Positions 1 to 64,000 of a stretch of DNA of 64,000 nt are shown here, piece by piece. The notes under the pieces were generated by a model. The model was given only the letters and a program-made list of their open reading frames with translations, was not told the origin of the DNA and made no database searches. The stretch is from Dehalococcoidia bacterium (lineage in GTDB: Bacteria; Chloroflexota; Dehalococcoidia; Tepidiformales; Tepidiformaceae): positions 62,001-126,000 of the forward strand of contig JADZEI010000011.1 of assembly GCA_020850615.1 (NCBI GenBank), written 5' to 3'. Position numbers and translations under genes: made by a program. Positions within the stretch are counted from its first letter, which is position 1. Every line of letters starts with the position of its first letter.

Positions 1-276
1 GCGCGGCCGCGCGAGGAGCAGTGGCAGTACCGGGCGCAGGTGATCCGGCGCCACATCGAGCTGATCCGCGAGCATTTCGCGGAGAACGAGCGGTACGCCC
101 TGAACCAGGCGCGCAAGCACCTGGGCTGGTACGTCGAGGGCGGACTGCCGGGCTGCAACGCGGCGAAGGCGGGCGTGCACCAGTCGCACAGCATGGACGA
201 GGCGCTGCACGCGTTCTGGACGTGGTGGGAGCAGGTGACCCCGGCGGTGCTCGAGCGCGACGCGGCGGTCGCGTAG
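1..276 (+). CDS. dusB: tRNA-dihydrouridine synthase, C-terminal fragment (DusB-like)
   Basis: The reading frame is open from the first base of the window and stops at 274-276, so only about the last 91 residues are present. The fragment ends in the helical tRNA-binding domain of the Dus family: it contains RYALNQARKHLGWYVEG followed by a Leu-Pro-Gly turn, matching the RxxRKHxxWYxKGLPG signature at the end of DusB proteins. These FMN enzymes reduce specific uridines in the tRNA D-loop using NADPH. The flavin-binding TIM barrel lies outside the window. The gene is convergent with the uracil-DNA glycosylase gene, whose stop is 5 bases away. Confidence 0.75.
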   Translation, partial: ARPREEQWQYRAQVIRRHIELIREHFAENERYALNQARKHLGWYVEGGLPGCNAAKAGVHQSHSMDEALHAFWTWWEQVTPAVLERDAAVA

Positions 277-280
277 GGAG

Positions 281-976
281 CTACGGCGCCGCGACGAGCT
301 CCTTCGCGCGGCCGAAGACGGCGTCGAGCATCTCGACGGTGAGCCGGCCCGTGAAGGTGTTCTGCTGGCTGGGGTGGTAGGAGCAGAGGATGGTGCGGCC
401 GCCGGCGATGGGCACTTCGCGGCCGTGACCGAAGGCGGGGAGCGGACGCAGGCCGGCGAGGCGGGCGGCAGCGCGGTAGGCGAAGGCGCCGAGCACGACA
501 ATCACGCGCACCGAGGGCAGGAGCTCGTACTCGCGCTGGAGGTAGGGCGCGCAGGTGGCCGTCTCGTCCGGGGTGGGCTTGTTGTCCGGCGGGGCGCAGC
601 GCACGGCGGCGGCGATGTAGCAGTCGCGCAGCGCGAGGCCGTCGTCGCGATGGCGGCTCTCGGGCTGGTTCGCGAACCCGGCGCGATGGAGCGAGGCGAA
701 GAGCCAGTCGCCGGAGCGGTCACCGGTGAAGATGCGGCCGGTGCGGTTGCCGCCGTGCGCGGCCGGGGCGAGCCCGACGATGAGCAGGCGCGCCGCGGGG
801 TCGCCCCAGCCGGGGATCGGGCGGCCCCAGTAGGTCTCGTCGCGAAAGGCGGCGCGCTTCTCCGTGGCGACACGTTCGCGCCATTCGACCAGGCGGGGAC
901 AGCGTCGGCACCCGGTGACGTCCGCCTGGAGCGCAGCAAGCGTCGGAAGAACAAGGCGCGGGTCGGGCGCGGTCAC
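281..976 (-). CDS. Family 5 uracil-DNA glycosylase (UdgB-like)
   Basis: A 231-residue DNA repair enzyme that should remove uracil, and in this family also hypoxanthine, from DNA. It has the UDG fold landmarks: motif GLAPAAHGGNRTGRIFTGD near residue 65, a CAPP segment near residue 120, and the C-terminal HPSQQN motif. An Ala where other families carry the catalytic Asp or Asn (GLAPAAHG) is typical of family 5. Two Cys in CRRCPRL near residue 25 and further Cys residues could bind the Fe-S cluster known in this family. I chose the GTG at 974-976 because it overlaps the TGA of the upstream siroheme gene (GTGA), which indicates translational coupling. Longer starts run into the other gene's frame. 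Confidence 0.85.
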   Translation of the reverse strand: MTAPDPRLVLPTLAALQADVTGCRRCPRLVEWRERVATEKRAAFRDETYWGRPIPGWGDPAARLLIVGLAPAAHGGNRTGRIFTGDRSGDWLFASLHRAGFANQPESRHRDDGLALRDCYIAAAVRCAPPDNKPTPDETATCAPYLQREYELLPSVRVIVVLGAFAYRAAARLAGLRPLPAFGHGREVPIAGGRTILCSYHPSQQNTFTGRLTVEMLDAVFGRAKELVAAP

Positions 977-1479
977 TCGGCGGCGGCCCCGCGGGCGGCC
1001 CGTGCGGCACGGGCGGCCGCGACGCCGGCGCCCCAGCCCGGGCCGAGCGCCGCCTCGATGCGGTCGCGGAGCCCGGCGGCGAGCGCGGGGCCGGCGCCGC
1101 CGGTCGAGACGGCGACGGCAGCGCCACCATCGCGGAGGACGGCGGGCGTGAAGAACGTGCTCTCGTCCCGGGCGTCGGCGACGACGACGGGGATGCCGTG
1201 GGCGCGGGCGAGCTCGCCGGCGCGGCGGTTCACCTGGCGGTCGTCGGTGCACGCGAAGACCAGCGACCAGCGCGGCGTGGCGGTTATGTCCGCTCCTTCG
1301 AACGGGCGCGAGATGACCGTGACGCCCGGCCCTGCCAGGCCAGCCGTGACCACGGGCGCGACGACCACGACTTCGAACCCGCCTTCGACCAGGTTGCGGA
1401 CCTTGCGGAGGGCGATGGCGCCGCCGCCGATGACGAGCGCGGGCCCGGCGGCGGCCTGGAGGTCGATGAGCATGCCCAT
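973..1479 (-). CDS. Precorrin-2 dehydrogenase / sirohydrochlorin ferrochelatase (siroheme synthase N-domain)
   Basis: A 168-residue protein with an N-terminal Rossmann NAD-binding motif (ALVIGGGAIALRKVRNL) and the following PFEGADI and FACTDDRQVN segments. These define the CysG-N/Met8 family, which oxidises precorrin-2 and inserts iron to make siroheme. The protein is short: the C-terminal dimerisation/chelatase part is reduced and ends in an Ala/Arg-rich tail, so dehydrogenase activity is the safer prediction. The start at 1477-1479 is supported by a TACACT -10 hexamer ending six bases upstream (leaderless pattern); a second ATG follows two codons later. The stop overlaps the start of the uracil-DNA glycosylase gene. 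Confidence 0.8.
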   Translation of the reverse strand: MGMLIDLQAAAGPALVIGGGAIALRKVRNLVEGGFEVVVVAPVVTAGLAGPGVTVISRPFEGADITATPRWSLVFACTDDRQVNRRAGELARAHGIPVVVADARDESTFFTPAVLRDGGAAVAVSTGGAGPALAAGLRDRIEAALGPGWGAGVAAARAARAARGAAAE

Positions 1480-1485
1480 GGGGTG

Positions 1486-1491
1486 AGTGTA
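1486..1491 (-). promoter_or_regulatory. -10 element of siroheme synthase gene (leaderless)
   Basis: TACACT on the minus strand, six bases before the ATG at 1479. No -35 is evident. The spacing puts the transcription start at or next to the start codon. Confidence 0.5.
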
Positions 1492-1567
1492 CGGCTTCGC
1501 GGCGTGTGGCCGCGGTTCGAAGGCGGGGGCCGGATTATCATCTGGCGAGCAAGCGGAGGAGTTGCGC

Positions 1568-2110
1568 GTGCCCCACGACCCCTCACACCCTGCGCGGGAA
1601 CTGCCCGGCGGCGGCTCGTTCGCGTCGCTCATCGGCATGTCGCGGTTCACCGTGCTCATCCCGATCGTGGCGGTGCTGGCGACCTCGGTCGCGCTGTTCA
1701 CGCTTGCGGGCGTGCTGGCGGCGGTCGCCACGTGGGATTCGGCGAAGGCGGTGCTCGAAGGCGACATCCGGACGACGAACTTCGTCGTGAAGTACCTGAA
1801 GGTGGTCTCGACGACGCTCGAAGCGGTGGTGTTCTACCTGGTCGGGACGGGCCTGTACGTGCTGTTCATTGGGCCGCTGCCGGCGCTCAAGGCGCTCAAG
1901 GCGGAATCGCTGAAGGACCTGGAAGCGAAGCTGGTGAACGTGATCATCGTGATCATCGTCGTGCACTTCATGGAGCGCTTCGTCTCGGGCGGCGACCCGG
2001 ATTCGCTCCTGCGGTATGGCGCAGGGATCGCGGCAGTGGTGTTCTCGCTGGTCGCATTCCAGTACTTCGTGCTGCGGGACGGCAAGAAGGCGGACCCTTC
2101 GGCCGCGTGA
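1568..2110 (+). CDS. YqhA/UPF0114 family membrane protein
   Basis: A 180-residue polytopic inner-membrane protein with about four hydrophobic segments (roughly residues 22-52, 80-110, 120-142 and 150-172). The C-terminal SGGDPDSLLRYG turn and following helix resemble the UPF0114/YqhA family, whose function is unknown. The GTG start at 1568 is chosen because GGAGGAG lies six bases upstream. The upstream extension of the open frame is low in hydrophobicity and lacks an RBS. It diverges from the siroheme gene; a TATCAT sequence at about 1536-1541 could be its -10. Confidence 0.65.
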   Translation: MPHDPSHPARELPGGGSFASLIGMSRFTVLIPIVAVLATSVALFTLAGVLAAVATWDSAKAVLEGDIRTTNFVVKYLKVVSTTLEAVVFYLVGTGLYVLFIGPLPALKALKAESLKDLEAKLVNVIIVIIVVHFMERFVSGGDPDSLLRYGAGIAAVVFSLVAFQYFVLRDGKKADPSAA

Positions 2111-2130
2111 GGGCGGCCCACCGGCGGGCG

Positions 2131-2136
2131 TAGAAT
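2131..2136 (+). promoter_or_regulatory. -10 element of MmcQ/YjbR gene (leaderless)
   Basis: TAGAAT ending seven bases before ATG 2144; it favours 2144 over the in-frame ATG at 2135. Confidence 0.5.
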
Positions 2137-2143
2137 GCAGGAC

Positions 2144-2497
2144 ATGGTGGACATCGATGCGCTCAAGGACGTGGCGCTGCGGTACGAGGGCGCCTGGGAG
2201 GACTACCCGTTCGGCCCGGACGACTGCGTGATCAAAGCGGCGAACGGGCGGATGTTCGCGCTGCTTTCGCAACCCGGGCCCGGGCGGGCGGCCGTGACGG
2301 TGAAGTCGACGCCGGACGAAGCGGAGGAGGCGCTGATGTTGCCGTTCATCCGGCCGGCGCCGTACCTCGCGCGGCACGCGTGGGTGGCGGTCGATGTGGC
2401 GAACGAGGCGGAGTTCGACATCGCGTGCGCGTACATCCGGCGGAGCTACGAGTTGGTGGCGCCGCTCAAGCCGGCGCGGGCGCGGAAGCGGGGGTAG
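2144..2497 (+). CDS. MmcQ/YjbR family protein
   Basis: A 117-residue protein of the MmcQ/YjbR (CyaY-fold) family. Typical elements are the WEDYPFGPD segment near the N-terminus, a central KSTPDEAEE segment, and the C-terminal SYELVAP ending. The family is often annotated as DNA-binding, but the biochemical role is not established. A second member lies at 38853-39215. Its stop abuts that of the convergent ParE-like toxin gene. Confidence 0.8.
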   Translation: MVDIDALKDVALRYEGAWEDYPFGPDDCVIKAANGRMFALLSQPGPGRAAVTVKSTPDEAEEALMLPFIRPAPYLARHAWVAVDVANEAEFDIACAYIRRSYELVAPLKPARARKRG

Positions 2498-2806
2498 TCA
2501 GTTCGGGAAGCCGTTGAAACTGACGAGCGTAAGGTCCTGACGCGCGCTTAGGACGCGGACGAGCTCCACAACATTCGGGCGGTCGACGTAGTACACGACC
2601 CAATCGCGCAGCGGCACGGAACGCAGGCCGGGGACTCGCAAATCGGGCCGTAAGCGCCCGTAGCCCGGGAATAGACGGATCCGCGATAGCGTCTCGTCAA
2701 GGTCGTCGAGGAAACGCTCGCCAGCACGCGCGCTGCTCTCGACGAGGTACTCGACGATACCGAGGATGTCGTCCTCCGCGCGGCGACCGTAGGCGAGAGC
2801 CTTCAC
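2498..2806 (-). CDS. parE: RelE/ParE family toxin
   Basis: A 102-residue small basic protein with the RelE/ParE fold: an N-terminal helical hairpin (RRAEDDILGIVEYLVE), the FPGYGRLRPDLRVPGLRSV core, and the beta-strand DWVVYYVDRPNVVELVRVL. ParE toxins target gyrase, while RelE relatives cleave ribosome-bound mRNA; the sequence here looks closer to ParE. The start overlaps the antitoxin stop by four bases (ATGA), the normal antitoxin-first arrangement. Confidence 0.85.
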   Translation of the reverse strand: MKALAYGRRAEDDILGIVEYLVESSARAGERFLDDLDETLSRIRLFPGYGRLRPDLRVPGLRSVPLRDWVVYYVDRPNVVELVRVLSARQDLTLVSFNGFPN

Positions 2807-3066
2807 GCGGCGCCCTGGGACTCCCGACGCTTCGCGGCATCGACGATGGCGCGGGCTTTTGCCATCACCTCGTCGGCGGGGACAAGGCCTTCCGCTTCGC
2901 CGCTTGCAAGCCCCTCTTCGATGAGCGCTGTGAGCTTGCGGCGTTGCTCTTCGACCTGGACGAGCCGGACAAGTGCTTCTTCGACTACCGCCTCCGCCGA
3001 CTCGTAGCCGAGGGCGAGGTAGCGTTCGACCAGTTCCTGGGCGCGATCAGTCAGTTCGACCTGCAT
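2803..3066 (-). CDS. ParD-like antitoxin
   Basis: An 87-residue acidic antitoxin. Residues 1-45 (VELTDRAQELVERYLALG...) resemble the ribbon-helix-helix/helical DNA-binding part of CopG/ParD proteins. The C-terminal half is charged and probably disordered, suiting it to wrap the toxin. It is the first gene of the pair, which implies the usual autorepression of the operon. A TAGGAT hexamer ends six bases upstream of the ATG. Confidence 0.8.
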   Translation of the reverse strand: MQVELTDRAQELVERYLALGYESAEAVVEEALVRLVQVEEQRRKLTALIEEGLASGEAEGLVPADEVMAKARAIVDAAKRRESQGAA

Positions 3067-3072
3067 GCCGCC

Positions 3073-3078
3073 ATCCTA
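3073..3078 (-). promoter_or_regulatory. -10 element of the ParDE-type operon (leaderless)
   Basis: TAGGAT on the minus strand, six bases before ATG 3066. No SD-like sequence lies between. Confidence 0.5.
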
Positions 3079-3176
3079 CCACCGGGCGATGAGCCCTTGG
3101 GGCGCGGGTTTCGTACACTGGCAGGAGCGGCCCGGCGATGGCCGCTTTTCCACACCCTGAAAGGAAGTGCGACACC

Positions 3177-5879
3177 ATGACCTCCACGCCTGCTCGCAAG
3201 CAACTCCCGCCTGCCTACGAGCCGGCGAGCGTAGAGTCGCGCATCTACGAGATGTGGGAATCGCGCGGGTACTTCCAGCCGCGCATCGACCCGGACCAGC
3301 CGCCCTATACGATCATCATGCCGCCGCCGAACGTGACCGGTGAGCTGCACCTCGGGCATGGGCTCGAGGACGCGATTACGGACGCGCTCGTGCGGTGGCA
3401 CCGGATGCAGGGCGAACCGGCGCTCTGGCTCCCGGGCGAGGATCACGCGGGCATCGCGACCCAGAACGTGATCGAACGCGAGCTGCTCAAGGAGGGGCTG
3501 TCGCGGCAGGACCTGGGGCGCGAGGCGTTCGTCGAGCGGACGTGGATGTGGGTGCGGAAGTACCGCCACCGGATCGCCGACCAGCACCGCAAGCTCGGCG
3601 CGAGCGCGGACTGGACGCGCGACGTGTTCACGCTCGACCCGGGCATCGTGAAGGCGGTGCGGACGACGTTCGTGAACCTGTACAGGGACGGGCTGATCTA
3701 TCGCGGCCTGCGGATGATCAACTGGTGCCCGCGGTGCGAGACGGCGCTGAGCGACCTCGAGGTCGATTACGTCGAGCAGCCCTCGAAGCTGTACTTCATC
3801 CGCTACCCGATGGTGGGCGAAGGCGGGATGCCGCTGCCGGACTCCGTGATGGTCGCGACGACGCGCCCGGAGACGATGGTGGGCGACACCGGGGTGGCGG
3901 TGAACCCGGGCGACGAGCGTTACGAAGAGAAGATCGGGCGAATGCTGATGCTGCCGCTCATCGGCCGGGACATCCCGGTGGTGGCGGACGACGCGGTGAA
4001 GACGGAGTTCGGCACCGGCGCCGTGAAGGTGACGCCCGGGCACGACCCGAACGACTGGGAGATCGGCCAGCGCCACGACCTGCCGGTGATCGTCGCGATC
4101 GACCGGCAGGGGATGATGAACGACGAGGCCGGGCCGTACGCGGGGCTCAGCGCCGACGAGGCGCGCTCGCGGATCGTGCACGACCTGGAGGACGAGGGCT
4201 TCCTCGACCGCGTCGAAGACTACACGCACAGCGTGGGCGTCTGCTCGCGCTGCAAGACGGTCGTGCAGCCGATCCCCTCGGAGCAGTGGTGGGTCGCGGT
4301 CAACAAGGAGTACGAGCCGGGACACTCGCTCGCGGGCGATGCTGCGGCGGCGGTGCGGGAGGGGCGGATCAACATCGTCCCGCAGCGCTTCGAGAAGGTG
4401 TACCTGAACTGGATGGACAACATCCGCGACTGGTGCATCAGCCGGCAGCTGTGGTGGGGGCACCAGATCCCGGTGTGGTACTGCGGGAGCAACCACATGA
4501 CCGTCGCGGTCGAGGACCCGGCGGCGTGCGCGACCTGTGGCGGCGCGGTGCGCCAGGACGAGGACGTGCTCGACACGTGGTTCAGCTCGGGGCTGGCGCC
4601 GCACGCCGACCTCGGCTGGCCGGACGACAACGAGGACCTGCGCTACTTCTATCCCACGAGCGACATGCAGATGGGCTACGACATCATGTTCTTCTGGTGC
4701 GCCCGGATGGTGATGTTCGCGCTCTACAACATGCGCGGGCGGGGCCCGGAGGGGGCGGTGCCGTTCCGGAACGTGCTCTTCCACGGGCTCATCCGCGATG
4801 CCAACGGCGAGAAGATGACCAAGTCGCGCGGGAACGTGGTCGACCCACTCGTGGTGGTCGACCAGTACGGGGCGGACGCGTTCCGGTTCGCGGTGCTCAC
4901 GGGCGCGACGCTCGGGGCGGACCAGAAGTACAGCGACGACCGGCTGGCGGCCTCGCGGAACTTTGCGAACAAGCTCTGGAACTCGACGCGGTTCGTGCTC
5001 ATGAAGCTGGGCGACCAGCGGGTGAAGCGGCCGCACCCGGCGGATCAGGCCTCGTTCGCGGTCGAGGACCGGTGGATCCTCTCGCGCCTGGAGCAGCTCG
5101 AAACGGACGTGGACTCGCTCCTGCGGGCGTACCAGCTCGGCGAGGCGGCGCGGCAGGTGCAAGACTTCCTCTGGAACGAGTTCTGCGACTGGTACATCGA
5201 GTTCGCGAAGGTGCGGCTGAACGCGAACGACTTCCGCCCGCAGCAGGTGCTCGCGCACGTGCTGGACCGCGGGCTGCGCCTGCTGCACCCGTTCATGCCG
5301 TTCGTCACGGAGGAGCTCTGGCAGTCGCTGCGGGAGCACATCGACGACGACATGCCGAACGCGCTCATCGTCGCGTGGTTCCCCAAGAGCGGCGGCAACT
5401 GGAAGGACGAGCGGGCGGAGGCGGCGATGGACCACGTGGTCGAAGTGAACCGCGCGATCCGCAACATCCGGGCGGAGAAGAAGCTCGAGATGGCGCTGCG
5501 GCCGCGGGTGTTTGTCCGCGCGGGCGAATTCCGGGCCGCGCTGGACGAGACGGCCGCTGCCACGGCGTTCACGTCGCGCGTGGAACCCGTGGTGGTCGGC
5601 GCGAACGACCAGGTGCCCGGCGGCGAGTTCGCGTTCGCGCGCATCGGCGACACGGAAGTGGCGCTCGAGCTGCCGCAGGTGGACACGGCGGCGGAGCGCG
5701 CACGCCTGGAGAAGGAACTCGCCGAGGCACAGGCGTACATCACGCGGCTCGAAGGGCAGCTCGGCAACGCGCAGTTCCGGTCGAAGGCGCCGGCGCACGT
5801 GGTCGCGACGATGGAGGGCAACCTGGCGGAGGCGCGGACGCGGGCGGCGGGGCTGGGGGAGCGGCTGGGGAGCTTGTAG
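3177..5879 (+). CDS. valS: Valyl-tRNA synthetase
   Basis: A 900-residue class I aminoacyl-tRNA synthetase that charges tRNA-Val. Visible elements: PPPNVTGELHLGHG (HIGH motif) near residue 50; the CP1 editing domain with the zinc-type WCPRCETALSD segment; DEDVLDTWFSSGLAPHA; KMTKSRGNVVDP (KMSKS loop) near residue 545; the anticodon-binding domain; and a C-terminal Glu/Arg-rich coiled coil (about residues 840-900). This is full length for ValRS. The ATG at 3177 is preferred because AAGGAAG lies eight bases upstream; an in-frame ATG at 3138 would add 13 residues. TACACT at 3114-3119 may be its -10, giving a leader of about 50 bases. Confidence 0.97.
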   Translation: MTSTPARKQLPPAYEPASVESRIYEMWESRGYFQPRIDPDQPPYTIIMPPPNVTGELHLGHGLEDAITDALVRWHRMQGEPALWLPGEDHAGIATQNVIERELLKEGLSRQDLGREAFVERTWMWVRKYRHRIADQHRKLGASADWTRDVFTLDPGIVKAVRTTFVNLYRDGLIYRGLRMINWCPRCETALSDLEVDYVEQPSKLYFIRYPMVGEGGMPLPDSVMVATTRPETMVGDTGVAVNPGDERYEEKIGRMLMLPLIGRDIPVVADDAVKTEFGTGAVKVTPGHDPNDWEIGQRHDLPVIVAIDRQGMMNDEAGPYAGLSADEARSRIVHDLEDEGFLDRVEDYTHSVGVCSRCKTVVQPIPSEQWWVAVNKEYEPGHSLAGDAAAAVREGRINIVPQRFEKVYLNWMDNIRDWCISRQLWWGHQIPVWYCGSNHMTVAVEDPAACATCGGAVRQDEDVLDTWFSSGLAPHADLGWPDDNEDLRYFYPTSDMQMGYDIMFFWCARMVMFALYNMRGRGPEGAVPFRNVLFHGLIRDANGEKMTKSRGNVVDPLVVVDQYGADAFRFAVLTGATLGADQKYSDDRLAASRNFANKLWNSTRFVLMKLGDQRVKRPHPADQASFAVEDRWILSRLEQLETDVDSLLRAYQLGEAARQVQDFLWNEFCDWYIEFAKVRLNANDFRPQQVLAHVLDRGLRLLHPFMPFVTEELWQSLREHIDDDMPNALIVAWFPKSGGNWKDERAEAAMDHVVEVNRAIRNIRAEKKLEMALRPRVFVRAGEFRAALDETAAATAFTSRVEPVVVGANDQVPGGEFAFARIGDTEVALELPQVDTAAERARLEKELAEAQAYITRLEGQLGNAQFRSKAPAHVVATMEGNLAEARTRAAGLGERLGSL

Positions 5880-5902
5880 CCGTTGTCCGTTGTCCGTTGT
5901 CC
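5880..5902 (+). repeat. Tandem heptamer repeat (CCGTTGT x3)
   Basis: Three exact copies of CCGTTGT directly after the valS stop codon, running into the terminator hairpin. No function is evident; it may be slipped-strand expansion. Confidence 0.7.
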
Positions 5903-5938
5903 GAACGAAAGGCCCAGGGCGTTCCGGGGCCTTGTTCG
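5902..5938. terminator. Bidirectional terminator hairpin between valS and mrr
   Basis: CGAACGAAAGGCCC and GGGCCTTGTTCG form an imperfect stem around an 11-base loop. Flanking A- and T-containing arms allow it to serve both convergent genes. Confidence 0.6.
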
Positions 5939-5943
5939 TGCGG

Positions 5944-6819
5944 TCAGCTGAATTGCTGGAAGAAGGTGCGGTCGACTTCGTAGGTCTGTACGGGGCGGAG
6001 GCCGACTTCGAATCGCTCGCAAAGCTCCATAAGGCGATCCATGTCCATGAGCTCGATTGGTGGCACCCCGTCTCGAACGGCCTCGCGACGGGCCTCGGCA
6101 GTGAAACGACCGGTGGTGATTATCACTCCGTTGTCCGACCGTCCCGCCATGGCACCTCGGAAGTCGCGCACCACAGACGAACCGACCGAACCCTGATAGC
6201 GCTTGGCCTGGAACAGTACCCTGACCGATACGAGAGGATTGACCTGCAAGAGGCCAATGCCATCTATGCCGCCGTCGCCAGAGCGCCCGGTCACCTCAAC
6301 GTCATCGAAGCCAGCTTCCCGGAGTAGCCGCTTGCAGAAGTTCTCGAATCCCCGAGGCGGTAACCCCTGGAGGATAGCCGGCAACTCCGCTCGGTAGTCG
6401 GTAATCACCGGGTCCGGCGTGGCGTCGGTGTCTACAGGCGGCAAGACTTCTTCCGGGCTCGCCGTAGCGTCGTCACGATCGGGCCGACTAACGGCTTTCA
6501 CGATCGCGACTGCATCCTCGTTAGAGAGGTTCAGCTGGGATCGGCCATGCTCGGTCAAGGTCCAGACGCCTCTTGTCCCAGACTCGAGGTAGCCCGCCTT
6601 CACGAGGTAGAACCGCGCCCAATGCACACGGTGCTCAAATCGAGACTGGCCGCTCGGCAACGCCTCGTCCTGCTGTGCAGTGGACAGGCCCAGGAGGTCC
6701 GCCACACCCCGTATGACCTCGCGAGGGCGTCCCGACCCCCCGAGTCGGTCCAGCACCTGCAGCACAGGGGCCATGTACTGCGCAAATTGCGCTCCCTGCC
6801 ACTCGCCGAGTTGCGACAC
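5944..6819 (-). CDS. mrr: Mrr-type restriction endonuclease (type IV)
   Basis: A 291-residue two-domain protein. Residues 14-95 look like the Mrr N-terminal winged-helix domain (repeats of R..V....LLGLS and a WTLTEHGRSQL end). Residues 125-265 are the Mrr catalytic domain with a PD-(D/E)xK nuclease core: GFENFCKRLLREAGF, then SGDGGIDGIG (catalytic Asp), then VLFQAKRYQG (the QxK variant usual in Mrr). Mrr enzymes cut methylated foreign DNA. The start is GTG at 6817-6819; no clear SD or -10 spacing decides it. It lies four bases downstream of nuoF in the same orientation, but any functional link is doubtful; the gene may have inserted there. Confidence 0.85.
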   Translation of the reverse strand: MSQLGEWQGAQFAQYMAPVLQVLDRLGGSGRPREVIRGVADLLGLSTAQQDEALPSGQSRFEHRVHWARFYLVKAGYLESGTRGVWTLTEHGRSQLNLSNEDAVAIVKAVSRPDRDDATASPEEVLPPVDTDATPDPVITDYRAELPAILQGLPPRGFENFCKRLLREAGFDDVEVTGRSGDGGIDGIGLLQVNPLVSVRVLFQAKRYQGSVGSSVVRDFRGAMAGRSDNGVIITTGRFTAEARREAVRDGVPPIELMDMDRLMELCERFEVGLRPVQTYEVDRTFFQQFS

Positions 6820-6823
6820 GCTC

Positions 6824-8725
6824 CTATCCCCCCGCGGCGGTGGCGGCGGCGAGGGTGGGGGTGGCGGCGAGGCGCGGGACGACTTCGAGGCCGTCGGGGG
6901 ACTGTTCCTTGCAGGCGCCGCAGCGGATGCAGAGGCCGTCGTCGATGAACCACTGGCCGCGTTCCTGCTGGACGGCGCCGGTGGGGCAGATGGCAGCTGC
7001 TTCTTCGAGGCCGCTGGCGGTCTGCGAGCGGACGCGGTACTGGATCAGCCCTTCGCAGACGCCGGCGCGGCAGCGCTTATCGACGATGTGCTCGACCCAC
7101 TCGTCGCGGAATTCCTTGAGCGAGGTCTTCACGGTGGTCATGGTGAACTGGCCGTGGAGGCAGTTGGACCAGACGAGCGTCTGGATGAGCTTCTCGAGGT
7201 TGTCGATGTCGGCTTCGCGGCCGCCGCCGGCCTGGATGCGGCGCATGACTTCGACGGCGCGCTGGCTCCCGCCATGGCAGGTGGTGCAGCGCCCACAGCT
7301 TTCGTCTTCGCAGAAGGCGACGAAGAACTTGCACATGTCGATCACGCAGGCGGAGTCATCGAAGAAGACGATGCCGCCGGAGCCGAGGAACATGCCCTTG
7401 CCGCGGTAGGGGTCGAGCGTGAGGGTGAGGTCGAGCTCGCGGCCGTTGAGCATGCCGGAGAGGGGGCCGCCGGGCTGGAAGCCCTTGCAGGCCTTGCCGC
7501 CCTTCATGCCGCCGGCGTACTGGTCGAGCGCGGTGCGGACGGTTGGGCCGAAGGGGATTTCGATACAGCCCTGCCAGTTCACGGAGCCGGAGAAGGTGAA
7601 CATCTTGGTGCCCTTCTCCTTTTCGTCGCTGACGCCGCTCCACCAGGCCGCGCCGTTCCGCATGATCAGCGGCGCGTTGGCGTAGGACTCGACGTTGTTC
7701 ACGTTCGTGGGCTTGTTCCAGAGGCCGGCCTGCGCGGGGAAGGGCGGCTTGATCCGGGGCATGCCCCGGTAGCTGTCGATCGAGTTGATGAGGCCGGTCT
7801 CTTCGCCGCAGACATAGGCGCCGGCGCCCTTGAACACGTAGAGGTCGAAGTCCAGGCCGGTGCCGAGGATGTTCTCGCCGAGGAGGCCCTTGGCGTAGGC
7901 ATCGGCGATGGCCTTGCGCATGCGGTCGATGGCGAGCGGGTATTCGTAGCGGATGTAGATGTAGCCGGCGCGTGCCTTGGCGCCGAGGGCGGCGATGAGC
8001 ATGCCCTCGACGATGAGGTGCGGGTCGCCCTCCATGAGGACGCGGTTCACCCAGGCGCCGGGGTCGCCTTCGTCGGCGTTGCAGATGAGGTAGCGCGGGT
8101 CGGCGTTGGCGCTGCGGAGGAAGTCCCACTTGCGGCCCGCGGGGAAGCCGCCACCGCCGCGTCCGCCGAGGCCGCTATCGAGCATCTCCTTGATGATCGC
8201 CTCGGCGTCCATTTCGAGGGCCTTGCCGAAGCCTTCGTAGCCGCCGTTCGCCATGTAGTGGTCGATGTTCTCGGGGTCGGTGAACCCGAGGTTGGCCATG
8301 AGGCGGCGGACCTGGCCTTTCATGAACGGGTGGTCCGCGAGGAGCGGGATCTCGGCGGTGGCGTTGCCTTCGACGATGCCGAGGGCGAGCTCGGGCATGT
8401 CCTGGCCCTGGACGACGACGCGGTCGAGGAACTCCTCGACGCGATCGGCGGTGACGTTGGCGTAGAGGACCGTCTTCGTGCCGGCGGAAGAGCGCACGGC
8501 GACGCACGGCTCCATCCAGCAGAAGCCCCAGGAGCCGGTGATGTTCACGTCGGCGGCGAGCTTGTTCGCGGCGACACCGTTGCGCAGGGCGGCGAGCGTG
8601 TCTTCGGCGCCGCGGGCGATGGAGGAGGTGTCGAGGGTGACGTTGAGGCGGACGCGGCCGCTGTTCATCTCGGCGGCCCACTTTTCGCGGGCGGCGCCAC
8701 GGAGGTTCACCAGTTCGACGTTCAT
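6824..8725 (-). CDS. nuoF: NuoF-family NADH-binding flavoprotein subunit
   Basis: A 633-residue FMN/NADH-binding subunit. Order: a vestigial thioredoxin-like [2Fe-2S] domain with only two Cys (C69, C74); the NADH/FMN site GLGGRGGGGFPAGRKW (185-200) and CNADEGDPGAW; GAGAYVCGEET; the N3-type [4Fe-4S] site ESCGRCTTC with a later Cys in SNCLHG; and a C-terminal ferredoxin-like domain. That last domain has lost one cluster. Motif 1 keeps only C580, and motif 2 keeps C599, C602 and C605 with Ser609 in place of its last Cys. The ATG overlaps the nuoE stop (ATGA). No other complex I genes are nearby, so this is an isolated NADH dehydrogenase (diaphorase) module for an unknown partner such as a formate dehydrogenase, hydrogenase or ferredoxin enzyme. 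Confidence 0.88.
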   Translation of the reverse strand: MNVELVNLRGAAREKWAAEMNSGRVRLNVTLDTSSIARGAEDTLAALRNGVAANKLAADVNITGSWGFCWMEPCVAVRSSAGTKTVLYANVTADRVEEFLDRVVVQGQDMPELALGIVEGNATAEIPLLADHPFMKGQVRRLMANLGFTDPENIDHYMANGGYEGFGKALEMDAEAIIKEMLDSGLGGRGGGGFPAGRKWDFLRSANADPRYLICNADEGDPGAWVNRVLMEGDPHLIVEGMLIAALGAKARAGYIYIRYEYPLAIDRMRKAIADAYAKGLLGENILGTGLDFDLYVFKGAGAYVCGEETGLINSIDSYRGMPRIKPPFPAQAGLWNKPTNVNNVESYANAPLIMRNGAAWWSGVSDEKEKGTKMFTFSGSVNWQGCIEIPFGPTVRTALDQYAGGMKGGKACKGFQPGGPLSGMLNGRELDLTLTLDPYRGKGMFLGSGGIVFFDDSACVIDMCKFFVAFCEDESCGRCTTCHGGSQRAVEVMRRIQAGGGREADIDNLEKLIQTLVWSNCLHGQFTMTTVKTSLKEFRDEWVEHIVDKRCRAGVCEGLIQYRVRSQTASGLEEAAAICPTGAVQQERGQWFIDDGLCIRCGACKEQSPDGLEVVPRLAATPTLAAATAAGG

Positions 8726-9198
8726 TCGCCGCCTCCGCGGATTTCGCGCGCCATTTCGATCGCCTTGGAGACGGTGAGGTTGCCCACGACCTGGCCGTTC
8801 AGCCAGACCTGCGGGGCTTCGCTGCAGGTGCCGTTGCACTGGCCGACGTGGATGCCGTAGCGGTGGTCGTCGCTTTCGCCGCCGAGGGGGAGCTCGAGCG
8901 TGGCCTGCATCGCTTCGCGGATGCGGTCGCCACCGGCGAGGCGGCAGGCGGGGCCGCTGCACCAGGCGATCTCGGTCTGCGCCGGCGGGTGGGTGCGGAA
9001 GTCGCTATAGAACGAGACCGCGCCGTAGACGAGCGCCGGCGTGGTGTTGAGCTGCCGGGCAATCGCTTCGATGGCGGGGCGGGAGATGTAGCCGTACGTC
9101 TCCTGCACTTTGTGCAGGGCGGGCATCACGTGACCTTTGTTGGGCTCGAACTCGGCGACGAGGTCGCGGAGCTCCTGTGCCGAAGGCTCAGCCGACAT
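8722..9198 (-). CDS. nuoE: NuoE-family [2Fe-2S] subunit
   Basis: A 158-residue thioredoxin-fold iron-sulfur subunit that pairs with NuoF in NADH-oxidising modules. The four cluster ligands are visible as C80, C85, C121 and C125 (CSGPAC and CNGTC). The N-terminal helical bundle (residues 10-60) contains the family segment VYGAVSFYSDF. An AAGGGGAC Shine-Dalgarno sequence lies seven bases upstream of the ATG. It is translationally coupled to nuoF. Confidence 0.9.
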   Translation of the reverse strand: MSAEPSAQELRDLVAEFEPNKGHVMPALHKVQETYGYISRPAIEAIARQLNTTPALVYGAVSFYSDFRTHPPAQTEIAWCSGPACRLAGGDRIREAMQATLELPLGGESDDHRYGIHVGQCNGTCSEAPQVWLNGQVVGNLTVSKAIEMAREIRGGGE

Positions 9199-9230
9199 TG
9201 GCTGTCCCCTTGCTTGTGAAATCTGCCACT

Positions 9231-9236
9231 ACTATA
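9231..9236 (-). promoter_or_regulatory. -10 element of nuoEF
   Basis: TATAGT on the minus strand about 32 bases before the nuoE ATG. No good -35 is visible. Confidence 0.4.
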
Positions 9237-9424
9237 AGCAGCCAGTCCCGTGCCGTCTTGTCCAGCACGAGGGCGATCAGCGAGGTATGACAGCCCGGCG
9301 AACCACCCCGGCGGCGTGAACCGCGGCACAGACCGCGGCCTACCGGCCGGTAACGCTACATCCCGGGCCGCTCGTCCGGTTGGCCGGACAACTCCCCCGC
9401 GGCGGCCCGCGGAGAGGTTTCTCA

Positions 9425-10138
9425 ATGGACCGGGACGTTTCCTATCGCGGGCGATGGCCGCTGCTTGCCATCCCCGCCGGCATCTTCGCCTTCGCAGTGC
9501 TGATCCTCGGGTCGACGGTCATGTCGTTCGACGAAGGCTCGATTACGGTCGCGGAGGACCTGGGCGAGCAGCGGACGCAGCTGGTCGTCGCACAGGCGAT
9601 GGGCTTCGCCTCGGTGGCGCTGCTGCTGGTGTTCTCGGTGGGCTTCTACCGGCTGCTCCAGGCGCGGCTGCCGCAGGCGAGCATGCTCAGCATGGTCGCG
9701 GGCGCGGCGCTGATCGCGAGCGTGGGTGCGGGCATCGTGGGCTACGGTTCGCTCGCTTCGGTGACGGACACGCTGCCGGGCGACCGGCTCTACTTCTTCG
9801 AAGGCGACGACCCGAATGAGCCGGTCCTCGAGCAGGAGTTCCCGCCCGAGGTGAAGTCGACGCTGTACTGGGACGCGACGAACGCCATCTGCTACAGCTG
9901 GGTCGGCGTGTGCGCGGCTGCGGCAGCGACGGCGGTGGCGGTGTTCAAGCACCGGGTGCTGCCCACGTGGACCGGGTACTTCAGCGCGGCCATCGGCATC
10001 CTGATGACGCTGTTCGTCGCGGTGGGGCTGCCGTTCGGCGCGGTGTTCTGGGGGCCGCTCTGGCTGATCGTGATGGGCGTGGCGCTCGCGGTGCGCATGC
10101 CGGAGCCGGCGCCACGGGCGCGGATGGCCGCCGCCTGA
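9425..10138 (+). CDS. Four-helix membrane protein of unknown function
   Basis: A 237-residue protein with hydrophobic stretches at about residues 11-33, 55-78, 84-110, 165-185 and 190-222, so four or five membrane helices. Between helices 3 and 4 there is a polar loop with FFEGDDPNEPVLEQEFPPEV. I do not recognise a family. GGAGAGG lies seven bases before the chosen ATG. The 226-base divergent region upstream (9199-9424) holds GC-rich inverted sequence near 9340-9400 but no gene. It is followed by a clear intrinsic terminator. Confidence 0.6.
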   Translation: MDRDVSYRGRWPLLAIPAGIFAFAVLILGSTVMSFDEGSITVAEDLGEQRTQLVVAQAMGFASVALLLVFSVGFYRLLQARLPQASMLSMVAGAALIASVGAGIVGYGSLASVTDTLPGDRLYFFEGDDPNEPVLEQEFPPEVKSTLYWDATNAICYSWVGVCAAAAATAVAVFKHRVLPTWTGYFSAAIGILMTLFVAVGLPFGAVFWGPLWLIVMGVALAVRMPEPAPRARMAAA

Positions 10139-10159
10139 GCTCCAAGTTCGTTGGACCGC

Positions 10160-10190
10160 GGGCGGCTCCCTCCGGGGCCGCCCTTTTCTT
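10160..10190 (+). terminator. Intrinsic terminator
   Basis: GGGCGGC and GCCGCCC form a 7-bp stem, followed by TTTTCTTT. Confidence 0.8.
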
Positions 10191-10307
10191 TGCGCCGAAC
10201 GCCACCGGTCCCGCGGCTCGCCCCACGTGGACGCGCGGACTGTGACGTACCGTGATGTCAACGTGCTGAAGACCCACTATGCTTCACCGCACTCGGGAGG
10301 CTCTCTG

Positions 10308-11015
10308 ATGTCGCGTATTCGCCGGACCGCCGTTACGACCCTGCTGCTCGCCCTCGCTATCGCGGGCACCATCCTCATCCCGCCCGGGGGCACCGAGACG
10401 AACGCGGCGGGCGAATACCGCCTGGCGTTGCCGATGGTGACGCGGGACGTGGGGCCCGGCGACGAGAACTGGGCCGCGGCGGCGGCGCTGGTCGGCGCGG
10501 GCGCGGTCCCGGGCGGGTTCGTGGCCGTCGCTGCCGCGGAGGCTGGGATCAACGTGTTCAACCCGATCCCCGGCGTCTGCCCGGTGAACATCGCGACGGG
10601 GATGACCGGCGCGGCGGCGGCGGTGTACGCGAAGACATTCCCCCCCGAGGCGCTCGCCGTGGCGGTGGCGATCTACGATTCTCCGGCGGCCGCGCAATCG
10701 GCGGCGCAGCTGCTCGCGGGGACGCTCGACTGCTTCGCCTCGCAGGCGGTCGGCGCGAGCATCCAGGGGCTGGTTATCCGGTCCGTGAGCAAGGCGCCGC
10801 TGGACCTGTCGAGCGTGCCCGGCTTCGCCGCCGGGGCGCGGCTCGTGGCCCAGACCGGGACGATCATCCCCGTGGGCGTGACGCTGGACGCGGTCTACGT
10901 GGTCTCCGGCCGGTACGTGTTCGCGATGGTGCGGGCGGCGGTGGGGACGACGTTCCCCGAGGGCGAGACGATCGCGCTGGCGCAGGCGGGCGCGGGGCTG
11001 CTGCCGCCGCAGTAG
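10308..11015 (+). CDS. Secreted protein of unknown function
   Basis: A 235-residue protein with a typical signal peptide: RIRR, then a hydrophobic core to about residue 25, then a likely cleavage before the TETNAAGEYRLALP segment. The mature part is rich in Ala, Gly and Val with two Cys (in GVCPVN and LDCFAS) that could pair as a disulfide. It reads as an alternating beta/alpha envelope protein, but no family is recognised. GGGAGG lies upstream of the ATG. A single REP-like palindrome starts 15 bases after the stop. Confidence 0.6.
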   Translation: MSRIRRTAVTTLLLALAIAGTILIPPGGTETNAAGEYRLALPMVTRDVGPGDENWAAAAALVGAGAVPGGFVAVAAAEAGINVFNPIPGVCPVNIATGMTGAAAAVYAKTFPPEALAVAVAIYDSPAAAQSAAQLLAGTLDCFASQAVGASIQGLVIRSVSKAPLDLSSVPGFAAGARLVAQTGTIIPVGVTLDAVYVVSGRYVFAMVRAAVGTTFPEGETIALAQAGAGLLPPQ

Positions 11016-11029
11016 GGGGTGGGCTCCTT

Positions 11030-11058
11030 CCCTCACCCCAGCCCTCTCCCGGAGGGAG
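11030..11058 (+). repeat. REP-like palindromic repeat, single copy
   Basis: CCCTCACCCC followed by the palindrome CTCTCCCGGAGGGAG. It has the same sequence as the arms of the two paired elements at 11586-11690 and 11770-11881. Confidence 0.8.
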
Positions 11059-11086
11059 ACACGATGGCAAAGGGCCAGGATGGTGG

Positions 11087-11578
11087 ATGAAAATCGACTT
11101 TCGTCAGCGAGAGGCAACGAATAACGAATCCAGATGCCCGGAACTACGGCGTTATTTTCAGAGCAGATGGAGCCTCATCGAACTCGGAGTACTGTCTGTG
11201 AGCGATTGGGAACGCTGGCACCGGAACAACGTCCCGGCAGCGCGCCAATTGCGAGGGCGCATGACGAAGTCGGAGCGGGTGTTCTGGGCCGCCGTTCGCG
11301 GCCGGCAGTTCCTTGGCCTCAAATGGCGAAGGCAGCACCCGGTAGGTGCCTACGTCGTCGACTTCTATTGCGAGGAGCTTCGGCTGGCCGTCGAACTGGA
11401 CGGAGGGGTGCACCGCGTCCCGTCGCAGCGCGACGGGGACATCGCACGGCAGGCCGGGATCGAGGAGGCGGGGATTCGATTCATTCGGATCAGCGCGGAG
11501 GCGGTCGAAACGGACATCGAGGGCGCGCTATCGAGGGTCGCGGCCCATGTGCTCCGGATCGAAGGACCAGCGCGATAG
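11087..11578 (+). CDS. DUF559 (Vsr-fold) endonuclease-like protein
   Basis: A 163-residue protein whose residues 50-160 are a DUF559 domain, related to very-short-patch-repair endonucleases. Visible are MTKSERVFWAAVRGRQF, WRRQHPVGAYVVDFYC and AVELDGGVH, the expected D...E-x-D catalytic arrangement. Nuclease activity is plausible but unproven for the family. The first 37 residues do not look conserved, and GTG at 11198 is an alternative start. The gene sits between REP-type palindromes: one copy upstream and two inverted pairs downstream. Confidence 0.75.
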   Translation: MKIDFRQREATNNESRCPELRRYFQSRWSLIELGVLSVSDWERWHRNNVPAARQLRGRMTKSERVFWAAVRGRQFLGLKWRRQHPVGAYVVDFYCEELRLAVELDGGVHRVPSQRDGDIARQAGIEEAGIRFIRISAEAVETDIEGALSRVAAHVLRIEGPAR

Positions 11579-11585
11579 GCCGGTT

Positions 11586-11690
11586 CCCCTCTCCCTCGGG
11601 GAGAGGGGTTAGGGGTGAGGGTGCGCTGGCGGCGATGGCCATCGTCGGGCGCGGCGGCCCTCACCCCAGCCCTCTCCCGGAGGGAGAGGG
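11586..11690. repeat. REPIN-like element 1 (two inverted REP arms)
   Basis: The left arm CCCCTCTCCCTCGGGGAGAG plus TTAGGGGTGAGGG and the right arm CCCTCACCCC...CTCCCGGAGGGAGAGGG are inverted copies around about 36 bases. The whole unit can fold into a long hairpin. It starts eight bases after the DUF559 stop codon. Confidence 0.8.
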
Positions 11691-11769
11691 AGCTCGGGGT
11701 CGAACTGGGTGGCTCCGACCTGGCGCTCCGGCCTGGTTGGGCAATTCGTGCCAAAAAAGTGGGCCGGTT

Positions 11770-11881
11770 CCCCTCTCCCTCGGGGAGAGGGGTTAGGGGT
11801 GAGGGTGGTCGCGGTCGAGACAGATCCATCGTCGGGGCACGGGCGCTCCCTCACCCCGGGCCCTCTCCCGGAGGGAGAGGG
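11770..11881. repeat. REPIN-like element 2 (two inverted REP arms)
   Basis: The same two arms as element 1 in the same order, around a different 42-base centre that still shares the word CATCGTCGGG. The DNA between the elements (11691-11769) shows nothing gene-like. Together they fill the 326-base gap between the DUF559 gene and the FAD oxidoreductase gene. Confidence 0.8.
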
Positions 11882-11904
11882 AGCTCGCACGTTACTTTAC
11901 GACG

Positions 11905-13248
11905 TTACGCGAGGCCGACGGCTCCGGCGCGGGTGCGTTCGATGGTGGCGGCGTCTTCGAGCATGATGCGGGCGACGCGCTCGCCGAGGCGGAGAGAGTA
12001 GGCCTGGCCGCGGTCTTCGGGGTAGATCTGGGTGGTGTTCGCGAGGTAGAGCCCGTCGACACCGGTGCGCATGTCCGGGATCTGCTCGGAGTAGTTCGTC
12101 GTGATGACGGGCTGGCCGCCGGGGTCCTTGAACAGCCACTTCTGGCGCACCCAGCTCGCGTCGAAGTCGGGGTTGATCGCCTTCAGGCCATCGAGGTAGC
12201 TGGCGAAGACCTGCTCGACGTCCATCGTGAGCACCGGGTGGTCCGGCGGGACGTAGTTCGAGAGATAGACGATGTGGTTGCCGCCGTAGCGCTCTTTGGG
12301 CATGAAGTTCGTGTGTTCGACGCAGGCGACGAACGGGAGCGGGTCGGCGATGTTGAGCCAGTAGATGTGCGAGAGCGGCCGGTCGAGGGCGAGCACGAGG
12401 CAGGTGGCCCACTGGTAACGCACGCGGTCCATCTTCTCCGCGTAGGCGGCGGGCAGGCCAGGCGCGATCTTGCGGGTGATGATGTTGGGCGTGGTCATGA
12501 GGACGGCATCGAAGGGGTGGACCTGGCCCATCGCGCGGATGCCGCGGACGGAACCGTCTTCGGACACGACCTCTTCGACGGGCGTATCGAGGTGGATGGC
12601 GACGCCGTCGGCGGTGAGCCGGCGGGCGAGCTCGTCGATGTACTGGCGGAACGAGCCCTCGAGGTAGCCGAGCTGCTCCTTCGTGCCGGCGGCGCCCTTG
12701 CGGCTGGCGAAGCGGAGATAGACCTTGCCCCAGAGCCACGTCATGCCGACGTTGTCCGCTTCATTGGCGAACTTGCCGCGGAGGAGCGGGCCCCAGAGCG
12801 CATCGAACGCCTTCTTGCCGACGGCGCGCTCCATCCAGGCACGGGCGGTCACGCCTTCGTACTTCTTCCAGTTGTGCTGGCGGCGGAGCCAGAGCGCGGC
12901 GAGGCCGAGGCGGACGCGGCTGGTGAACGGGATGGCGGTGTACTTCACCAGGTCCATTGGCGTCACGAAGGGGAAGATGCGGCCCTTGCGGAGGATGCCG
13001 ACCTTGGACTCGATCCACTTCAGCTTCGGGCCGAGGCCCATGTCCTCGATGTAGCGGATGCAGTCGGTGTCGTTCGTGAAGATGTGGTGGTAGAAGCACT
13101 CGAGCGGTTCGCCGGCGACATCGAAGGTGACGACCTGGCCGCCGACGTCGGACTTGCCTTCGAAGATGACGACCTCGTGGCCCTGTTCGCGGAGGACCTT
13201 CGCGGCGGCAAGGCCGAGGACGCCGGCGCCGACGATGCCGACCCTCAC
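11905..13248 (-). CDS. FAD-dependent amine oxidase/desaturase-type oxidoreductase
   Basis: A 447-residue flavoprotein of the protoporphyrinogen oxidase/amine oxidase/phytoene desaturase superfamily. The N-terminus carries the dinucleotide-binding motif VGIVGAGVLGLAAAKVL and the Glu of VVIFEGKSDVGGQ. The C-terminus has the FAD-closing segment VDGLYLANTTQIYPEDRG. A central GTKEQLGYLEGSF and a TPVEEV strand fit the family. The substrate is unknown; the position at the end of a glycosyltransferase/flippase operon suggests a sugar- or lipid-linked substrate. The GTG start at 13248 overlaps the upstream TGA (GTGA). Confidence 0.75.
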   Translation of the reverse strand: MRVGIVGAGVLGLAAAKVLREQGHEVVIFEGKSDVGGQVVTFDVAGEPLECFYHHIFTNDTDCIRYIEDMGLGPKLKWIESKVGILRKGRIFPFVTPMDLVKYTAIPFTSRVRLGLAALWLRRQHNWKKYEGVTARAWMERAVGKKAFDALWGPLLRGKFANEADNVGMTWLWGKVYLRFASRKGAAGTKEQLGYLEGSFRQYIDELARRLTADGVAIHLDTPVEEVVSEDGSVRGIRAMGQVHPFDAVLMTTPNIITRKIAPGLPAAYAEKMDRVRYQWATCLVLALDRPLSHIYWLNIADPLPFVACVEHTNFMPKERYGGNHIVYLSNYVPPDHPVLTMDVEQVFASYLDGLKAINPDFDASWVRQKWLFKDPGGQPVITTNYSEQIPDMRTGVDGLYLANTTQIYPEDRGQAYSLRLGERVARIMLEDAATIERTRAGAVGLA

Positions 13249-14249
13249 GGCGTCACCCCCGTCTCTTCGGTCTCGACGCGGCGGGTCATGCCGCGGAAGG
13301 AGACGCCGAAGCTCCAGAGGAAGACCAGGCCGAGGATGGTGGTGGGGATGAGCACGAAGGCGTGGGCGATGACGGCGTAGGCAGCTGCCGTCGGGGCGAG
13401 CACGCCGGCGCCGGTGAGCACGAGCTTGGTGGCCCATTCGAACGGACCGGTGCCGCCGAAGAAGGTCGGGATGATGATGGCGAGGTTCGAGGCCGCGAGC
13501 AGCAACAGGTAGTGCCAGAAGCTGACATCGAGGTCGAAGCCGATGCCGATGACCGCGTAGGCGCCGCCTTCGAGCGTCCAGGCGACGGCGCTGAAGAGCA
13601 GGACGAGGCCCGCCGAGCGCAGGCTGTGGACCGAGCGCAGGCTGAGGACGAGCGAATCGGCGATGTCCTCGGCGCGGGATTCGAAGCGGGCGGGGAGGAG
13701 GCGCGCGAGCCAGTGCATCACCCTCGTCGCGCGCTCCTCGCTATGGGTGAGGACGTAGAAGATCACGATCGCGGCGACGAAGAGCACGGTGGAGGCGATG
13801 GCGATCGCCTGGAGGCGGCCGTTTTCGAAGCCGACCACGGAGCCCGCGAGAAGGAGCAACAGGACGAGCGTGCAGCCATCGAAGAGGCGCTCGACGGCGA
13901 TGGTGCCGAAGGTGCCCATGCGCGAGACCTTCTCGCGCTCGCCGAGGATGTAGGCGCGGACGACTTCGCCGGCGCGGGCCGGGAGGAGGTTGTTCGCCAT
14001 GTAGCCGATGATCGCGTAGGGGAAGAGCTGGACCGGGCTCATCGGGGCGATGGGGCGCATGAGCACCGACCAGCGCACGCAGCGGGCGCAGATAGCGAGG
14101 AAGAGCACGCCACCCGCGGGGATGAGCCACCAGTAGTTCGCCGATTCGAGGGCGTCGGCCAGCTCCCTGGGGTGTGTCGCCCGGAGGAAGAGCCCGATGA
14201 AGACCGCGCTGATCGCGACACCGGCCCAGAAGCGGAAGGAGCGGAGCAA
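13245..14249 (-). CDS. Flippase-like / lysylphosphatidylglycerol synthase TM-domain protein
   Basis: A 334-residue polytopic protein with about eight membrane helices. It matches the UPF0104/AglD family: residues 50-110 include RCVRWSVLMRPIAP and then GYMANNLLPARAGEVVRAYI, the family's diagnostic segment, followed by FGTIAVERLFDG. Members are thought to move or modify lipid-linked substrates. The start appears to be TTG at 14249. It lies 20 bases after the TIGR03663-like gene and overlaps the FAD oxidoreductase gene by four bases. Confidence 0.75.
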   Translation of the reverse strand: MLRSFRFWAGVAISAVFIGLFLRATHPRELADALESANYWWLIPAGGVLFLAICARCVRWSVLMRPIAPMSPVQLFPYAIIGYMANNLLPARAGEVVRAYILGEREKVSRMGTFGTIAVERLFDGCTLVLLLLLAGSVVGFENGRLQAIAIASTVLFVAAIVIFYVLTHSEERATRVMHWLARLLPARFESRAEDIADSLVLSLRSVHSLRSAGLVLLFSAVAWTLEGGAYAVIGIGFDLDVSFWHYLLLLAASNLAIIIPTFFGGTGPFEWATKLVLTGAGVLAPTAAAYAVIAHAFVLIPTTILGLVFLWSFGVSFRGMTRRVETEETGVTP

Positions 14250-14269
14250 AAGGCGAACCCCTGGCGGCG

Positions 14270-17200
14270 CTACGGTAGTGAGAACAGCCGGAGGCGGCCG
14301 CTGCCCCCTTCAACAACCCACAGCTTAGCATCGGGGGCCGTTTGCAGCCCGTAAGGCCGGCTCAGCGGGTCGCTGCCGCCGTCGACGGAGCCCACCAGGA
14401 CGCCGGCGCTGTCGTAGAGGCGCACCTGGTTGCCACCGGGCCAGCCGGCGGCGAGGCGGCCATCGGGAAGGGCCTCGATGTAGGGTTTGTCGGTCGTTTC
14501 CTGGCCGCCCCAGCCCTGCACCGGGAAGCTGCCGCGCCAGGCGCCATCGCTGGCGAGCACGACGACGCGAGCATTGTACATGTCCGCGACGTAGACCGTG
14601 CCATCGCCGGCGATGGTGATGCCGACGGGCTCGTTGAACTGGAGCTCGCCGGCGCCTTCGCTGCCGATGGTGCGGACAACGGTGCCATCGGGGCGGAAGA
14701 CGACGATGCGGTCGTGGCCACCGTCGGTGACCCAGTAGTTGCCCTGCGCGTCGACGGCGACGTCGCGGGGGCCGTAGAGCTCGTCGTCCTTCGGCGGCTG
14801 GCCGGTCTCGGGCACGGGCTTCTTGCCGATGGTGGCGAGCGGCTTCAGGTCCGGGTCGAAGGTGCGCACGCGCCAGCCGAACGTGTCGGCGACGACGACC
14901 GTGCCATTGGGGGCGACGGCGAGGCCCCAGGGCTGCGACTCCTCGGCGGCGGAGCCGGGAACCTCGCGGATGTCGACGCTGGCGAGGTAGTTGCCCTGCC
15001 CGTCGAACTTCTGGAGCCGCCGGGTGCGCGCGTCGATGACGTAGAGGTTGCCGGCGGCGTCAGCTTCGACGTCGATCGGCTCGATGAACTGGCCGTCCTG
15101 GAAGCCGTAGCCGCCGAAGGTGAGGCGGCCCTCGCTATCGGCGCCGGGCTTCGGGGCCTCGGCGGCCTGCGCGCTGAGCTTGCCGGTCACCGGATCGAAG
15201 CTGGCCGGGAAGTAGACGAACGCATCGACGGAGCCGCAGCTGTTGCAGCGCAGCGTGCCGATGGTCTGGTGGATGTTGTCGGGGTCGTGGTCGCGCCAGA
15301 AGGTGTACCAGGTGTCGAGCCATTCGCCGCCGAAGGTGCCCCTGCCGATCTCCTTCCAGGTGCGGAGCTCGAGCGGGCCCATGGCCTGGCCGCCCTCTTC
15401 GAGGGGGCTGCGATAGATGCTTTCGTCGAACCACCAGCGGTGGGGGTAGCGGGTGGGGCTGCCGTAGAGGGCGCCGGGGCCGCCGGCCAGGTCGTCGCTC
15501 ACCTTGCCCGAATTCGACTGGTTCACGAGGAGCACGTCGTACTCGCCGTCCGGGAGGCCGCTCGACATGTCGATGTAGCCGACGCGGCGGTAGTCGCGGA
15601 GGTACCAGGCCCAGGGCCAGGCGAACGAGTCGGCGGAGTCGACCGCGATCGGCAGGTCGAAGCCCTTCCCGGTCGCCTCGGCGAGCGCGTCGATCTCGGA
15701 CTTGATCCGGGGGATGTCGGGCGAGCTCTGGGTGTAGATGAGCATGTCCTTCGGCACGTCGCCGCGGTTGTAGACCACGTCGACCATCGTGCGGACGGAG
15801 AAGAACGCGAGCGCACCGACGGCGGCAACCGTCACGGTGGCGGCGATGGCCTGGCGGCCGTAGGGGCGCATCGCGTAGACGATGACGGCGGCGGCGCCGG
15901 CGACGACGATGGCGCGCCAGAGGTGATAGATCGTCCCGCCGGGGAGGAAGACGGCGACGCCCAGGGCACCCGCGGCCATGAGGGCGACGCTGGCGAGGGG
16001 CATCGCGATGCGGTGGAGCCCAGGCCGGTCGCGCCAGCCATCCCAGGCGCGCTGGATGGTCCAGGCGGCGAGGACGCAGGCGGGCACGGTGAGGTGAACG
16101 TTGAGCCAGGGCATCTTTTCGCCGCCCCAGGAGAGCGCGAAGAACATGCCGACGATCCAGATCCAGAGGAAGCGCGAGAAGGCGGTGCCGCGGACGGTGG
16201 ACCACCAGATGCCGCCGAGGGCGACGACCATGGGCAGGAATTCGTAGGAGGGGAAGAGGACCAGGTAGTAGTGCCACGGCTGGCCGCCGCGCTTCACGTC
16301 GTGCTGTTCGATCCAGTAGTCGAGCGAGCCCCAGGGGCCGCTGATGACGCCGTCGGGGTTCGTCCAGAAGAACGTCATGAGGGTGAGGTAGACGGCGGCG
16401 CCGGCGGCGAAGGCGATCGTCCAGAGGCGGGGCTTCCACTGGAGCCCGGCGAAGGCGGCGACGCTGGTGGTGATGGCGAAGAGGCCGATGAGCGCGAGCG
16501 CGTTCTCGCGGCTGACCTGGTTCTGGAGCCAGCCCTCCCACTTGAGCTGGTCTTCGTCCAGGATGCCGAACTTCTCGAGGAAGTAGGGGCGCAGTGCGGG
16601 CGTGATCAGCGGCAGGGTAAACGTGCCGAGGAGGATGAGGAGGTCACCGGAGCGAGGCAGTTCGCCATCGAGGTCGAACCGGCGGCGGACCGAGCCGAGG
16701 AGCGGCCAGAGGGGCGCGATCACCCAGGCGTAGGGCGCGAGGAAGAACGTCATCGCGGCACGGCGCCAGGGGTCGCCATCGAGGCCGCGGGCCGCGAGCA
16801 TGCGTTTGCCGAGGTCGGCGGCGAGATGGATGTCGAGGTAGACCAGGAAGACTGCGAAGGTGAGGAACGCACCTTCCTTGATCAGGACGGAGCCAACGAA
16901 CCCGGCGGCGAAGAGGTAGAGCCAGCGTTCGCGGCCTTCGTCCATGTAGCGCCAGAGGCTGGCGACCATGAGCAGCGTGAACGCGGCCATGTAGATGTCT
17001 TCGCGGAAGAAGCGGCTGTAGTAGACGAGCGTGGGCGAGAGGGCGATGAACGCGACCGCCGCGAATGTGCCCACCGGGCCGAGCCGCCGCCGCATGAGCA
17101 GCGGCAGCGCACAGATCGCCAGGCCGAACACCGCCGCGGACATCCGGGAGGTGTAGTCGCTGGTGCCGAAGACGAGGAAGAAGAGGCCCTGGACGTGGTA

Positions 17201-17449
17201 GTAAAGCGGGCCGTGGAAGATCGGGCTGTGCTCGTATTCGCCCTGGATGAGCCGCCAGCTCCACTGGGCGTGGATGCTCTCGTCGTGGTGGAGGGCGCGG
17301 GCGCCGAGGTCCCAGAAGCGGAGGGCGAAGGCGGCCGCGAAGATGGCGATGTAGAAGGCCAGCTCCCAGTTGATGGCAAGGCGAACCGCGAGGGCGCGAT
17401 CGAGTGGTGTCGGGCGGGCGTAGTCCGCCGCGCGGGCGTCAGTCGTCAT
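14270..17449 (-). CDS. TIGR03663-like GT-C glycosyltransferase fused to an NHL beta-propeller
   Basis: A 1059-residue protein. Residues 1-530 are a polytopic GT-C (PMT/ArnT-like) transferase with about 12 helices. ALHHDESIHAQWSWRLI holds the conserved acidic DE of the first periplasmic loop, and HGPLYYHVQGLFF follows. Residues about 560-740 form a soluble extracytoplasmic region. Residues about 740-1059 are an NHL-type propeller with repeats such as PIDVEADAAGNLYVIDARTR, GLAVAPNGTVVVAD and VAVDAQGNYWVTDGG. The usual TIGR03663 proteins end after the membrane part, so the propeller is an added, probably outward-facing, module. It lies 11 bases downstream of the next membrane gene in the same operon. 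Confidence 0.75.
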   Translation of the reverse strand: MTTDARAADYARPTPLDRALAVRLAINWELAFYIAIFAAAFALRFWDLGARALHHDESIHAQWSWRLIQGEYEHSPIFHGPLYYHVQGLFFLVFGTSDYTSRMSAAVFGLAICALPLLMRRRLGPVGTFAAVAFIALSPTLVYYSRFFREDIYMAAFTLLMVASLWRYMDEGRERWLYLFAAGFVGSVLIKEGAFLTFAVFLVYLDIHLAADLGKRMLAARGLDGDPWRRAAMTFFLAPYAWVIAPLWPLLGSVRRRFDLDGELPRSGDLLILLGTFTLPLITPALRPYFLEKFGILDEDQLKWEGWLQNQVSRENALALIGLFAITTSVAAFAGLQWKPRLWTIAFAAGAAVYLTLMTFFWTNPDGVISGPWGSLDYWIEQHDVKRGGQPWHYYLVLFPSYEFLPMVVALGGIWWSTVRGTAFSRFLWIWIVGMFFALSWGGEKMPWLNVHLTVPACVLAAWTIQRAWDGWRDRPGLHRIAMPLASVALMAAGALGVAVFLPGGTIYHLWRAIVVAGAAAVIVYAMRPYGRQAIAATVTVAAVGALAFFSVRTMVDVVYNRGDVPKDMLIYTQSSPDIPRIKSEIDALAEATGKGFDLPIAVDSADSFAWPWAWYLRDYRRVGYIDMSSGLPDGEYDVLLVNQSNSGKVSDDLAGGPGALYGSPTRYPHRWWFDESIYRSPLEEGGQAMGPLELRTWKEIGRGTFGGEWLDTWYTFWRDHDPDNIHQTIGTLRCNSCGSVDAFVYFPASFDPVTGKLSAQAAEAPKPGADSEGRLTFGGYGFQDGQFIEPIDVEADAAGNLYVIDARTRRLQKFDGQGNYLASVDIREVPGSAAEESQPWGLAVAPNGTVVVADTFGWRVRTFDPDLKPLATIGKKPVPETGQPPKDDELYGPRDVAVDAQGNYWVTDGGHDRIVVFRPDGTVVRTIGSEGAGELQFNEPVGITIAGDGTVYVADMYNARVVVLASDGAWRGSFPVQGWGGQETTDKPYIEALPDGRLAAGWPGGNQVRLYDSAGVLVGSVDGGSDPLSRPYGLQTAPDAKLWVVEGGSGRLRLFSLP

Positions 17450-17460
17450 GCTCCCTGTCC

Positions 17461-19302
17461 CTACTGGCCTGTCCTACTGTATACGGCGACCGGTTCAGGA
17501 ATGATGTCGAGGGTATTCCGGTCGATCAGCCAGTGGAAGTAGGCGAGAGCCCCGGTTGTCGGCGGTTCGACCCCGCGGCGGAAGGCCCACTGCCCCTGCA
17601 CCGTCCCGAAGCCCTCGGGTGCGGGCTCGTTCGGCGGCCAGATGACGAAGGCGGCGTCCGGCGGGACGCGCGAGGCGACGACGATGTCGCCGGAATCGCG
17701 GAATGGCCAGGTCATGTCCTGTTCGAAGTCAGGGTGGATGACGATGAGGCCGCCGGCTGCCGTTTCGCGCGCGAGATCGCGCAGCTCGCGCGCCTGGGCG
17801 GGGGCGATGGGGGAGGGGAGCGGCTCCTCGCGGCCGCTGGTGACGATGCCGGTCGCGCCGAGCACGAGCATCGCCGCACCGACGATGAACACGGGCGCGG
17901 CGAGGGTTGGGCGGGCTTCGCGGTAGTACCCGGCGAGCGCCAGGGCGGCGAGCATGAGCAGCGACCAGAGGGCGACGTAGAGCTTGTCCTCGGTGCCACC
18001 GACGCGCTCGATGCGGGCCCAGTCGACCACGTAGGCGAGGGCGAGGCCGGCGAAGGCGAACGCGGCGGGGAGGAGGTAGCGCGCCCAGCGCCAGTCGGCG
18101 TGCCACATGGCGGCGAGGAGGTGGGCCGCGGCGGGGCCGATGAGCAGCGCGAGCGGCGTGGAGAGCGCGACCATCGGGACGGCCTGCCCGGTGCCAACGG
18201 CGGCGAGCCACCAGCCGGCCGCGAACGCCGCCCAGGCGATGAGGATCTGGCGGCTGCGGTCGAGCGGCTCGCCGCCGGCGCGCTCGGCGAGCTCCCAGGT
18301 CAGGGCCGCGAGCCCGCCGAGGAGCACGGGGATTCCGTAGACCAGGGCGAGGTCGCCGACGGTAGCGGTGGACCATGGCTCGTCGAAGCCGGCAGCGAAG
18401 AGGTCCAGGGGCGGGACGACCAGGCCATCGAAGCCGAGGCCTATGCGGGCGGAGGCGAAGGCGATGCCCAGGGCGGCACCCACAGCGGCGGCGGCGAGCT
18501 GGCGCGGCTCGGTCGGGGTGCGGTGCCAGAGCGCGACGGCGGCCCAGCCGGCGAGCAGCGGCAGCGCCAGCGGCCCGCCGGTCGCCACCTTGAAGGCGAC
18601 GACGCCGGGCGCCCACCAGGCGGGCCAGCCGCGGAGCAGGAAGACCGCGAGCCAGAGCGTGACCGCGATATCCGCGGCCATGGCGGAGGCGGTGGAGCCG
18701 AGCAGGATGCCCGGCCCATCGAGTGCGAGGACGGCGAGGGCGATGAGGGCGCCGGCGTCGCCGAGGACCGGCCGCAGCCGCCAGAGCGCGGCGGGCACGG
18801 TCGCGGTCAGGAGGAAGGCGAAGGCGCGGGCGGGGAGCTCGGAGTCGTCCGCGCGGAGGAGCAGGGAGGCCACGGTTTGGAACAGCGTCGGGACGTAGCG
18901 CTCGTCGTCGACGCCGATGCTGGCCTGCCAGGCGCCGGAGAGGTGGACCAGCTCGGCGCCGCCGACGGGCGCGCCGAGAACCGGCCCCACGCGAAGGAGG
19001 ATGAATACCAGCCCGGCGAGGAACCACGCCACCATCCCGACGGAGACCACGAACAGGGGCTCGGGCGGGGACGCGGGGGCGGCGGCTGGCGGCGCGTCCT
19101 CGTCGGCGGGCGCGATGGCGTCGACCACGGCGGCGCCGGGGTCGACGGCGAGCTCGGGCTCCGGTTCGGGGCCGGGCAGCGCCGGCTCGGGATCGAGGCC
19201 GGGGTCCGGCTTCGGCTCCGGGCCGGGCTGCGCCGGTTCCGGCTCCAGCTCACCCGGCATGGGCGGCGGCACGAGCTCGTGCTCTTTGCGTGTTTCGCTC
19301 AC
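17461..19302 (-). CDS. Large polytopic membrane protein with Pro/Glu-rich N-terminus
   Basis: A 613-residue protein. Residues 1-80 are a low-complexity Pro-Glu/Pro-Gly cytoplasmic region with repeated PEPEP units. Residues 85-490 contain about 12 hydrophobic helices, and residues 490-613 a soluble domain with a VIHPDFEQDMTWPFRD segment. The architecture resembles GT-C dolichyl-phosphate-mannose-type transferases, and the neighbours are of that class, but I cannot point to a catalytic motif. The start overlaps the DUF2298 stop (ATGA). Confidence 0.6.
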   Translation of the reverse strand: MSETRKEHELVPPPMPGELEPEPAQPGPEPKPDPGLDPEPALPGPEPEPELAVDPGAAVVDAIAPADEDAPPAAAPASPPEPLFVVSVGMVAWFLAGLVFILLRVGPVLGAPVGGAELVHLSGAWQASIGVDDERYVPTLFQTVASLLLRADDSELPARAFAFLLTATVPAALWRLRPVLGDAGALIALAVLALDGPGILLGSTASAMAADIAVTLWLAVFLLRGWPAWWAPGVVAFKVATGGPLALPLLAGWAAVALWHRTPTEPRQLAAAAVGAALGIAFASARIGLGFDGLVVPPLDLFAAGFDEPWSTATVGDLALVYGIPVLLGGLAALTWELAERAGGEPLDRSRQILIAWAAFAAGWWLAAVGTGQAVPMVALSTPLALLIGPAAAHLLAAMWHADWRWARYLLPAAFAFAGLALAYVVDWARIERVGGTEDKLYVALWSLLMLAALALAGYYREARPTLAAPVFIVGAAMLVLGATGIVTSGREEPLPSPIAPAQARELRDLARETAAGGLIVIHPDFEQDMTWPFRDSGDIVVASRVPPDAAFVIWPPNEPAPEGFGTVQGQWAFRRGVEPPTTGALAYFHWLIDRNTLDIIPEPVAVYSRTGQ

Positions 19303-21701
19303 GACGTGGGCACCACCCGGTAGCGGGGCATCTCGTAGACGCGGAGGCCGTTCATATCGAAGGCGATGTCGAGGAACGTCTCGAAGTCGGGGAGCAGGCC
19401 GGGGTAGCGCTGCTGCTCCTGGCGGCCCACGACGACGTAGCGCGCGTCGAAGTCGCGCATCACAGCGAGCACCACGGCAGGGTCTTCGGCCGTGTAGAGC
19501 TGGTCGACCGCGTCCTGGCGGCGGACGAACTCGCGCTGGTTATCCTCGCCGTCGCCGCGCCACTGGATCTCATGGAAGTACCAGCCGATGGGGGTGCTGC
19601 GCCCGGTGCGCGCGGAGATGCGACCGCCCTCGCCGTAGTCCACGCCCGCCTCGACGAGCTCGAGGTCGCCGTTCGTCTTCTTGCTCCAGCGCCGGCCGGT
19701 GGCTTCGATGACCACGTCCGAAGGGTCCGTCTCGGTCCGTATCCATTCGGTGAGAGCGTATTCGGCCGGGTCGAACCGCGCGAGAGCGGAGAGTCCGTCG
19801 ATGCTCGTGTTCTCGTTGGCGAAGCCGTCGGTGCGGCTGGGCAGGGCGGCGATTGGGTAGACCATGCCGAGCGCGACGAGCACCAGCGGGACCGCCGCGA
19901 GCCAGCCGAGCGGTTGGCGGCGGCGGACCGCGCCGCGGAGGGCGACGACGATGGCGACGGCGCCCGCGGCGGCGAGGAGGAGCCACGCCTGGTAGGTGAG
20001 CTTGAACACCGTGTTCAGGCGCGGGGCGATGTCGAAGATGTCGCGGATGTAGAAGAGCTCGGCACCGTAGAGCAGGAGGGCACCGGTCGAGAGCAGGCCG
20101 AGGATGGGGGCGTTGCCCCGCCGGCGGTAAGCGCTCGCCACGAACGCGGCTGCGAGGAGCCAGGCGGTCGCGCCAAACACCGAGAGCGTGACCCAGCCGC
20201 CCAGCGTGCGGGCATCGAGGCCGGCGTCGAGCTCGCCCTGGGTGGCGGCGCGCAGGAACCAGACCGTGAACGGCACGAACGGCACCGCCGCGGTCATGTA
20301 GAGGCTGTCGGCGATGAGCCGGCCGTCGCCGCGGCGGATGCCCCAGGTGAGCGCGACCATAGCGGCGGCGACGAGCGGCCCGAACTGGAGGAGCGCGTGG
20401 GGCGGGCGGGTGCCGGGGCCGGTGTAGGCGTAGATGCCCTCGGCCTGGGAGCTGAAGTCGAGGCCCCAGGGCAGGTAGGCCGCAATGGCGACCACGGCGA
20501 TGGGCGCGAGGTAGCCGGCGGTGGCGATGAGCGCCGGGATCGGCGCGACGCGGCGCAGGTTTCGCACCACCACGGCGATGGCGAGCACAGCGCTGAAGGT
20601 GGCCACGTCCCAGGCGTTTTCGAACGCGAGGGCGCCGAAGATGACCGCGAGCGCGATGCCGGTCCACGGCTGGCGGCGGTGCGTCTCCCAGTCCAGGAGC
20701 GTGCGGCCGCGCCAGGTGGAGGCGGCGATGCCGATGGTCAGCAGGACGAGCGGGATGGACATCACGTGGGGGTGGAGGTCGCCGAGCATGAAGCTGAAGA
20801 AGGGCGTTTCGGTGATGGTGTCGGTGATCAGGCGGGTGTGGTCCCACCACCACCAGTACCGCGAGGGATACCAGGAGCCGCCCACCTGCTCGGGGCGGCA
20901 GTCGTCGACCTGGCCGGGTTCGCAGGTGAGGAGCCAATCGACGCCCATGGCTTCGAACAGGGCCTGGTTCTCGTGGCCGTGGGCCTGGGCGAGTTCGAAC
21001 ACGGCGCCGAGCGAGCCGATGCCGAGGAGCAGGACGAGCGAGAGGCCAGCTGCCGCGAAGGCCCAGTTGCGGGCGCGGCCGCCCATCGCCCAGCGGCCGA
21101 GGGCGAAGGCGAGCGAGGCGATGCCCGCCGCGGCGGCGCCGAAGGTGTAGGCGAGTCCAAGGTTGTAGCCGGTCGCCGGCTCCACGCCGGAGACCTCGCT
21201 CAGCAGGCCAACCTGGAGGTAGCCGAAGTAGTAGTAGCTGGCGCGTTCGCCCGCGAGCCAGGGGTCGCGCGGCGGGTACTCCTCGGAGGTGATGGCCGCG
21301 TTGAGATACATGAAGTCCATCGGCTGCTCGGTGCCGGAGATGTCGGGCACGTAGGAGCGGAAGGCGACGTAGGCGAAGAAGAAGAGCGTGAAGAGCCCCG
21401 CGACGGCGAGGAGGGCCGGCCAGGAGCCGCGCAGCGTCGCGAGGAAGCGGCGGTCGCGGCTGGCGGTGGCGATGCCCGCGACCGCGAGGCCGGCGACGGC
21501 GAGCACGAATCCTCCGCGCCCGGCCGGCAGCACCGACAGGACGCGAAGGATGAAGTAGCCGTACCCGGCGAGGACCAGCCCCAGCGCAAAGCTCATCCCC
21601 GCGCCCCGGTCCGGCAGGCGGCGAAGGAGGACGAAGGCAATGGGGAGCGCCAGCGCGGCAATCAGCAGCGCCGTGGCCCAGAACGCCAGGACCGGTCCCA
21701 T
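19299..21701 (-). CDS. DUF2298 / Chlor_Arch_YYY membrane protein
   Basis: An 800-residue polytopic protein of the DUF2298 family, first noted in Chloroflexus and methanogenic archaea. Characteristic segments are EQPMDFMYLNAAITSEEYPP and RDPWLAGERASYYYFGYLQ near residue 140, the long extracytoplasmic loop with WYPSRYWWWWDHTR, and FMLGDLHPHVMSIPLV near residue 320. The C-terminal 130 residues are soluble. The function is unknown; the family is treated as a GT-C-like glycosyltransferase. It starts three bases after the ftsY stop codon. Confidence 0.85.
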   Translation of the reverse strand: MGPVLAFWATALLIAALALPIAFVLLRRLPDRGAGMSFALGLVLAGYGYFILRVLSVLPAGRGGFVLAVAGLAVAGIATASRDRRFLATLRGSWPALLAVAGLFTLFFFAYVAFRSYVPDISGTEQPMDFMYLNAAITSEEYPPRDPWLAGERASYYYFGYLQVGLLSEVSGVEPATGYNLGLAYTFGAAAAGIASLAFALGRWAMGGRARNWAFAAAGLSLVLLLGIGSLGAVFELAQAHGHENQALFEAMGVDWLLTCEPGQVDDCRPEQVGGSWYPSRYWWWWDHTRLITDTITETPFFSFMLGDLHPHVMSIPLVLLTIGIAASTWRGRTLLDWETHRRQPWTGIALAVIFGALAFENAWDVATFSAVLAIAVVVRNLRRVAPIPALIATAGYLAPIAVVAIAAYLPWGLDFSSQAEGIYAYTGPGTRPPHALLQFGPLVAAAMVALTWGIRRGDGRLIADSLYMTAAVPFVPFTVWFLRAATQGELDAGLDARTLGGWVTLSVFGATAWLLAAAFVASAYRRRGNAPILGLLSTGALLLYGAELFYIRDIFDIAPRLNTVFKLTYQAWLLLAAAGAVAIVVALRGAVRRRQPLGWLAAVPLVLVALGMVYPIAALPSRTDGFANENTSIDGLSALARFDPAEYALTEWIRTETDPSDVVIEATGRRWSKKTNGDLELVEAGVDYGEGGRISARTGRSTPIGWYFHEIQWRGDGEDNQREFVRRQDAVDQLYTAEDPAVVLAVMRDFDARYVVVGRQEQQRYPGLLPDFETFLDIAFDMNGLRVYEMPRYRVVPTS

Positions 21702-21704
21702 GGG

Positions 21705-22838
21705 CTACTCCTGGGCGAGAAGCGAGTCGACAAACTCCCGCGCGTCGAACGGGGCAAGGTCGGTCATGCGTTCGCCCGTACCGATGAACCGGACGGGGAT
21801 GTCGAGCTCGTGTGCGATAGCAAACGCAATCCCGCCCTTGGCGGTTCCATCCAGCTTCGCGAGCACGATACCGGTCACGCCCACAGCCCCGGTAAACGTC
21901 CGCGCCTGCATGAGGCCGTTCTGGCCGGTGGTGGCGTCGAGCACGAGGAGCGTCTCGTGGGGCGCGTCCGGGTGGTTGCGCTGCACGATCCGGTTGATCT
22001 TCTTGAGCTCTTCCATGAGGTTCGACTTCGTGTGCAGGCGCCCGGCGGTGTCGATGATGACCACGTCGGCCTTGCCGTTGTCCGCCGCGGAGATGGTGTC
22101 GAAGACGACCGCGCCGGGGTCGGAGTTGGGCTGGTGGGCGATGACGCGCACGCCGACGCGCTCGCCCCAGACCTTGAGCTGGTCGATCGCCGCAGCGCGG
22201 AAGGTGTCGGCGGCGCCGAGGAGCACGGTGGCGCCGTCGCGCTTGAAGGCGTGGGCCATCTTGGCGATCGACGTGGTCTTGCCGGCGCCGTTCACGCCCA
22301 CGACGAGCAGGATCAGCGTCTCGGGCACGGGCTGGCGCGACCAGGCGGGCGGCTCGCGGCGCGGTTCTTCGAGGATGGCGATAAGCTCGTCGCGGAGGAT
22401 CTCGCGCACGCGGAGGCCCTGCTTCACGCCCTCTTCGCGCACGCGGCTGCGGACCGCGTCGAGGATCGCCCCGGTCGTCTGGATGCCCGTATCGGAGGCG
22501 ACGAGGATCTCTTCGAGCTCCTCCCAGAGATCGTCGTCGAAGTCGGCACGGGTGAACATGCCGGCGATGCGGCCGAAGAGGCCGCGGCGGGTGCGTTCGG
22601 TCGCGCGCGAGGTCTGTTCGTGGACCTCGGCGATCTCCTCGGGGGTCGCGTCCTCGTAGTCGTCGAGCTCGAACTCGGGCTCGGCGGCCAGGGCCTGGCG
22701 CTCGAGCTCGTCCTCGTCGATTTCGAAGTCGGAGGCAGGCGGTTCGTCGCCTTCGTACCCTTCGAATTCTTCCTCGGGGGCGAGCGCAGCCTCGTTGGGC
22801 GCCTGTTCCTCGGTCTGCTTCCTGCGCCAGAACCGCAA
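21705..22838 (-). CDS. ftsY: Signal recognition particle receptor FtsY
   Basis: A 377-residue SRP receptor GTPase that delivers ribosome-nascent chains to SecYEG. Residues 1-80 are an acidic A-domain and residues 85-165 the helical N-domain. The G-domain has VGVNGAGKTTSIAKMA (G1), DTFRAAAIDQL, DTAGRLHTKSNLM (G3) and LAKLDGTAKGG (G4), ending FIGTGERMTDLAPFD. The start is TTG at 22838, chosen because AAGGAGCG sits just upstream and the protein begins RFWRRK as other FtsY proteins do; the open frame upstream is not conserved. It heads the minus-strand run of membrane-protein genes, suggesting co-transcription. Confidence 0.95.
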   Translation of the reverse strand: MRFWRRKQTEEQAPNEAALAPEEEFEGYEGDEPPASDFEIDEDELERQALAAEPEFELDDYEDATPEEIAEVHEQTSRATERTRRGLFGRIAGMFTRADFDDDLWEELEEILVASDTGIQTTGAILDAVRSRVREEGVKQGLRVREILRDELIAILEEPRREPPAWSRQPVPETLILLVVGVNGAGKTTSIAKMAHAFKRDGATVLLGAADTFRAAAIDQLKVWGERVGVRVIAHQPNSDPGAVVFDTISAADNGKADVVIIDTAGRLHTKSNLMEELKKINRIVQRNHPDAPHETLLVLDATTGQNGLMQARTFTGAVGVTGIVLAKLDGTAKGGIAFAIAHELDIPVRFIGTGERMTDLAPFDAREFVDSLLAQE

Positions 22839-23112
22839 TTCGGCGCTCCTTCGTCGTAAGTTGCATCCGATGGTACGGGGCCGGGCGCGAAGGCACACGC
22901 GGGCCGGAATCGCCGATTGACGATTGTCGAATGGTCGCCGGGTGACACTGGTGTGTGGCATGGAAGGATGTGGAGCGGGGCAGGCTGTCGCGCCGCGACC
23001 GGGCGTATGGTGAATCCGGGGCCCTTCGCCCGTTCCGGGCGGACGGCTGCCGCCCGAGAGTGGCCTGCCGGGAGCGCGGCACCTGCCGGGCCAGGCGACG
23101 GAGGAGGACACC

Positions 23113-23775
23113 TTGAGCGACCGGGAGAATCCCTTCGACCTGGGTGACGAGGCTGCCGCGGAGTATGACGCGTGGTATGACACGCCCGAGGGCCGCGCGG
23201 TCCTGCAGCAGGAGGCGCGGTGCGTCGGCGAGTTACTCGCCGGCGCGCCGAGGCCATGGCTGGAGGTTGGCACCGGCACCGGCCGCTTCGGCGGCGAGCT
23301 CGGCGCGGACGCCTGTCTCGACCCATCGCGCGGGATGTTGCGACTCGCTTCGCGGCGGCTGCCGGCGGCCGTGCTTGGCACCGCGGAGGCCCTGCCGTTC
23401 CGGGATGGGAGCGTGGGCGGGGTGTTCTGCGTGGCCGCGCTGGAGTTCCTCCCCGCGCCAGGAGCAGCGTTCGCGGAGGTTGCGCGCGTTTTGCGACCGG
23501 GAGGACGCGCGGTCTTCGGGTTCTTCGCACGCGAGGGCCTGTGGGCGCGGATGTACCGCGAACTGGGCCAGGACCCGGCTTCGGTGTTCCACCGGGCGCG
23601 GTTCTACTCGCTCGGGGCCGTCCAGGCGCTGGGCGAAGGTGCCGGGCTGGCGGCCGCGGGTGTACGCGCGACGTTGTTCGAACCGCCGGGAACGCCGCCA
23701 TCCACGCGGGTCGAAGACGAGGCGGCAGCGGGCGCGGGATTCGCTGCAATCGCGCTGCAGAAGCCGCCACCGTAA
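23113..23775 (+). CDS. Class I SAM-dependent methyltransferase
   Basis: A 220-residue Rossmann-fold methyltransferase of the UbiE/Methyltransf_11 type. WLEVGTGTGRFGGEL near residue 50 is motif I, AEALPFRDGSVGGVFCVAALEFL near residue 95 covers motifs II/III, and LRPGGRAVFGFF follows. The substrate is unknown. The TTG start is supported by GGAGGAGGA seven bases upstream. It diverges from ftsY across 274 bases (22839-23112), which hold no convincing gene. It is followed 15 bases later by the YkoF-like gene, with which it probably forms an operon. Confidence 0.85.
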   Translation: MSDRENPFDLGDEAAAEYDAWYDTPEGRAVLQQEARCVGELLAGAPRPWLEVGTGTGRFGGELGADACLDPSRGMLRLASRRLPAAVLGTAEALPFRDGSVGGVFCVAALEFLPAPGAAFAEVARVLRPGGRAVFGFFAREGLWARMYRELGQDPASVFHRARFYSLGAVQALGEGAGLAAAGVRATLFEPPGTPPSTRVEDEAAAGAGFAAIALQKPPP

Positions 23776-23790
23776 CGAAGGAGGATTGCC

Positions 23791-24066
23791 ATGCCCGAGC
23801 TGTCAGCCCAGGTCAGCCTGTATCCGCTGGGGCAGGACGACCTGTCGCCCGCCATCGATGACGTGCTGCGCGTGTTCGAGGTCCACGGACTCCGCGCCGA
23901 GACGGGGCCGATGAGCACCGTGGTCTACGGTGACGACCAGGCGCTGTTCGGCGCCCTCCACGAGGCGGCGAAGGTGGCCGCCGGCGCGAGCAAGATGGTG
24001 ATGGTCATCACGGTCTCGAACGCCTGCTCCGTGGACGTCCCCGAGCCTTCGGCGGAGGGCCAGTAG
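23791..24066 (+). CDS. YkoF/MTH1187-type thiamine-binding protein
   Basis: A 91-residue protein with the ferredoxin-like fold of the thiamine/HMP-binding YkoF-MTH1187 family. It begins SAQVSLYPLGQDDLSPAID, followed by EVHGLRAETGPMSTVVYGD, the ligand-binding beta-turn. Related proteins bind thiamine or hydroxymethylpyrimidine and are often near transporters; none is visible here. AAGGAGG lies upstream of the ATG. Confidence 0.8.
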   Translation: MPELSAQVSLYPLGQDDLSPAIDDVLRVFEVHGLRAETGPMSTVVYGDDQALFGALHEAAKVAAGASKMVMVITVSNACSVDVPEPSAEGQ

Positions 24067-24099
24067 GGGCCACCGGCAGCGGCGCGTGGTGGGGCGCGC

Positions 24100-27000
24100 T
24101 CAGTTCTGGGGGATGTCGGAGAGGCGGAGGGAGAGGACCTTCGAGACGCCGTCGCGGCCCATGGAGACGCCGTAGATGGCGCCGCCGACTTCGATCGTGC
24201 GGCGGTTGTGCGTCACTACGAGGAACTGCGTCTTTTCGGCGAGCGAGCGGAGCGACTGCGTGAAGCGGCCGACGTTCGCCTCGTCGAGGGCGGCGTCGAC
24301 TTCGTCGAGCACGCAGAAGGGCGCGGGGTTCGCGGAAAGCAGCGCGAAGAGCAGGGCCACCGCCGTGAGCGACCGTTCGCCGCCGGAGAGGAGGCTCAGG
24401 CTGCGGACGCGCTTGCCGGGGGGCTGGGCCTCGATCTCGATGCCGGTCTCGGCGAGGCGGTCGGGGTCGGTGAGGATGATCTGGGCGGAGCCACCGCCGA
24501 AGAAGGCGGTGAAGTATTCGCCGAAGGCCTTGTTCACGACCTCGTAGGTGGCGGCGAAGCGGGTGCGGATCTCCTCGTTGAGCGTGGTGATGGCGTCCCG
24601 GAGCTGCGCCTCGGCGTCGGCGAGATCGGCGAGCTGGGTGGTGAGGAACTCGTACCGCTCCTTGTTTTCGCGGTAGTCCTCGGGCGCCTCGGCGTTGATC
24701 GGGCCGAGCCGCCGGATCTGGCGGCGGATGTCCTCGATCTCGCGGCGCGTCTCCTCGACGTCGATGGCGGCGCCGCCCTGGATGCTCGGGGCGCGCTGTT
24801 CGCCGAAGAGCGGGTCCATCGTCGTCGCTTCGTCGAGCGAGACGATGCGGCCTGCGCGGTCCGGTGCGAGGCCCTCGCGCTCCATCTCGTGGCGCAGGTT
24901 GGCGATGATGTCACTGGAGCGGGCGACTTCCGCCTCGAGGTCGAGCCGCTGGCGGTCGATTTCGAGGAGGATGCCCTGGGCGTCGTTGTACTCGTCCTGG
25001 ACCATGCGCTCGTGGCTTTCGAGCCGGTGGAGCTCGTCGCGGTCGGGGGCGGCGTCGTCGGCGTAGCGGGCCTGTTCGAGGCGGATGGCATCGAGCTCGC
25101 GGGCGTGCTTGCCGAGCCGCTCGTCGATGACGCTGGCTTCGAGCTCGAGGTTGCGGGCCTGGAGCTTCTTGGCGGCGACCTGGCTGGTGAGCCGCTCGAT
25201 CGCCTTCTCGTGCTGGTCGTGCATGGCGCGGAGGGCGTTGCGCTCGCCTTCGACGGCCGCCTGGCGGGCGCTCGCGTCGGAGACGGCCTTGAGTGCGGTT
25301 TCGCGCTTGGCCGTGGCCGTGGCGAGCTCGCCTTCGAGCGCTTCGAGCGCGGCCTGGCGCTCGACGCGGCGGGCGACCAGCTCCCCGGCGGCTTCGGATG
25401 CCTGGGCGATGACCGCCTCGCGCGTGGCTTTTTCGCGTTCGATGTCGGCGCGGCGGCCGTAGACGGCGGCCATGTCGCGGCGGAGCTTGTGGAGGCGGTC
25501 GCGCTCCTTGCGCAGGTCGCCGCGGGCGCGCTCGGCCTGGCGGCGGAGGTTCTCGTAGGCGGTGTCGGCCTCGCGGGCCTGGGCAGCGAGCCGGTCGATG
25601 GCGTCGCGGCCGTTCTGGAGCTGGTGCTGGCTGACGTTGACGCGGCCGCGGAGCTCCTCGATGCGGGCGGGGAGCTCGTCCAGCTCGCGCTGGCGGACGA
25701 AGACGCCCTCCTCGGCGCCGCTCGTGCCGCCGGCGATGACGCCGCTCGGGTCGATGCAGGTGCCATCGAGCGTGACGACCGAGCCGAGCGACCGGCGGAG
25801 CATGCGCTGGGCGGTGGCCACGTCTTCGACGATGATGACGCGGCCGAGGAGCGTGTCGACCAGCGGGCGGAGGCGCTGCTCGCACTTCACGAGCTTCGCC
25901 GCGACGCCGACCACGCCCTTTTCCTTCTGGAGGTTCAGCGGGTAGTTGTGGCGGACGCCATCGAGCGCGATGAACTGGGCGCGGCCCTGCTTGCGCCGGT
26001 TGAGCAGGTCGATCGCCTGCAACGCCGTCGCTTCGTTGTCCACGACGACGGTGTGGAGGCGGTACTCGAGGGCGGCGTTGACGGCGGTTTCGAGGCCGGC
26101 GGGGACGCGCAGGTGGCGCGCGAGCAGGCCCAGCACGCCGTGCACCTCTGGCGGCTCGCCGAGGCTGCCGGGCTCGATGCCATCGATGAGGGCCTGGCCC
26201 ATGATGAGGACGTTGCGAGTGCCGGCGGTGACGCCGTCGTGCTCGGCCTGGACGCGCTTGAGCGCTTCGAGGCGGCCTTCGAGGTGGTCGAGCTCGCGGA
26301 GGTCCTGCATCCCGTCGGCTTCGTAGGCGCGGACCTCGTCCTGGACGCGGACGAGGCGCGAGCGGGCGTCCTCGGCGGCCTTGATGGCGCCCTCGTGCTG
26401 CGCCTCGACCTGCGCGACCTGGGCTTCGAGCTCGGCGAAGCGGCGCCCGTAGCCGATGAGCTCGACGAGGACGTGCTTGCGCCGCGCGACCACCTGTTCG
26501 AGCTCGCGGTCGAGATGGGTGATGCGCTGGGCGGCGGCGTCGGCCTCGCGGGTGGTCTGCTGGACGCGGCGGTCGTCACCGGCGGCGCCGTCGCGGAGTT
26601 CCTGGAAGCGGCTGCGCACAGCGGCATAATCGCGCTCGGCGAGCTCGAGCGCTTCGCGGCACTGGGTGACCATCTGGCGGGCCTGGTCGGCGTCTTCAGC
26701 GACCTGCAGACCGCGGCGGCCTTCGTCGACATCGGCGGAGGAGAGGTGCAGCTTCTCCGCTTCGAGCGCTTCGATTTCGAGGCCCACTTCCTCGCGGCGG
26801 ACGGTGACCATGGCGTGCCGCTCGCGGTCGAGGGCGATGGCCTGTTCGGCGAGCGACATGCGCTGCTCGATGTCGGTGAACTGCGCGTCGCGGCGGGTGA
26901 TGGCGTCGCGGCGCTTGCGGATCTCCTCACCGAGGGCGCGGAGCTGGTCGCGCAGGGCTGTGACGCGCTCGCTGGCGGTGCCGACCTCGGCGGTGCGCTG

Positions 27001-27747
27001 GTCCAGGTTCGCGCGGGCGCGGACGAGCTGGTTCTGGGCGTCGCTCCAGCGGTGGCCGTAGTAGAGGCGGAGGAGCTCGGCGAGGTGGCCGGAGAGCCGC
27101 TGGTGTTCGGCGGCACGGTCGGCCTGGCGGCTGAGCTGCGCGAGGCGGGGCTCGATCTCGTCGACGATCAGGCGGACGCGGCCGATGTTCTCCTGCGTGG
27201 CGGAGAGGCGATCCTGGGCCTCCTTGATGCGGAGGCGGAAGCGCTTCACGTCGGCGGCTTCGTCGAGGAAGTAGCGGCGCTCGTCCGGCGTCATGGTCAG
27301 GACTTCGTCGACGAGGCCCTGGCCCATGATCGTGTAGCTGTTCTGGCCGACGTCGCCCTTCATCAGGAGGTCGATGACGTCGCGGAGGCGGACGCGGGAG
27401 CCGTTCAGGAGATACTCGGAGTCGCCGTTGCGGTAGACGCGGCGCCCCACTTCGACTTCGGCGAAGTCGAGCGGCAGCCAGCGGTCGGTGTTGTCGAGGG
27501 TGAGAATGACCTCGGCGAGGCCGACGGCGGACTTCTCCTTCGTGCCGGAGAAGATGACGTCGTCCTGCTTCTTGGCGCGGAGGAGGCGGACGCTCTGTTC
27601 GCCGAGCACCCAGCGGATGGCGTCGGAGACGTTGCTCTTGCCCGAACCGTTGGGGCCGACGACGGCGGTGATGCCGGGCCCGAATTCGAAGACGGTGCGG
27701 TTGGCGAAGCTCTTGAAGCCCTGGATCGACAGCTTCTTGAGGTACAT
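24100..27747 (-). CDS. smc: Chromosome segregation SMC ATPase
   Basis: A 1215-residue structural-maintenance-of-chromosomes protein. The N-terminal Walker A is GPNGSGKS (residues 31-38). Long Glu/Arg-rich coiled coils run at about 165-500 and 680-1020. The hinge is at about 510-670 and includes ALEYRLHTVVVDNEATA. The C-terminal head has LLSGGERSLTAVALLFALL (signature) and CVLDEVDAALDEANV (Walker B and D-loop). Length and order are normal for bacterial SMC. It starts three bases after the rnc stop codon, a common gene pair. No scpA or scpB lies in the window. Confidence 0.97.
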   Translation of the reverse strand: MYLKKLSIQGFKSFANRTVFEFGPGITAVVGPNGSGKSNVSDAIRWVLGEQSVRLLRAKKQDDVIFSGTKEKSAVGLAEVILTLDNTDRWLPLDFAEVEVGRRVYRNGDSEYLLNGSRVRLRDVIDLLMKGDVGQNSYTIMGQGLVDEVLTMTPDERRYFLDEAADVKRFRLRIKEAQDRLSATQENIGRVRLIVDEIEPRLAQLSRQADRAAEHQRLSGHLAELLRLYYGHRWSDAQNQLVRARANLDQRTAEVGTASERVTALRDQLRALGEEIRKRRDAITRRDAQFTDIEQRMSLAEQAIALDRERHAMVTVRREEVGLEIEALEAEKLHLSSADVDEGRRGLQVAEDADQARQMVTQCREALELAERDYAAVRSRFQELRDGAAGDDRRVQQTTREADAAAQRITHLDRELEQVVARRKHVLVELIGYGRRFAELEAQVAQVEAQHEGAIKAAEDARSRLVRVQDEVRAYEADGMQDLRELDHLEGRLEALKRVQAEHDGVTAGTRNVLIMGQALIDGIEPGSLGEPPEVHGVLGLLARHLRVPAGLETAVNAALEYRLHTVVVDNEATALQAIDLLNRRKQGRAQFIALDGVRHNYPLNLQKEKGVVGVAAKLVKCEQRLRPLVDTLLGRVIIVEDVATAQRMLRRSLGSVVTLDGTCIDPSGVIAGGTSGAEEGVFVRQRELDELPARIEELRGRVNVSQHQLQNGRDAIDRLAAQAREADTAYENLRRQAERARGDLRKERDRLHKLRRDMAAVYGRRADIEREKATREAVIAQASEAAGELVARRVERQAALEALEGELATATAKRETALKAVSDASARQAAVEGERNALRAMHDQHEKAIERLTSQVAAKKLQARNLELEASVIDERLGKHARELDAIRLEQARYADDAAPDRDELHRLESHERMVQDEYNDAQGILLEIDRQRLDLEAEVARSSDIIANLRHEMEREGLAPDRAGRIVSLDEATTMDPLFGEQRAPSIQGGAAIDVEETRREIEDIRRQIRRLGPINAEAPEDYRENKERYEFLTTQLADLADAEAQLRDAITTLNEEIRTRFAATYEVVNKAFGEYFTAFFGGGSAQIILTDPDRLAETGIEIEAQPPGKRVRSLSLLSGGERSLTAVALLFALLSANPAPFCVLDEVDAALDEANVGRFTQSLRSLAEKTQFLVVTHNRRTIEVGGAIYGVSMGRDGVSKVLSLRLSDIPQN

Positions 27748-27750
27748 GCG

Positions 27751-28494
27751 CTACTCCTCGGCTCCGCTCGCGGTTAGCCGCGCGACAGCCTCGCGGGCAG
27801 CAGCCTGCTGCGCTTCGCGCTTGCTCGCGCCCTCGCCCCGCCCGAGGGTAGTGCCATCGACCCGGACCTCGACGACGAAGCGCCGGCTCGGCCCGCCCGG
27901 GTCTTCCTCAACCGTCACATATTCGGGCGGTTCGTGCCACCGTGCCTGGACGAGGTGCTGGAGGCTGGACTTGGGGTCGATCTGCGCGCCCTGGCGGCTG
28001 ATCTGCTGGAGCTCCGGGCCGAGAAGGCGGCGGATGAAGACGCCGGCCGCGCGGTAGCCGTGGGCGCGGTAGACGGCGCCGATCAGGGCTTCGAGGGCGC
28101 CCGCGAGGTTGCGTTCGCGCGAACGGCCCCCGGCCGCCTCCTCGCCGCGGCCGAGGATGAGGTGGGTGCCGAGGTCCAGGCGGCGGGCGGCGCGGGCGAG
28201 CGTACTGCCGCGGACGACGTCGGCGCGCATGCGGGTGAGCTCGCCTTCGCCGGCCTGTGGGTAGCGGCGGAAGAGCTCGTGGCCGACGACCATGCCGAGG
28301 ACGGCGTCGCCGAGGAACTCGAGGCGCTCGTTGGAGGCGCTGCGCGATTCGGACTCGTTCAGGAAGGACGCATGGGTGAGGGCCTGTTCGAGCAGGTCCG
28401 GCGGGAGCGGCTTCAACCCGAGGCGTTCCGCCAGGGCCTCGTGAGCGGCGGTTCGACCCAGCGGCACGGCACCTCCCCGGACGCGGCGCACCAT
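27751..28494 (-). CDS. rnc: Ribonuclease III
   Basis: A 247-residue double-strand-specific endoribonuclease. The catalytic domain has NERLEFLGDAVLGMVVGHEL (signature, near residue 54) and a second acidic site in LAGALEALIGAVY. The C-terminal double-stranded-RNA-binding domain begins near residue 172 and includes KREAQQAAAREAVARL. GTG at 28467, preceded by GGAGG, is a possible alternative start that would remove nine residues. It forms an operon with smc. Confidence 0.95.
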   Translation of the reverse strand: MVRRVRGGAVPLGRTAAHEALAERLGLKPLPPDLLEQALTHASFLNESESRSASNERLEFLGDAVLGMVVGHELFRRYPQAGEGELTRMRADVVRGSTLARAARRLDLGTHLILGRGEEAAGGRSRERNLAGALEALIGAVYRAHGYRAAGVFIRRLLGPELQQISRQGAQIDPKSSLQHLVQARWHEPPEYVTVEEDPGGPSRRFVVEVRVDGTTLGRGEGASKREAQQAAAREAVARLTASGAEE

Positions 28495-28599
28495 CCCGGT
28501 GCGAATCTCCCGGGAATTGCTAAGGCTGCATGATCATATGGCCCGCGTTTTTCCGGGGTCAAGGATAAGCTATGATTTCAGCCGGGCCAGAAGTCACCT

Positions 28600-28980
28600 A
28601 TGACAAGTACGAAATCTTCATGTTCGGTCTGCGACGAGGAACTCGAAGCGCACACGGAGGCGTGGTGCAACGCCTGCGGGCTGGCCTACCACCTGAATCA
28701 GCGGCTCGACCTGCCCGGGAAGGACTGCGGCCAGGTGTGGGTGAACGAGGAGTTCCTCGCGCTCGAATTCGCCTGCGACACCTGCCTGAACCCCGTGCCG
28801 GAGACGGGCTCGCTCGACGACGTGCTCGACCTGGGCGAAGCGGCGGCAGTTGCGGGGCTCACGGAACAGGCGCTGGCCGCGGCCGCAACCGCCGGCCAGG
28901 TGCCGCACCGGCTCACCGCCGGCGGGGTCTATCTCTTCAAACGGGGGGACCTCGCACCGTTCCTCCGGGGACGGCAATGA
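28600..28980 (+). CDS. Zinc-finger protein with C-terminal helix-turn-helix-like segment (paralogue A)
   Basis: A 126-residue protein I cannot assign to a named family. Residues 8-62 hold a cross-brace-like ligand set: C8-x2-C11, C23-x2-C26, H31, C43, and C59-x2-C62, resembling RING/PHD spacing. Residues 75-126 (LDLGEAAAVAGLTEQALAAA, then a GGVYLFKRGDLAPFL end) look like a MerR/excisionase-type DNA-binding segment. The first 65 residues share spacing with the next gene, so the two are probably paralogues. A TATGAT at about 28570 may be the -10. It overlaps the next ORF (ATGA). Confidence 0.6.
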   Translation: MTSTKSSCSVCDEELEAHTEAWCNACGLAYHLNQRLDLPGKDCGQVWVNEEFLALEFACDTCLNPVPETGSLDDVLDLGEAAAVAGLTEQALAAAATAGQVPHRLTAGGVYLFKRGDLAPFLRGRQ

Positions 28981-29213
28981 ATGACCGGAGTTCCTGTGTC
29001 GAATGCCACGAACCGCCCGGCGGCCGCAGCGTGCTCGTCTGCGCCGACTGCGGCGGGATCTTCCACTTCCCCGATGCGCGCGTGAACGAGCCAGGCATCC
29101 CCTGCGGCACGCACGAAATCGGCTTCCGCGACCTCCTCGGGCGCGATGTCGTCCCGCTCTGCCTGCGCTGCGCCATGGCGTTCCGGCTGCGCTTCGGGAT
29201 CCCGGCCCGATGA
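28977..29213 (+). CDS. Small zinc-finger protein (paralogue B)
   Basis: A 78-residue protein with C7-x2-C10, C22-x2-C25, H30, C43, H46 and C62-x2-C65, the same 11-residue gap between the first two Cys pairs and the same Cys-x4-His as the preceding protein. It lacks the DNA-binding tail. No family is recognised. It is embedded in a three-gene operon with ATGA overlaps at both ends (28977 and 29210), so the three proteins are probably made in fixed ratio and may form a complex. Confidence 0.6.
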   Translation: MNDRSSCVECHEPPGGRSVLVCADCGGIFHFPDARVNEPGIPCGTHEIGFRDLLGRDVVPLCLRCAMAFRLRFGIPAR

Positions 29214-29560
29214 GCGCCGCGGACCGCCGCCGCCGTCAGCGCGCCGCGAGCACGGGCACACCGGGCCAGGCGCAGCCGCAGCCGGCCCAGTTCACGCCGG
29301 TCGTGACGCCGATGCCGGAATGGAAGTGGCGCACGTTCCCGGTGCTGTTCGCGCTGAGCGCGGGGCTGTTCTTCGGGATCTGGGTTGGCTGGGCGACCGG
29401 GTTCATCGCCGGGGCCGACGACAACACGACGCCGACGAACATCGTGTTCATCGCGGCGGCGCTCCCGTTCGGCGCGGTGCTCTCGCGCTTCGCGACGCGG
29501 TTCATGATGAGCCGCCAGTGGATCAAGCCGAAGCCGGCGAAGCCCGCGAAGAAGCGGTAG
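29210..29560 (+). CDS. Small two-helix membrane protein
   Basis: A 116-residue protein. The N-terminal 45 residues are Arg- and Gln/Pro-rich and likely cytoplasmic. Helices lie at about residues 48-70 and 78-100, with a DDNTTPTN loop between them. The C-terminus is a Lys/Pro-rich basic tail. No family is recognised. It is the third gene of the zinc-finger operon, so it could anchor the two finger proteins to the membrane; that is inference only. Confidence 0.55.
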   Translation: MSAADRRRRQRAASTGTPGQAQPQPAQFTPVVTPMPEWKWRTFPVLFALSAGLFFGIWVGWATGFIAGADDNTTPTNIVFIAAALPFGAVLSRFATRFMMSRQWIKPKPAKPAKKR

Positions 29561-29567
29561 GGGCGGC

Positions 29568-29897
29568 TCACGACCGCGATTGGTAAATCGGGAGGGGGCC
29601 GAGGGGGGCGAACATCTCGATGAGGAGCTCTTCGAGGTCGCCGGTCCATTGCTCCCAGGTGCCGCGCGCGTAGGCGGCTTCGGGGCTGGCGAGCGATGCC
29701 TGCACCGACTCAGCGCTGTCGAAGGTGTAGATGCCGATCCAGGCGCCGCCATCGGTGCGGCCGGCCTTGATATCGGTGAACCCGGGGATGGCGCGCACAT
29801 CGTGGAGGTGGGCCGTGCGGAACCAGTCGCCGAAGCGCGGGGCGGCATCCGGCTTCGGGCGGGCGCGGACGAGGAGGAAGGGCCGGTCGCCGGTCAC
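29568..29897 (-). CDS. Dimeric alpha-beta barrel (ABM/EthD-like) protein
   Basis: A 109-residue protein with the layout of a ferredoxin-like dimeric barrel: an N-terminal strand (FLLVRARPKP), RFGDWFRTAHLHDVRAIPGF, then WIGIYTFDSAESVQASLASPE. This resembles EthD/NIPSNAP-type monooxygenase-fold proteins. The function is unknown. The GTG start overlaps the stop of the preceding kinase (GTGA). Confidence 0.6.
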   Translation of the reverse strand: MTGDRPFLLVRARPKPDAAPRFGDWFRTAHLHDVRAIPGFTDIKAGRTDGGAWIGIYTFDSAESVQASLASPEAAYARGTWEQWTGDLEELLIEMFAPLGPLPIYQSRS

Positions 29898-30427
29898 GCG
29901 TCGTCTCGTTCGAGCAGTGCAAGCACGAGGGCGACGGAGGCGGCCGTGGGGTAGCGGGAATCGATCACCACGACAGGAACGTTAAAGGGCTGGGGCCTTC
30001 TCCGCATCAGGTCGAACACGGCTTCGTCCGCCTGGGACCAGCCATCGCGCGGCCGGGAGAGGCGCTCGCGGACCGTGGCTTCGGGCGCGACCAGGCGGAC
30101 GGCCACCATGTCCGCGGCGCCGCGGTCCGCGAGGCGGACGAAGCGGCGGCGGTCGCGCTCAAAGAGGTTCGTAGCGTCGACGATGACGTTTCGCCCGGCG
30201 GAGAGTGCCGTCGCGGCGCGGGCGTGGATGGCGCCGAAGACGCGGGCGTGCTCGGGCGGCTCGTAGCGCGGCTCGGGAAAGAGCTCGCGGCGGACGGCGT
30301 CGCTTTCGAGGTGGAGGGCGCCCGTGGCAGCTCCGAGAGCGCGGGCGAAGGTGGTCTTACCCGTCCCGGGGAGGCCGGAAAGGAGGAAAAGGACGGCTTC
30401 GCGAGCGCGGGTTTTGCTGTCAGGCAT
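29894..30427 (-). CDS. P-loop kinase (polynucleotide kinase/zeta-toxin-like)
   Basis: A 177-residue AAA_33-type small kinase. Walker A is LSGLPGTGKTTFARAL near residue 17. It is followed by LESDAVRRELF, then GRNVIVDATNLFERDRRRF, the Asp-Ala-Thr-Asn segment typical of this family, and RLVAPEATVRERLSRP. The probable substrate is a small molecule or nucleic acid 5' end; it cannot be told from sequence. The ATG at 30427 is chosen because the upstream extension is hydrophobic and unconserved. It diverges from rpsO with a 58-base gap. Confidence 0.75.
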   Translation of the reverse strand: MPDSKTRAREAVLFLLSGLPGTGKTTFARALGAATGALHLESDAVRRELFPEPRYEPPEHARVFGAIHARAATALSAGRNVIVDATNLFERDRRRFVRLADRGAADMVAVRLVAPEATVRERLSRPRDGWSQADEAVFDLMRRRPQPFNVPVVVIDSRYPTAASVALVLALLERDDA

Positions 30428-30485
30428 CGGCTGTGATACGTTGCACGGGTTCACAAGATAGGCAAAGGACAAGAGAAGAAGAAGG

Positions 30486-30752
30486 TTGCTGACCCAAGAG
30501 CGCAAGACCGAACTGATCAAGAGCTTCGCCGCTCACGAAGGTGACACGGGTTCGCCCGAGGTCCAGGTTGCCATCCTGACGGAACGGATCAAGTACCTGA
30601 CCACGCACCTGAAGGCGAACAAGCACGACTACCACACACGCCGCGGCCTCCTGAAGCTGGTGGGACAGCGGCGCCGTCACTTGCGGTATCTGAACCACAA
30701 GGACGTGAACCGCTATCGCGATGTCATCGCGCGCCTCGGCCTCCGCAAATAG
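30486..30752 (+). CDS. rpsO: 30S ribosomal protein S15
   Basis: An 88-residue ribosomal protein that binds the central domain of 16S r[22 protein letters not shown] near residue 17 and [15 protein letters not shown] near residue 55 are diagnostic. The start codon appears to be TTG, within a purine-rich leader that supplies the Shine-Dalgarno region. The common rpsO-pnp gene order is kept, with a terminator hairpin at the gene end. Confidence 0.97.
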
Positions 30753-30766
30753 CGGAGGCCTTTGTT
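30738..30766 (+). terminator. Intrinsic terminator/attenuator at the end of rpsO
   Basis: GGCCTCCGC and GCGGAGGCC form a perfect 9-bp stem with a 5-base loop, followed by TTTGTT. The stem includes the last rpsO codons and stop. In other bacteria the rpsO-pnp hairpin region is an RNase III/PNPase control point. Confidence 0.8.
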
Positions 30767-30935
30767 CATCTCGCGCTACGCCGGTCCCGCCGGCCTCACA
30801 CCAGCTGCCCTTTGCCTCCGCGCCCGAATGACCGGGGCGGCCGCCGTTCGTCCATCCCACGGCCGTGAACGCCAGGGCGAACCAGTCGAGAAGACGAAGA
30901 AGTAGAAGCAGGGCAAGAGAGAGAATCCAGAACGC

Positions 30936-33380
30936 ATGAATACCTACGAGATTGAGATCGGGGGGCGTCCGCTCACCATCCAGTACGGCATCCTGGCCCA
31001 GCAGGCCAACGGCGCCGTCACCGTCCGCCAGGGCGACACGGTCGTCCTCGTCACGGCCTGTATGGCCGATGCCCGGGAAGGGGTGGACTTCTTCCCGCTG
31101 ACGGTGGATTACGAGGAGCGCCTCTACGCCGTCGGCAAGATTCCCGGTGGCTTCCCGCGGCGCGAAGGCCGCGCCAGCACCGACGGCATCCTCGCGATGC
31201 GCCTCACGGACCGGCCGCTGCGCCCGCTCTTCCCGAAGGGCTTCCGCAACGAGGTCCAGGTTGTCGCGACCACGCTTTCGGCGGACCGCGAACACCAGCC
31301 GGACACGCTCATCACGATCGGCGCGAGCGCGGCCCTGATGATCAGCGACATCCCGTTCAACGGTCCGGTCAGCTCGGTCCGGGTGACGCGCCTGGACGGC
31401 GAGTACATCGTGAACCCGACCTTCGAGCAGGCCGAGCAGGGCGACTTCGACATCATCGTCGCCGGCACGCGGGACGCGGTGGTCATGGTCGAGGCGGGCG
31501 CGAAGGAAGCGCCGGAAGACGTGATCATCGAGGCGATCGAAGTCGCGATGGCGGCGAACCGCCAGATCATCGAGCTCCAGGACCAGATCGCAGCCGAAGC
31601 GGCGCCCGAGAAGAAGGCGTTCAACCCGGCGGTCGAGAACGAAGCGGCCTACAACACGGTCTATGAGCACCTGAAGGACCGGCTCGACGAGCTGGTCGCG
31701 ACCGCTGCGAGCGAGCGCAGCGACGCGAACAAGCAGCTCCGCGTCGAGCTGGCGGGGCACTTCGGCGAGCAGTTCACCAGCGGCGAGCTGAACGACGCGC
31801 TCTACAACGTGATCAAGAAGGCGATGCGCCGCCGGATCCTCGACGAGGGCCGCCGTGCCGATGGCCGCAGTGTCACCGACATCCGGGACCTGGACATCCA
31901 CGTGGGCGTGCTGCCCCGGACGCACGGGACGGGCCTGTTCCAGCGCGGCCAGACGCAGGTGCTCACGATCGCGACGCTCGGCGGCATCAGCATGGCCCAG
32001 AAGCTGGACACGCTTTCGCCGGACGAGTCGAAGCGGTACATGCACCACTACAACTTCCCGCCGTATTCGGTCGGTGAAGTGCGGCCGATGCGCGGCGCGG
32101 GCCGGCGGGAAATCGGGCACGGCGCCCTCGCCGAGCGCGCCCTCGAGCCGGTCATCCCGACCCAGGACGACTTCCCCTACGCGCTCCGCGTCGTGAGCGA
32201 GGTCATGTCCTCGAACGGCTCGACGTCGATGGCGAGCGTCTGCGGCTCGACTCTTGCGCTCATGGACGCGGGTGTGCCGATCAAGGCGCCGGTGGCCGGC
32301 ATCGCGATGGGCCTGATCATGGGCGACGACGGCAACTACCGCGTGCTGACGGACATCGCGGGCCAGGAAGACTTCATGGGCGACATGGACTTCAAGGTCG
32401 CCGGCACGCGCGAGGGCATCACCGCCCTGCAGATGGACATCAAGATCGGCGGCGTCTCGCGGGAGCTCCTCGAGACGGCGCTCCGCCAGGCGCGGGACGC
32501 GCGCGAGTACATCCTCGGCCGCATGGAAGAGGTCATCGCCGCGCCGCGCGAGGACGTGTCCCCGTACGCGCCGAAGATGTACCGGATCAACATCAACCCG
32601 GACCTGATCGGCACGGTCATCGGCCCCGGCGGCAAGATGATCCGCAAGATCCAGGAAGAGGCGGGCGGCGCGACGATCGACATCGAGGAAGACGGCACCG
32701 TCTTCGTCGGCGGCATCAACGAAGAAGTCGCGCGCAAGGCGATCAACATGATCGAGGGGCTCACCAAGGAGGTGAAGGTCGGCGAGATCTACACCGGCAA
32801 GGTGACGCGCCTGCTGAACTTCGGGGCATTCGTCGAAATCCTCCCGGGCAAGGAAGGCCTCGTCCACATCTCGCAGCTCGGCGAAGACCACGTCGAGCGG
32901 GTCGAGGACGAAGTGAACAGCGGCGACGAAGTGACCGTGATGGTCACGGAGATCGACAACCTGGGCCGCATCAACCTCTCGCGGCGGGCGGTGCTTCTCG
33001 GCGAGGAGCCGCCCCCGGCCTCGGAGCGCCCTTCGGGCGGTGACCGCGGCCGCGGCGGACGCAGTGGTGGCGGCGGCGGTGGCCGTGGCGGCGACCGCGG
33101 TGGCCGCGGCGGCGGTGGCGGCGGCGCCCCGCGCGGCGGCGGCGGCGGTGGCGGCGGCCAGCAGCGGGACTTCGCCCGCGACCGGGCGCCCCGCGGCGCC
33201 GGTGGCGGTGGCCAGCGCGGCGGCGGCGGGCAGTTCGGCCGCGGCAGCGGCGGCGGCACGCCGATGGGCGGCGTGAGCCGCGGCTGGGTGCGCCGGAACG
33301 AGACGGACGGGCCGCCAGCTCCTCCTCCGCCCCCGAAGCCGGGCCTCGGCGGCGCCGGCCGCTACGACGGCGACGAGTAG
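30936..33380 (+). CDS. pnp: Polyribonucleotide nucleotidyltransferase with RGG-rich tail
   Basis: An 814-residue PNPase, the phosphorolytic 3'-5' exoribonuclease. It has two RNase PH domains (about 1-215 and 310-545, including GMGRR-like active-site segments such as RRPDGR equivalents RRADGRS), a KH domain (about 550-615, [19 protein letters not shown]), and an S1 domain (about 620-690, [20 protein letters not shown]). Residues about 695-815 are an unusual Gly/Arg tail with many RGG and GGGGG units, ending in a proline run. Most PNPases stop after S1 near residue 710. The upstream 30767-30935 leader is purine-rich and gene-free. Confidence 0.96.
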
Positions 33381-33407
33381 CCGCCGCAAACCAGCTCGAA
33401 CAACAGG

Positions 33408-33437
33408 AAGGGCGCCCCAAATGGGGCGCCCTTCTTC
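33408..33437. terminator. Terminator of pnp, probably bidirectional
   Basis: AAGGGCGCCCC and GGGGCGCCCTT form an 11-bp stem around AAAT, followed by CTTCTT. Its symmetry lets it act in both directions. Confidence 0.85.
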
Positions 33438-33440
33438 GTT

Positions 33441-33924
33441 GCATCCCCTCCCGGCAGGCCCGGGAGTGGAACGGGGCGCCACCCCGGAAGGCGGCGCCCC
33501 GTTGCGGGCTGGAGGTTTGAATCGGGGCCAGTGACGGCCCAGCGCGGGGCGGGGCGCCTGCGCGCGCCGCCTCTGACCGAGTCGCCCCCGGGCGTGGTGC
33601 GTGCGTCCGTGCCGTAGCACGTCCGCGGCGCTGGGCCCGGCGCCCGCGAGAGCCAGGGGCTCCCGTGTCGCCGCCGCGGCGGGCAGATCCCGCCGTGGTC
33701 CGGGACGAGGTGTCGAGCCCCGTACCCGGCTGGTCCAGGCCGGCCATCCTGTGCGATGGCCCCACCCCGGCGGCCGCGTCCGGAAGGGCGAACCCTTCGT
33801 GCGGCCCCGGCGCTTCCCGGCCCGAGGGCCGTTTCCCGCCGGCGGTGGCTCCCGACCACCCCGCCTCCAGTGGGCCGGACTCTACCCCCGGCCGGGTGGC
33901 GGGCCTAGCGACTTATGTAGCGCC
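33441..33924 (+). other. Gene-free, hairpin-rich region; possible structured RNA
   Basis: No open frame here looks coding. The DNA has many strong inverted repeats: AACGGGGCGCC/GGCGCCCCGTT (33470-33503, 11 bp), GGCCATC/GATGGCC (33742-33761), GAAGGG-CGAA-CCCTTC (33783-33798), and CGTGC/GCACG near 33610. It lies between the pnp terminator and another U-tracted hairpin on the plus strand. I tested by eye for RNase P, tmRNA, SRP RNA and tRNA signatures and found none convincing. Confidence 0.4.
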
Positions 33925-33965
33925 GGGCCGGGCTTCACAGAGGCTTGATGGGCCGGCCCTTTTTA
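33925..33965 (+). terminator. Intrinsic terminator ending the hairpin-rich region
   Basis: GGGCCGG (33925-33931) pairs with CCGGCCC (33953-33959), with an inner GCTTC/GAGGC helix, and is followed by TTTTTA. No protein gene precedes it on the plus strand for more than 500 bases, which suggests that a non-coding transcript ends here. Confidence 0.6.
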
Positions 33966-34051
33966 CGTCGGCCGCGAACCTGTAATAGACGCTTCTTCAC
34001 AAACGCGTGGTCCGCCGGCTTATGTGCGGCCTGCGAACAGAGCGGCCGGCG

Positions 34052-34468
34052 TTACGTCAGGAAGGCGTCGCCGATGGGATCGCGCGGCACATCGAGGCTG
34101 GCGTTGACCATGTGGTGCGCCAGCGGGCCGAGCCGTTCGAAGATGGGGCCGAGCGCCTCTTCCGGCACACCGTTCTCCTTCCAGGCTTCGCGCATGTAGC
34201 GCAGCCAGCGCCCGGCGGCGAGCTCGTCGATGACGAACGGGAAGTGGCGGAGGCGGAGCCGCGGGTGGCCGTACTTCTCGCTGTAGGCGCCCGGCCCGCC
34301 GAGCCACTGCTGGAAGAACAGCTTGAGCTTCTCCTTGCCGGGCTCCAGGTTGTCCGGGTAGATCGGGCGCATGTGGGCGTCGGTTTCGATGCGCCGGTAG
34401 AAGGACTCGACGATGCGGCTGATGCCCTCGGCGCCGCCGACGAGCTCGAAGGGAGGTGGCTGGGTCAC
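34052..34468 (-). CDS. Truncated hemoglobin, group II (trHbO-like)
   Basis: A 138-residue 2-on-2 globin. Typical group II elements: GGAEGISRIVESFYRR with the B10 Tyr near residue 24, MRPIYPDNLEPGKEKLKLFF, FQQWLGGPGAYSEKYGHPRL, HFPFVI with the proximal-helix His, and the G8 Trp in GRWLRYM. These proteins bind O2 or NO with heme and act in redox protection. The start is GTG at 34468, with CATACT six bases upstream as a possible -10. It is followed on the minus strand by the hairpin-rich region. Confidence 0.93.
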   Translation of the reverse strand: MTQPPPFELVGGAEGISRIVESFYRRIETDAHMRPIYPDNLEPGKEKLKLFFQQWLGGPGAYSEKYGHPRLRLRHFPFVIDELAAGRWLRYMREAWKENGVPEEALGPIFERLGPLAHHMVNASLDVPRDPIGDAFLT

Positions 34469-34505
34469 GGATCGAGTATGCCCCGATGCACGGGGTTGGG
34501 CCACG

Positions 34506-36629
34506 CTAGGGGCCGGCCGCGAACGCGAGCAGCTCGGCCACGAAGGCCTCGGCGACGGGGATGCCGCCCGCGTACTCCTGCGGCCCGGCGTACCAGTTGC
34601 GCCGCACGGTCGTGCCATCGGACAGGTGGAACACGACCACGGCCTGCGGCTCCTGGAACATGGGGATGTCCGGGCTGTACACGATCGGCTCATCGAGGAG
34701 GCGGTCGACCCAGCGGACGACGTCTTCGCCCCGGGCGATGCGAGACCAGCGGTCGGGCTCGCCGTCCATGGGGTCCCAGGTGCCGACGTCGAAGGCGCGG
34801 ACCTTGCCGCGGATGTCGAGGATGTCGGCGGCGGTCTTCGCGTCGCCAACTCCGTAGGCTTCGAAGATGCGCCAGCCGTACGGCGTCTCGGCCATGATGC
34901 GGAAGCCCACGGCGTAGCGGGACATCGCATAGAGCACGGTGCCGGCTTCGAGAGCGGCAGAGCTGCCGTCGTACTGGGAGTAGCAGGGGTCGACGTCGCG
35001 GACGTTCCACTGGACCGTGCCGAGCGCGTTCGCGGCCATCGCCGGGTCGGCGGCGAGCAAGGGCCGGCCGGGACCGAGCAAGCCGCCGCCGAGGAGCTGG
35101 TATTCGCGGCCGGCCCAGCGGACGAACGGGATCCAGTCGATCGGCGGGCGCGGCTGGCCCGGCGGGATGGACTGGCAGAGCGGCGGCGAGGCGCTCGGGG
35201 TGGGCGTGGTGGTGGGTGCGCCGCCGGTGGTCGCGGGGTCCTGCTGCGCCCAGAAGACGACGCGCTCATCGAGGCCCGGGCCGGTGAATGCGAGCTCGAA
35301 GCAGCCCGCCGCACCGAGCGGAATGGTGAAATTCGTGACGTAGCCGCGCCAGCCGTCCACGGAGGCGCTGAGCACAGGCCAGCCGGTGTCCAGCGGCCCA
35401 GCGGGCGGCAGAAGGACCCACTCGCTCGGGCCGAGGAACTCGGGATCGCCCGAGCCTTCGAGGCGGCGCAGGGAGATGCGGATCGCTTCCGTGAAGGCAG
35501 GGTCGACGATGAACTGCAGGTCCTCGCCGCCCCAGCCCTGCGCGTAGCCGTCGTAGCGCCCGGGTGGGTGGTACAGGAGGGTGCGCTGGCCGTGCAGGGC
35601 CGGGGCACCGAGCCCGACGTAGACCGGGCCGGCACCGATGGCCGGGGGGAAAGCGTCGTGGACGATGCGCGACGCCTCCGCCGGGCAGGACGCGGGCGGG
35701 CGATTGTCGACCATGCTGGGCTGCGCGCTCGCGTCGGTGATCGCCCAGAAGACGATCTGCTGGCGGTTCGAGCCGGGGCCTTCGACCTCCAGCGTGTAGC
35801 ACCCGGGGCTGGCGACCTGGATCCGGATGCTGGTCACGAAGTCGTACCAGCCGTCGGATTGCTGGAGCCAGGTCGTGGTGTCAGTCGGCAGCGGGTTCGG
35901 CGAGCCGGGAGGCACCGGCATCTGGAGGACGAGCTCAGAGGCGAGCACATCGCCGAAGCGCACCTCGCCCGTGCCGTCCAGGCGGCGGCCGCGGATAGTG
36001 ACGTCGCCCGGTGATGCGGGGTCGAGCGCGACGATGAACTTCTGGGCGCCCCAGAGCTGGCGCGGCCCGCCGAGGCTCTGCCCGTATTCGACGATGGCTT
36101 TGCCGGGGTGGTTGGGCGCGATGAGCATGGCGTAGACGGGGCCGTCCCCGCTCAGCGGCGCGAGCGCGGGCCGCACCTGGCGGGGCGTCGCGACCGGGCA
36201 GGAGGCCGGGATGATGCCCTGGTTCCCCGTGCCGGGCGTGGCCGTTTCGGTCGCCTGGACGGCGGTGTCGCCGGGATCGTCATCGCGGAGGGCGAGCAGC
36301 ACGAGGACGAGCCCCGCCACGCCGAGCACGACGGCCGCGCCGGCCAGCACTGCGCCCCGGAGGCCGAGGGCGGCCAGCGGAGCGACGACGCGCCCGAACC
36401 GGGCGAGCGGGCGGCGCTCGCCGCGCCAGAGGGCGGCGGCTTCCTCGCGGGAGGTCACGTCCAGGCGGGCGAGGATCTCGCTGACGTGGTACTTCACGCC
36501 CTCGAGCGAGATGCCGAGCTCCTGGGCGATGTCGTAGTTCGTGCGCCCGGCGGAGACGCGCTCGAGCACCTCGCGCTGGCGCGGGGTGAGGTCGCGAAGG
36601 GACGCGCGGAGCCGTGGTGAGCCGCCCAT
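34506..36629 (-). CDS. LuxR-type HTH protein with membrane anchor and large extracytoplasmic domains
   Basis: A 707-residue one-component membrane sensor. Residues 12-70 are a GerE/LuxR HTH: LTPRQREVLERVSAGRTNYD and EGVKYHVSEILARL, immediately at the N-terminus. A single transmembrane segment lies at about 86-112, followed by a Thr/Pro/Asp linker. Residues about 135-480 hold two homologous beta-rich units, each starting with a SCP-type Cys and a GxGPVY(A/V) strand and ending in an FW(A)QQD-like or FWAITD strand. A further C-terminal domain (about 505-707) contains WDPMDGEPDRWSR. LuxR HTH domains are normally cytoplasmic and C-terminal, so this order is unusual. The ATG has TATCGT six bases upstream. 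Confidence 0.75.
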   Translation of the reverse strand: MGGSPRLRASLRDLTPRQREVLERVSAGRTNYDIAQELGISLEGVKYHVSEILARLDVTSREEAAALWRGERRPLARFGRVVAPLAALGLRGAVLAGAAVVLGVAGLVLVLLALRDDDPGDTAVQATETATPGTGNQGIIPASCPVATPRQVRPALAPLSGDGPVYAMLIAPNHPGKAIVEYGQSLGGPRQLWGAQKFIVALDPASPGDVTIRGRRLDGTGEVRFGDVLASELVLQMPVPPGSPNPLPTDTTTWLQQSDGWYDFVTSIRIQVASPGCYTLEVEGPGSNRQQIVFWAITDASAQPSMVDNRPPASCPAEASRIVHDAFPPAIGAGPVYVGLGAPALHGQRTLLYHPPGRYDGYAQGWGGEDLQFIVDPAFTEAIRISLRRLEGSGDPEFLGPSEWVLLPPAGPLDTGWPVLSASVDGWRGYVTNFTIPLGAAGCFELAFTGPGLDERVVFWAQQDPATTGGAPTTTPTPSASPPLCQSIPPGQPRPPIDWIPFVRWAGREYQLLGGGLLGPGRPLLAADPAMAANALGTVQWNVRDVDPCYSQYDGSSAALEAGTVLYAMSRYAVGFRIMAETPYGWRIFEAYGVGDAKTAADILDIRGKVRAFDVGTWDPMDGEPDRWSRIARGEDVVRWVDRLLDEPIVYSPDIPMFQEPQAVVVFHLSDGTTVRRNWYAGPQEYAGGIPVAEAFVAELLAFAAGP

Positions 36630-36635
36630 GGCAGC

Positions 36636-36641
36636 ACGATA
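36636..36641 (-). promoter_or_regulatory. -10 element of the LuxR-type sensor gene (leaderless)
   Basis: TATCGT on the minus strand, six bases before ATG 36629. Confidence 0.45.
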
Positions 36642-36668
36642 CCGCCGGCCGGGGGCGTGCGAACTACC

Positions 36669-37046
36669 CTATGACGCGAATTCCGCTTCGTCGTCGCGGA
36701 GATCGATGGCCATCACGAGCGCGCGTTCGCGCCAGTCGGTGAGGTCGCCGGAGTAGCCCGCCTGGTACTTGGCGAACACGAGGTCGCGAGCGGCGCGGTC
36801 CTCGGGCATGCCGGGCGCCACGCGGCGGCCGGTCGCCGCGAACCAGCGGCCATCGAGCCGGACGCGCACGGCCGGGTCCGCGGCGATGTTGCGCACCCAG
36901 TGGGAGCGTTCGCCGCCGCCGGAAAGGAGGTAGAGCGTCCGCCCCTGGAGCCCGAACCAGATCTCGATCTCGCGCGGCTGGCCGGTCTTGCGCCCGGTGG
37001 TGACGAGGTAGCAGTAGTCGAGCCCGGCGAGTCCTTCGAGGTCCAC
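36669..37046 (-). CDS. Deazaflavin-dependent (DDN-like) nitroreductase family protein
   Basis: A 125-residue split-barrel protein of the DDN/FMN-binding type. It contains YLVTTGRKTGQPREIEIWF (the usual TGRKSG cofactor segment), LYLLSGGGERSHWVRNIAADP, and VRVRLDGRWF. Family members bind F420 or related flavins and reduce quinones or nitro compounds. The start is GTG at 37046; CACCAT six bases upstream is a weak -10 candidate. It diverges from the acyl-CoA dehydrogenase gene; the 145-base gap holds nothing else I can name. Confidence 0.8.
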   Translation of the reverse strand: MDLEGLAGLDYCYLVTTGRKTGQPREIEIWFGLQGRTLYLLSGGGERSHWVRNIAADPAVRVRLDGRWFAATGRRVAPGMPEDRAARDLVFAKYQAGYSGDLTDWRERALVMAIDLRDDEAEFAS

Positions 37047-37191
37047 GCGTGCATGGTGCCACAGCGGGAGTGCGGACGGCGACCGTGGCGTAGGTCACCC
37101 AACTCGGGTCCCCCCCAACCGGCAGGACACGCCGAACCCGGAGCCGGGCACGCTCGTCGCAGCACGGCGGACCACCGCCGAGGGAGGAACC

Positions 37192-38502
37192 ATGCGACGC
37201 ACCGAATACGAACCGGCCGCCGGGAGCACGGAAACCACGCCGGCCACGCCCTTCGCCACCCGCTACGAGTTGCAGGCCGTCACCGAACCGGGCCGCAAGC
37301 TGGTCGCGCTGGCCGAAACGCTCGCCACGGAGCTCGCCCCGCGCGCGGCGGAGTTCGAACGCGACGGGCACTACCCGCGGTCGGTCATCGACCGGCTCGC
37401 CGAGACCGGGTACCTGTACTCGCCGGTGCCGGAGGAGTTCGGCGGGCTCGGCGTCGTCTCCGCGCACGACCGCCTTGTCGCGGCGACGCGCCTGGCCCGG
37501 GCGGAGCCGTCCGTCACCATCGGCACGAACATGCACCTGGCGGTGGTGAGCACGCTGGCCCGCGGCTATCGCGCGGCTAAAGCGGCCGGCCGCGAGGAGA
37601 TGGCGCAGGCCGCGGGGGCGACGATGGCGCGGTTCGTCGCCAACAAGACCGCGGTCGCGACGCTCGTGAGCGAGGCCAACCAGGACCTGACGCAGCCGGC
37701 CACGACAGCAGAAGCGCGCGGGGACGGGTGGGTGCTGAACGGCCGCAAGATCTTCGGGACGATGGCGCCCCACGCCGACCTCTACAGCGTCGCGGTAACG
37801 CGCCGGGCGGAGGACGGGACGCCGATCTACGGCTTCGCGCTCGTGCCGAAGGGCACGCCGGGCGTGACCCTGAACGGCGACTGGGACCCCATCGGCATGC
37901 GGGCCTCCGACAGCGGGAGCGTAACGTTCAGCGACTGCTGGATTCCGGGATCGGCGCTGCGCGACCTGGCACCCGCGGGGACGATGACGACGGCACTACA
38001 GGAGCGCTACCTCGTGCCGCCGCTGGCGCACGCGTCGGCGCCGCTGGGCATCGCCGAGTTCGCCCACGGGCATGTGCTCAGCGCGCTCGCCTCGCGCGGG
38101 CCGGACGCGCGCGGCCGCCGGGCGATCGACCGGGCGACCATCCAGCAGCTCGCGGCCGAGAACACTGTTGACCTCGGGGCGGCGCGGGCGATCTTCGCGC
38201 GGGCGGCCCTCGCCATCGACGCGTACTTCGCCCGGTTCGCGCCGGACACCGCGCCGGTCGACGAGGCGCACGCGATCAGCGCGGAGGCGAACGCGGCCAA
38301 GCTCTTCGTGACGCACGCGGCGATGCGGGTGGTGGAGCGCGCGATGACGATGTCGGGCGGCGCGGGGTACATGAACAGCAACCCGCTCGCGCGGGCGTAC
38401 CGCGATGTGCGCGCCGGGCCGTTCATGCACCCGATGGCGTCGCACGTGGCCTACGAGTACGTGGGCCAGGTGACGCTGGGCAAGGCGCCCGAGGCGTTCT
38501 GA
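37192..38502 (+). CDS. Acyl-CoA dehydrogenase family flavoprotein
   Basis: A 436-residue FAD enzyme of the acyl-CoA dehydrogenase superfamily. The N-terminal helical domain has LYSPVPEEFGGLGVV; the central beta domain has DGWVLNGRKIFGTMAPHAD and IGMRASDSGSVTFSDCWIP; the C-terminal helical domain ends AMTMSGGAGYMNSNPLARAYRDV. The SGGAGYM and PLARAYRDVRAGPFMHP pattern is closer to the DszC/monooxygenase-like ACAD branch than to beta-oxidation enzymes. I cannot see an unambiguous catalytic Glu. The substrate is unknown. GAGGGAGGA lies five bases upstream of the ATG. Confidence 0.85.
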   Translation: MRRTEYEPAAGSTETTPATPFATRYELQAVTEPGRKLVALAETLATELAPRAAEFERDGHYPRSVIDRLAETGYLYSPVPEEFGGLGVVSAHDRLVAATRLARAEPSVTIGTNMHLAVVSTLARGYRAAKAAGREEMAQAAGATMARFVANKTAVATLVSEANQDLTQPATTAEARGDGWVLNGRKIFGTMAPHADLYSVAVTRRAEDGTPIYGFALVPKGTPGVTLNGDWDPIGMRASDSGSVTFSDCWIPGSALRDLAPAGTMTTALQERYLVPPLAHASAPLGIAEFAHGHVLSALASRGPDARGRRAIDRATIQQLAAENTVDLGAARAIFARAALAIDAYFARFAPDTAPVDEAHAISAEANAAKLFVTHAAMRVVERAMTMSGGAGYMNSNPLARAYRDVRAGPFMHPMASHVAYEYVGQVTLGKAPEAF

Positions 38503-38508
38503 GCGAGG

Positions 38509-38778
38509 CTACGGTTCGAGGGTGTAGCGGTCGCCGTCCCGCCGGATGGTGACCGTCGCGCCGCGGACCAAGCCCGCGAGGCGGATGAACCAGTGCCGGT
38601 GGGCCTTGTCGGGCCCCCGGCATTCGCACGCGTAGGACTCGACCTTCGCGGGGCCGGTGCCGGCCAGCTCGAAGGGCTTACCCTCGGCGGGGAAGAAGGC
38701 GAGCCTGGCCTTTTCGACCATGAGGTAGCCTTCGCGGGCTTCTTCGGTCGAGACCCTGCGCGTGTACGTGCTGGGCAT
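38509..38778 (-). CDS. Small hypothetical protein
   Basis: An 89-residue soluble protein with two Cys in YACECRGPDKAHRHW, next to several His, a possible metal site. It ends in a strand-turn-strand TVTIRRDGDRYTLEP. I recognise no family. The chosen ATG has GGGGGTAG a few bases upstream. It is convergent with the acyl-CoA dehydrogenase gene, six bases from its stop. Confidence 0.5.
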   Translation of the reverse strand: MPSTYTRRVSTEEAREGYLMVEKARLAFFPAEGKPFELAGTGPAKVESYACECRGPDKAHRHWFIRLAGLVRGATVTIRRDGDRYTLEP

Positions 38779-38852
38779 GGAACTACCCCCGGACCGAGCG
38801 TAGCGCCGTGGCGGTGGCGCGGGCAGCGCCGGGTGGCCGCGGGTCCCGGCGC

Positions 38853-39215
38853 CTATCGCACCGGAGGCAGCGCCCGGAGGAGCGATTTTGGCGCCACGAG
38901 GCGGTAGCTTTCGTCCACCAGGCGCGCGACTTCGTCCCAATCGACCGCCTCCAGGTCGAGCCGGAGACCGACCCAGCCGCGCGGGCCGAGGTAGGGCGGC
39001 ACGAAGAAGCGGCCGGGCGAGCTGGCGACTAGCACCTCCTGGGCGCCGGGCGCGGCCTTGCAGCTGAGGGCGCGCATGCCGTCACCGTGGTGGTCATCCG
39101 TGTAGTAGGCGAAGGTGCGACCGCGGACGCTGAACTGCGCGTGCTGGCCGCCCCGCTCGGCCGCTTCGGGATAGGCGAGGCAGATGGGGCGCAGGCGCGC
39201 GAGCGGGCTGTCCAT
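38853..39215 (-). CDS. MmcQ/YjbR family protein (second copy)
   Basis: A 120-residue member of the same fold family as the protein at 2144-2497 but quite diverged. It contains ICLAYPEAAERGGQHAQFSV, ALSCKAAPGAQEVLV, GPRGWVGLRLD and the closing DEVARLVDESYRLVAPK. The function of the family is not settled. TATGGT ends six bases before the ATG. It diverges from the riboswitch-controlled PRC-barrel gene. Confidence 0.85.
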   Translation of the reverse strand: MDSPLARLRPICLAYPEAAERGGQHAQFSVRGRTFAYYTDDHHGDGMRALSCKAAPGAQEVLVASSPGRFFVPPYLGPRGWVGLRLDLEAVDWDEVARLVDESYRLVAPKSLLRALPPVR

Positions 39216-39221
39216 GCGGCA

Positions 39222-39227
39222 ACCATA
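39222..39227 (-). promoter_or_regulatory. -10 element of second MmcQ/YjbR gene (leaderless)
   Basis: TATGGT on the minus strand, six bases before ATG 39215. Confidence 0.5.
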
Positions 39228-39309
39228 CGGGAAACGCTCGGCGGCCGAAACTGAACCGCAATGCCACCCGTGCATCCGGAAACCCGGGCTCAACCCGTGT
39301 CCTGCGACA

Positions 39310-39460
39310 CTGAAGTTGCACAAGGGGAGGAACACATCAGCGCCTAGCCCGCGAAGGCGGGACGGGGGACCCACCCACCAGGGGCGAACCCGGGAAACCG
39401 GGGCGGCTAACTTCCGGCCGTAGCCCGTCAGCTAACCCCGGCGGCGTCGGAAGCCTCAAC
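39310..39460 (+). ncRNA. c-di-AMP riboswitch (ydaO/yuaA class)
   Basis: The conserved core of the ydaO aptamer is readable: GGGGGACCCA (39364-39373), then GGGGCGAACCC (39381-39391), the GGGCGGCTAACTTCC region (39401-39415), and the highly conserved closing CCCGTCAGCTAACCCCGG (39424-39441), followed by GCGTCGGAAG. This ordering and the CCGUCAGCUAACC block are diagnostic of the c-di-AMP-sensing class. It lies immediately upstream of a PRC-barrel gene in the same direction. The 5' boundary is approximate; GTTG at about 39315 may pair with CAAC at 39457-39460 to close P1. Confidence 0.88.
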
Positions 39461-39491
39461 ACACTTCACGCGAAGTCGAAGGAGGCTCCAG

Positions 39492-39806
39492 ATGCAGGAA
39501 ACCAGGCAGATACACCTCGAAGCCGGCACGCCGATCATCTCGCTGGATGGCAAGAAGATCGGCACGGTGAAGGAGGTCCGCGAAAACTTCGTAAAGGTGG
39601 ATGCGCCCCGGCGCCGCGACTATTGGCTCGCGTGTGACCAGGTGCTCTCCGCCGACACGAACCAGGCCCTGCTCGTCATCCCGAGCGACGAAATCAACGT
39701 CTACAAGATGGACCGCCCGGGGCACGAATCGCTGGGCCGGCTGGGGGGCGACCCCGATGTCGTCGCCCAGCGCCAGCGATTCGACCGCGAGCTGTTTGGC
39801 CGCTAG
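39492..39806 (+). CDS. PRC-barrel/DUF2171 domain protein under riboswitch control
   Basis: A 104-residue single-domain protein. Residues 12-75 form a PRC-like barrel: PIISLDGKKIGTVKEVRENF, KVDAPRRRDYWLACDQVLS, LLVIPSDEINVYK. The C-terminal 30 residues are polar. PRC-barrels bind RNA or proteins and occur in the ribosome-maturation factor RimM; the role of the free-standing form is unknown, and stress-related roles are inferred for relatives. GGAGG lies six bases before the ATG. Because the leader is a c-di-AMP riboswitch, expression should follow c-di-AMP level, hence osmotic or cell-wall state. Confidence 0.75.
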   Translation: MQETRQIHLEAGTPIISLDGKKIGTVKEVRENFVKVDAPRRRDYWLACDQVLSADTNQALLVIPSDEINVYKMDRPGHESLGRLGGDPDVVAQRQRFDRELFGR

Positions 39807-39837
39807 TCAGCCGTTTCTCTCCCCAGCCCCCAGGTCA

Positions 39838-39870
39838 GGCGCCGTCCGTTGCAGCGGGCGGCGCCTTTCT
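39838..39870 (+). terminator. Intrinsic terminator of the PRC-barrel gene
   Basis: GGCGCCGTCC and GGGCGGCGCC form a stem with one mismatch around an 8-base loop, followed by TTTCT. Confidence 0.75.
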
Positions 39871-39873
39871 CTG

Positions 39874-41250
39874 TCAGGCGATCGTCCAGGTGGTGCCTTC
39901 GGGGCCATCTTTGAGCTCGACGCCCAGGGCCGCGAGGCCGTTGCGGACATCGTCGGCGAGCGCCCACTGCTTCTCCGCCCGCAGCTTCTTGCGCAGCTCC
40001 ACGAGGAGGTCGATGAACGGCGCCGCCTCGGCGGACTGCGTCTTCGCGCCTTCGAGCGAAAGGCCGAGCACGCCGGCGAGCTCGCGGAGGAGCTGCTGCT
40101 GGGTCACGAACTGCTGGCCGGCGTCGCGGGCGCGGTTGATGTCGCGGACGAGGTCGAAGAGGACGGCCATGGCCTGGGGCGTGCCGAGGTCGTCGTCCAT
40201 CGCGGACTCAAACCGGTCACGCGAGGCGCGCACGAGGGATGCCGTCTCTTCGTCGCCGAGGGCGCGGGCGTTCGCGGGCTGTTCCAGAAAGGCAGCTGCG
40301 CGGAGACGCTCGGCGCCGGTCTTCGCGGCATCGAGCGCCTCTTCAGTGAAGGTGAGCGGGCTGCGGTAGTGGCTCGAGAGGATGAAGACGCGGATGGCGT
40401 CGCCGCCCCAGCGCTCGATCGCCTCGTCCAGGCCGATGATGTTGCCGATGGACTTCGACATCTTCTCGGCGCCGAGCCGGAGGAGGGCGTTGTGCATCCA
40501 GATGCGGGCGAACTCCTTGCCGGTGAAGGCCTCGCTCTGGGCGATCTCGTTCTCGTGATGGGGGAAGATCAGGTCCGCACCGCCGCCGTGGATGTCGATC
40601 GACTCGCCGAGGTGGCCGAGGGCCATGGCCGAGCACTCGATGTGCCACCCGGGGCGGCCGGGCCCCCAGGGGCTGTCCCAGGCGGGCTCGCCGGGCTTCG
40701 TCCCCTTCCAGAGGGCGAAGTCGAGCGGGTCCTCCTTGAGCTCGGTCGGGTCGAAGCGGGCGCCGCTGAGCAGGTCGTCGATGTTGCGGTGGGAGAGCTT
40801 GCCGTAGCCCTCCTTGCGGCGGACGCGATAGTAGACGTCGCCGCCGGAGGCGTAGGCGAAGCCCTTGGCTTCGAGGCCCTGGATAACGGTGATGATCCCG
40901 GTTATCTCCTCGGTTGCGCGCGGGTAGGCGGTCGCGGGGAGGACGTTCAGAGACTGGAGGCTGCGCAGGTAGGCTTCGCTGAACTCGGTCGCGAGCGCCT
41001 CGACGGTCGTGCCACGGGCGTTCGCGCGATCGATGAGCTTGTCGTCGATGTCGGTGAAGTTCGTGACGTGCCGGACGGTGTAGCCGCGGTAATCCAGGTA
41101 GCGGCGGAGCGCGTCGAAGACGATGGCGGGCACGGCGTGGCCGATGTGGCTGCCCGAATAGGGCGTGATGCCGCAGACGTAGAGCTTGACCTCGTAGGGG
41201 GCCGCGGGAAGGTCTTTTTTCGAGTCAGAGAGGGTATCGAGCAGTCGCAT
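39874..41250 (-). CDS. cysS: Cysteinyl-tRNA synthetase
   Basis: A 458-residue class I aminoacyl-tRNA synthetase. It shows YVCGITPYSGSHIGHA (first zinc Cys and HIGH motif), VRHVTNFTDIDDKLI, the second zinc cluster GWHIECSAM and HHENEIAQSEAF, and KMSKSIGN near residue 270. The C-terminal DALR-type anticodon domain is present and length is normal. The ATG at 41250 is preferred to a TTG seven codons upstream. Its TAGACT promoter lies about 126 bases away, leaving a long leader that contains a short Cys-coding ORF. Confidence 0.97.
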   Translation of the reverse strand: MRLLDTLSDSKKDLPAAPYEVKLYVCGITPYSGSHIGHAVPAIVFDALRRYLDYRGYTVRHVTNFTDIDDKLIDRANARGTTVEALATEFSEAYLRSLQSLNVLPATAYPRATEEITGIITVIQGLEAKGFAYASGGDVYYRVRRKEGYGKLSHRNIDDLLSGARFDPTELKEDPLDFALWKGTKPGEPAWDSPWGPGRPGWHIECSAMALGHLGESIDIHGGGADLIFPHHENEIAQSEAFTGKEFARIWMHNALLRLGAEKMSKSIGNIIGLDEAIERWGGDAIRVFILSSHYRSPLTFTEEALDAAKTGAERLRAAAFLEQPANARALGDEETASLVRASRDRFESAMDDDLGTPQAMAVLFDLVRDINRARDAGQQFVTQQQLLRELAGVLGLSLEGAKTQSAEAAPFIDLLVELRKKLRAEKQWALADDVRNGLAALGVELKDGPEGTTWTIA

Positions 41251-41316
41251 GGGACGTCCTGTTCCGTACAAGGAGGGCAGCGCAGGCGTGTGCCGCGGAG
41301 ACGCGAGGAAGCGCCG

Positions 41317-41376
41317 CTAGGGGCGCGGGGTACAGGCGCAGCGGGACGGCGGGCGGCCGGGGAGTCGCAGGTCCAC
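41317..41376 (-). CDS. Putative leaderless cysteine leader peptide upstream of cysS
   Basis: A 19-codon ORF starting with GTG and ending TAG encodes VDLRLPGRPPSRCACTPRP. Two of 19 residues are Cys, in the tight order Cys-Ala-Cys near the end. The GTG lies exactly six bases after TAGACT, the leaderless geometry seen for many genes here. The stop codon sits in the loop of a GCGCC/GGCGC hairpin (41306-41321). Short ORFs with clustered Cys codons act as cysteine attenuators in actinobacteria. The same role here is inference. Confidence 0.4.
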   Translation of the reverse strand: MDLRLPGRPPSRCACTPRP

Positions 41377-41382
41377 GGCGAC

Positions 41383-41388
41383 AGTCTA
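41383..41388 (-). promoter_or_regulatory. -10 element of the cysS transcript
   Basis: TAGACT on the minus strand, six bases before the GTG of the short leader ORF and about 132 bases before the cysS ATG. Confidence 0.45.
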
Positions 41389-41422
41389 CCGCGACCGGGC
41401 GCTTGCGCCGAACGCGGCGCGT

Positions 41423-41428
41423 TATGAT
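41423..41428 (+). promoter_or_regulatory. -10 element of DUF433 unit 1 (leaderless)
   Basis: TATGAT six bases before ATG 41435. A GCGCC/GGCGC inverted repeat at about 41406-41421 just upstream could be an operator. Confidence 0.55.
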
Positions 41429-41434
41429 GGATGG

Positions 41435-41734
41435 ATGACGACGGCAGCACCTGTGGACATTGGCTCGCTCATCACGCGAACGCCGGGCGTGTACGGAGGG
41501 CGGCCGTGCCTCGTGGGCACGCGCTTCCCGGTGTTGCGCGTGGCCGCCGAGTATGCCGGTGGGACCACTGCCGAGGAGCTCGCCCGGGATTACGAACTCG
41601 ACCTGGCGGCGGTGTACGCCGGCATCGCGTTCTACCTCGCGAACCGGGCGGCGATCGATGCCGAGATGGAGGAGGAGGAGCGGCTCTACCAGGAGGGTGC
41701 GCGGCAGCAGCGGGAAGCGATGGGGCTCACGTAG
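41435..41734 (+). CDS. DUF433 family antitoxin (unit 1)
   Basis: A 99-residue protein of the DUF433 (VapB-like) family: ITRTPGVYGGRPCLVGTRFPV near the N-terminus is the family hallmark, and GTTAEELARDY followed by LAAVYAGIAFYLANRA is the helix-turn-helix-like half. Such proteins are normally partnered by DUF5615 PIN-like toxins. The partner gene directly downstream is interrupted by a stop codon, leaving this antitoxin without an obvious intact partner of its own. Confidence 0.85.
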   Translation: MTTAAPVDIGSLITRTPGVYGGRPCLVGTRFPVLRVAAEYAGGTTAEELARDYELDLAAVYAGIAFYLANRAAIDAEMEEEERLYQEGARQQREAMGLT

Positions 41735-41737
41735 CCG

Positions 41738-42100
41738 GTGGCGGCGGGTCTCTAGCTCGACAACGACTCGGCTGACACAGGGCTGGTTGCAGGCCTGCGG
41801 GCAGACGGCGTTCTGGTGGTGACGACGCACGAGGCGGGCAACCGGCGCCTCCCGGATCCCGAGCAGCTGGAGTTCGCGGTCCGCAACTCACTGGTCATGT
41901 ACACCGCTAACACCCGTGACTTCGCGGCGCTACACCGGGTATGGGCAACGGCGGAGAGAGACCACTTCGGCATCATCGTGCGCACGAACCAGAGGCTGCC
42001 GGTCGCGAGCCAGTTGCGTGCGCTCCGGCGGCTCCTCACCACGATGCGGCTCGACGATCTGGACAACCAACTGCTCTTTCTCGAGAACTGGCTCGCATAG
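41738..42100 (+). pseudogene. DUF5615 PIN-like toxin, broken by a nonsense codon
   Basis: From GTG 41738 the frame is open to 42100 except for a TAG at 41753-41755. At the aligned position the intact copy in unit 2 has TAC (Tyr), so one base change explains the stop. Downstream residues align well: L-DNDS, EAGNRRLPDPEQLEFAV, YTANTRDFAALHRVW and LDNQLLFLENWL. A start at GTG 41816 would lose the first strand with the conserved acidic residue. It is most likely an inactivated toxin; readthrough or a sequencing error is possible. Confidence 0.75.
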
Positions 42101-42130
42101 CTCGTGGCGCTTGCGCCGAACGCCGCGCGT

Positions 42131-42136
42131 TATGAT
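42131..42136 (+). promoter_or_regulatory. -10 element of DUF433 unit 2 (leaderless)
   Basis: TATGAT six bases before ATG 42143, copied with the module. Confidence 0.55.
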
Positions 42137-42142
42137 GGATGG

Positions 42143-42451
42143 ATGACGGCGGCAGCGCCTGTGGACATTGGAACGCTCATCACGCGGACGCCGGGCGTGT
42201 ACGGCGGGCGGCCGTGCCTGGTGGGCACGCGCTTCCCGGTGCTGCAGGTGGCGGCGTGTTACCGCGATGGCATGTCGCCTGAGCAGATTGCCAGCGAGTA
42301 TGGCCCCCTGGACCTCGCCGCCGTGTATGCGGGCGTGGCGTACTACCTCGCGAACCAGGCCGCGATCGACGCGGAGCTGGAGGAGCGCGAGGCGCTCAGT
42401 GAGCGGCTGGCGGCCGAAGGGCCGGCGCGCGGGCTCGAACGAGCCGTCTGA
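42143..42451 (+). CDS. DUF433 family antitoxin (unit 2)
   Basis: A 102-residue DUF433 protein, about 60% identical by eye to the unit 1 protein over the first half (ITRTPGVYGGRPCLVGTRFPV is unchanged). The second half is more diverged and ends in a charged tail. It lies three bases upstream of an intact DUF5615 toxin gene and should neutralise it and repress the shared promoter. Confidence 0.87.
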   Translation: MTAAAPVDIGTLITRTPGVYGGRPCLVGTRFPVLQVAACYRDGMSPEQIASEYGPLDLAAVYAGVAYYLANQAAIDAELEEREALSERLAAEGPARGLERAV

Positions 42452-42454
42452 CCC

Positions 42455-42820
42455 GTGCCGCTCCGGCTCTACACCGACAACGACTCGGGCCGGAAGGCCC
42501 TGTGCGACGCGCTCGCGCTGCGGGGAATCGAGGTCCTTCGGACGGAGGACGCAGGCAACCGGCTGCTCGCTGACGACGATCAGCTGCAGTTCGCGACCGC
42601 ACGCGGGCTCGTGATCTACTCAGCGAACTACGGGGACTTCGCCCGCATCCACAAGCGATGGATGGAGGCCGGCAGGACGCATGCCGGCATTGTCGTGCGG
42701 GTGCAACAGCAAGTTGACATCGGCACCGAGCTGCGAGCCCTCATGGCTGTAGCAGACGGCTTCGCAGCAGGCGAACTCGCCAACCAACTCGTCTATCTGG
42801 ACCAGTGGTTCAGGCGCTGA
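42455..42820 (+). CDS. DUF5615 PIN-like toxin (unit 2, intact)
   Basis: A 121-residue PIN-fold protein. It begins LRLYTDNDSGRKALCDAL, with the conserved acidic residues of the first strand, followed by GIEVLRTEDAGNRLLADDDQ and GLVIYSANYGDFARIHKRW, which supplies the later acidic cluster. PIN-fold toxins are usually Mg-dependent RNases. The start is GTG, three bases after the antitoxin stop. Confidence 0.83.
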   Translation: MPLRLYTDNDSGRKALCDALALRGIEVLRTEDAGNRLLADDDQLQFATARGLVIYSANYGDFARIHKRWMEAGRTHAGIVVRVQQQVDIGTELRALMAVADGFAAGELANQLVYLDQWFRR

Positions 42821-42827
42821 GCCTGGT

Positions 42828-43664
42828 TTAGTCGAAGCCTTCGTCTTCGGTGTCGATGTCGACGCCGAGGGAGCCGCTGTCCATGTCGTCGCCCGTGTCC
42901 TGCCAGGTGTCTTCTTCGTCGGGCTCGTCGTAGTCCTCGTCCTCGCCGTATTCCGCGTCGTCCTTGATCAGGCCGCGGCGGGTGTAGGCGCGGAAGTCGG
43001 TGGAGCGGGCCTGCGGGAAGCTCACGCGGCCGATCTGCGAGGGGTGCTGGAAGGTCTCGCGGATCATGACCTTGATGTCGCCGCTGGCGGTCACGATCGC
43101 GGCCGCGTACTGGTTGCCCGCGGTCATCATCTTCGCCAGGCGGAGGCCGACGCGCGGTTCGACCATGCCGATGTACTCGCCGCCGGTCGTCGTGATATTC
43201 ACGGCGTTGCCCTGGACCTCGAGCTCGACGACGTCGCCAGCGTCGAGGAGGGCGCCGCGCTCGGCATCGACGGCCTGGAGGCGCGCGACGGTGGCCTTGC
43301 CCGTCTCTTCGACGAAGAGGCGGGTGTCGAGCTGGCTCGGCGCGGCGCCCACGAGGGCGGTGTCCTTCATCGTCGCGAGGCGGTCCAGGTTGCGGCGCGC
43401 GATGGTGTTCGTGCCATCGATTTCGAGGGCGCGGCCATAGGTCTTGCGCGCTTCGGTGACCTGGCCGACTTCGGAGAGGGCTTTGCCGAGGCGGTTCAGC
43501 GCCTCAGCCTCTTCGCCGAACACGCGGATGAACTCGCGGTTCGCGGTCACGGCTTCGTCCCAGCGGCTGCTCACCGCATGCTTCACGGCCTGGTCGGCCA
43601 GCTGCTTCCGCAGCCGGGCCCGTTCCTCGACCGACAATCCATCCAGGGTTGGTTCGTTCGTCAC
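42828..43664 (-). CDS. TPR protein with acidic tail
   Basis: A 278-residue soluble protein. Residues 10-100 contain two or three tetratricopeptide-like helical hairpins (SSRWDEAVTANREFIRVFGE, EALNRLGKALSEVGQVTEAR, TYGRALEIDGTN). Residues 105-225 are beta-rich with LQVQGNAVNITTTGG-like strands and ATASGDIKVMIRE. The last 40 residues are Asp/Glu-rich and disordered. Chloroflexota have similar TPR proteins near information-processing genes, but the role is unknown. The GTG start has no clear RBS. Confidence 0.65.
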   Translation of the reverse strand: MTNEPTLDGLSVEERARLRKQLADQAVKHAVSSRWDEAVTANREFIRVFGEEAEALNRLGKALSEVGQVTEARKTYGRALEIDGTNTIARRNLDRLATMKDTALVGAAPSQLDTRLFVEETGKATVARLQAVDAERGALLDAGDVVELEVQGNAVNITTTGGEYIGMVEPRVGLRLAKMMTAGNQYAAAIVTASGDIKVMIRETFQHPSQIGRVSFPQARSTDFRAYTRRGLIKDDAEYGEDEDYDEPDEEDTWQDTGDDMDSGSLGVDIDTEDEGFD

Positions 43665-43770
43665 TGCCCGTACCCGCTCCCGATCGGGAGCACACGAATG
43701 TACTGCCTGCCACTATCGCGGCAGCGCCATCGGTCACTGTGCGTCCGCGCCACGTGAGACGCAAGGGCCC

Positions 43771-43776
43771 TACCAT
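43771..43776 (+). promoter_or_regulatory. -10 element of the Cys-cluster gene (leaderless)
   Basis: TACCAT six bases before GTG 43783; it selects this GTG from a long open frame. Confidence 0.5.
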
Positions 43777-43782
43777 GAGGAT

Positions 43783-44421
43783 GTGCAACAGAATTCGCCT
43801 ATTTTCGACCGGATGACCGCGGCGTTCGCGCGGATCGCGCACCGGTTCACCGCCTACGAGCTCGTCCTGCCTGGCACGCCGGCGTTCATCTGCCTGGCCG
43901 ACACCTGCCCCACGCACTGCTGCAAGATCTACAGCGTAAGCCTCGGCGAGCGGGAAGCGGTGCGCATGGAGCGCGCCAGCGGGCTCGCCCGCTTCCAGTT
44001 CCTCGAGTGCGAGGATGGCGAGCCGATCGCGCTGCCGCTGGCGCAGCCGTACCTGCTCTCGCGGTCCGAAGGCCAGTGCAGCCTGCTCGGCGCGAACCTG
44101 TACTGCGGGCAGTACGAAGGGCGCCCGGATGCGTGCCGGCTCTACCCGCACTTCGTCATCTTCCTCGACGAGGCCACGGACCGGCCCGTGCACAGCTACG
44201 TCGAGGGGATGGAGGCGTCGCTGGAGCGGGCGCTCGCCGGCGAGGACCCGGCGCCGTTCGTGCCGCTGCTGCTGCGCCACCTCGAGTGCCCGGGATTCAC
44301 CGGGCCGGCGGTCGGGTTGGAGGCGTGGCAGGAGCTCCTCCGGGAGACGTGGCAACTGCAGTACGGCAACGAGTTCGCGCCCGCGGAGGGCGGCGCGACG
44401 GGCCGCGCCAGTAGTCCGTAA
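43783..44421 (+). CDS. YkgJ family cysteine-cluster protein
   Basis: A 212-residue protein with the YkgJ/UPF0153 metal-chelating pattern: CLADTCPTHCCKIY near residue 38, then CSLLGANLYCGQYEGRPDAC followed by RLYPHF near residue 115. Its probable metal is zinc or iron. The function is not established; relatives are suggested to bind Fe-S or Zn. The start is GTG 43783. Confidence 0.8.
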   Translation: MQQNSPIFDRMTAAFARIAHRFTAYELVLPGTPAFICLADTCPTHCCKIYSVSLGEREAVRMERASGLARFQFLECEDGEPIALPLAQPYLLSRSEGQCSLLGANLYCGQYEGRPDACRLYPHFVIFLDEATDRPVHSYVEGMEASLERALAGEDPAPFVPLLLRHLECPGFTGPAVGLEAWQELLRETWQLQYGNEFAPAEGGATGRASSP

Positions 44422-44514
44422 ACCGCGGCCGTGGCCGGCTTCACCTTCGCCGCGGGCGGCCGGCCCCCGTTGGCGGGTGCGCTGATATGGTAGGAAGGCG
44501 AGGCCCCCGACTTC

Positions 44515-45456
44515 GTGACGTCCCGCCAGCTCGCCGCACTCCTCCTGACCGCCTGCATCTGGGGCGGCTCGTTCCTCTACATCCGCGTCCTCGTCGATGC
44601 GGGGGTCGAGCCGATCGGCGTCGCGGCCATCCGGACGACAATCGGCGGGCTTTCGTTGCTGCCGTTCGCGTGGATGGCGCGCGACCGCTTCCCGCGGCAG
44701 CCGCGCACGCTGGCGGTGCTGGGCGTGCTTTCGCTGACGAACTTCGCCGTGCCGTGGACGCTGGTCGCGGTCTCCGAGGAGCACATCAACAGCAGCGTGG
44801 CGAGCATCGTGAACTCGGCGATGCCGTTCTGGACCGCGATCTTCGCGGTGATACTCACGCGGGCGGACAAGCTGGCCGGCGCACAGGTGGCCGGGTTGAC
44901 GCTCGGCTTCCTCGGCGTGGCGGCGTTGCTGGGTAGCGACATCACCGACGTGGGCGGCTCTTCCATGACCGGCATCGTCTTGATGCTGGCGGCGACGGCG
45001 TTCGCGGGCGTCTCGTCGGTGGCGATCCGGCGGTGGATGTCGCAGGTGCACCCGCTGCCGCTGGCGTTCGGACAGATCGCCGGCGCGTCGGCGCTGTTGT
45101 TGCCGGCTGCGCTGCTTTCGGGCGCCTACACCGGCGCGGAGGCAGGGGCAGCCGAGGTGGGGTCCGCGCTCGCGCTGGGCGGGCTCGGCTCGGGCTTCGC
45201 GATCGTGATCTTCATGTGGCTGATCAGCAGCGCGGGGCCGGTGCGGGCAGCTGTCGTGACGTACATCATCCCTCCGATCGGCGTGTTCCTGGGCTGGGCG
45301 GTGCTCGACGAGCCGATCGGCTGGAACCTGGTCGCGGGGCTTGCGCTGATCGCGGCCGGGGTGGCGCTGGTGCAGGGCGTGCCGGGGCTGCGCCCGTGGA
45401 TCCGGCTGAGCCCGCCGCCGACGGTCGAGCCCGCCGACTCGCCGGCCGGGGACTGA
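44515..45456 (+). CDS. EamA/DMT family transporter
   Basis: A 313-residue ten-helix exporter with two EamA halves (about 5-135 and 150-285). Visible are ACIWGGSFLYIRVLVDAG, NFAVPWTLVAVSEEHINSSVAS, and in the second half YIIPPIGVFLGWAVLDEPIGW, the usual end of the repeat. Such proteins export amino acids or metabolites. The start is GTG 44515, with GGAAGGCGAGG upstream but at long spacing. cysE follows after 109 bases with its own promoter. Confidence 0.87.
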   Translation: MTSRQLAALLLTACIWGGSFLYIRVLVDAGVEPIGVAAIRTTIGGLSLLPFAWMARDRFPRQPRTLAVLGVLSLTNFAVPWTLVAVSEEHINSSVASIVNSAMPFWTAIFAVILTRADKLAGAQVAGLTLGFLGVAALLGSDITDVGGSSMTGIVLMLAATAFAGVSSVAIRRWMSQVHPLPLAFGQIAGASALLLPAALLSGAYTGAEAGAAEVGSALALGGLGSGFAIVIFMWLISSAGPVRAAVVTYIIPPIGVFLGWAVLDEPIGWNLVAGLALIAAGVALVQGVPGLRPWIRLSPPPTVEPADSPAGD

Positions 45457-45551
45457 CGCGGCGATCGCGGCGTGGGCTTGGAGGTTCGCGGCCCGCCATG
45501 AGTACCACCTCCCGGCGACCTTCGGCTAACCCGCGAGCAGTGCAACCCTGC

Positions 45552-45557
45552 TACGCT
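45552..45557 (+). promoter_or_regulatory. -10 element of cysE (leaderless)
   Basis: TACGCT seven bases before ATG 45565; it argues against the GTG at 45559. Confidence 0.5.
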
Positions 45558-45564
45558 GGTGGGC

Positions 45565-46251
45565 ATGCTTCGCGCGCTGCACGAAATCCGCGACGACATC
45601 CGGGCGACGCTCGAGCGTGACCCAGCGGCCCGCAGCGCCGCCGAGGTGGTGTTGTTCTACCCCGGGTTCCACGCGCGGCTGGCGCACCGCCTGGCGAACG
45701 CGCTGCACCGGCGGGGCCTGCCGCTCATCCCGCGGGGCATCATGCACACGGCGCGGTTCTTCACGGGCATCGAGATCCACCCGGGCGCGACCATCGGGCC
45801 GCGGTTCATCATCGACCACGGCATGGGCGTCGTCATCGGCGAGACGACCGAGATCGGCGCGGACGTGATGCTGTACCAGGGCGTGACCCTCGGCGGGACG
45901 AGCACGCGGCGGGTGAAACGCCACCCGACGCTGCGGGACGGCGTGGTCGTCGGTGCGGGCGCGAAAGTCATCGGCGCGATCGAGATCGGCGAGAACTCGC
46001 GCGTGGGCGCGGGGTCGGTGGTGGTGACGAACGTGCCGGCGAACGCGACGGTGGTCGGCGTGCCGGGCCACATCGTCGCCTTCCACGATGAGTCGAACGG
46101 CGCGATCCAGCGGCTGCCGGACCCGGAGTGGGAGCGGATGAACGAGCTCGACCGGAAGGTGCAGGAGCTGCACGACCTGGTCCACCACCTGGAGCAGCAC
46201 GCGACGGCCGAGCACAACGGCCACCACGCGCACGAAGAGACGCGGCGGTAG
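45565..46251 (+). CDS. cysE: Serine O-acetyltransferase
   Basis: A 228-residue left-handed beta-helix enzyme that acetylates serine for cysteine synthesis. An N-terminal helical part is followed by hexapeptide repeats from about residue 70: [20 protein letters not shown], then [20 protein letters not shown] and [15 protein letters not shown], all diagnostic. The C-terminus has a coiled and His-rich tail ([15 protein letters not shown]), unlike the short inhibitor-binding tail of enterobacterial CysE. No cysK is nearby. The lipoprotein gene begins two bases after the stop. Confidence 0.95.
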
Positions 46252-46253
46252 CG

Positions 46254-46622
46254 GTGCAAACGACACGCGCCGCCGGGGTGCTCTTCGTCCTTGCGGTCGT
46301 GGCAGCGGCGAGCGCGGGGTGTAGCGGCGGCGGAGTGGCCGCCGGGGTGCGGAACGATAGCCACCGCGAGCTGCTTGTCGCATCCATCGAAGAACCATCC
46401 GAACGGCACCAGATTGAGTACGGCGAAGAGCGCCGCCTTGCGCGGCTCGACGACAACGAGAGCGCCGTTTTCGTCGTGTGGCTCGCCGATGGGACGTTGC
46501 TGGGCTGCATCGGCGTCCACAGCTATGGCGAGCCGGGCGGGATCGCCGAGATCGTGGAGTCGACCTACGCGGAGCCCTGCACGGCGGCCCAGGTGGAACA
46601 GATCACGCGCGGAACCGGCTGA
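46254..46622 (+). CDS. Small lipoprotein
   Basis: A 122-residue predicted lipoprotein. A short hydrophobic signal (AAGVLFVLAVVAAASAGC) ends in a lipobox with Cys at about residue 22, to be acylated by Lgt (encoded at 57320). The rest is an alternating beta-rich domain with two more Cys. No family is recognised. It starts with GTG two bases after the cysE stop, so it is probably co-transcribed. It is convergent with the DUF3500 gene (one base apart). Confidence 0.65.
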   Translation: MQTTRAAGVLFVLAVVAAASAGCSGGGVAAGVRNDSHRELLVASIEEPSERHQIEYGEERRLARLDDNESAVFVVWLADGTLLGCIGVHSYGEPGGIAEIVESTYAEPCTAAQVEQITRGTG

Positions 46623-46623
46623 G

Positions 46624-47667
46624 TCAGTGCTCGCGGAGGTGGTGGAGGGCGAGGGCGGCGCGGCCGAAGTCGTTCGCGGGGTGACGGACGACGGTGTGAA
46701 CGTGGTTCGCGCCGTCCTGGGTGTTGTCGTACTCGACGACGAGGGAGGGGCCGTGGAGGCGGTAGTAGTGCGGCGCGCCCACCTCGCCCGGCCCCGCCCA
46801 GGCGAAGTGCAGCTCGCGTGAGTCGCTGAACCCGTCCCAGGTGGCGCCGGCGGGGAAGCGGTCGGCGTAGTGGACGACGAGCCGGGCGAGCAGCTCGCGC
46901 TGGCCCGCGGACAGGCCCTCCGCGGCGACGCCGAGCGGGTGCGCGGGGTCGAAGCGCAGGGCGGCGAAGGGCTCGACGGGCACCCCGCGGCCGGTCATCT
47001 GGGTGCGGACGAGCAAGTTGGCCGCTGCGTCGGATTCGGCGACGAACGGCAGGTTCGCGAGCACGATGTCGCCCGGCGCTTCCGGGTGGACGACCGCCTT
47101 CGCGCGGAGCTCGGGTGAGAGCGCGTCGAGGAGCTCGCGGGCGAGGTCCTCGGCGTCGCCGAGCGGGCGGTAGATGTCGAAGCCGTTGTGGCTGATGCGC
47201 GCGGGGTTCGAGCCGAGGAACTGCGGGCTGACCGCGAGCAGCCCGTCGCGGGCGAACGTGTAGTTCAGCGAGATGTGGTGCCCTTCGAAGCGCCAGCCGC
47301 GCACGGGCTCGAAGAGCTGCGTGTCGTCGACGAAGAGGGCGAGGTAGAACAGCGCGGGGTCGCGGAAGTGCGTGACGCGGCCGCGCTCGATGCCGTCGAG
47401 CACGTCGTCGATGGCCATGACCTGGCGGGCGCGGGCGTAGGCCTGCGCGCTCAGCCCGGATTCGACCACGCGTTGGACCAGCTTCTGCTGGCGGTGGTCC
47501 AGGTCGGCGAGGGCGACGCCGCGCGTCCGGCGGGGGAAGTAGGCCCAGTTCGTGCGCTCGGCGTGGTCTTCGAAGGGCAGGCAGGCGCGCTCGCGCTGCT
47601 CCCGGCTGAGGCCGTCGAGGAGGTCGTGGATGGCCGCGCGCATGGCGGCAGCTGCGGACTGGCTCAT
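46624..47667 (-). CDS. DUF3500 domain protein
   Basis: A 347-residue protein of the DUF3500 family. Recognisable segments are LDGLSREQRERACLPFEDHAERTNW-type opening (split here at the family motif), YFPRRTRGVALADL, GRVTHFRDPALFYLALF, RFEGHHISLNYTF, and the ending HYYRLHGPSLVVEYDN. The family is widespread in environmental bacteria and has no established function. GGGGGTGT upstream of the ATG may serve as RBS. Confidence 0.82.
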   Translation of the reverse strand: MSQSAAAAMRAAIHDLLDGLSREQRERACLPFEDHAERTNWAYFPRRTRGVALADLDHRQQKLVQRVVESGLSAQAYARARQVMAIDDVLDGIERGRVTHFRDPALFYLALFVDDTQLFEPVRGWRFEGHHISLNYTFARDGLLAVSPQFLGSNPARISHNGFDIYRPLGDAEDLARELLDALSPELRAKAVVHPEAPGDIVLANLPFVAESDAAANLLVRTQMTGRGVPVEPFAALRFDPAHPLGVAAEGLSAGQRELLARLVVHYADRFPAGATWDGFSDSRELHFAWAGPGEVGAPHYYRLHGPSLVVEYDNTQDGANHVHTVVRHPANDFGRAALALHHLREH

Positions 47668-47695
47668 CGGACACCCCCGGCGCGATCGCCGGATG

Positions 47696-48079
47696 CTACC
47701 ACGCCGGCCGCCGCTCCTCCGGGACGTCGAGCGCGCGGTAGTGTTCCACGCGCGTGGCCCGCTGCCCCGCGCCGAGGTCGACGGTGACGGCGTCGATCCG
47801 GGCGCGCTCGGGGTCGAGGCCCTCGCGTTCGCAGTACTGCATGGCGCAGTACCACATGCGCCGCAGCTTCACCGGCGAAAGCGACTCCGCGGCGACACCA
47901 GCTTCGGCGCGCCGGGTCCGCACTTCGACGAACACCAGGTCGGTGCCGTCTTCGGCGACGATGTCGATTTCGCCCGAGGCGACGCGGACGTTGCGGGCGA
48001 TGACCCGCATTCCGGCGGCTTCGAGGCGGTGCGCGGCCACCCGCTCGCCGAAGTCGCCGAGGTCGCGCTTCGCGGTCAC
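47696..48079 (-). CDS. yraN: YraN/UPF0102 family nuclease-fold protein
   Basis: A 127-residue protein. GDFGERVAAHRLEAAGMRVI, then NVRVASGEIDIVAEDG, then LVFVEVRTRR form the Vsr/Holliday-resolvase-like fold with the E..D..ExR active-site pattern of UPF0102. The role is unproven. The GTG start overlaps the rnhB stop (GTGA); rnhB-yraN is a common gene pair. Confidence 0.9.
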   Translation of the reverse strand: MTAKRDLGDFGERVAAHRLEAAGMRVIARNVRVASGEIDIVAEDGTDLVFVEVRTRRAEAGVAAESLSPVKLRRMWYCAMQYCEREGLDPERARIDAVTVDLGAGQRATRVEHYRALDVPEERRPAW

Positions 48080-48711
48080 AGGTCCAGGGCGAACGAGCGC
48101 TGGGCGACGGGCGCGAAGCTCCGGCGGTGGATTTCGCACGGCCCGCGCCTGGCGAGCAGGCGCTTGTGCTCGGGCGTGGGATAGCCCTTGTTGTGGCAGA
48201 AGCCGTAGCCGGGGAAGCGGTCGCAGAGCTCGTCCATGAGCGCGTCGCGCGCCACTTTCGCGACGATGGAGGCTGCCGCGACCGCGACCGAGAGCGCGTC
48301 GCCGTCGATGACCGCGCGCAGGTTCGGCAGGGGCAGCTTGAGGGCGTCGCTGATGATGGCGTCGGGTTCGACGGCGAGCTGGTCGAAGGAGCGGACCATG
48401 GCGAGCTTGCGCGCCTTGTAGATGTTGACCTGGTCGATCTCGGTGTGGCTCGCCCAGCCGATGGCGAAGGGCACGTCGCGCTTGATCTGAACGGCGAGCT
48501 CGAGGCGCGCGGATTCGGGGAGCACCTTCGAATCGCGGACGGCGCGGTACCAGGGGAAGCGCTTCCCGGCGGGGAGGGCGACGCAGGCGGCCGTCACCGG
48601 GCCCGCCAGCGGCCCGACGCCCACCTCGTCGACGCCGGCGACCCAGTAGGCGCCGGCGTTCCAGGCTTCGCGTTCGAAGCGGAGGCTGGGGATGGGGTCG
48701 GCGGCGGCCAT
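48076..48711 (-). CDS. rnhB: Ribonuclease HII
   Basis: A 211-residue enzyme that removes ribonucleotides embedded in DNA. WVAGVDEVGVGPLAGPV provides the first two acidic residues, but the usual DEAGRG is DEVGVG here, so the conserved Arg is Val. Further acidic residues are in VIDGDAL and ARDALMDEL. IVAKVARDALM and FPGYGFCHNKGYPTPEH are conserved. The ATG is supported by TACCAT six bases upstream. Confidence 0.93.
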   Translation of the reverse strand: MAAADPIPSLRFEREAWNAGAYWVAGVDEVGVGPLAGPVTAACVALPAGKRFPWYRAVRDSKVLPESARLELAVQIKRDVPFAIGWASHTEIDQVNIYKARKLAMVRSFDQLAVEPDAIISDALKLPLPNLRAVIDGDALSVAVAAASIVAKVARDALMDELCDRFPGYGFCHNKGYPTPEHKRLLARRGPCEIHRRSFAPVAQRSFALDL

Positions 48712-48717
48712 TGCGGA

Positions 48718-48723
48718 ATGGTA
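48718..48723 (-). promoter_or_regulatory. -10 element of rnhB-yraN (leaderless)
   Basis: TACCAT on the minus strand, six bases before ATG 48711. Confidence 0.5.
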
Positions 48724-48766
48724 GGGCGACGGTGGGGTGGTGGCTATTGGCTGTCGGCGGCCGGTG

Positions 48767-49294
48767 TCAGGCTGGGGCGAGTTCGGTGGCTACTTCGTCG
48801 GCCCAGGCTTCGATGGCGGCCCAGTCGCGGAAATCGCCTTCGGGGAGGAGCTTCTTGCCTTCGGGGAGGTGCCGGATGAGCCGTTCGAACACCCCGAGCC
48901 GGTGCGGGTCGAGGACGCCGAAGAAGACGGCCGTGCCGCGCGGGCCGAGGGCGTCGCGCAGGGTGGTGAACTCCTCGGGGGCGCCGGTCTCGCGGAGGTC
49001 CTTGCCATCCTTGTCCGTGAGCTCGGTGCCGAGCGGGCCGCTGGCGAAGAGCCAGACGGGACGCCCGGCGAGCACGGCCGTGTTCGCCGAGACGAAGCGC
49101 GTGGCCTCCTTGAGCCAGTGGCCCATGTAGTTCGCCGCGCCGATGACGAACGCGTCGTAGCCGTCGACCGCGCCGGCGTGGGCGACATCGCGGACATCGG
49201 CGTCGAGGCCGTCGTGGCGGAGGCGCCCGGCGATGCGCTCGGCGATCTCGCGCGTGGCGCCGTGCTTCGTGGCGTAGAGCACCAGGAGTTTCAT
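48767..49294 (-). CDS. Flavodoxin-domain protein (HemG-like)
   Basis: A 175-residue flavodoxin fold. [17 protein letters not shown] is the FMN phosphate loop, followed by [17 protein letters not shown] and [10 protein letters not shown]. It is similar to menaquinone-dependent protoporphyrinogen oxidase HemG and to generic flavodoxin-domain proteins; no heme genes are adjacent. GAGGTGAG lies upstream of the ATG. It diverges from lipA. Confidence 0.85.
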
Positions 49295-49403
49295 GTCTCA
49301 CCTCGTCCTGTCATGGTCATCCCCACGGGCGCGGACGGGGAGGGCCGGGCGCACCAACCGTGCACGGCCAACGGTCGCCACCGCGTGGCCGGGCTGGATG
49401 CGC

Positions 49404-49409
49404 TACGCT
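49404..49409 (+). promoter_or_regulatory. -10 element of lipA (leaderless)
   Basis: TACGCT six bases before ATG 49416. Confidence 0.5.
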
Positions 49410-49415
49410 GGGAGC

Positions 49416-50417
49416 ATGACCATCGCGCCGTCGCAGCCGGAACGCCCGCCCTGGCTCAAGGTCCGCTTCCCCACCGGGGGGCGCTACCAGCAGATCCAGG
49501 ACCTGATGCGCGGCCAGACGCTGCACACGGTGTGCGAGGAAGCGCGCTGCCCGAACATCGGGGACTGCTGGAGCCGCGGCACGGCGACGTTCATGATCCT
49601 CGGCGACACGTGCACGCGTTCCTGCGGCTTCTGCGCGGTCAAGACGGGCCGGCCGGGGACGCTCGATACGGGCGAACCGGCGCGGGTCGCGCTCGCCATC
49701 CAGCAGATGAACCTGCGGCACGCGGTGATCACGAGCGTGAACCGCGACGAGCTGCCGGACGGCGGCGCGGGCATCTTCGCCGAGACGATCCGGTGGTCGC
49801 GGCGGCTTTCACCGGAGACGACGATCGAGGTGCTGATCCCCGACTTCAAGGGCGATTGGGACGCGCTCGGCACGGTGTGCGCGGCGCAGCCGGAGATCCT
49901 CAACCACAACACGGAGACGGTGCCGCGGCTGTACCGGCAGGTGCGGCCGCAGGCGGTCTACGAGCGCTCGCTCGAGGTGCTGCGCCGCGGCAAGGAGCTG
50001 GATCCGGGCACGCGCACGAAGAGCGGCGTCATGGTCGGACTGGGAGAGACGCGCGAGGAGCTGCTGCGGGTGTTCGAAGACCTGGCCGCCCAGGGCGTGG
50101 ACATCCTGACCATCGGGCAGTACCTGCGGCCGACGCCGGACCACCTGCCGGTCGTCCGCTACTGGCACCCGGACGAGTTCGCGGAGCTCAAGGAGCGGGC
50201 GCTGGCGATGGGGTTCCGGCACGTGGAATCGGGGCCGCTGGTGCGCAGCTCGTACCATGCGGAGGAGCAGGCGGGGCGCGCCGAGGGGCTCGCGCTGCGG
50301 CATACCGTCGCACCCGAGGATGTCATCCCGCTCGTTGCCGAATCAAATTCAGGGAGTCCCGGAATAGCACCAGACGCCCATTCGGGAGTACCTTCGGCGC
50401 ATGCCCCGCGAGAGTAG
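49416..50417 (+). CDS. lipA: Lipoyl synthase
   Basis: A 333-residue radical-SAM enzyme that inserts sulfur into octanoyl chains. The auxiliary cluster motif is [13 protein letters not shown] and the radical-SAM motif is [10 protein letters not shown], with the later [20 protein letters not shown] and [14 protein letters not shown] segments. The conserved C-terminal arm with [13 protein letters not shown] is present, followed by an unusual extra tail of about 40 residues rich in Ser, Gly and Pro. The tail overlaps the next gene by 17 bases. Confidence 0.96.
50389..50394 (+). promoter_or_regulatory. -10 element of the kinase-like gene, inside lipA (leaderless)
   Basis: TACCTT six bases before ATG 50401, within the lipA tail. 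Confidence 0.4.
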
Positions 50418-51063
50418 CGACGGCCGGTTCGACGACCACGAGAAGTACCGCCGCGAGGCGATCGGCGCGTTCGCACACGAGATCCGCACGCCCCTGACCT
50501 CGATCCGGATGGTACTGGAGCTTGCGCGGAAGGACCCGGCGACGGGCGACGTCACGCTCGACGCGGAGCTCGCGAGCATGCTCGACACGTCGATCGACGA
50601 CCTCCAGGGCCTGGCCGACGATCTCCAGGAGGCATCGCGCCTCGAACGCGGGCGCACGCGGCTGCAGGCCGGGCCGTGCGACCTCGCGGCTGTGCTGGCG
50701 GCGGCGGCCGAGCTGGCCGGGCCGCGCATCCGGCTGGAGGGCGAGCTGCCGGAGGGCATCGCCGGGCCGTGGGACGCGCCCTACCTCGCGCGCGCGCTCG
50801 CGGGCCTCGCCGAATCGACCAACCGCGTCGGCGAGGGCACGGGCGTGGTGCGGTTCACGACGTCGGCGACGCCGGCGGGCGTGGAGATCTCGCTGGTCTC
50901 GGGGGAACCGGGCGGCGAGCCGCGCGACATCGCGGCGGACTGCAGCTACGCGTTCTTCCGGTCCCGCCAGTTCGTGCTGAGCAACGGCGGGGAGCTGCGC
51001 TGGCAGCGGGCGGAGCGATACTTCCAGGCGGAGATACGGCTCCCGCGGCGGCGAGAGGCGTGA
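50401..51063 (+). CDS. HisKA-containing protein with degenerate ATPase domain
   Basis: A 220-residue protein. Residues 17-85 are a HisKA dimerisation domain with the H-box [19 protein letters not shown] (His26). Residues 95-220 resemble a histidine-kinase ATPase domain only in outline: the N-box is [14 protein letters not shown] with no proper Asn-x3-Asn pattern, the DxGxG box is missing, and only a remnant [10 protein letters not shown] of the last box is seen. It has no membrane segment or sensor domain. It is probably not an active kinase; a phosphotransfer or decoy role is possible. No response regulator is adjacent. Confidence 0.65.
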
Positions 51064-51070
51064 TCCGAGG

Positions 51071-51110
51071 CGTGAAGGCGTAGAGGCGTAGAGTGGGGCG
51101 TCCGCCGCGG
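51071..51110 (+). repeat. AGGCGTAGAGGCGTAGAG dispersed repeat, copy A
   Basis: GAAGGCGTAGAGGCGTAGAG followed by TGG(G)GCGTCCGCCGCGG, seven bases after the kinase-like gene's stop. Copies B and C are at 58534 and 59622. Confidence 0.8.
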
Positions 51111-51145
51111 TCTGGGGCCTTTGGCCCGCGACCAACGACGCCCGG

Positions 51146-51835
51146 TCAGGTTTCGACGGTTTTCACGTCTTCCGAGCGCCAGAGGTACCAGCAGGCGACG
51201 GAGGCCCAGGGGCGCCAGGGTTCGCCGATGCGGAGGACGTCGGCGGGTCTGGGCATGGCGTCGAGGGCGTAGAGACGGCGGATGGCGCGATTGATGCCGA
51301 TGTCGTTCACGGGGAGCACATCGGCGCGGCGGAGGTGGAAGAGCAGGAACATCTCGGCGGTCCAGCGGCCGACGCCGCGCACCTGCGTGACGCGCTCGAC
51401 GATGGCGTCGTCGTCGAGCTCGGCGAAGGCGTGGGCGCCGAGGTCACCGGCGGCGAAGTGCTCGGCGAGGCTGCGGAGCGCGGCGGTCTTCTGGCGCGAC
51501 AGGCCCGCCGCGCGCATCGCCTCGTCGCTGAGGGCGAGGACGGCGGCCGGCGCGGGGAAGGGCTCGCTGAATGGCGTCCAGCCCGGGGCGAGGCGTTGGG
51601 CCGCGCGGGCGGTGTCGCCGCCATCGAACAGGCCGGCGAACCGGCGGAAGATGGTGCCCGCGGCGGTGCCGCTGAGCTGCTGGTAGATGATGGCCCGCGC
51701 CAGCGACCGGAACGGGTCGTCGCCATCTTCGCGCAGGGCGAACGGCGGCCCGCTGGCGATGACGCCCGCCATGACGGGGTCGGCGGCGGTAAGGTGGCGG
51801 ATGGCCTCGACGGGGTCGATGGTCCGGACCGGCAT
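51146..51835 (-). CDS. DNA-3-methyladenine glycosylase (AlkA-like)
   Basis: A 229-residue HhH-GPD base-excision repair glycosylase. FRSLARAIIYQQLSGTAAGTI, LGLSRQKTAALRSLA-type helix (here AAGLSRQKTAALRSLAEHF), the hairpin VTQVRGVGRWTAEMFLLF, and the catalytic Asp in VLPVNDIGINRAIRRLY are all present. It removes alkylated purines. It ends with the RPWASVACWYLWR segment. The ATG has TACCAT six bases upstream. Confidence 0.93.
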   Translation of the reverse strand: MPVRTIDPVEAIRHLTAADPVMAGVIASGPPFALREDGDDPFRSLARAIIYQQLSGTAAGTIFRRFAGLFDGGDTARAAQRLAPGWTPFSEPFPAPAAVLALSDEAMRAAGLSRQKTAALRSLAEHFAAGDLGAHAFAELDDDAIVERVTQVRGVGRWTAEMFLLFHLRRADVLPVNDIGINRAIRRLYALDAMPRPADVLRIGEPWRPWASVACWYLWRSEDVKTVET

Positions 51836-51841
51836 GGCCCG

Positions 51842-51847
51842 ATGGTA
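51842..51847 (-). promoter_or_regulatory. -10 element of the AlkA-like gene (leaderless)
   Basis: TACCAT on the minus strand, six bases before ATG 51835. Confidence 0.5.
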
Positions 51848-51939
51848 GTGCGATGGGCGCATGCGCGTCGAAAGTCGCAAGTCGAGCGTGCAAAGGCCAC
51901 GGCGGGTTCGCGGCTCTGCGCCCTACGCGTGCGCGCCTT

Positions 51940-51945
51940 TAGACT
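51940..51945 (+). promoter_or_regulatory. -10 element of the SDR gene (leaderless)
   Basis: TAGACT six bases before ATG 51952. Confidence 0.5.
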
Positions 51946-51951
51946 CGGGCT

Positions 51952-52704
51952 ATGCAGGATAGGTTTTCGCTTGAGGGGCGGACGGCCATCGTCACGGGGG
52001 CGTCGCGGGGGATTGGCTTCGCGATTGCGCGCGCGTTCATCGATGCCGGCGCCCGCGTCATCATCACCGCGCGGGGCGAGGAAGCGCTGCGCAAGGCCGC
52101 GGACGAGCTCGGCCCGTGGGCCATCGCCATCCCCTGCGACAACGCCGACACGGCCGCGATCGCGGCGATGGTGCAGCAGGCGGCGCAGCTCGGGCCGATC
52201 GACATCCTCGTGAACAACGCAGGCATCAGCCCCTACTACAAGCGCGTGGAGCACGTGACCCCGGACGAGTTCGACCAGGTGGTCGACGTGAACATGCGCG
52301 GGATGTACTTCTGCAGCGTGGAAGTGGCGCGGCGCGCGTTCGAAGCGGGCCGGCCGTTGTCGATCATGAGCATCAGCTCGATCCTCGGCATCGTGCCCGG
52401 CGACCGGCTGGGCGTGTATTCGGGCACGAAGGCGGCGGTGCACCAGCTCATGCGGACGATGGCGCTGGAATGGGCCGACCGCAATGTGCGGGTGAACGCG
52501 ATCGCGCCGGGCTACGTGGACACGGACTTCACGAGCGGGCTGATGGCGAGCCGCCACGGCGACGCGATCCGGGCGAGCATCCCGATGGGGCGGCTCGCGC
52601 AGGCGGAGGACATCGTGGGCGCGGCGCTCTTCCTCGCTAGCGACGCGAGCTCATACGTGACCGGCACGATCCTTCGCGTGGACGGCGGGCGCTCGCTCAA
52701 GTAG
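51952..52704 (+). CDS. Short-chain dehydrogenase/reductase
   Basis: A 250-residue classical SDR. Cofactor motif VTGASRGIGFAIARAF, NNAG in LVNNAGISPYY, catalytic Ser in MSISSILG, and YSGTKAAVHQL (Tyr-x3-Lys) are intact. It ends in the usual SYVTGTILRVDGGRSLK. It looks like a FabG-type 3-oxoacyl reductase or sugar/alcohol dehydrogenase; the substrate cannot be told. Confidence 0.93.
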   Translation: MQDRFSLEGRTAIVTGASRGIGFAIARAFIDAGARVIITARGEEALRKAADELGPWAIAIPCDNADTAAIAAMVQQAAQLGPIDILVNNAGISPYYKRVEHVTPDEFDQVVDVNMRGMYFCSVEVARRAFEAGRPLSIMSISSILGIVPGDRLGVYSGTKAAVHQLMRTMALEWADRNVRVNAIAPGYVDTDFTSGLMASRHGDAIRASIPMGRLAQAEDIVGAALFLASDASSYVTGTILRVDGGRSLK

Positions 52705-52737
52705 GGGCGCGGGGTGCCGGGGCGTGCGCGCGTGGCG

Positions 52738-52743
52738 TAGGCT
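52738..52743 (+). promoter_or_regulatory. -10 element of the 71-residue ORF (leaderless)
   Basis: TAGGCT seven bases before ATG 52751. Confidence 0.4.
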
Positions 52744-52750
52744 GTGCGAC

Positions 52751-52966
52751 ATGGCGATGCAGTTCGAGCTCTGGCGGCTGGTCGAAGTGCAGGACGAGCG
52801 GCGCAGCACGTGGGAGCTGGTCGGGCGCTACCCGAACGCGGGGCGCGCGCGGCAGCGGATCCACGAGCTCGCCGGGCCGCACATCGTGAGCCCCGACGAG
52901 ACGTTCTACTGGTACGAAGACGAGGATGGGCGGCACACGTTCCGGATCGAGGCGGCGCCGAGCTAA
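52751..52966 (+). CDS. Small hypothetical protein
   Basis: A 71-residue acidic/aromatic protein: MQFELWRLVEVQDERRSTWE, then YPNAGRARQRIHELAG, then ETFYWYEDEDGRHTFRIE. It reads as strand-strand-helix-strand-strand and is probably a small compact domain. No family is recognised. Coding is supported by the promoter spacing and by the clean amphipathic pattern. Confidence 0.55.
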   Translation: MAMQFELWRLVEVQDERRSTWELVGRYPNAGRARQRIHELAGPHIVSPDETFYWYEDEDGRHTFRIEAAPS

Positions 52967-53058
52967 TATCGGCGGGCTATGCCGGGTATAGACGCGGCTT
53001 TGCTTCGCGGGCGGCGGCGGGTAGAGTGCGGGCACTATCCTTTGCCCGGAGCGAACCA

Positions 53059-54213
53059 ATGACCACGACCGAATCCGCGATCAACACGCGCGTCCACGAC
53101 CTCATCGAGCGGCAGATCGCCGAGGGCAAGCAGCTCGGCGTCCAGGTGGCCGCGTACCACAAGGGCCGCCGCGTGGTCGACACCTGGGCGGGCACGATGG
53201 GCCCGAAGGACGACCGCGAAGTCGGCCCGGACAGCCTCTTCCTCAGCTTCTCGACGACGAAGGGCGTGGCCGCGATGGCCCTGCACATCCTCGCCGACAA
53301 GGGGCAGATCGACTACGACGCGCCGGTGACGAAGTACTGGCCGGAGTTCGGGCAGAAGGGCAAGGACCGGATCACGGTCGCGCAGGCGATGAGCCACCAG
53401 TCGGGGCTGCACGCGGTGCGCAAGCCACACTCGATCGACTTCGTGGAGGACTTCGACGGCTACTGCGAGTGGCTGGCAGCGCAGGAGCCGGCCTGGGAGC
53501 CGGGCACGGCCACCGGGTACCACGCGATGACGTACGCCTGGATCGTCGGGGGCATCGTCCGCGGGGCGACCGGCCGCCACATCAAGGACGTCATCCGCGA
53601 GGAGATCGCGGGGCCGCTGGGCATCGCGGACGAGATGTACGTGGGCATCCCGGATGGCATCGAGGAGCGGCTGACCTCGCTGCAGTCGGCGCCCGTGGCC
53701 CAGGGCGCGGCAGCTGCCTTCCAGATCCCGGCGGACCACGACTTCTTCAAGGCGATGCCGGTGGAAAGCGACTTCACCTTCAACGACATGCGGCTGCGCA
53801 AGGCGTGCGTGCCTTCGGCGAACGGCCACTTCACGGCACGGGCGCTGGCGAAGATGTACGCGGTAGCGGCGAACGGCGGCGAAATCGACGGCGTGCGGCT
53901 GATGTCGAAGGAGCGCATCCCGCTGATGCAGCGGGTGATGACCGAAGAGGTCGACCGCGTGCTGATGATGCCGATGGGCAAGGGCATCGGGTTCTTCCTT
54001 GGCGGCGACCGGGGCCCGCTGCGCAACGTGCAGGGCCCGCGGAGCACGGCGCTGGGTCACAGCGGAGCGGGCGGCTCGACGGCGTTCGCGGACCCGGAGA
54101 TGGGCCTCTCGGTCGCGGTGACGCTGAACAAGATGCAGGGGACGCTCCAGGGCGAGGGGCCGACGTTCGAGATCTGCGAATTCATCCGCGAGGAGCTGGG
54201 GATTACGCGCTAA
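53059..54213 (+). CDS. Beta-lactamase-fold serine hydrolase (EstB/class C-like)
   Basis: A 384-residue serine hydrolase of the beta-lactamase/penicillin-binding/esterase superfamily. The S-x-x-K motif is in FLSFSTTKGVAAMALH near residue 65; the second motif is Tyr in TGYHAMTYAW near residue 160; the third is GHSGAGGSTAF near residue 340, replacing KTG as in EstB-type esterases. No signal peptide is present, so it is cytoplasmic and more likely an esterase or peptidase than an antibiotic-resistance enzyme. Confidence 0.88.
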   Translation: MTTTESAINTRVHDLIERQIAEGKQLGVQVAAYHKGRRVVDTWAGTMGPKDDREVGPDSLFLSFSTTKGVAAMALHILADKGQIDYDAPVTKYWPEFGQKGKDRITVAQAMSHQSGLHAVRKPHSIDFVEDFDGYCEWLAAQEPAWEPGTATGYHAMTYAWIVGGIVRGATGRHIKDVIREEIAGPLGIADEMYVGIPDGIEERLTSLQSAPVAQGAAAAFQIPADHDFFKAMPVESDFTFNDMRLRKACVPSANGHFTARALAKMYAVAANGGEIDGVRLMSKERIPLMQRVMTEEVDRVLMMPMGKGIGFFLGGDRGPLRNVQGPRSTALGHSGAGGSTAFADPEMGLSVAVTLNKMQGTLQGEGPTFEICEFIREELGITR

Positions 54214-54222
54214 GACGAGGCC

Positions 54223-54939
54223 TCAGGGCGTGGGGAGGTCCGGGTGGGCGGGGAGGTATCCGCGCCCTTCGATGTACCAGGAGGCGGACAGGTTGCTGTA
54301 GCCGCGATAGTCGGTCGCAATCGTTCCGCGCACGGAGCCATCGCGGCGGATGATCCAGAGCTCGCCCTGGCCGTACTCGGAGCGCGGGCCGTAGTAGGCC
54401 AGGAGGATCCACTCGCCGTCGGGCGACCAGGTCAGGAACTGCGGCCAGTGGTATTCCGGGATGTCGAACTCGGCGATGGTGCGGACCTGACCGTCCTTTG
54501 CGACGAGCACCTCGCCTTCGTTGATGCTGGCGAACTCGCCATTCACGGATGTCTCGGCCGACAGATGGCCGTAGTTCACCACGCCGCCGAGCCGGGTGGT
54601 CGTGCGTGTCGCCAGGTCGAGCAGCACCCAGGCCGGCCGCTCCACGGGGGTGAACGAGATGAACGCCAGGGTATCGGCGTCGACCCAGGTCAGGGCCTCG
54701 AGCTGCGGCTGGCAATAGACCTCCTCGCGGCTCGCGCCGGAGGCCTCGGCGATGACGATGCAATTGTCCTGGTTCACGTAGGCGATGCGGCCGGTGATCG
54801 CGAGCTCGGGATTGTCCTGGAGCGATGGCGGCGACGGGTCCTTGCGCCCGAACTGGATGACGACGACGACGAGCACGATCATCGCGAGCACGCCGCCGAG
54901 GATCGCCGCGGCCCAGAGCCGCTGGGATGCGCGGCTCAC
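54223..54939 (-). CDS. Membrane-anchored beta-propeller-like protein
   Basis: A 238-residue protein with a single N-terminal transmembrane segment (LWAAAILGGVLAMIVLVVVV, about residues 8-30). A beta-rich outer domain follows, with TolB/WD40-like repeats, including GRIAYVNQDNCIVIAEAS, LTWVDADTLAFISF and LTWSPDGEWILLAYYG. Two Cys (NQDNCIV and VYCQPQ) may form a disulfide. The role is unknown. The GTG start overlaps the upstream DUF2157 stop (GTGA). Confidence 0.65.
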   Translation of the reverse strand: MSRASQRLWAAAILGGVLAMIVLVVVVIQFGRKDPSPPSLQDNPELAITGRIAYVNQDNCIVIAEASGASREEVYCQPQLEALTWVDADTLAFISFTPVERPAWVLLDLATRTTTRLGGVVNYGHLSAETSVNGEFASINEGEVLVAKDGQVRTIAEFDIPEYHWPQFLTWSPDGEWILLAYYGPRSEYGQGELWIIRRDGSVRGTIATDYRGYSNLSASWYIEGRGYLPAHPDLPTP

Positions 54940-55874
54940 GCCGGTTCCCCCTGGTGCCACGGCCGGAAGCGCGTCACGGCGATCACGGTCGCGACCATGA
55001 GCACGCCGACGACGACAAGGGCGAGGGCGGCGGCGGTGGGGTCTTCGATGTGGACGACGATCGACCGGAACAGCGCGGCAAACCCGGCGGCGACGCCTTC
55101 GAGGGTGTAGGCGAGGCCGCCGCGGGCGACGCTGAGGACGACGAGCCCAATGGCCGCCGCGAAGCCGATGACCTCGGCCTCGCCGGCTTCGAAGCCCGCG
55201 AAGAAGGCGCCGAACGCGAGCATCGCGCCGAACACCGCGCGCGCGGAGATGCGCGGTGTGACGAAGCCGAGCTCGGTCAGGGCGATGCCCGCGATGCCCA
55301 GGACGGCGACCGCGCCGCCGCCGAGCAGCAGGTTCTCGTCGTCCGGGTAGGCGGTGAGGCTGATGGCAGCCGTGAAGAGGCCGCCGCCAAGGCCGAGCAC
55401 CTGCGGGTGGCTTGGCGCGAGCGCCCAGAGGACGAGCGCCACGGCGGTGCCCGCCACGCCCGCGCCCATCGCGATGTGGACCTCCTCCCAGTCGAGGGTC
55501 TCGCCGAAGACGGCGGCGGCACCGCCGAGGAGCGCGGTCGCCGCGAGCCAGGCCATGTGGCCGCCGCGGACCAGGCCGGGCTCCTTGAAGGAGCGCAGCG
55601 CCTGCCCGGCGAGGATGGCGAGCGCACCGGGGAGCGCGAGCACGGCGATGCGAGCCCAGTTCTCCAGCTCCTGCCAGTTCTCGCCGGCGAGGACGACGAT
55701 GCCCATGACGACGATGGCGACGCCGAGGTAGATGAGCGCTTCGAGCACGCTGGGGCGGTCTTCGCCGGCCTCGCGTTCGCGGCGGGCTTCGAAGTCGCGG
55801 ATGCGGCCGGCGGTCGCGTCATCGACCAGGCCGGCGGCGCGCCAGCGTTCGAGGGCTTCGAGCGGGCTCGGCAT
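54936..55874 (-). CDS. DUF2157 membrane protein
   Basis: A 312-residue protein. Residues 1-35 are the soluble DUF2157 helix pair (LERWRAAGLVDDATAGRIRD), followed by about ten membrane helices to residue 300, including ALIYLGVAIVVMGIVVL. The function of the family is unknown. The ATG has TATTGT six bases upstream. It is translationally coupled to the propeller-like protein downstream. Confidence 0.8.
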   Translation of the reverse strand: MPSPLEALERWRAAGLVDDATAGRIRDFEARREREAGEDRPSVLEALIYLGVAIVVMGIVVLAGENWQELENWARIAVLALPGALAILAGQALRSFKEPGLVRGGHMAWLAATALLGGAAAVFGETLDWEEVHIAMGAGVAGTAVALVLWALAPSHPQVLGLGGGLFTAAISLTAYPDDENLLLGGGAVAVLGIAGIALTELGFVTPRISARAVFGAMLAFGAFFAGFEAGEAEVIGFAAAIGLVVLSVARGGLAYTLEGVAAGFAALFRSIVVHIEDPTAAALALVVVGVLMVATVIAVTRFRPWHQGEPA

Positions 55875-55880
55875 GGGGCG

Positions 55881-55886
55881 ACAATA
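55881..55886 (-). promoter_or_regulatory. -10 element of DUF2157 gene (leaderless)
   Basis: TATTGT on the minus strand, six bases before ATG 55874. Confidence 0.5.
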
Positions 55887-55910
55887 GGAGCCGGAGCGCG
55901 GTACCGCAAA

Positions 55911-55922
55911 TGACGTGCGTCA
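55911..55922. promoter_or_regulatory. Inverted repeat in a divergent promoter region
   Basis: TGACG-TG-CGTCA lies between the DUF2157 promoter (-) and the promoter at 55957 (+), well placed for a shared operator. Confidence 0.35.
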
Positions 55923-55956
55923 CTTCGGACAGGTATCGGGAGAATGATTTCGCCGG

Positions 55957-55962
55957 TATAGT
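55957..55962 (+). promoter_or_regulatory. -10 element of gene 55971
   Basis: TATAGT eight bases before ATG 55971. Confidence 0.45.
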
Positions 55963-55970
55963 CCGCGCCC

Positions 55971-56606
55971 ATGAGCGCTGTGTATGGTTTTGCTGGTCTT
56001 AGTTTCGTCTCCGCCATTCTCCTCCCCGTCGCCGTCCTCATCCTCGCATTCGTCCTCGTGCGCTGGCGCCGCGGCGACGAGCTGGACCTCGCGGCAGGCG
56101 TCACCGCGTATGTCTCATTCCTGCTGGCGACGTCTGCGGTGGTAATGGTGGTCGGTGGGGCGATGTTCCTCGCCGGTGTCTTTGGCAACGCCGACGCGGG
56201 GTTCACCTACGGGATCGACGACCCCTTCTCAGAAGGCAGCGACCAGGACGACATCCAGCTTGCCCAGGGCGTGGCCTGGATCGCGATGGGCGCGCTCATC
56301 GCGGCCGCCCACATCGTGCTCCGTCAGCGCCTGGCCGCCGCGGGACACCTGGACGACGGCGTCGAAGCCGCCTGCGAGACGCTCGTGACGGTGCTCGCGG
56401 GCGTGCTCGCGCTGTTCTTCGTCGCTTCCGCCGTCGGCTCGGCATTCGAACGGGCGGCCGTCGATGAGAGCGACGCCGCGCCCGGCTCCGCCCTCGCGTA
56501 CGCCATCCCGTTCGTCCTGCTCTGGGTGGTCTACGGCAGCCGCGTCCTGCGCCGACTCGGCCTCAGCCTCTCCGGGACGGCCGTCGACGACGAGCTACCC
56601 GAGTAA
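55971..56606 (+). CDS. Four-helix membrane protein (DUF5671-like)
   Basis: A 211-residue protein with helices at about residues 8-30, 42-70, 100-115, 135-155 and 170-195. A polar loop carries YGIDDPFSEGSDQDD, and the protein ends in an acidic tail. The layout is similar to small DUF5671-type membrane proteins, but the match is weak. It diverges from the DUF2157 gene. Confidence 0.55.
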   Translation: MSAVYGFAGLSFVSAILLPVAVLILAFVLVRWRRGDELDLAAGVTAYVSFLLATSAVVMVVGGAMFLAGVFGNADAGFTYGIDDPFSEGSDQDDIQLAQGVAWIAMGALIAAAHIVLRQRLAAAGHLDDGVEAACETLVTVLAGVLALFFVASAVGSAFERAAVDESDAAPGSALAYAIPFVLLWVVYGSRVLRRLGLSLSGTAVDDELPE

Positions 56607-56657
56607 CGAGCCTGGCAGGCCACGGCTGATAACTGACGACTGATAACCGGGAACGAA

Positions 56658-57224
56658 CTACCGTGCCATGCCGTGGTACTCGGGGTTCGGCAGCGTGCCC
56701 GTCGCGGACATCATCCGGTTCGTGAAGTTGAACATGCTCGCGACTTCGGCGATGTCCCAGATGTCCTCGTCGGTGAAGTCGTGGTCGCGGAGCTCGTCGA
56801 GGTCCTCTTCGTTCACCGAGGACGGGTCCATCGTGAGCTTGACCGCGTAGTCGAGCATGGCGGTGTGGCGCGGGGTGAGCCCGGCGCGGCGGTAGTCGAG
56901 GAGGACGCGCTCGCCGAGCACGGGGTCCTTCAGGAGGGCGCGGACCGCGAAGCCGTGCGCGGTGAGGCAGTAGAGGCACTGGTTCTGCATCGAGACGACG
57001 ACCGAGATCATCTCGCGCTCGGCTTTCGTGAGGCCGGAGGGGCCGGTCATGAGCTCGTCGAAGTGGGCGTACCACTTCTTGAAGCGCTCCTCCCGCCAGG
57101 CGAAGGCGAGGAACACGTTCGGGACGAACCCGAGCTTCTCTTCGACCTTCGAGAAGAGCTCCTGCACCTCGGGCGAGAGCTTCCTGCGGTCGGCTGTGGG
57201 GAACCAGGAGATTGCATCGGCCAT
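56658..57224 (-). CDS. AhpD-like carboxymuconolactone decarboxylase-fold peroxidase-related protein
   Basis: A 188-residue helical protein. LTKAEREMISVVVSMQNQCLYCLTAHG carries the family motif (Glu, then Cys-x2-Cys, then His) of alkylhydroperoxidase AhpD-type proteins, broken here only for length. SWFPTADRRKLSPEVQELF precedes it, and the C-terminus has FNFTNRMMSATG. It is close to the peroxidase-related (TIGR01926-like) branch. The two Cys should be redox-active. The ATG at 57224 has GACAAT seven bases upstream. Confidence 0.85.
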   Translation of the reverse strand: MADAISWFPTADRRKLSPEVQELFSKVEEKLGFVPNVFLAFAWREERFKKWYAHFDELMTGPSGLTKAEREMISVVVSMQNQCLYCLTAHGFAVRALLKDPVLGERVLLDYRRAGLTPRHTAMLDYAVKLTMDPSSVNEEDLDELRDHDFTDEDIWDIAEVASMFNFTNRMMSATGTLPNPEYHGMAR

Positions 57225-57231
57225 GCGGGGG

Positions 57232-57237
57232 ATTGTC
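57232..57237 (-). promoter_or_regulatory. -10 element of the AhpD-like gene (leaderless)
   Basis: GACAAT on the minus strand, seven bases before ATG 57224; the first base departs from TANNNT. Confidence 0.3.
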
Positions 57238-57306
57238 GGGGGCGCGGGGCGGCGTGTCGACAACGTGTGGCAAAGGACGTTTCTCGCCCCAGCCCGCCGG
57301 GGGCGC

Positions 57307-57312
57307 TACCCT
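57307..57312 (+). promoter_or_regulatory. -10 element of lgt (leaderless)
   Basis: TACCCT seven bases before ATG 57320. Confidence 0.5.
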
Positions 57313-57319
57313 ACGGGCG

Positions 57320-58285
57320 ATGCACGCGTTCCCTCTGATTCCATTCCTCTTCCTCGGCTTCAGCGGCTGGGACCCGATCAAGATCGATATCGACCCGGTG
57401 ATGGCCGAGTTCGGGCCGTTCACGCTGGCGTGGCACGGGTTCTTCACCGCGGTGGGGATCATCGCGGGCGTCACGCTCTCGGTCTGGATTGCGAAGAAGG
57501 ACGGGATCCCGAGCGAGATCGCGCAGGAGATCGCGCTCGTGGGCGTGCCTTGCGCCATCGTCGGCGCGCGCCTGTTCTATGTGGCCGAGCACTGGGACCA
57601 GTTCTCGGACGACATCCCGAGCATCGTCACGGGGATCACGGAAGGCGGCATCACCCTCTACGGCGGGCTGATCGGCGGCGTGCTGGGCGGGCTGCTCTAC
57701 TCGGCATGGCGGAAGTGGCCGCTGCCGATCGGGCTGGACGCGGCGGCGCCGGGCATCATCCTCGGGCAGGGCATCGGCCGCATCGGCGACCTGATCAACG
57801 GCGAGCACCTCGCGGACCGCACGGGCCTTCCGTGGGGCGTGAAGTACCTCCACCCGGAGAGCCCGCAGTACCAGGAGTTCAACGACCTGCGCGGGGTGGA
57901 CGGCCAGCTGAACCCCGGCGATACGTTCGCCGTGCACCCGGTGGCGGGCGGCTACGAACTCCTCGGCGACTTCGTCATCTGCGCGATCCTGTACTTCGTG
58001 TGCCGGCGGTACCTGAAGGCACCGGGGTGGGTGTTCGCGTCCTACATGCTGATGTACGGCGTGCTGCGGTTCGGCCTCTCGTTCTTCCGGAACGACGAGC
58101 AGCAGCTCTGGGACATCCCCGTGCCGCAGCTGGTCAGCGGGCTCATCATCGGCGCGGCGATCATCCTCGCCGGCGTGTTCCTGCGCTGGCCGGGCGCGAT
58201 CACGCGTGAGTACGCCGAGCGCGTCTGGCCCGACCAGGATCCCGACACGACGGCGGGCAAGCCGGGCACGACCGCCAACGCCTGA
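57320..58285 (+). CDS. lgt: Prolipoprotein diacylglyceryl transferase
   Basis: A 321-residue inner-membrane enzyme that attaches diacylglycerol to the lipobox Cys of lipoproteins. Seven helices are expected. Conserved segments are LAWHGFFTAVGIIAGV, GGITLYGGLIGGVLGG, and the signature GIGRIGDLINGEHL near residue 155. HPVAGGYELLGDF and LRFGLSFFRNDEQ follow. The C-terminal 30 residues are a polar tail. The stop overlaps the next start by one base (TGATG). Confidence 0.95.
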   Translation: MHAFPLIPFLFLGFSGWDPIKIDIDPVMAEFGPFTLAWHGFFTAVGIIAGVTLSVWIAKKDGIPSEIAQEIALVGVPCAIVGARLFYVAEHWDQFSDDIPSIVTGITEGGITLYGGLIGGVLGGLLYSAWRKWPLPIGLDAAAPGIILGQGIGRIGDLINGEHLADRTGLPWGVKYLHPESPQYQEFNDLRGVDGQLNPGDTFAVHPVAGGYELLGDFVICAILYFVCRRYLKAPGWVFASYMLMYGVLRFGLSFFRNDEQQLWDIPVPQLVSGLIIGAAIILAGVFLRWPGAITREYAERVWPDQDPDTTAGKPGTTANA

Positions 58286-58542
58286 TGGCCGCAACCCGGA
58301 GGGTGACGCTCTACACGCGGGCGGGGTGCTCGCTCTGCGTGCAGGCGCGGCGCTACCTGGCCGCGCTCGAAGGGCCGCTCCGGTTCACGGTCGACGAGGT
58401 GGACATCGAGACGGACGACGAGCTGCACCGGCGCTACCTCTACGAGATCCCGGTCGTCGCTTACGAAGGCCGCGACATCATCGCCACGCGGATCACGGCG
58501 AACAGCCTCGAGGACGCGTTGCGCGAAGCGCTTAAGGCGTAA
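58285..58542 (+). CDS. Glutaredoxin-family (thioredoxin-fold) small protein
   Basis: An 85-residue thioredoxin fold: VTLYTRAGCSLCVQARRYL with the redox pair C-S-L-C, then DEVDIETDDELHRRYLYEIPVV (cis-Pro), then an alpha-helical end. It is in the DUF836/glutaredoxin-like group rather than classical CPYC glutaredoxin. It is translationally coupled to lgt. The last codon and stop run into repeat copy B. Confidence 0.88.
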   Translation: MAATRRVTLYTRAGCSLCVQARRYLAALEGPLRFTVDEVDIETDDELHRRYLYEIPVVAYEGRDIIATRITANSLEDALREALKA

Positions 58543-58584
58543 AGGCGTGGAGGCGTAGAGGCGTAGAGTGGGCGTCCGCCGCGG
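58534..58584 (+). repeat. AGGCGTAGAGGCGTAGAG dispersed repeat, copy B
   Basis: A tandem run of AGGCGTA/AGGCGTG units followed by GAGTGGGCGTCCGCCGCGGG. It begins in the last codons of the glutaredoxin-like gene. Confidence 0.8.
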
Positions 58585-58600
58585 GAGGCGGGACGTCGGT

Positions 58601-59029
58601 TCAAGGGCGCCAAACCTCTCCAGGTGTAACGGCTCGATCCGGTGAAACATCCACGACGTAAGATCCCCCAGCCGCGCTGCGCACGGTCACCGCAAGCCGC
58701 AGGTTTACCCAGTCCCATGACTCTCGCTGGCTCCGGTAGGTCTCGCACTGCGTGCCGGCGAGCTCCTCCGGAGGACTCTTCTCGTCGTCGAACGCGTCGC
58801 CTAGTCGTCGACGGCCGAAGGTGGAGGTACGATCCGCGAGCCGAGATCGACTCAGGCTCGATCCCCCGAAGTCCCGGATTGTGCACCGAAGCGTGACCGC
58901 AACCACCACGTCGTCAGAATGCACCGGGTCGGCGTCTTCGTTGGCTGTGAGTAGGACAGCCATGATCGCGATCACCGCCCCCGACGCAGCAACGAAAGCG
59001 ACCAGCATCCCAATCACTAAACGTGCCAT
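58601..59029 (-). CDS. Single-pass membrane protein of unknown function
   Basis: A 142-residue protein with one N-terminal transmembrane segment (about residues 3-28, LVIGMLVAFVAASGAVIAIM). An outer domain of about 110 residues carries two Cys (TLRCTIRDF and GTQCETYRS) that may pair. No family is recognised. GAGGAG lies seven bases before the ATG. The 187-base divergent region to the next gene (59030-59216) has nothing else recognisable. Confidence 0.5.
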   Translation of the reverse strand: MARLVIGMLVAFVAASGAVIAIMAVLLTANEDADPVHSDDVVVAVTLRCTIRDFGGSSLSRSRLADRTSTFGRRRLGDAFDDEKSPPEELAGTQCETYRSQRESWDWVNLRLAVTVRSAAGGSYVVDVSPDRAVTPGEVWRP

Positions 59030-59204
59030 CTCGGAACTCCTCGTGGGATCCCTCGCAGCAATGCCGGGACGACCGTCTGGTGCCGTGGGCTGCTGTTGGG
59101 TTCTACCGCTGTGCCTGCGCCGCGGCAGCACGACACTCGCCTACGATACCATTTATCGGGCCCTCCGGGCGCGGCAGCGGGCAGACGCAGGCCCGGCGTG
59201 GGGC

Positions 59205-59210
59205 TACGCT
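59205..59210 (+). promoter_or_regulatory. -10 element of gene 59217 (leaderless)
   Basis: TACGCT six bases before ATG 59217. Confidence 0.5.
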
Positions 59211-59216
59211 GTGCCG

Positions 59217-59588
59217 ATGGGAACCCTTTCGGAGCTCGGCCTGGGCACGGCCGATGGCGCGCTCATGCTCGTTTCGCCGCCGGATGGTGTGCTCGCGGAA
59301 GCTTCGGCGATGAAGCCGCGCCCGAGCATCGCGAGCACGCTGCAGGTGGCAGAACCGGCGCGGCGCATGGCCTGGTGGCCGGACCGCCGCCAGCTCGACC
59401 CGGCCACGCTGAGCCGGTTCCGCTGGATGCTCGAGTCGGCGGGCGGCGAGGGCTGGCTCATCCTCGACCCCGAGGACGAGGGCGTCGACAGTGCGGCGCT
59501 GCGCGAGGCGCTCGCGCCGACGCAGCTCACGATCGCGGAGGAGCGGGCGCTGCCGCGCGGCGAGTTTGCCGTGCGGGTGACCCCGTAG
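59217..59588 (+). CDS. Hypothetical protein, DUF3052-like
   Basis: A 123-residue soluble protein with alternating strands and helices: LGTADGALMLVSPPDGVLAE, ARRMAWWPDRRQLDPATL, GEGWLILDPEDEGVDSAALR. It resembles DUF3052-type proteins but the match is not certain. The start is set by the -10 spacing. Confidence 0.5.
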   Translation: MGTLSELGLGTADGALMLVSPPDGVLAEASAMKPRPSIASTLQVAEPARRMAWWPDRRQLDPATLSRFRWMLESAGGEGWLILDPEDEGVDSAALREALAPTQLTIAEERALPRGEFAVRVTP

Positions 59589-59621
59589 GGCCGTCGAAGG
59601 TCACAGGCCGAAGGTCGAACA

Positions 59622-59676
59622 CCGCGGCGGACGCCACTCCACGCCTTTACGCCTCTACGCCTTTACGCCTTCTACG
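59622..59676 (-). repeat. AGGCGTAGAGGCGTAGAG dispersed repeat, copy C (inverted)
   Basis: CCGCGGCGGACGCCACTCC followed by ACGCCTTTACGCCTCTACGCC and more units: the reverse complement of copies A and B. It encodes the last residues and stop of the adjacent methyltransferase. Confidence 0.8.
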
Positions 59677-60425
59677 AGGACGGTGGGGAGGCTGAGGCCC
59701 CAGGGGTCGTCGATGATGTCGAAGGCGGCGCGCTGGGCGGGGTTGGCCTCGCGGAGGAGCTCCTTGAGCATCGCCACGGCGGTTGGGGGCGTGTTCATGC
59801 GGCGGACCCAGTCGTCGCCATCGAGCACGACGGCGTCGCGGTCGAGCACGGCCGCGCGGGCGAAGCCGCACTGCTGGAACATGCGCACCCACTCGCTCGC
59901 GCGCCAATCGCGCACGTGGGAGCGGTCGCGGAGGAGCTCGACCGCGTTCAGGAACGTGTCGTGCGCGGGATCTTCGTGCGCGACGGTATCGGCGAGGAGC
60001 ATGCGGCCGCCGGGCCTGAGCACGCGCGCGGCCTCGCGCAGCACCGCCAGCGGGTCGACGAAGTGGTGGGCGCAGTAGCGGCAGGCGACGAGGTCGAAGC
60101 TGGCATCCGGGTAGGGGAGGGCGGCGCCGTCGGCTTCTTCGAAGCGCGCGTTCGTCACGCCGCGCTGGGCCGCGAGCGCGCGCGCCTGGTCCAGCATCGC
60201 GGGCGTGATGTCGATGCCGACGACTTCGCGGGCCTGCGGGGCGAGCCGCAGGGCCGTGAACCCGACGCCCGTGCCGATATCGAGCACGCGCTCGACGCCT
60301 GTGAGTGCGGCGGCCTCGGCGAGCACGGCCAGGTCCTTCCCGGCGGCGTGGACGCTGCTGACGGTGTAGGCGCTGGCGGCGGCGGTGAACTGGCCCTGGA
60401 TGGACGCGGTGGCGTGGGTGGTCAT
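59655..60425 (-). CDS. Class I SAM-dependent methyltransferase
   Basis: A 256-residue UbiE-like methyltransferase: VERVLDIGTGVGFTALRLA (motif I), VVGIDITPAMLDQARALAA (post I), DGAALPYPDASFDLVACRYC, and RVLRPGGRMLLADTVAHED. The C-terminus is contributed by a dispersed repeat (EGVKA then stop). The substrate is unknown. It is divergent from a LysR regulator, so it is a probable regulatory target. Confidence 0.9.
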   Translation of the reverse strand: MTTHATASIQGQFTAAASAYTVSSVHAAGKDLAVLAEAAALTGVERVLDIGTGVGFTALRLAPQAREVVGIDITPAMLDQARALAAQRGVTNARFEEADGAALPYPDASFDLVACRYCAHHFVDPLAVLREAARVLRPGGRMLLADTVAHEDPAHDTFLNAVELLRDRSHVRDWRASEWVRMFQQCGFARAAVLDRDAVVLDGDDWVRRMNTPPTAVAMLKELLREANPAQRAAFDIIDDPWGLSLPTVLVEGVKA

Positions 60426-60479
60426 GGCTGTCTCCAGTCGGGGAGCTGCTCGTACGGTAGCTGCGCCGTGAACCGGCCG

Positions 60480-60496
60480 TCCAAGATATAATTGGA
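60480..60496. promoter_or_regulatory. LysR-type operator overlapping a TATAAT
   Basis: TCCAA-GATATAA-TTGGA is a T-N11-A inverted repeat, the standard LysR box, in the divergent region between the methyltransferase and the LysR gene. Confidence 0.6.
60487..60492 (+). promoter_or_regulatory. -10 element of the LysR gene
   Basis: TATAAT, a consensus hexamer 30 bases before ATG 60523, lying wholly inside the operator. Confidence 0.6.
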
Positions 60497-60522
60497 AGCA
60501 CACCGATACCCGGGAGGCATGG

Positions 60523-61398
60523 ATGGAGCTCCAGCAGCTGCGCTACCTGCGGGCAGCGGTCCGGCTCGGCAGCGTAACCCGCGCGGCGGAGGCCGAGCAC
60601 GTCGCGCAGCCGTCCGTGAGCAAGCAGCTCCGCGCACTGGAGCGCGAGGTCGGCGTGCCGCTGTTCCATCGAGTGGGGCGCCGCATCATCCCGACGGACG
60701 CGGGGCTGCGCCTGGCCGACACGGCCGACCACGTGCTGCGCGAGCTGGAGGAGGCGGCAGGTGCACTCGCCGGCGAGTCCGGGAAGCCGCAATCGCTGGC
60801 GATCTGTGCGACGGAGACGGTGGTCGACCACCTGCTGCCGGCCGCGATCGCCGGGCTCATGGCGGAGCACCCGGGGCTTCGCCTGAGCGTCGAAATGCTC
60901 GGCACGGAGGCGGCGGTGGCGCGCCTGCTCGCGGACGAGGCCGACTTCGCGATCGCGGTGCTGCCGGTGGCGGATGCGCGGCTGGAGGTACACACGTTGC
61001 TGGATGAAGACGTGCTGCTGGCCGTGCCGCGCGGGCACTCCTGGGCCGGGCGTGCGGGTGTGCCGCTCAGTGAGGCGCTGGCGGCCGGGGAGCTGCTGCT
61101 TTCGATGCGCGGGCTGGGCCTTCGCGCGACGGTGGAAGCGGAGGCGGCGCGCTGGGGCGTGGCGCTCGCCGGGCGGCTCGAACTGCGAAGCCAGCAGGCA
61201 CTGCTGGCGCTCGTCGCCGCGGGGGCAGGCATCGCTTTCGCACCGCGGATGGCGCTCGCCGGGCGGGCGGACGTGGTCGCGGTGCGCACCGAGCCGGTGC
61301 TGCGGCGGAGCCTCGGGTGGATGCGGCGCCGGGGCCGCTACCTGCCGCCGGCGGCGTTCGATCTTGTGGAGCGCTGCCGCGGAGCGGAGGCGGGCTAG
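60523..61398 (+). CDS. LysR-family transcriptional regulator
   Basis: A 291-residue regulator. The N-terminal winged HTH has LQQLRYLRAAVRLGSVTRAA, then QPSVSKQLRALEREVGVPLF, and a linker helix. Residues 90-290 are the periplasmic-binding-protein-like effector domain (SLAICATETVVDHLLPAAIA). A GGGAGG RBS lies before the ATG. It probably represses itself and controls the divergent methyltransferase through the operator at 60480. The stop overlaps that of the convergent gene by three bases. Confidence 0.92.
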   Translation: MELQQLRYLRAAVRLGSVTRAAEAEHVAQPSVSKQLRALEREVGVPLFHRVGRRIIPTDAGLRLADTADHVLRELEEAAGALAGESGKPQSLAICATETVVDHLLPAAIAGLMAEHPGLRLSVEMLGTEAAVARLLADEADFAIAVLPVADARLEVHTLLDEDVLLAVPRGHSWAGRAGVPLSEALAAGELLLSMRGLGLRATVEAEAARWGVALAGRLELRSQQALLALVAAGAGIAFAPRMALAGRADVVAVRTEPVLRRSLGWMRRRGRYLPPAAFDLVERCRGAEAG

Positions 61399-62585
61399 CT
61401 CGCGCGCTTGCCCAGGCGCTTGCCGAAGAAGGCGCTCGCGGAGACGCCGGGCTTGAGCGCGTCAATGACGCCGGGGATCGGCTCGTGCTCGTTGGGGGCG
61501 GCGTGGTCGCGGACTTCGATGCGGTAGGCCGGGCCGAAGAGCGTCCGGATCCGCCGGGTGACGCCCTCGATGTGCTCGTCGCCGCAGTAGATGTTGACCG
61601 GGACGTCCCCGGCGCTCGTCACGCCGATGCGGTCGTAGCCACGGAGGAAGCGCCGGAGGAGGAGGACGGCGTCCATCGGGTCGACGTTTGGCGGCGGCTG
61701 CACCACCACGAGGTGGCACGGTAGGCCGAAGCGCGGGCGCACGTAGTACGCCGGCAGCCCGGTCCGCTCGTCGCGGCCGCTGACGGCGAACTGGTCGTTC
61801 AGGCGGTCCAGCATGCCGAGGACCTGCTGACGCGAGACGGGCGCCACGAGGAGGTCGCCGGCGCCGGCGCGGAGGGCCCAGACCGCATCGCGGAGCTGGG
61901 CGGCTTCGGTGACGATGACGGTGCGCACGCGGTCGACCGCCTGGAGCCCGCCGACGAACTCGGCCGCCTCACCGGAGAGGCCGGCGGCAACGAGGTAGAC
62001 GACGACGGTATGGCCGTCGCCCGGGCCATCGACGACCAAGTGGCCGAACGGCTCGACCGTCTCCCGCAGGGTCGCGACATCGCGCGGGTCCAGGCCGACG
62101 GGGACGATGCGGTAGTTGACGTCGTGCGAGACGGTGGCGGGCTCGTCGCCGGCGCGGCGGTTGCCCCAGCGGGTCGCCGATTCCTGGTCGACGACCTCGC
62201 GGAACCACTGCACGCAGGAGGAGCAGAGGGTGTAGTGGTGGCCGTGTTCGGAGAGGCGCCGGATGGGCGCGAGCACGGCGCCGGCATCGTCCGGGAGGAG
62301 GTGGAGGGCGAAAACGCTGCCCTCTGGCTCGCCGTAGCAGACGTCGCAGCCGCCTTCGCGGCGCCATTCGCGGGTGCGGTCGGGGAGGTGGACGCGAGCG
62401 CTCTCGCCGCTGCGGGTCACCGCCTGATCGAGCGCTTCGCGGACGATGGCGAAACAGGGCGTGCAGAGGCGGAGGCTCTCGAGGCTGGCGCTCTCGGACT
62501 GGTCGAGCCCCTGCTCCAGGTACAGGTCGCCGCAGTAATCGCGCGACGCGCAGATAGCGCAGTAGCCATCCCAGTCGTTTCTCAT
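61395..62585 (-). CDS. Zinc-ribbon protein with pseudo-receiver domain, unknown function
   Basis: A 396-residue protein I cannot place. Residues 1-130 carry four Cys-x2-Cys pairs: C9/C12, C41/C44, C80/C83 and C121/C124, suggesting two separate zinc ribbons. Residues about 158-285 have a Rossmann/receiver-like pattern (VVDGPGDGHTVVVYLVAAG, VDRVRTVIVTEAAQLRDAVW, AGDLLVAPVSRQQVLGML) but no acidic phosphorylation pocket is evident. Residues 300-390 form a separate alpha-beta domain with HLVVVQPPPNVDPMDAVLLL. GAGGGGGTG lies before the ATG. It is downstream of the TetR gene in the same direction. Confidence 0.6.
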   Translation of the reverse strand: MRNDWDGYCAICASRDYCGDLYLEQGLDQSESASLESLRLCTPCFAIVREALDQAVTRSGESARVHLPDRTREWRREGGCDVCYGEPEGSVFALHLLPDDAGAVLAPIRRLSEHGHHYTLCSSCVQWFREVVDQESATRWGNRRAGDEPATVSHDVNYRIVPVGLDPRDVATLRETVEPFGHLVVDGPGDGHTVVVYLVAAGLSGEAAEFVGGLQAVDRVRTVIVTEAAQLRDAVWALRAGAGDLLVAPVSRQQVLGMLDRLNDQFAVSGRDERTGLPAYYVRPRFGLPCHLVVVQPPPNVDPMDAVLLLRRFLRGYDRIGVTSAGDVPVNIYCGDEHIEGVTRRIRTLFGPAYRIEVRDHAAPNEHEPIPGVIDALKPGVSASAFFGKRLGKRAS

Positions 62586-62659
62586 CGAGCACCCCCTCAA
62601 GCGAGTTATCGACAGGCGATGTCGAGTTCTGCAGTCAGGGGGGCCCGCGGAGGTGCGGA

Positions 62660-63322
62660 TCAGCTCGCCGGAGCCTGGCCCCGGCCGGGCGCGAGAACGC
62701 TGCGCATGATCATCTCGGTGACCTGGTCGGCGATCCATTCGGGCTCCCACGGCCCGCCGGGGCGGTACCAGGTGGCAACACTCACGGAGGCGCGGGTGAC
62801 CGTGAAGGCGGCGAGCTTGGGGTCGCCGGGTGTGAAGGCGCCCGACTCCATGCCCTCGCGGATGACCCCGGCGATGAGGTTCTCGAACTGGCGCTGGAGG
62901 TCGCGGATCAGTGCGCGGCTTTCGTCGCAAAGGTCCGGCGGGTCGTTGAGGATGATGGCCTGCTGCTCGACGGGCTGGAACGAGACGGCGACCTGCGCGC
63001 GGATTGCGCGGCGGAGCGTCGCCTCGGGGCCGAGGCCCCTGGCGATAATGGCCTCGAGGCCGCGTACGCCGTTGCGTGTGGCCATGACGCGGATTTCGGT
63101 GAACAAGTGTTCCTTGCTGACGAAGTAGTGATATAAGTGGCCCTTGGCAAGGCCGGCTTCGGCCGCGATGTCCTCCAGGTTGGTGCCCTGGTACCCGCGC
63201 CGTGCGAACGCGCGGGCGGCGCCGAGGAGGATGGCCTGTTTCTTCTCTTCCGTCCGCTCGACGTTTCGCACCCGGTGCCCGCGCAGGCCAACCGGAGCTG
63301 AACCCCTGTCCGTTTGCGTCAT
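62660..63322 (-). CDS. TetR/AcrR family regulator
   Basis: A 220-residue repressor. The N-terminal HTH is clear: EKKQAILLGAARAFARRGYQ, then TNLEDIAAEAGLAKGHLYHY and FVSKEHLF. A C-terminal ligand domain (residues 75-215) follows, of the FadR/AcrR_N type. The ATG at 63322 is chosen over an in-frame GTG one codon upstream. Likely targets are unknown; it precedes the zinc-ribbon gene by 75 bases, so they may be co-transcribed. Confidence 0.88.
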   Translation of the reverse strand: MTQTDRGSAPVGLRGHRVRNVERTEEKKQAILLGAARAFARRGYQGTNLEDIAAEAGLAKGHLYHYFVSKEHLFTEIRVMATRNGVRGLEAIIARGLGPEATLRRAIRAQVAVSFQPVEQQAIILNDPPDLCDESRALIRDLQRQFENLIAGVIREGMESGAFTPGDPKLAAFTVTRASVSVATWYRPGGPWEPEWIADQVTEMIMRSVLAPGRGQAPAS

Positions 63323-63380
63323 CACGAGAGCCTCGTTTGCGGCCGCTGGGAGCCGCCGGAGATTGGGAAGCGCTGAACTG

Positions 63381-63386
63381 ATTATA
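63381..63386 (-). promoter_or_regulatory. -10 element of the TetR gene
   Basis: TATAAT on the minus strand, 58 bases before ATG 63322. A direct repeat TGAACT (63374 and 63392) flanks it and could be part of an operator. TTGCGC lies 15 bases upstream as a weak -35. Confidence 0.5.
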
Positions 63387-63479
63387 AGCGTGTGAACTCC
63401 CGCGCAATGTCGAGGTTTGCGGGAAATTGCTGGATATTGGCCGTGATGTCCCCGCCGTGACCCTGCTGGCGGCCCGGGC

Positions 63480-63485
63480 TATGCT
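63480..63485 (+). promoter_or_regulatory. -10 element of tmk (leaderless)
   Basis: TATGCT six bases before ATG 63492. Confidence 0.5.
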
Positions 63486-63491
63486 GCGGCG

Positions 63492-64000
63492 ATGTTCATC
63501 GTCCTCGAAGGCGGCGAAGGGGCGGGCAAGAGCACGCTCGCGGCAGACCTCGCGGCCCGGCTGCGGGCGGCCGGCAGGACGGTGAACCTGACGCGTGAGC
63601 CCGGCGGCACGGCGGCGGGCGAGCTCGTCCGCGGGCTGCTCCACGAGCCGCTCCAGCCCTGGGCCGAGACGTTCGCATTCATGGTGGCGCGCGCGGAGCT
63701 GGTGGCAGAGGTCATCCGCCCGGCGCTGGAACGCGGCGAAACCGTCCTCTGCGACCGGTTCGCGGGCAGCACGTTCGCATACCAGGGGTGGGGGCGCGGC
63801 CTGGCCCTCGCCGACCTCGATCGGGTCAACGCGCTGGCGACGGGCGGGCTCGCGCCGGACCTGGTGCTCTATCTCGACATCCCGCCCGAGATCGGGCTGG
63901 CCCGGAAGCATGGCGAAACCGAAGCCATCCGCACGGGGCTGGAGGCGCGCGCCTTCCACGAACGCGTCCGGGAGGGCTACCGCGCGCAGGCGGCGGCCGC
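63492..64000 (+). CDS. tmk: Thymidylate kinase, 5' part
   Basis: The first about 170 residues of dTMP kinase, running off the window end. FIVLEGGEGAGKSTLAADLA is the P-loop, LTREPGGTAAGELVR the DR/E-like substrate loop, VLCDRFAGSTFAYQGWGRGL the signature, and PDLVLYLDIPPEIGLARK the Walker-B-like segment. It makes dTDP from dTMP for DNA synthesis. Confidence 0.95.
   Translation, partial: MFIVLEGGEGAGKSTLAADLAARLRAAGRTVNLTREPGGTAAGELVRGLLHEPLQPWAETFAFMVARAELVAEVIRPALERGETVLCDRFAGSTFAYQGWGRGLALADLDRVNALATGGLAPDLVLYLDIPPEIGLARKHGETEAIRTGLEARAFHERVREGYRAQAAA

Follow-up and report, generated by a model that had tools for sequence, protein, structure and literature searches.

A conserved Cys-codon leader upstream of cysS in Dehalococcoidia, a probable cysteine-tRNA-responsive translational attenuator

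The window, by which we mean the whole 64,000-nucleotide stretch of Dehalococcoidia DNA that was analyzed, carries a cysS gene on its minus strand, the product of which matches TIGR00435 with 483.9 bits (cut-off 340) and the ATG of which lies at 41250. Upstream of cysS is a short ORF that opens with GTG (41376–41374) and closes with TAG (41319–41317), and this stop codon falls in the loop of a hairpin with the arms GCGCC (41326–41322) and GGCGC (41315–41311), which begins after a spacer of 5 nt from the TGT codon (Table 1). When re-read from the sequence, the TAGACT hexamer six bases 5′ of the GTG, the 19-codon ORF with Cys-Ala-Cys near its end, and the stop codon within the hairpin with cysS starting 66 bases further on were all exact to the base as given in the original prediction.

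Table 1. The leader element and its gene in the window (window positions)
Feature	Position	Strand	Remark
−10-like hexamer TAGACT; predicted leaderless-type promoter	41383..41388	−	6 nt 5′ of the leader start codon
Leader ORF VDLRLPGRPPSRCACTPRP; 19 codons plus stop	41317..41376	−	Conserved counterparts in relatives
Proposed sensor codons TGC GCC TGT (Cys-Ala-Cys)	41332..41340	−	TGC 41340–41338, TGT 41334–41332
Hairpin GCGCC-CCUAGC-GGCGC; loop holds the leader stop codon	41311..41326	−	Position and pairing conserved, covarying
Predicted anti-Shine-Dalgarno GCCUGU; overlaps the Ala-Cys codons	41332..41337	−	Pairs with ACAGG in the centroid structure
cysS Shine-Dalgarno ACAGGA; predicted to be sequestered by GCCUGU	41257..41262	−	Centroid structure and pair probability
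cysS, cysteinyl-tRNA synthetase, 458 aa; proposed regulated gene	39874..41250	−	TIGR00435

Two tandem DUF433/DUF5615 pairs, which are toxin-antitoxin-like, occupy 41435–42817 on the plus strand and start 47 nt from the leader promoter. The segments 41398–41500 and 42106–42208 are 93% identical, so the duplication of the pair reached as far as the promoter's edge. Near the 3′ end of cysS, on the opposite strand, lies a c-di-AMP riboswitch (RF00379, 62.2 bits, 39331–39461, plus strand), and such a riboswitch is also found downstream of cysS at two related loci (L024, L025). The window additionally holds a cysE gene (45559–46251, plus strand; TIGR01172, 229.9 bits) about 4.3 kb from cysS and on the opposite strand, which is without a Cys leader and has a leaderless-type start of its own (TACGCT, 7 nt, ATG). 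A second, shorter CysS/MshC-like gene (682–1866 of locus L317; contig C38 of genome G000), scoring above the cysS cut-off and below the MshC cut-off, likewise has no Cys leader.

Both strands of the window together contain 10 leaderless-type short ORFs, and two Cys codons are present only in the cysS leader. A pattern tuned to this leader matched twice in the 4.17 Mb genome, with one of the two matches being the cysS leader itself. A generic pattern (TAnnnT, 4–10 nt, a start codon, at most 45 codons, Cys-x-Cys) was applied to both strands of 29 cysS loci from the same family (247,442 bases) and returned 13 matches, every one of them before cysS or a cysE-cysS operon, which argues against the chance occurrence of two Cys codons that the original prediction had allowed for. 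Scanning the relatives with a regular expression for the same leader at other genes gave mostly unrelated sequence, and the only leaders recognized were the known ones of cysS.

To follow the leader through related genomes we used cysS, which was found in 59 of the 61 genomes searched, the window's own included. In eight genera where cysS is the first gene, a short ORF stands behind TAnnnT and 6–9 nt, with peptides that end in RCACTPRP, ACTGRPSGR, CLCTPRPCRR, ACAGRR, CRCMQRR, CLCTWR..., CTCTASGG... and CDCTPAMPRS. Alignment of the cysS upstream regions, the check proposed along with the cysteine-attenuator reading, shows that relatives retain the Cys codons together with the start and the reading frame while the other positions of the peptide change, and so sustains that reading. 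Two of the eight genera keep the second Cys codon alone, with CGC (Arg) or GGC (Gly) as the first, and single-Cys leaders within the family are seen at loci L004 and L006. The expected placement before cysS was borne out, although not for cysS alone: where cysE and cysS form an operon, the leader sits before cysE instead (peptides MTHSSDGMQRRCTCMAGSRA and MLAHPPRGCAGCSCPAGPCR, each followed by a stop codon). The leader is absent from some genera (g8, g14). The leader-less genera (loci L016, L017, L018, L020, L022, L024, L025, L026 and L028) have another conserved intergenic block upstream of cysS, CACCCCGCCAAG.GTG.CC.T.AGG.TCGCACA...GGCAAT, located between cysS and a divergent transglycosylase-like gene. 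This block had no Rfam match in L016, L018, L020, L024 and L025, and it may be the leader RNA of the divergent gene.

Across the leaders the layout follows a strict rule: UGC-NNN-UGU is followed after 4–5 nt by a hairpin that is GC-rich and covaries. All 48 non-redundant leaders have UGU as the second Cys codon, the first is UGC in 49 of 54, and the base eight positions after the first nucleotide of UGU, where the hairpin usually starts, is G in 47 of 48. Cys-x-Cys is the norm and is what the window has, with CC or CCC occurring besides in a few leaders elsewhere. The Cys codons of the genes themselves are about 90% TGC in the same genomes (19 of 19 in cysS; 23 TGC versus 5 TGT in cysE). The hairpin region is more stable than its shuffled versions, with a mean z of −1.8 as compared with +0.2 and +0.8 for control windows, and its alignment is 85% paired, with changes on both sides in nine of ten pairs. 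Its covariation score, computed on an alignment that was fitted to the covariance model and contains a few reverse-strand matches, is 0.228 versus 0.133 when shuffled, with no shuffle reaching 0.228 and slid controls at most 0.11.

To follow the leader through the class Dehalococcoidia, 77 cysE loci were examined, and related leaders were present in many families other than the window's own, with peptides ending, for example, in RCACPQGRSR, CCACP, RCSCRSGRC and TCICL before the stop. Some cysE leaders, such as those after ispF, have no −10 before the start and a Shine-Dalgarno-like sequence instead, so leaderless initiation is not essential; the predicted leaderless start looks right for the family of the window, and where the leader follows ispF, as it does in several others, it has an apparent Shine-Dalgarno of its own. 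We then scanned genomes blindly with a covariance model composed of UGCNNNUGU and the hairpin. In the class, 20 of 245 genomes matched at E ≤ 0.001, once each and always just upstream of cysE, several of these 20 matches being training sequences of the model. In the phylum, 400 genomes gave 17 matches, 14 of them outside Dehalococcoidia, and 12 of those 14 lie before cysE (11) or cysS (1), with two seemingly spurious. These counts are lower bounds, since so strict a model does not pick up the family of the window itself, where hairpins are shorter. It had no match at about 70 loci of other phyla and one among 80 cysS loci, from a Chloroflexota record; a lenient match within 300 nt of cysS occurred at 2 of 80 loci, mostly from other phyla. 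At L221, L222, L226 and L230 (family f59) and at L224 and L233 (f70) the leader ORF spans the hairpin and stops 23 nt into cysE; the overlap of leader and gene makes this a possible translational coupling variant. Overall, the element seems to be widespread and ancient in Chloroflexota.

A more far-reaching idea, which we regard as doubtful though worth stating, is that Chloroflexota may have a cysteine attenuator class of their own, used throughout the phylum, that senses through its very geometry of UGC-NNN-UGU, 4–5 nt and hairpin. A ribosome with UGU in its A site would have the hairpin at its mRNA entry, and the wobble-read UGU would be slowed further. If true, two Cys codons, or even one, could report the charging of tRNA-Cys, and no Cys run would be needed. 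The rule that UGC comes before UGU is explained by nothing in the known cases.

Whether or not the geometry acts in this way, the leader also shows complementarity to the ribosome-binding site of the gene that follows. The segment running from about 12 codons before the Cys codons to just after them is more complementary to the Shine-Dalgarno region of its own gene, by 2.3 kcal/mol, than it is in between-family swaps (sign-flip p 0.002, 26 groups), a p-value which, like the others here, is to be read with caution since several windows were tried. Against shuffled leaders at their own Shine-Dalgarno region the mean z is −0.68 (t −4.1), and controls with upstream sequence, the hairpin or gene-start targets gave no significant effect. 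This longer segment was used because the Cys-codon segment alone is weakly own-specific across 48 leaders (p 0.035 by group; 0.08 and 0.056 in other tests). Pairing between hairpin and Shine-Dalgarno region did not exceed its control and was rejected. In the window, the centroid structure is essentially one helix, between CGCCUGU at the Cys codons and ACAGGACG at the cysS start, with a pair probability of about 0.55 for GCCUGU/ACAGG; the whole leader there folds no more stably than shuffled sequence (z +1.15). When a ribosome was simulated by masking, the predicted accessibility of the Shine-Dalgarno peaked locally with the ribosome at the first Cys codon (0.10 versus 0.035 at the second), a modest gain, and there was a second broad maximum when the 5′ end of the leader was masked. 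For many cysE leaders, the Shine-Dalgarno is predicted to pair with leader sequence that lies 5′ of the Cys codons and not with these codons themselves.

We consider it probable that the leader is a cysteine-tRNA-responsive translational attenuator of cysS. In the proposed mechanism, transcription would start at or beside the GTG and ribosomes would initiate on the leaderless 19-codon ORF. When Cys-tRNA(Cys) is ample, ribosomes would pass UGC-GCC-UGU, terminate and depart, after which GCCUGU could pair with the ACAGG of cysS; the loop so closed would contain the folded stop-codon hairpin, and translation of cysS would be poor. When charged tRNA-Cys is short, a ribosome would pause with UGC in the A site and mask GCCUGU as far as the hairpin base, thereby freeing the Shine-Dalgarno and allowing more synthetase to be made. 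We infer where transcription starts, that ribosomes stall, and in which direction and how strongly cysS responds; the computed support consists of the phylum-wide conservation of the ORF, the Cys codons and the hairpin, their association with cysS and cysE, and the complementarity between leader and Shine-Dalgarno. We favor a translational output because that complementarity exceeds its controls, the window's leader is predicted to fold into the corresponding helix, and the masking profile has a local peak at the first Cys codon.

The main rival keeps the same sensor and gives it a transcriptional output, where, through Rho or as a hairpin terminator lacking a U tract, the conserved hairpin or the RNA exposed behind the leader would decide whether polymerase enters cysS or cysE. 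No structural part is better conserved than the hairpin, the spacing of which from UGU is fixed, and Rho has been proposed for the terminator-less cys leaders of mycobacteria (PMC1262725). However, no U tract follows the hairpin, the minus strand of this part of the window yielded no intrinsic terminator or terminator-like site, and the hairpin is expected to remain intact while a ribosome waits at the first Cys codon, so it is ill-suited to act as a simple terminator. The excess of leader–Shine-Dalgarno complementarity over controls also speaks against such an output, and we judge it unlikely, though by some way the most serious competitor; the evidence points more to freeing of the ribosome-binding site of cysS than to a terminator switch. 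A classical trp-type attenuator was rejected, there being no intrinsic terminator hairpin with a U run before the gene.

Two further explanations are much less probable. The leader could be a chance or non-regulatory small ORF, or could act merely by translational coupling or re-initiation of cysS, and it is true that in f59 and some other families the ORF extends beyond the hairpin and in several cases stops 23 nt into cysE, an arrangement that would permit coupling. Yet what is conserved is the Cys codons, their codon identities and their distance to the hairpin, and not the remaining peptide; all family pattern matches fall at cysS or cysE-cysS; and in the window the leader stop is 66 nt from cysS, so that we give this account very little weight. 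Alternatively, the Cys-x-Cys peptide might sense metal or redox state as a nascent chain instead of reading out charged tRNA-Cys. CxC is a plausible metal-binding pair and nascent peptides reportedly can sense copper, which offers a precedent. This seems highly improbable here, since the regulated genes are cysE and cysS, the synonymous codons are fixed in the order UGC, UGU, a constraint for which a peptide sensor has no use, leaders with a single Cys occur (L004, L006), and no predicted export signal was noted.

The translational attenuator that we propose for cysS can be compared with several known systems. A short ORF with Cys codons precedes a gene of the cysteine pathway, and the ORF and its sensor codons are conserved amid a variable remainder, both of which are features used to recognize amino-acid attenuators. 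In translation attenuation of the erm type, stalling of a ribosome within a leader ORF exposes a ribosome-binding site that had been hidden. The proposed stall on the cysS leader would likewise free a sequestered site, but the signal in erm is an antibiotic on the ribosome, and here it would be a shortage of charged tRNA-Cys. The covariance models of Rfam 15, T-box included, had no match at the leader in the window or at related loci, and membership of the T-box or another Rfam family was rejected, the sole Rfam match of the window being the c-di-AMP riboswitch elsewhere.

Leader-peptide control by cysteine was known from Actinobacteria and from one alphaproteobacterial order, and the literature we searched, which took in few subscription papers, contained no earlier report for Chloroflexota. 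The uORFC-8-2 motif upstream of cysS in Rhodobacterales carries its Cys codons in tandem within a stem, has an intrinsic terminator that includes a U run, and acts by transcription attenuation (PMC8632094). The element described here shares with it a short ORF, two Cys codons and RNA structure before cysS, but identity with uORFC-8-2 was rejected since there are no tandem Cys codons in the first stem and no intrinsic terminator with a U run (PMC8632094). The leaders predicted in Mycobacterium, Propionibacterium and Bifidobacterium are short ORFs ahead of cys genes that carry runs of Cys codons close to their stop, with no obvious terminator (PMC1262725). The Chloroflexota leader resembles these actinobacterial leaders, the mycobacterial ones among them, in having Cys codons near the stop and no intrinsic terminator, and differs in that theirs are Cys runs with no conserved hairpin seen (PMC1262725).

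The element suggests that leaderless short ORFs act as regulators outside Actinobacteria, and it offers an entry point to gene regulation in a mostly uncultured phylum. The closest comparison is with the polycysteine leaderless short ORFs that Canestrari et al. (2020) are said to have described as attenuators in mycobacteria. According to published accounts, leaderless short ORFs with polycysteine precede cysteine and sulfur genes in mycobacteria and mediate cysteine-responsive translation attenuation (PMC9031893, PMC13236596, PMC9094748). The window's family shares with them a short ORF with Cys codons upstream of cysteine genes, here predicted to be leaderless; unlike the contiguous Cys run of mycobacteria, the Chloroflexota leader has Cys-x-Cys in a fixed UGC-NNN-UGU order, a conserved hairpin 4–5 nt after UGU, cysE-cysS or cysS as its targets, and Shine-Dalgarno-led versions. 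The predicted mechanism is related in principle to that of the mycobacterial attenuators, yet the element stands outside their group by layout, its Cys codons being non-contiguous and followed by a conserved hairpin at a fixed distance.
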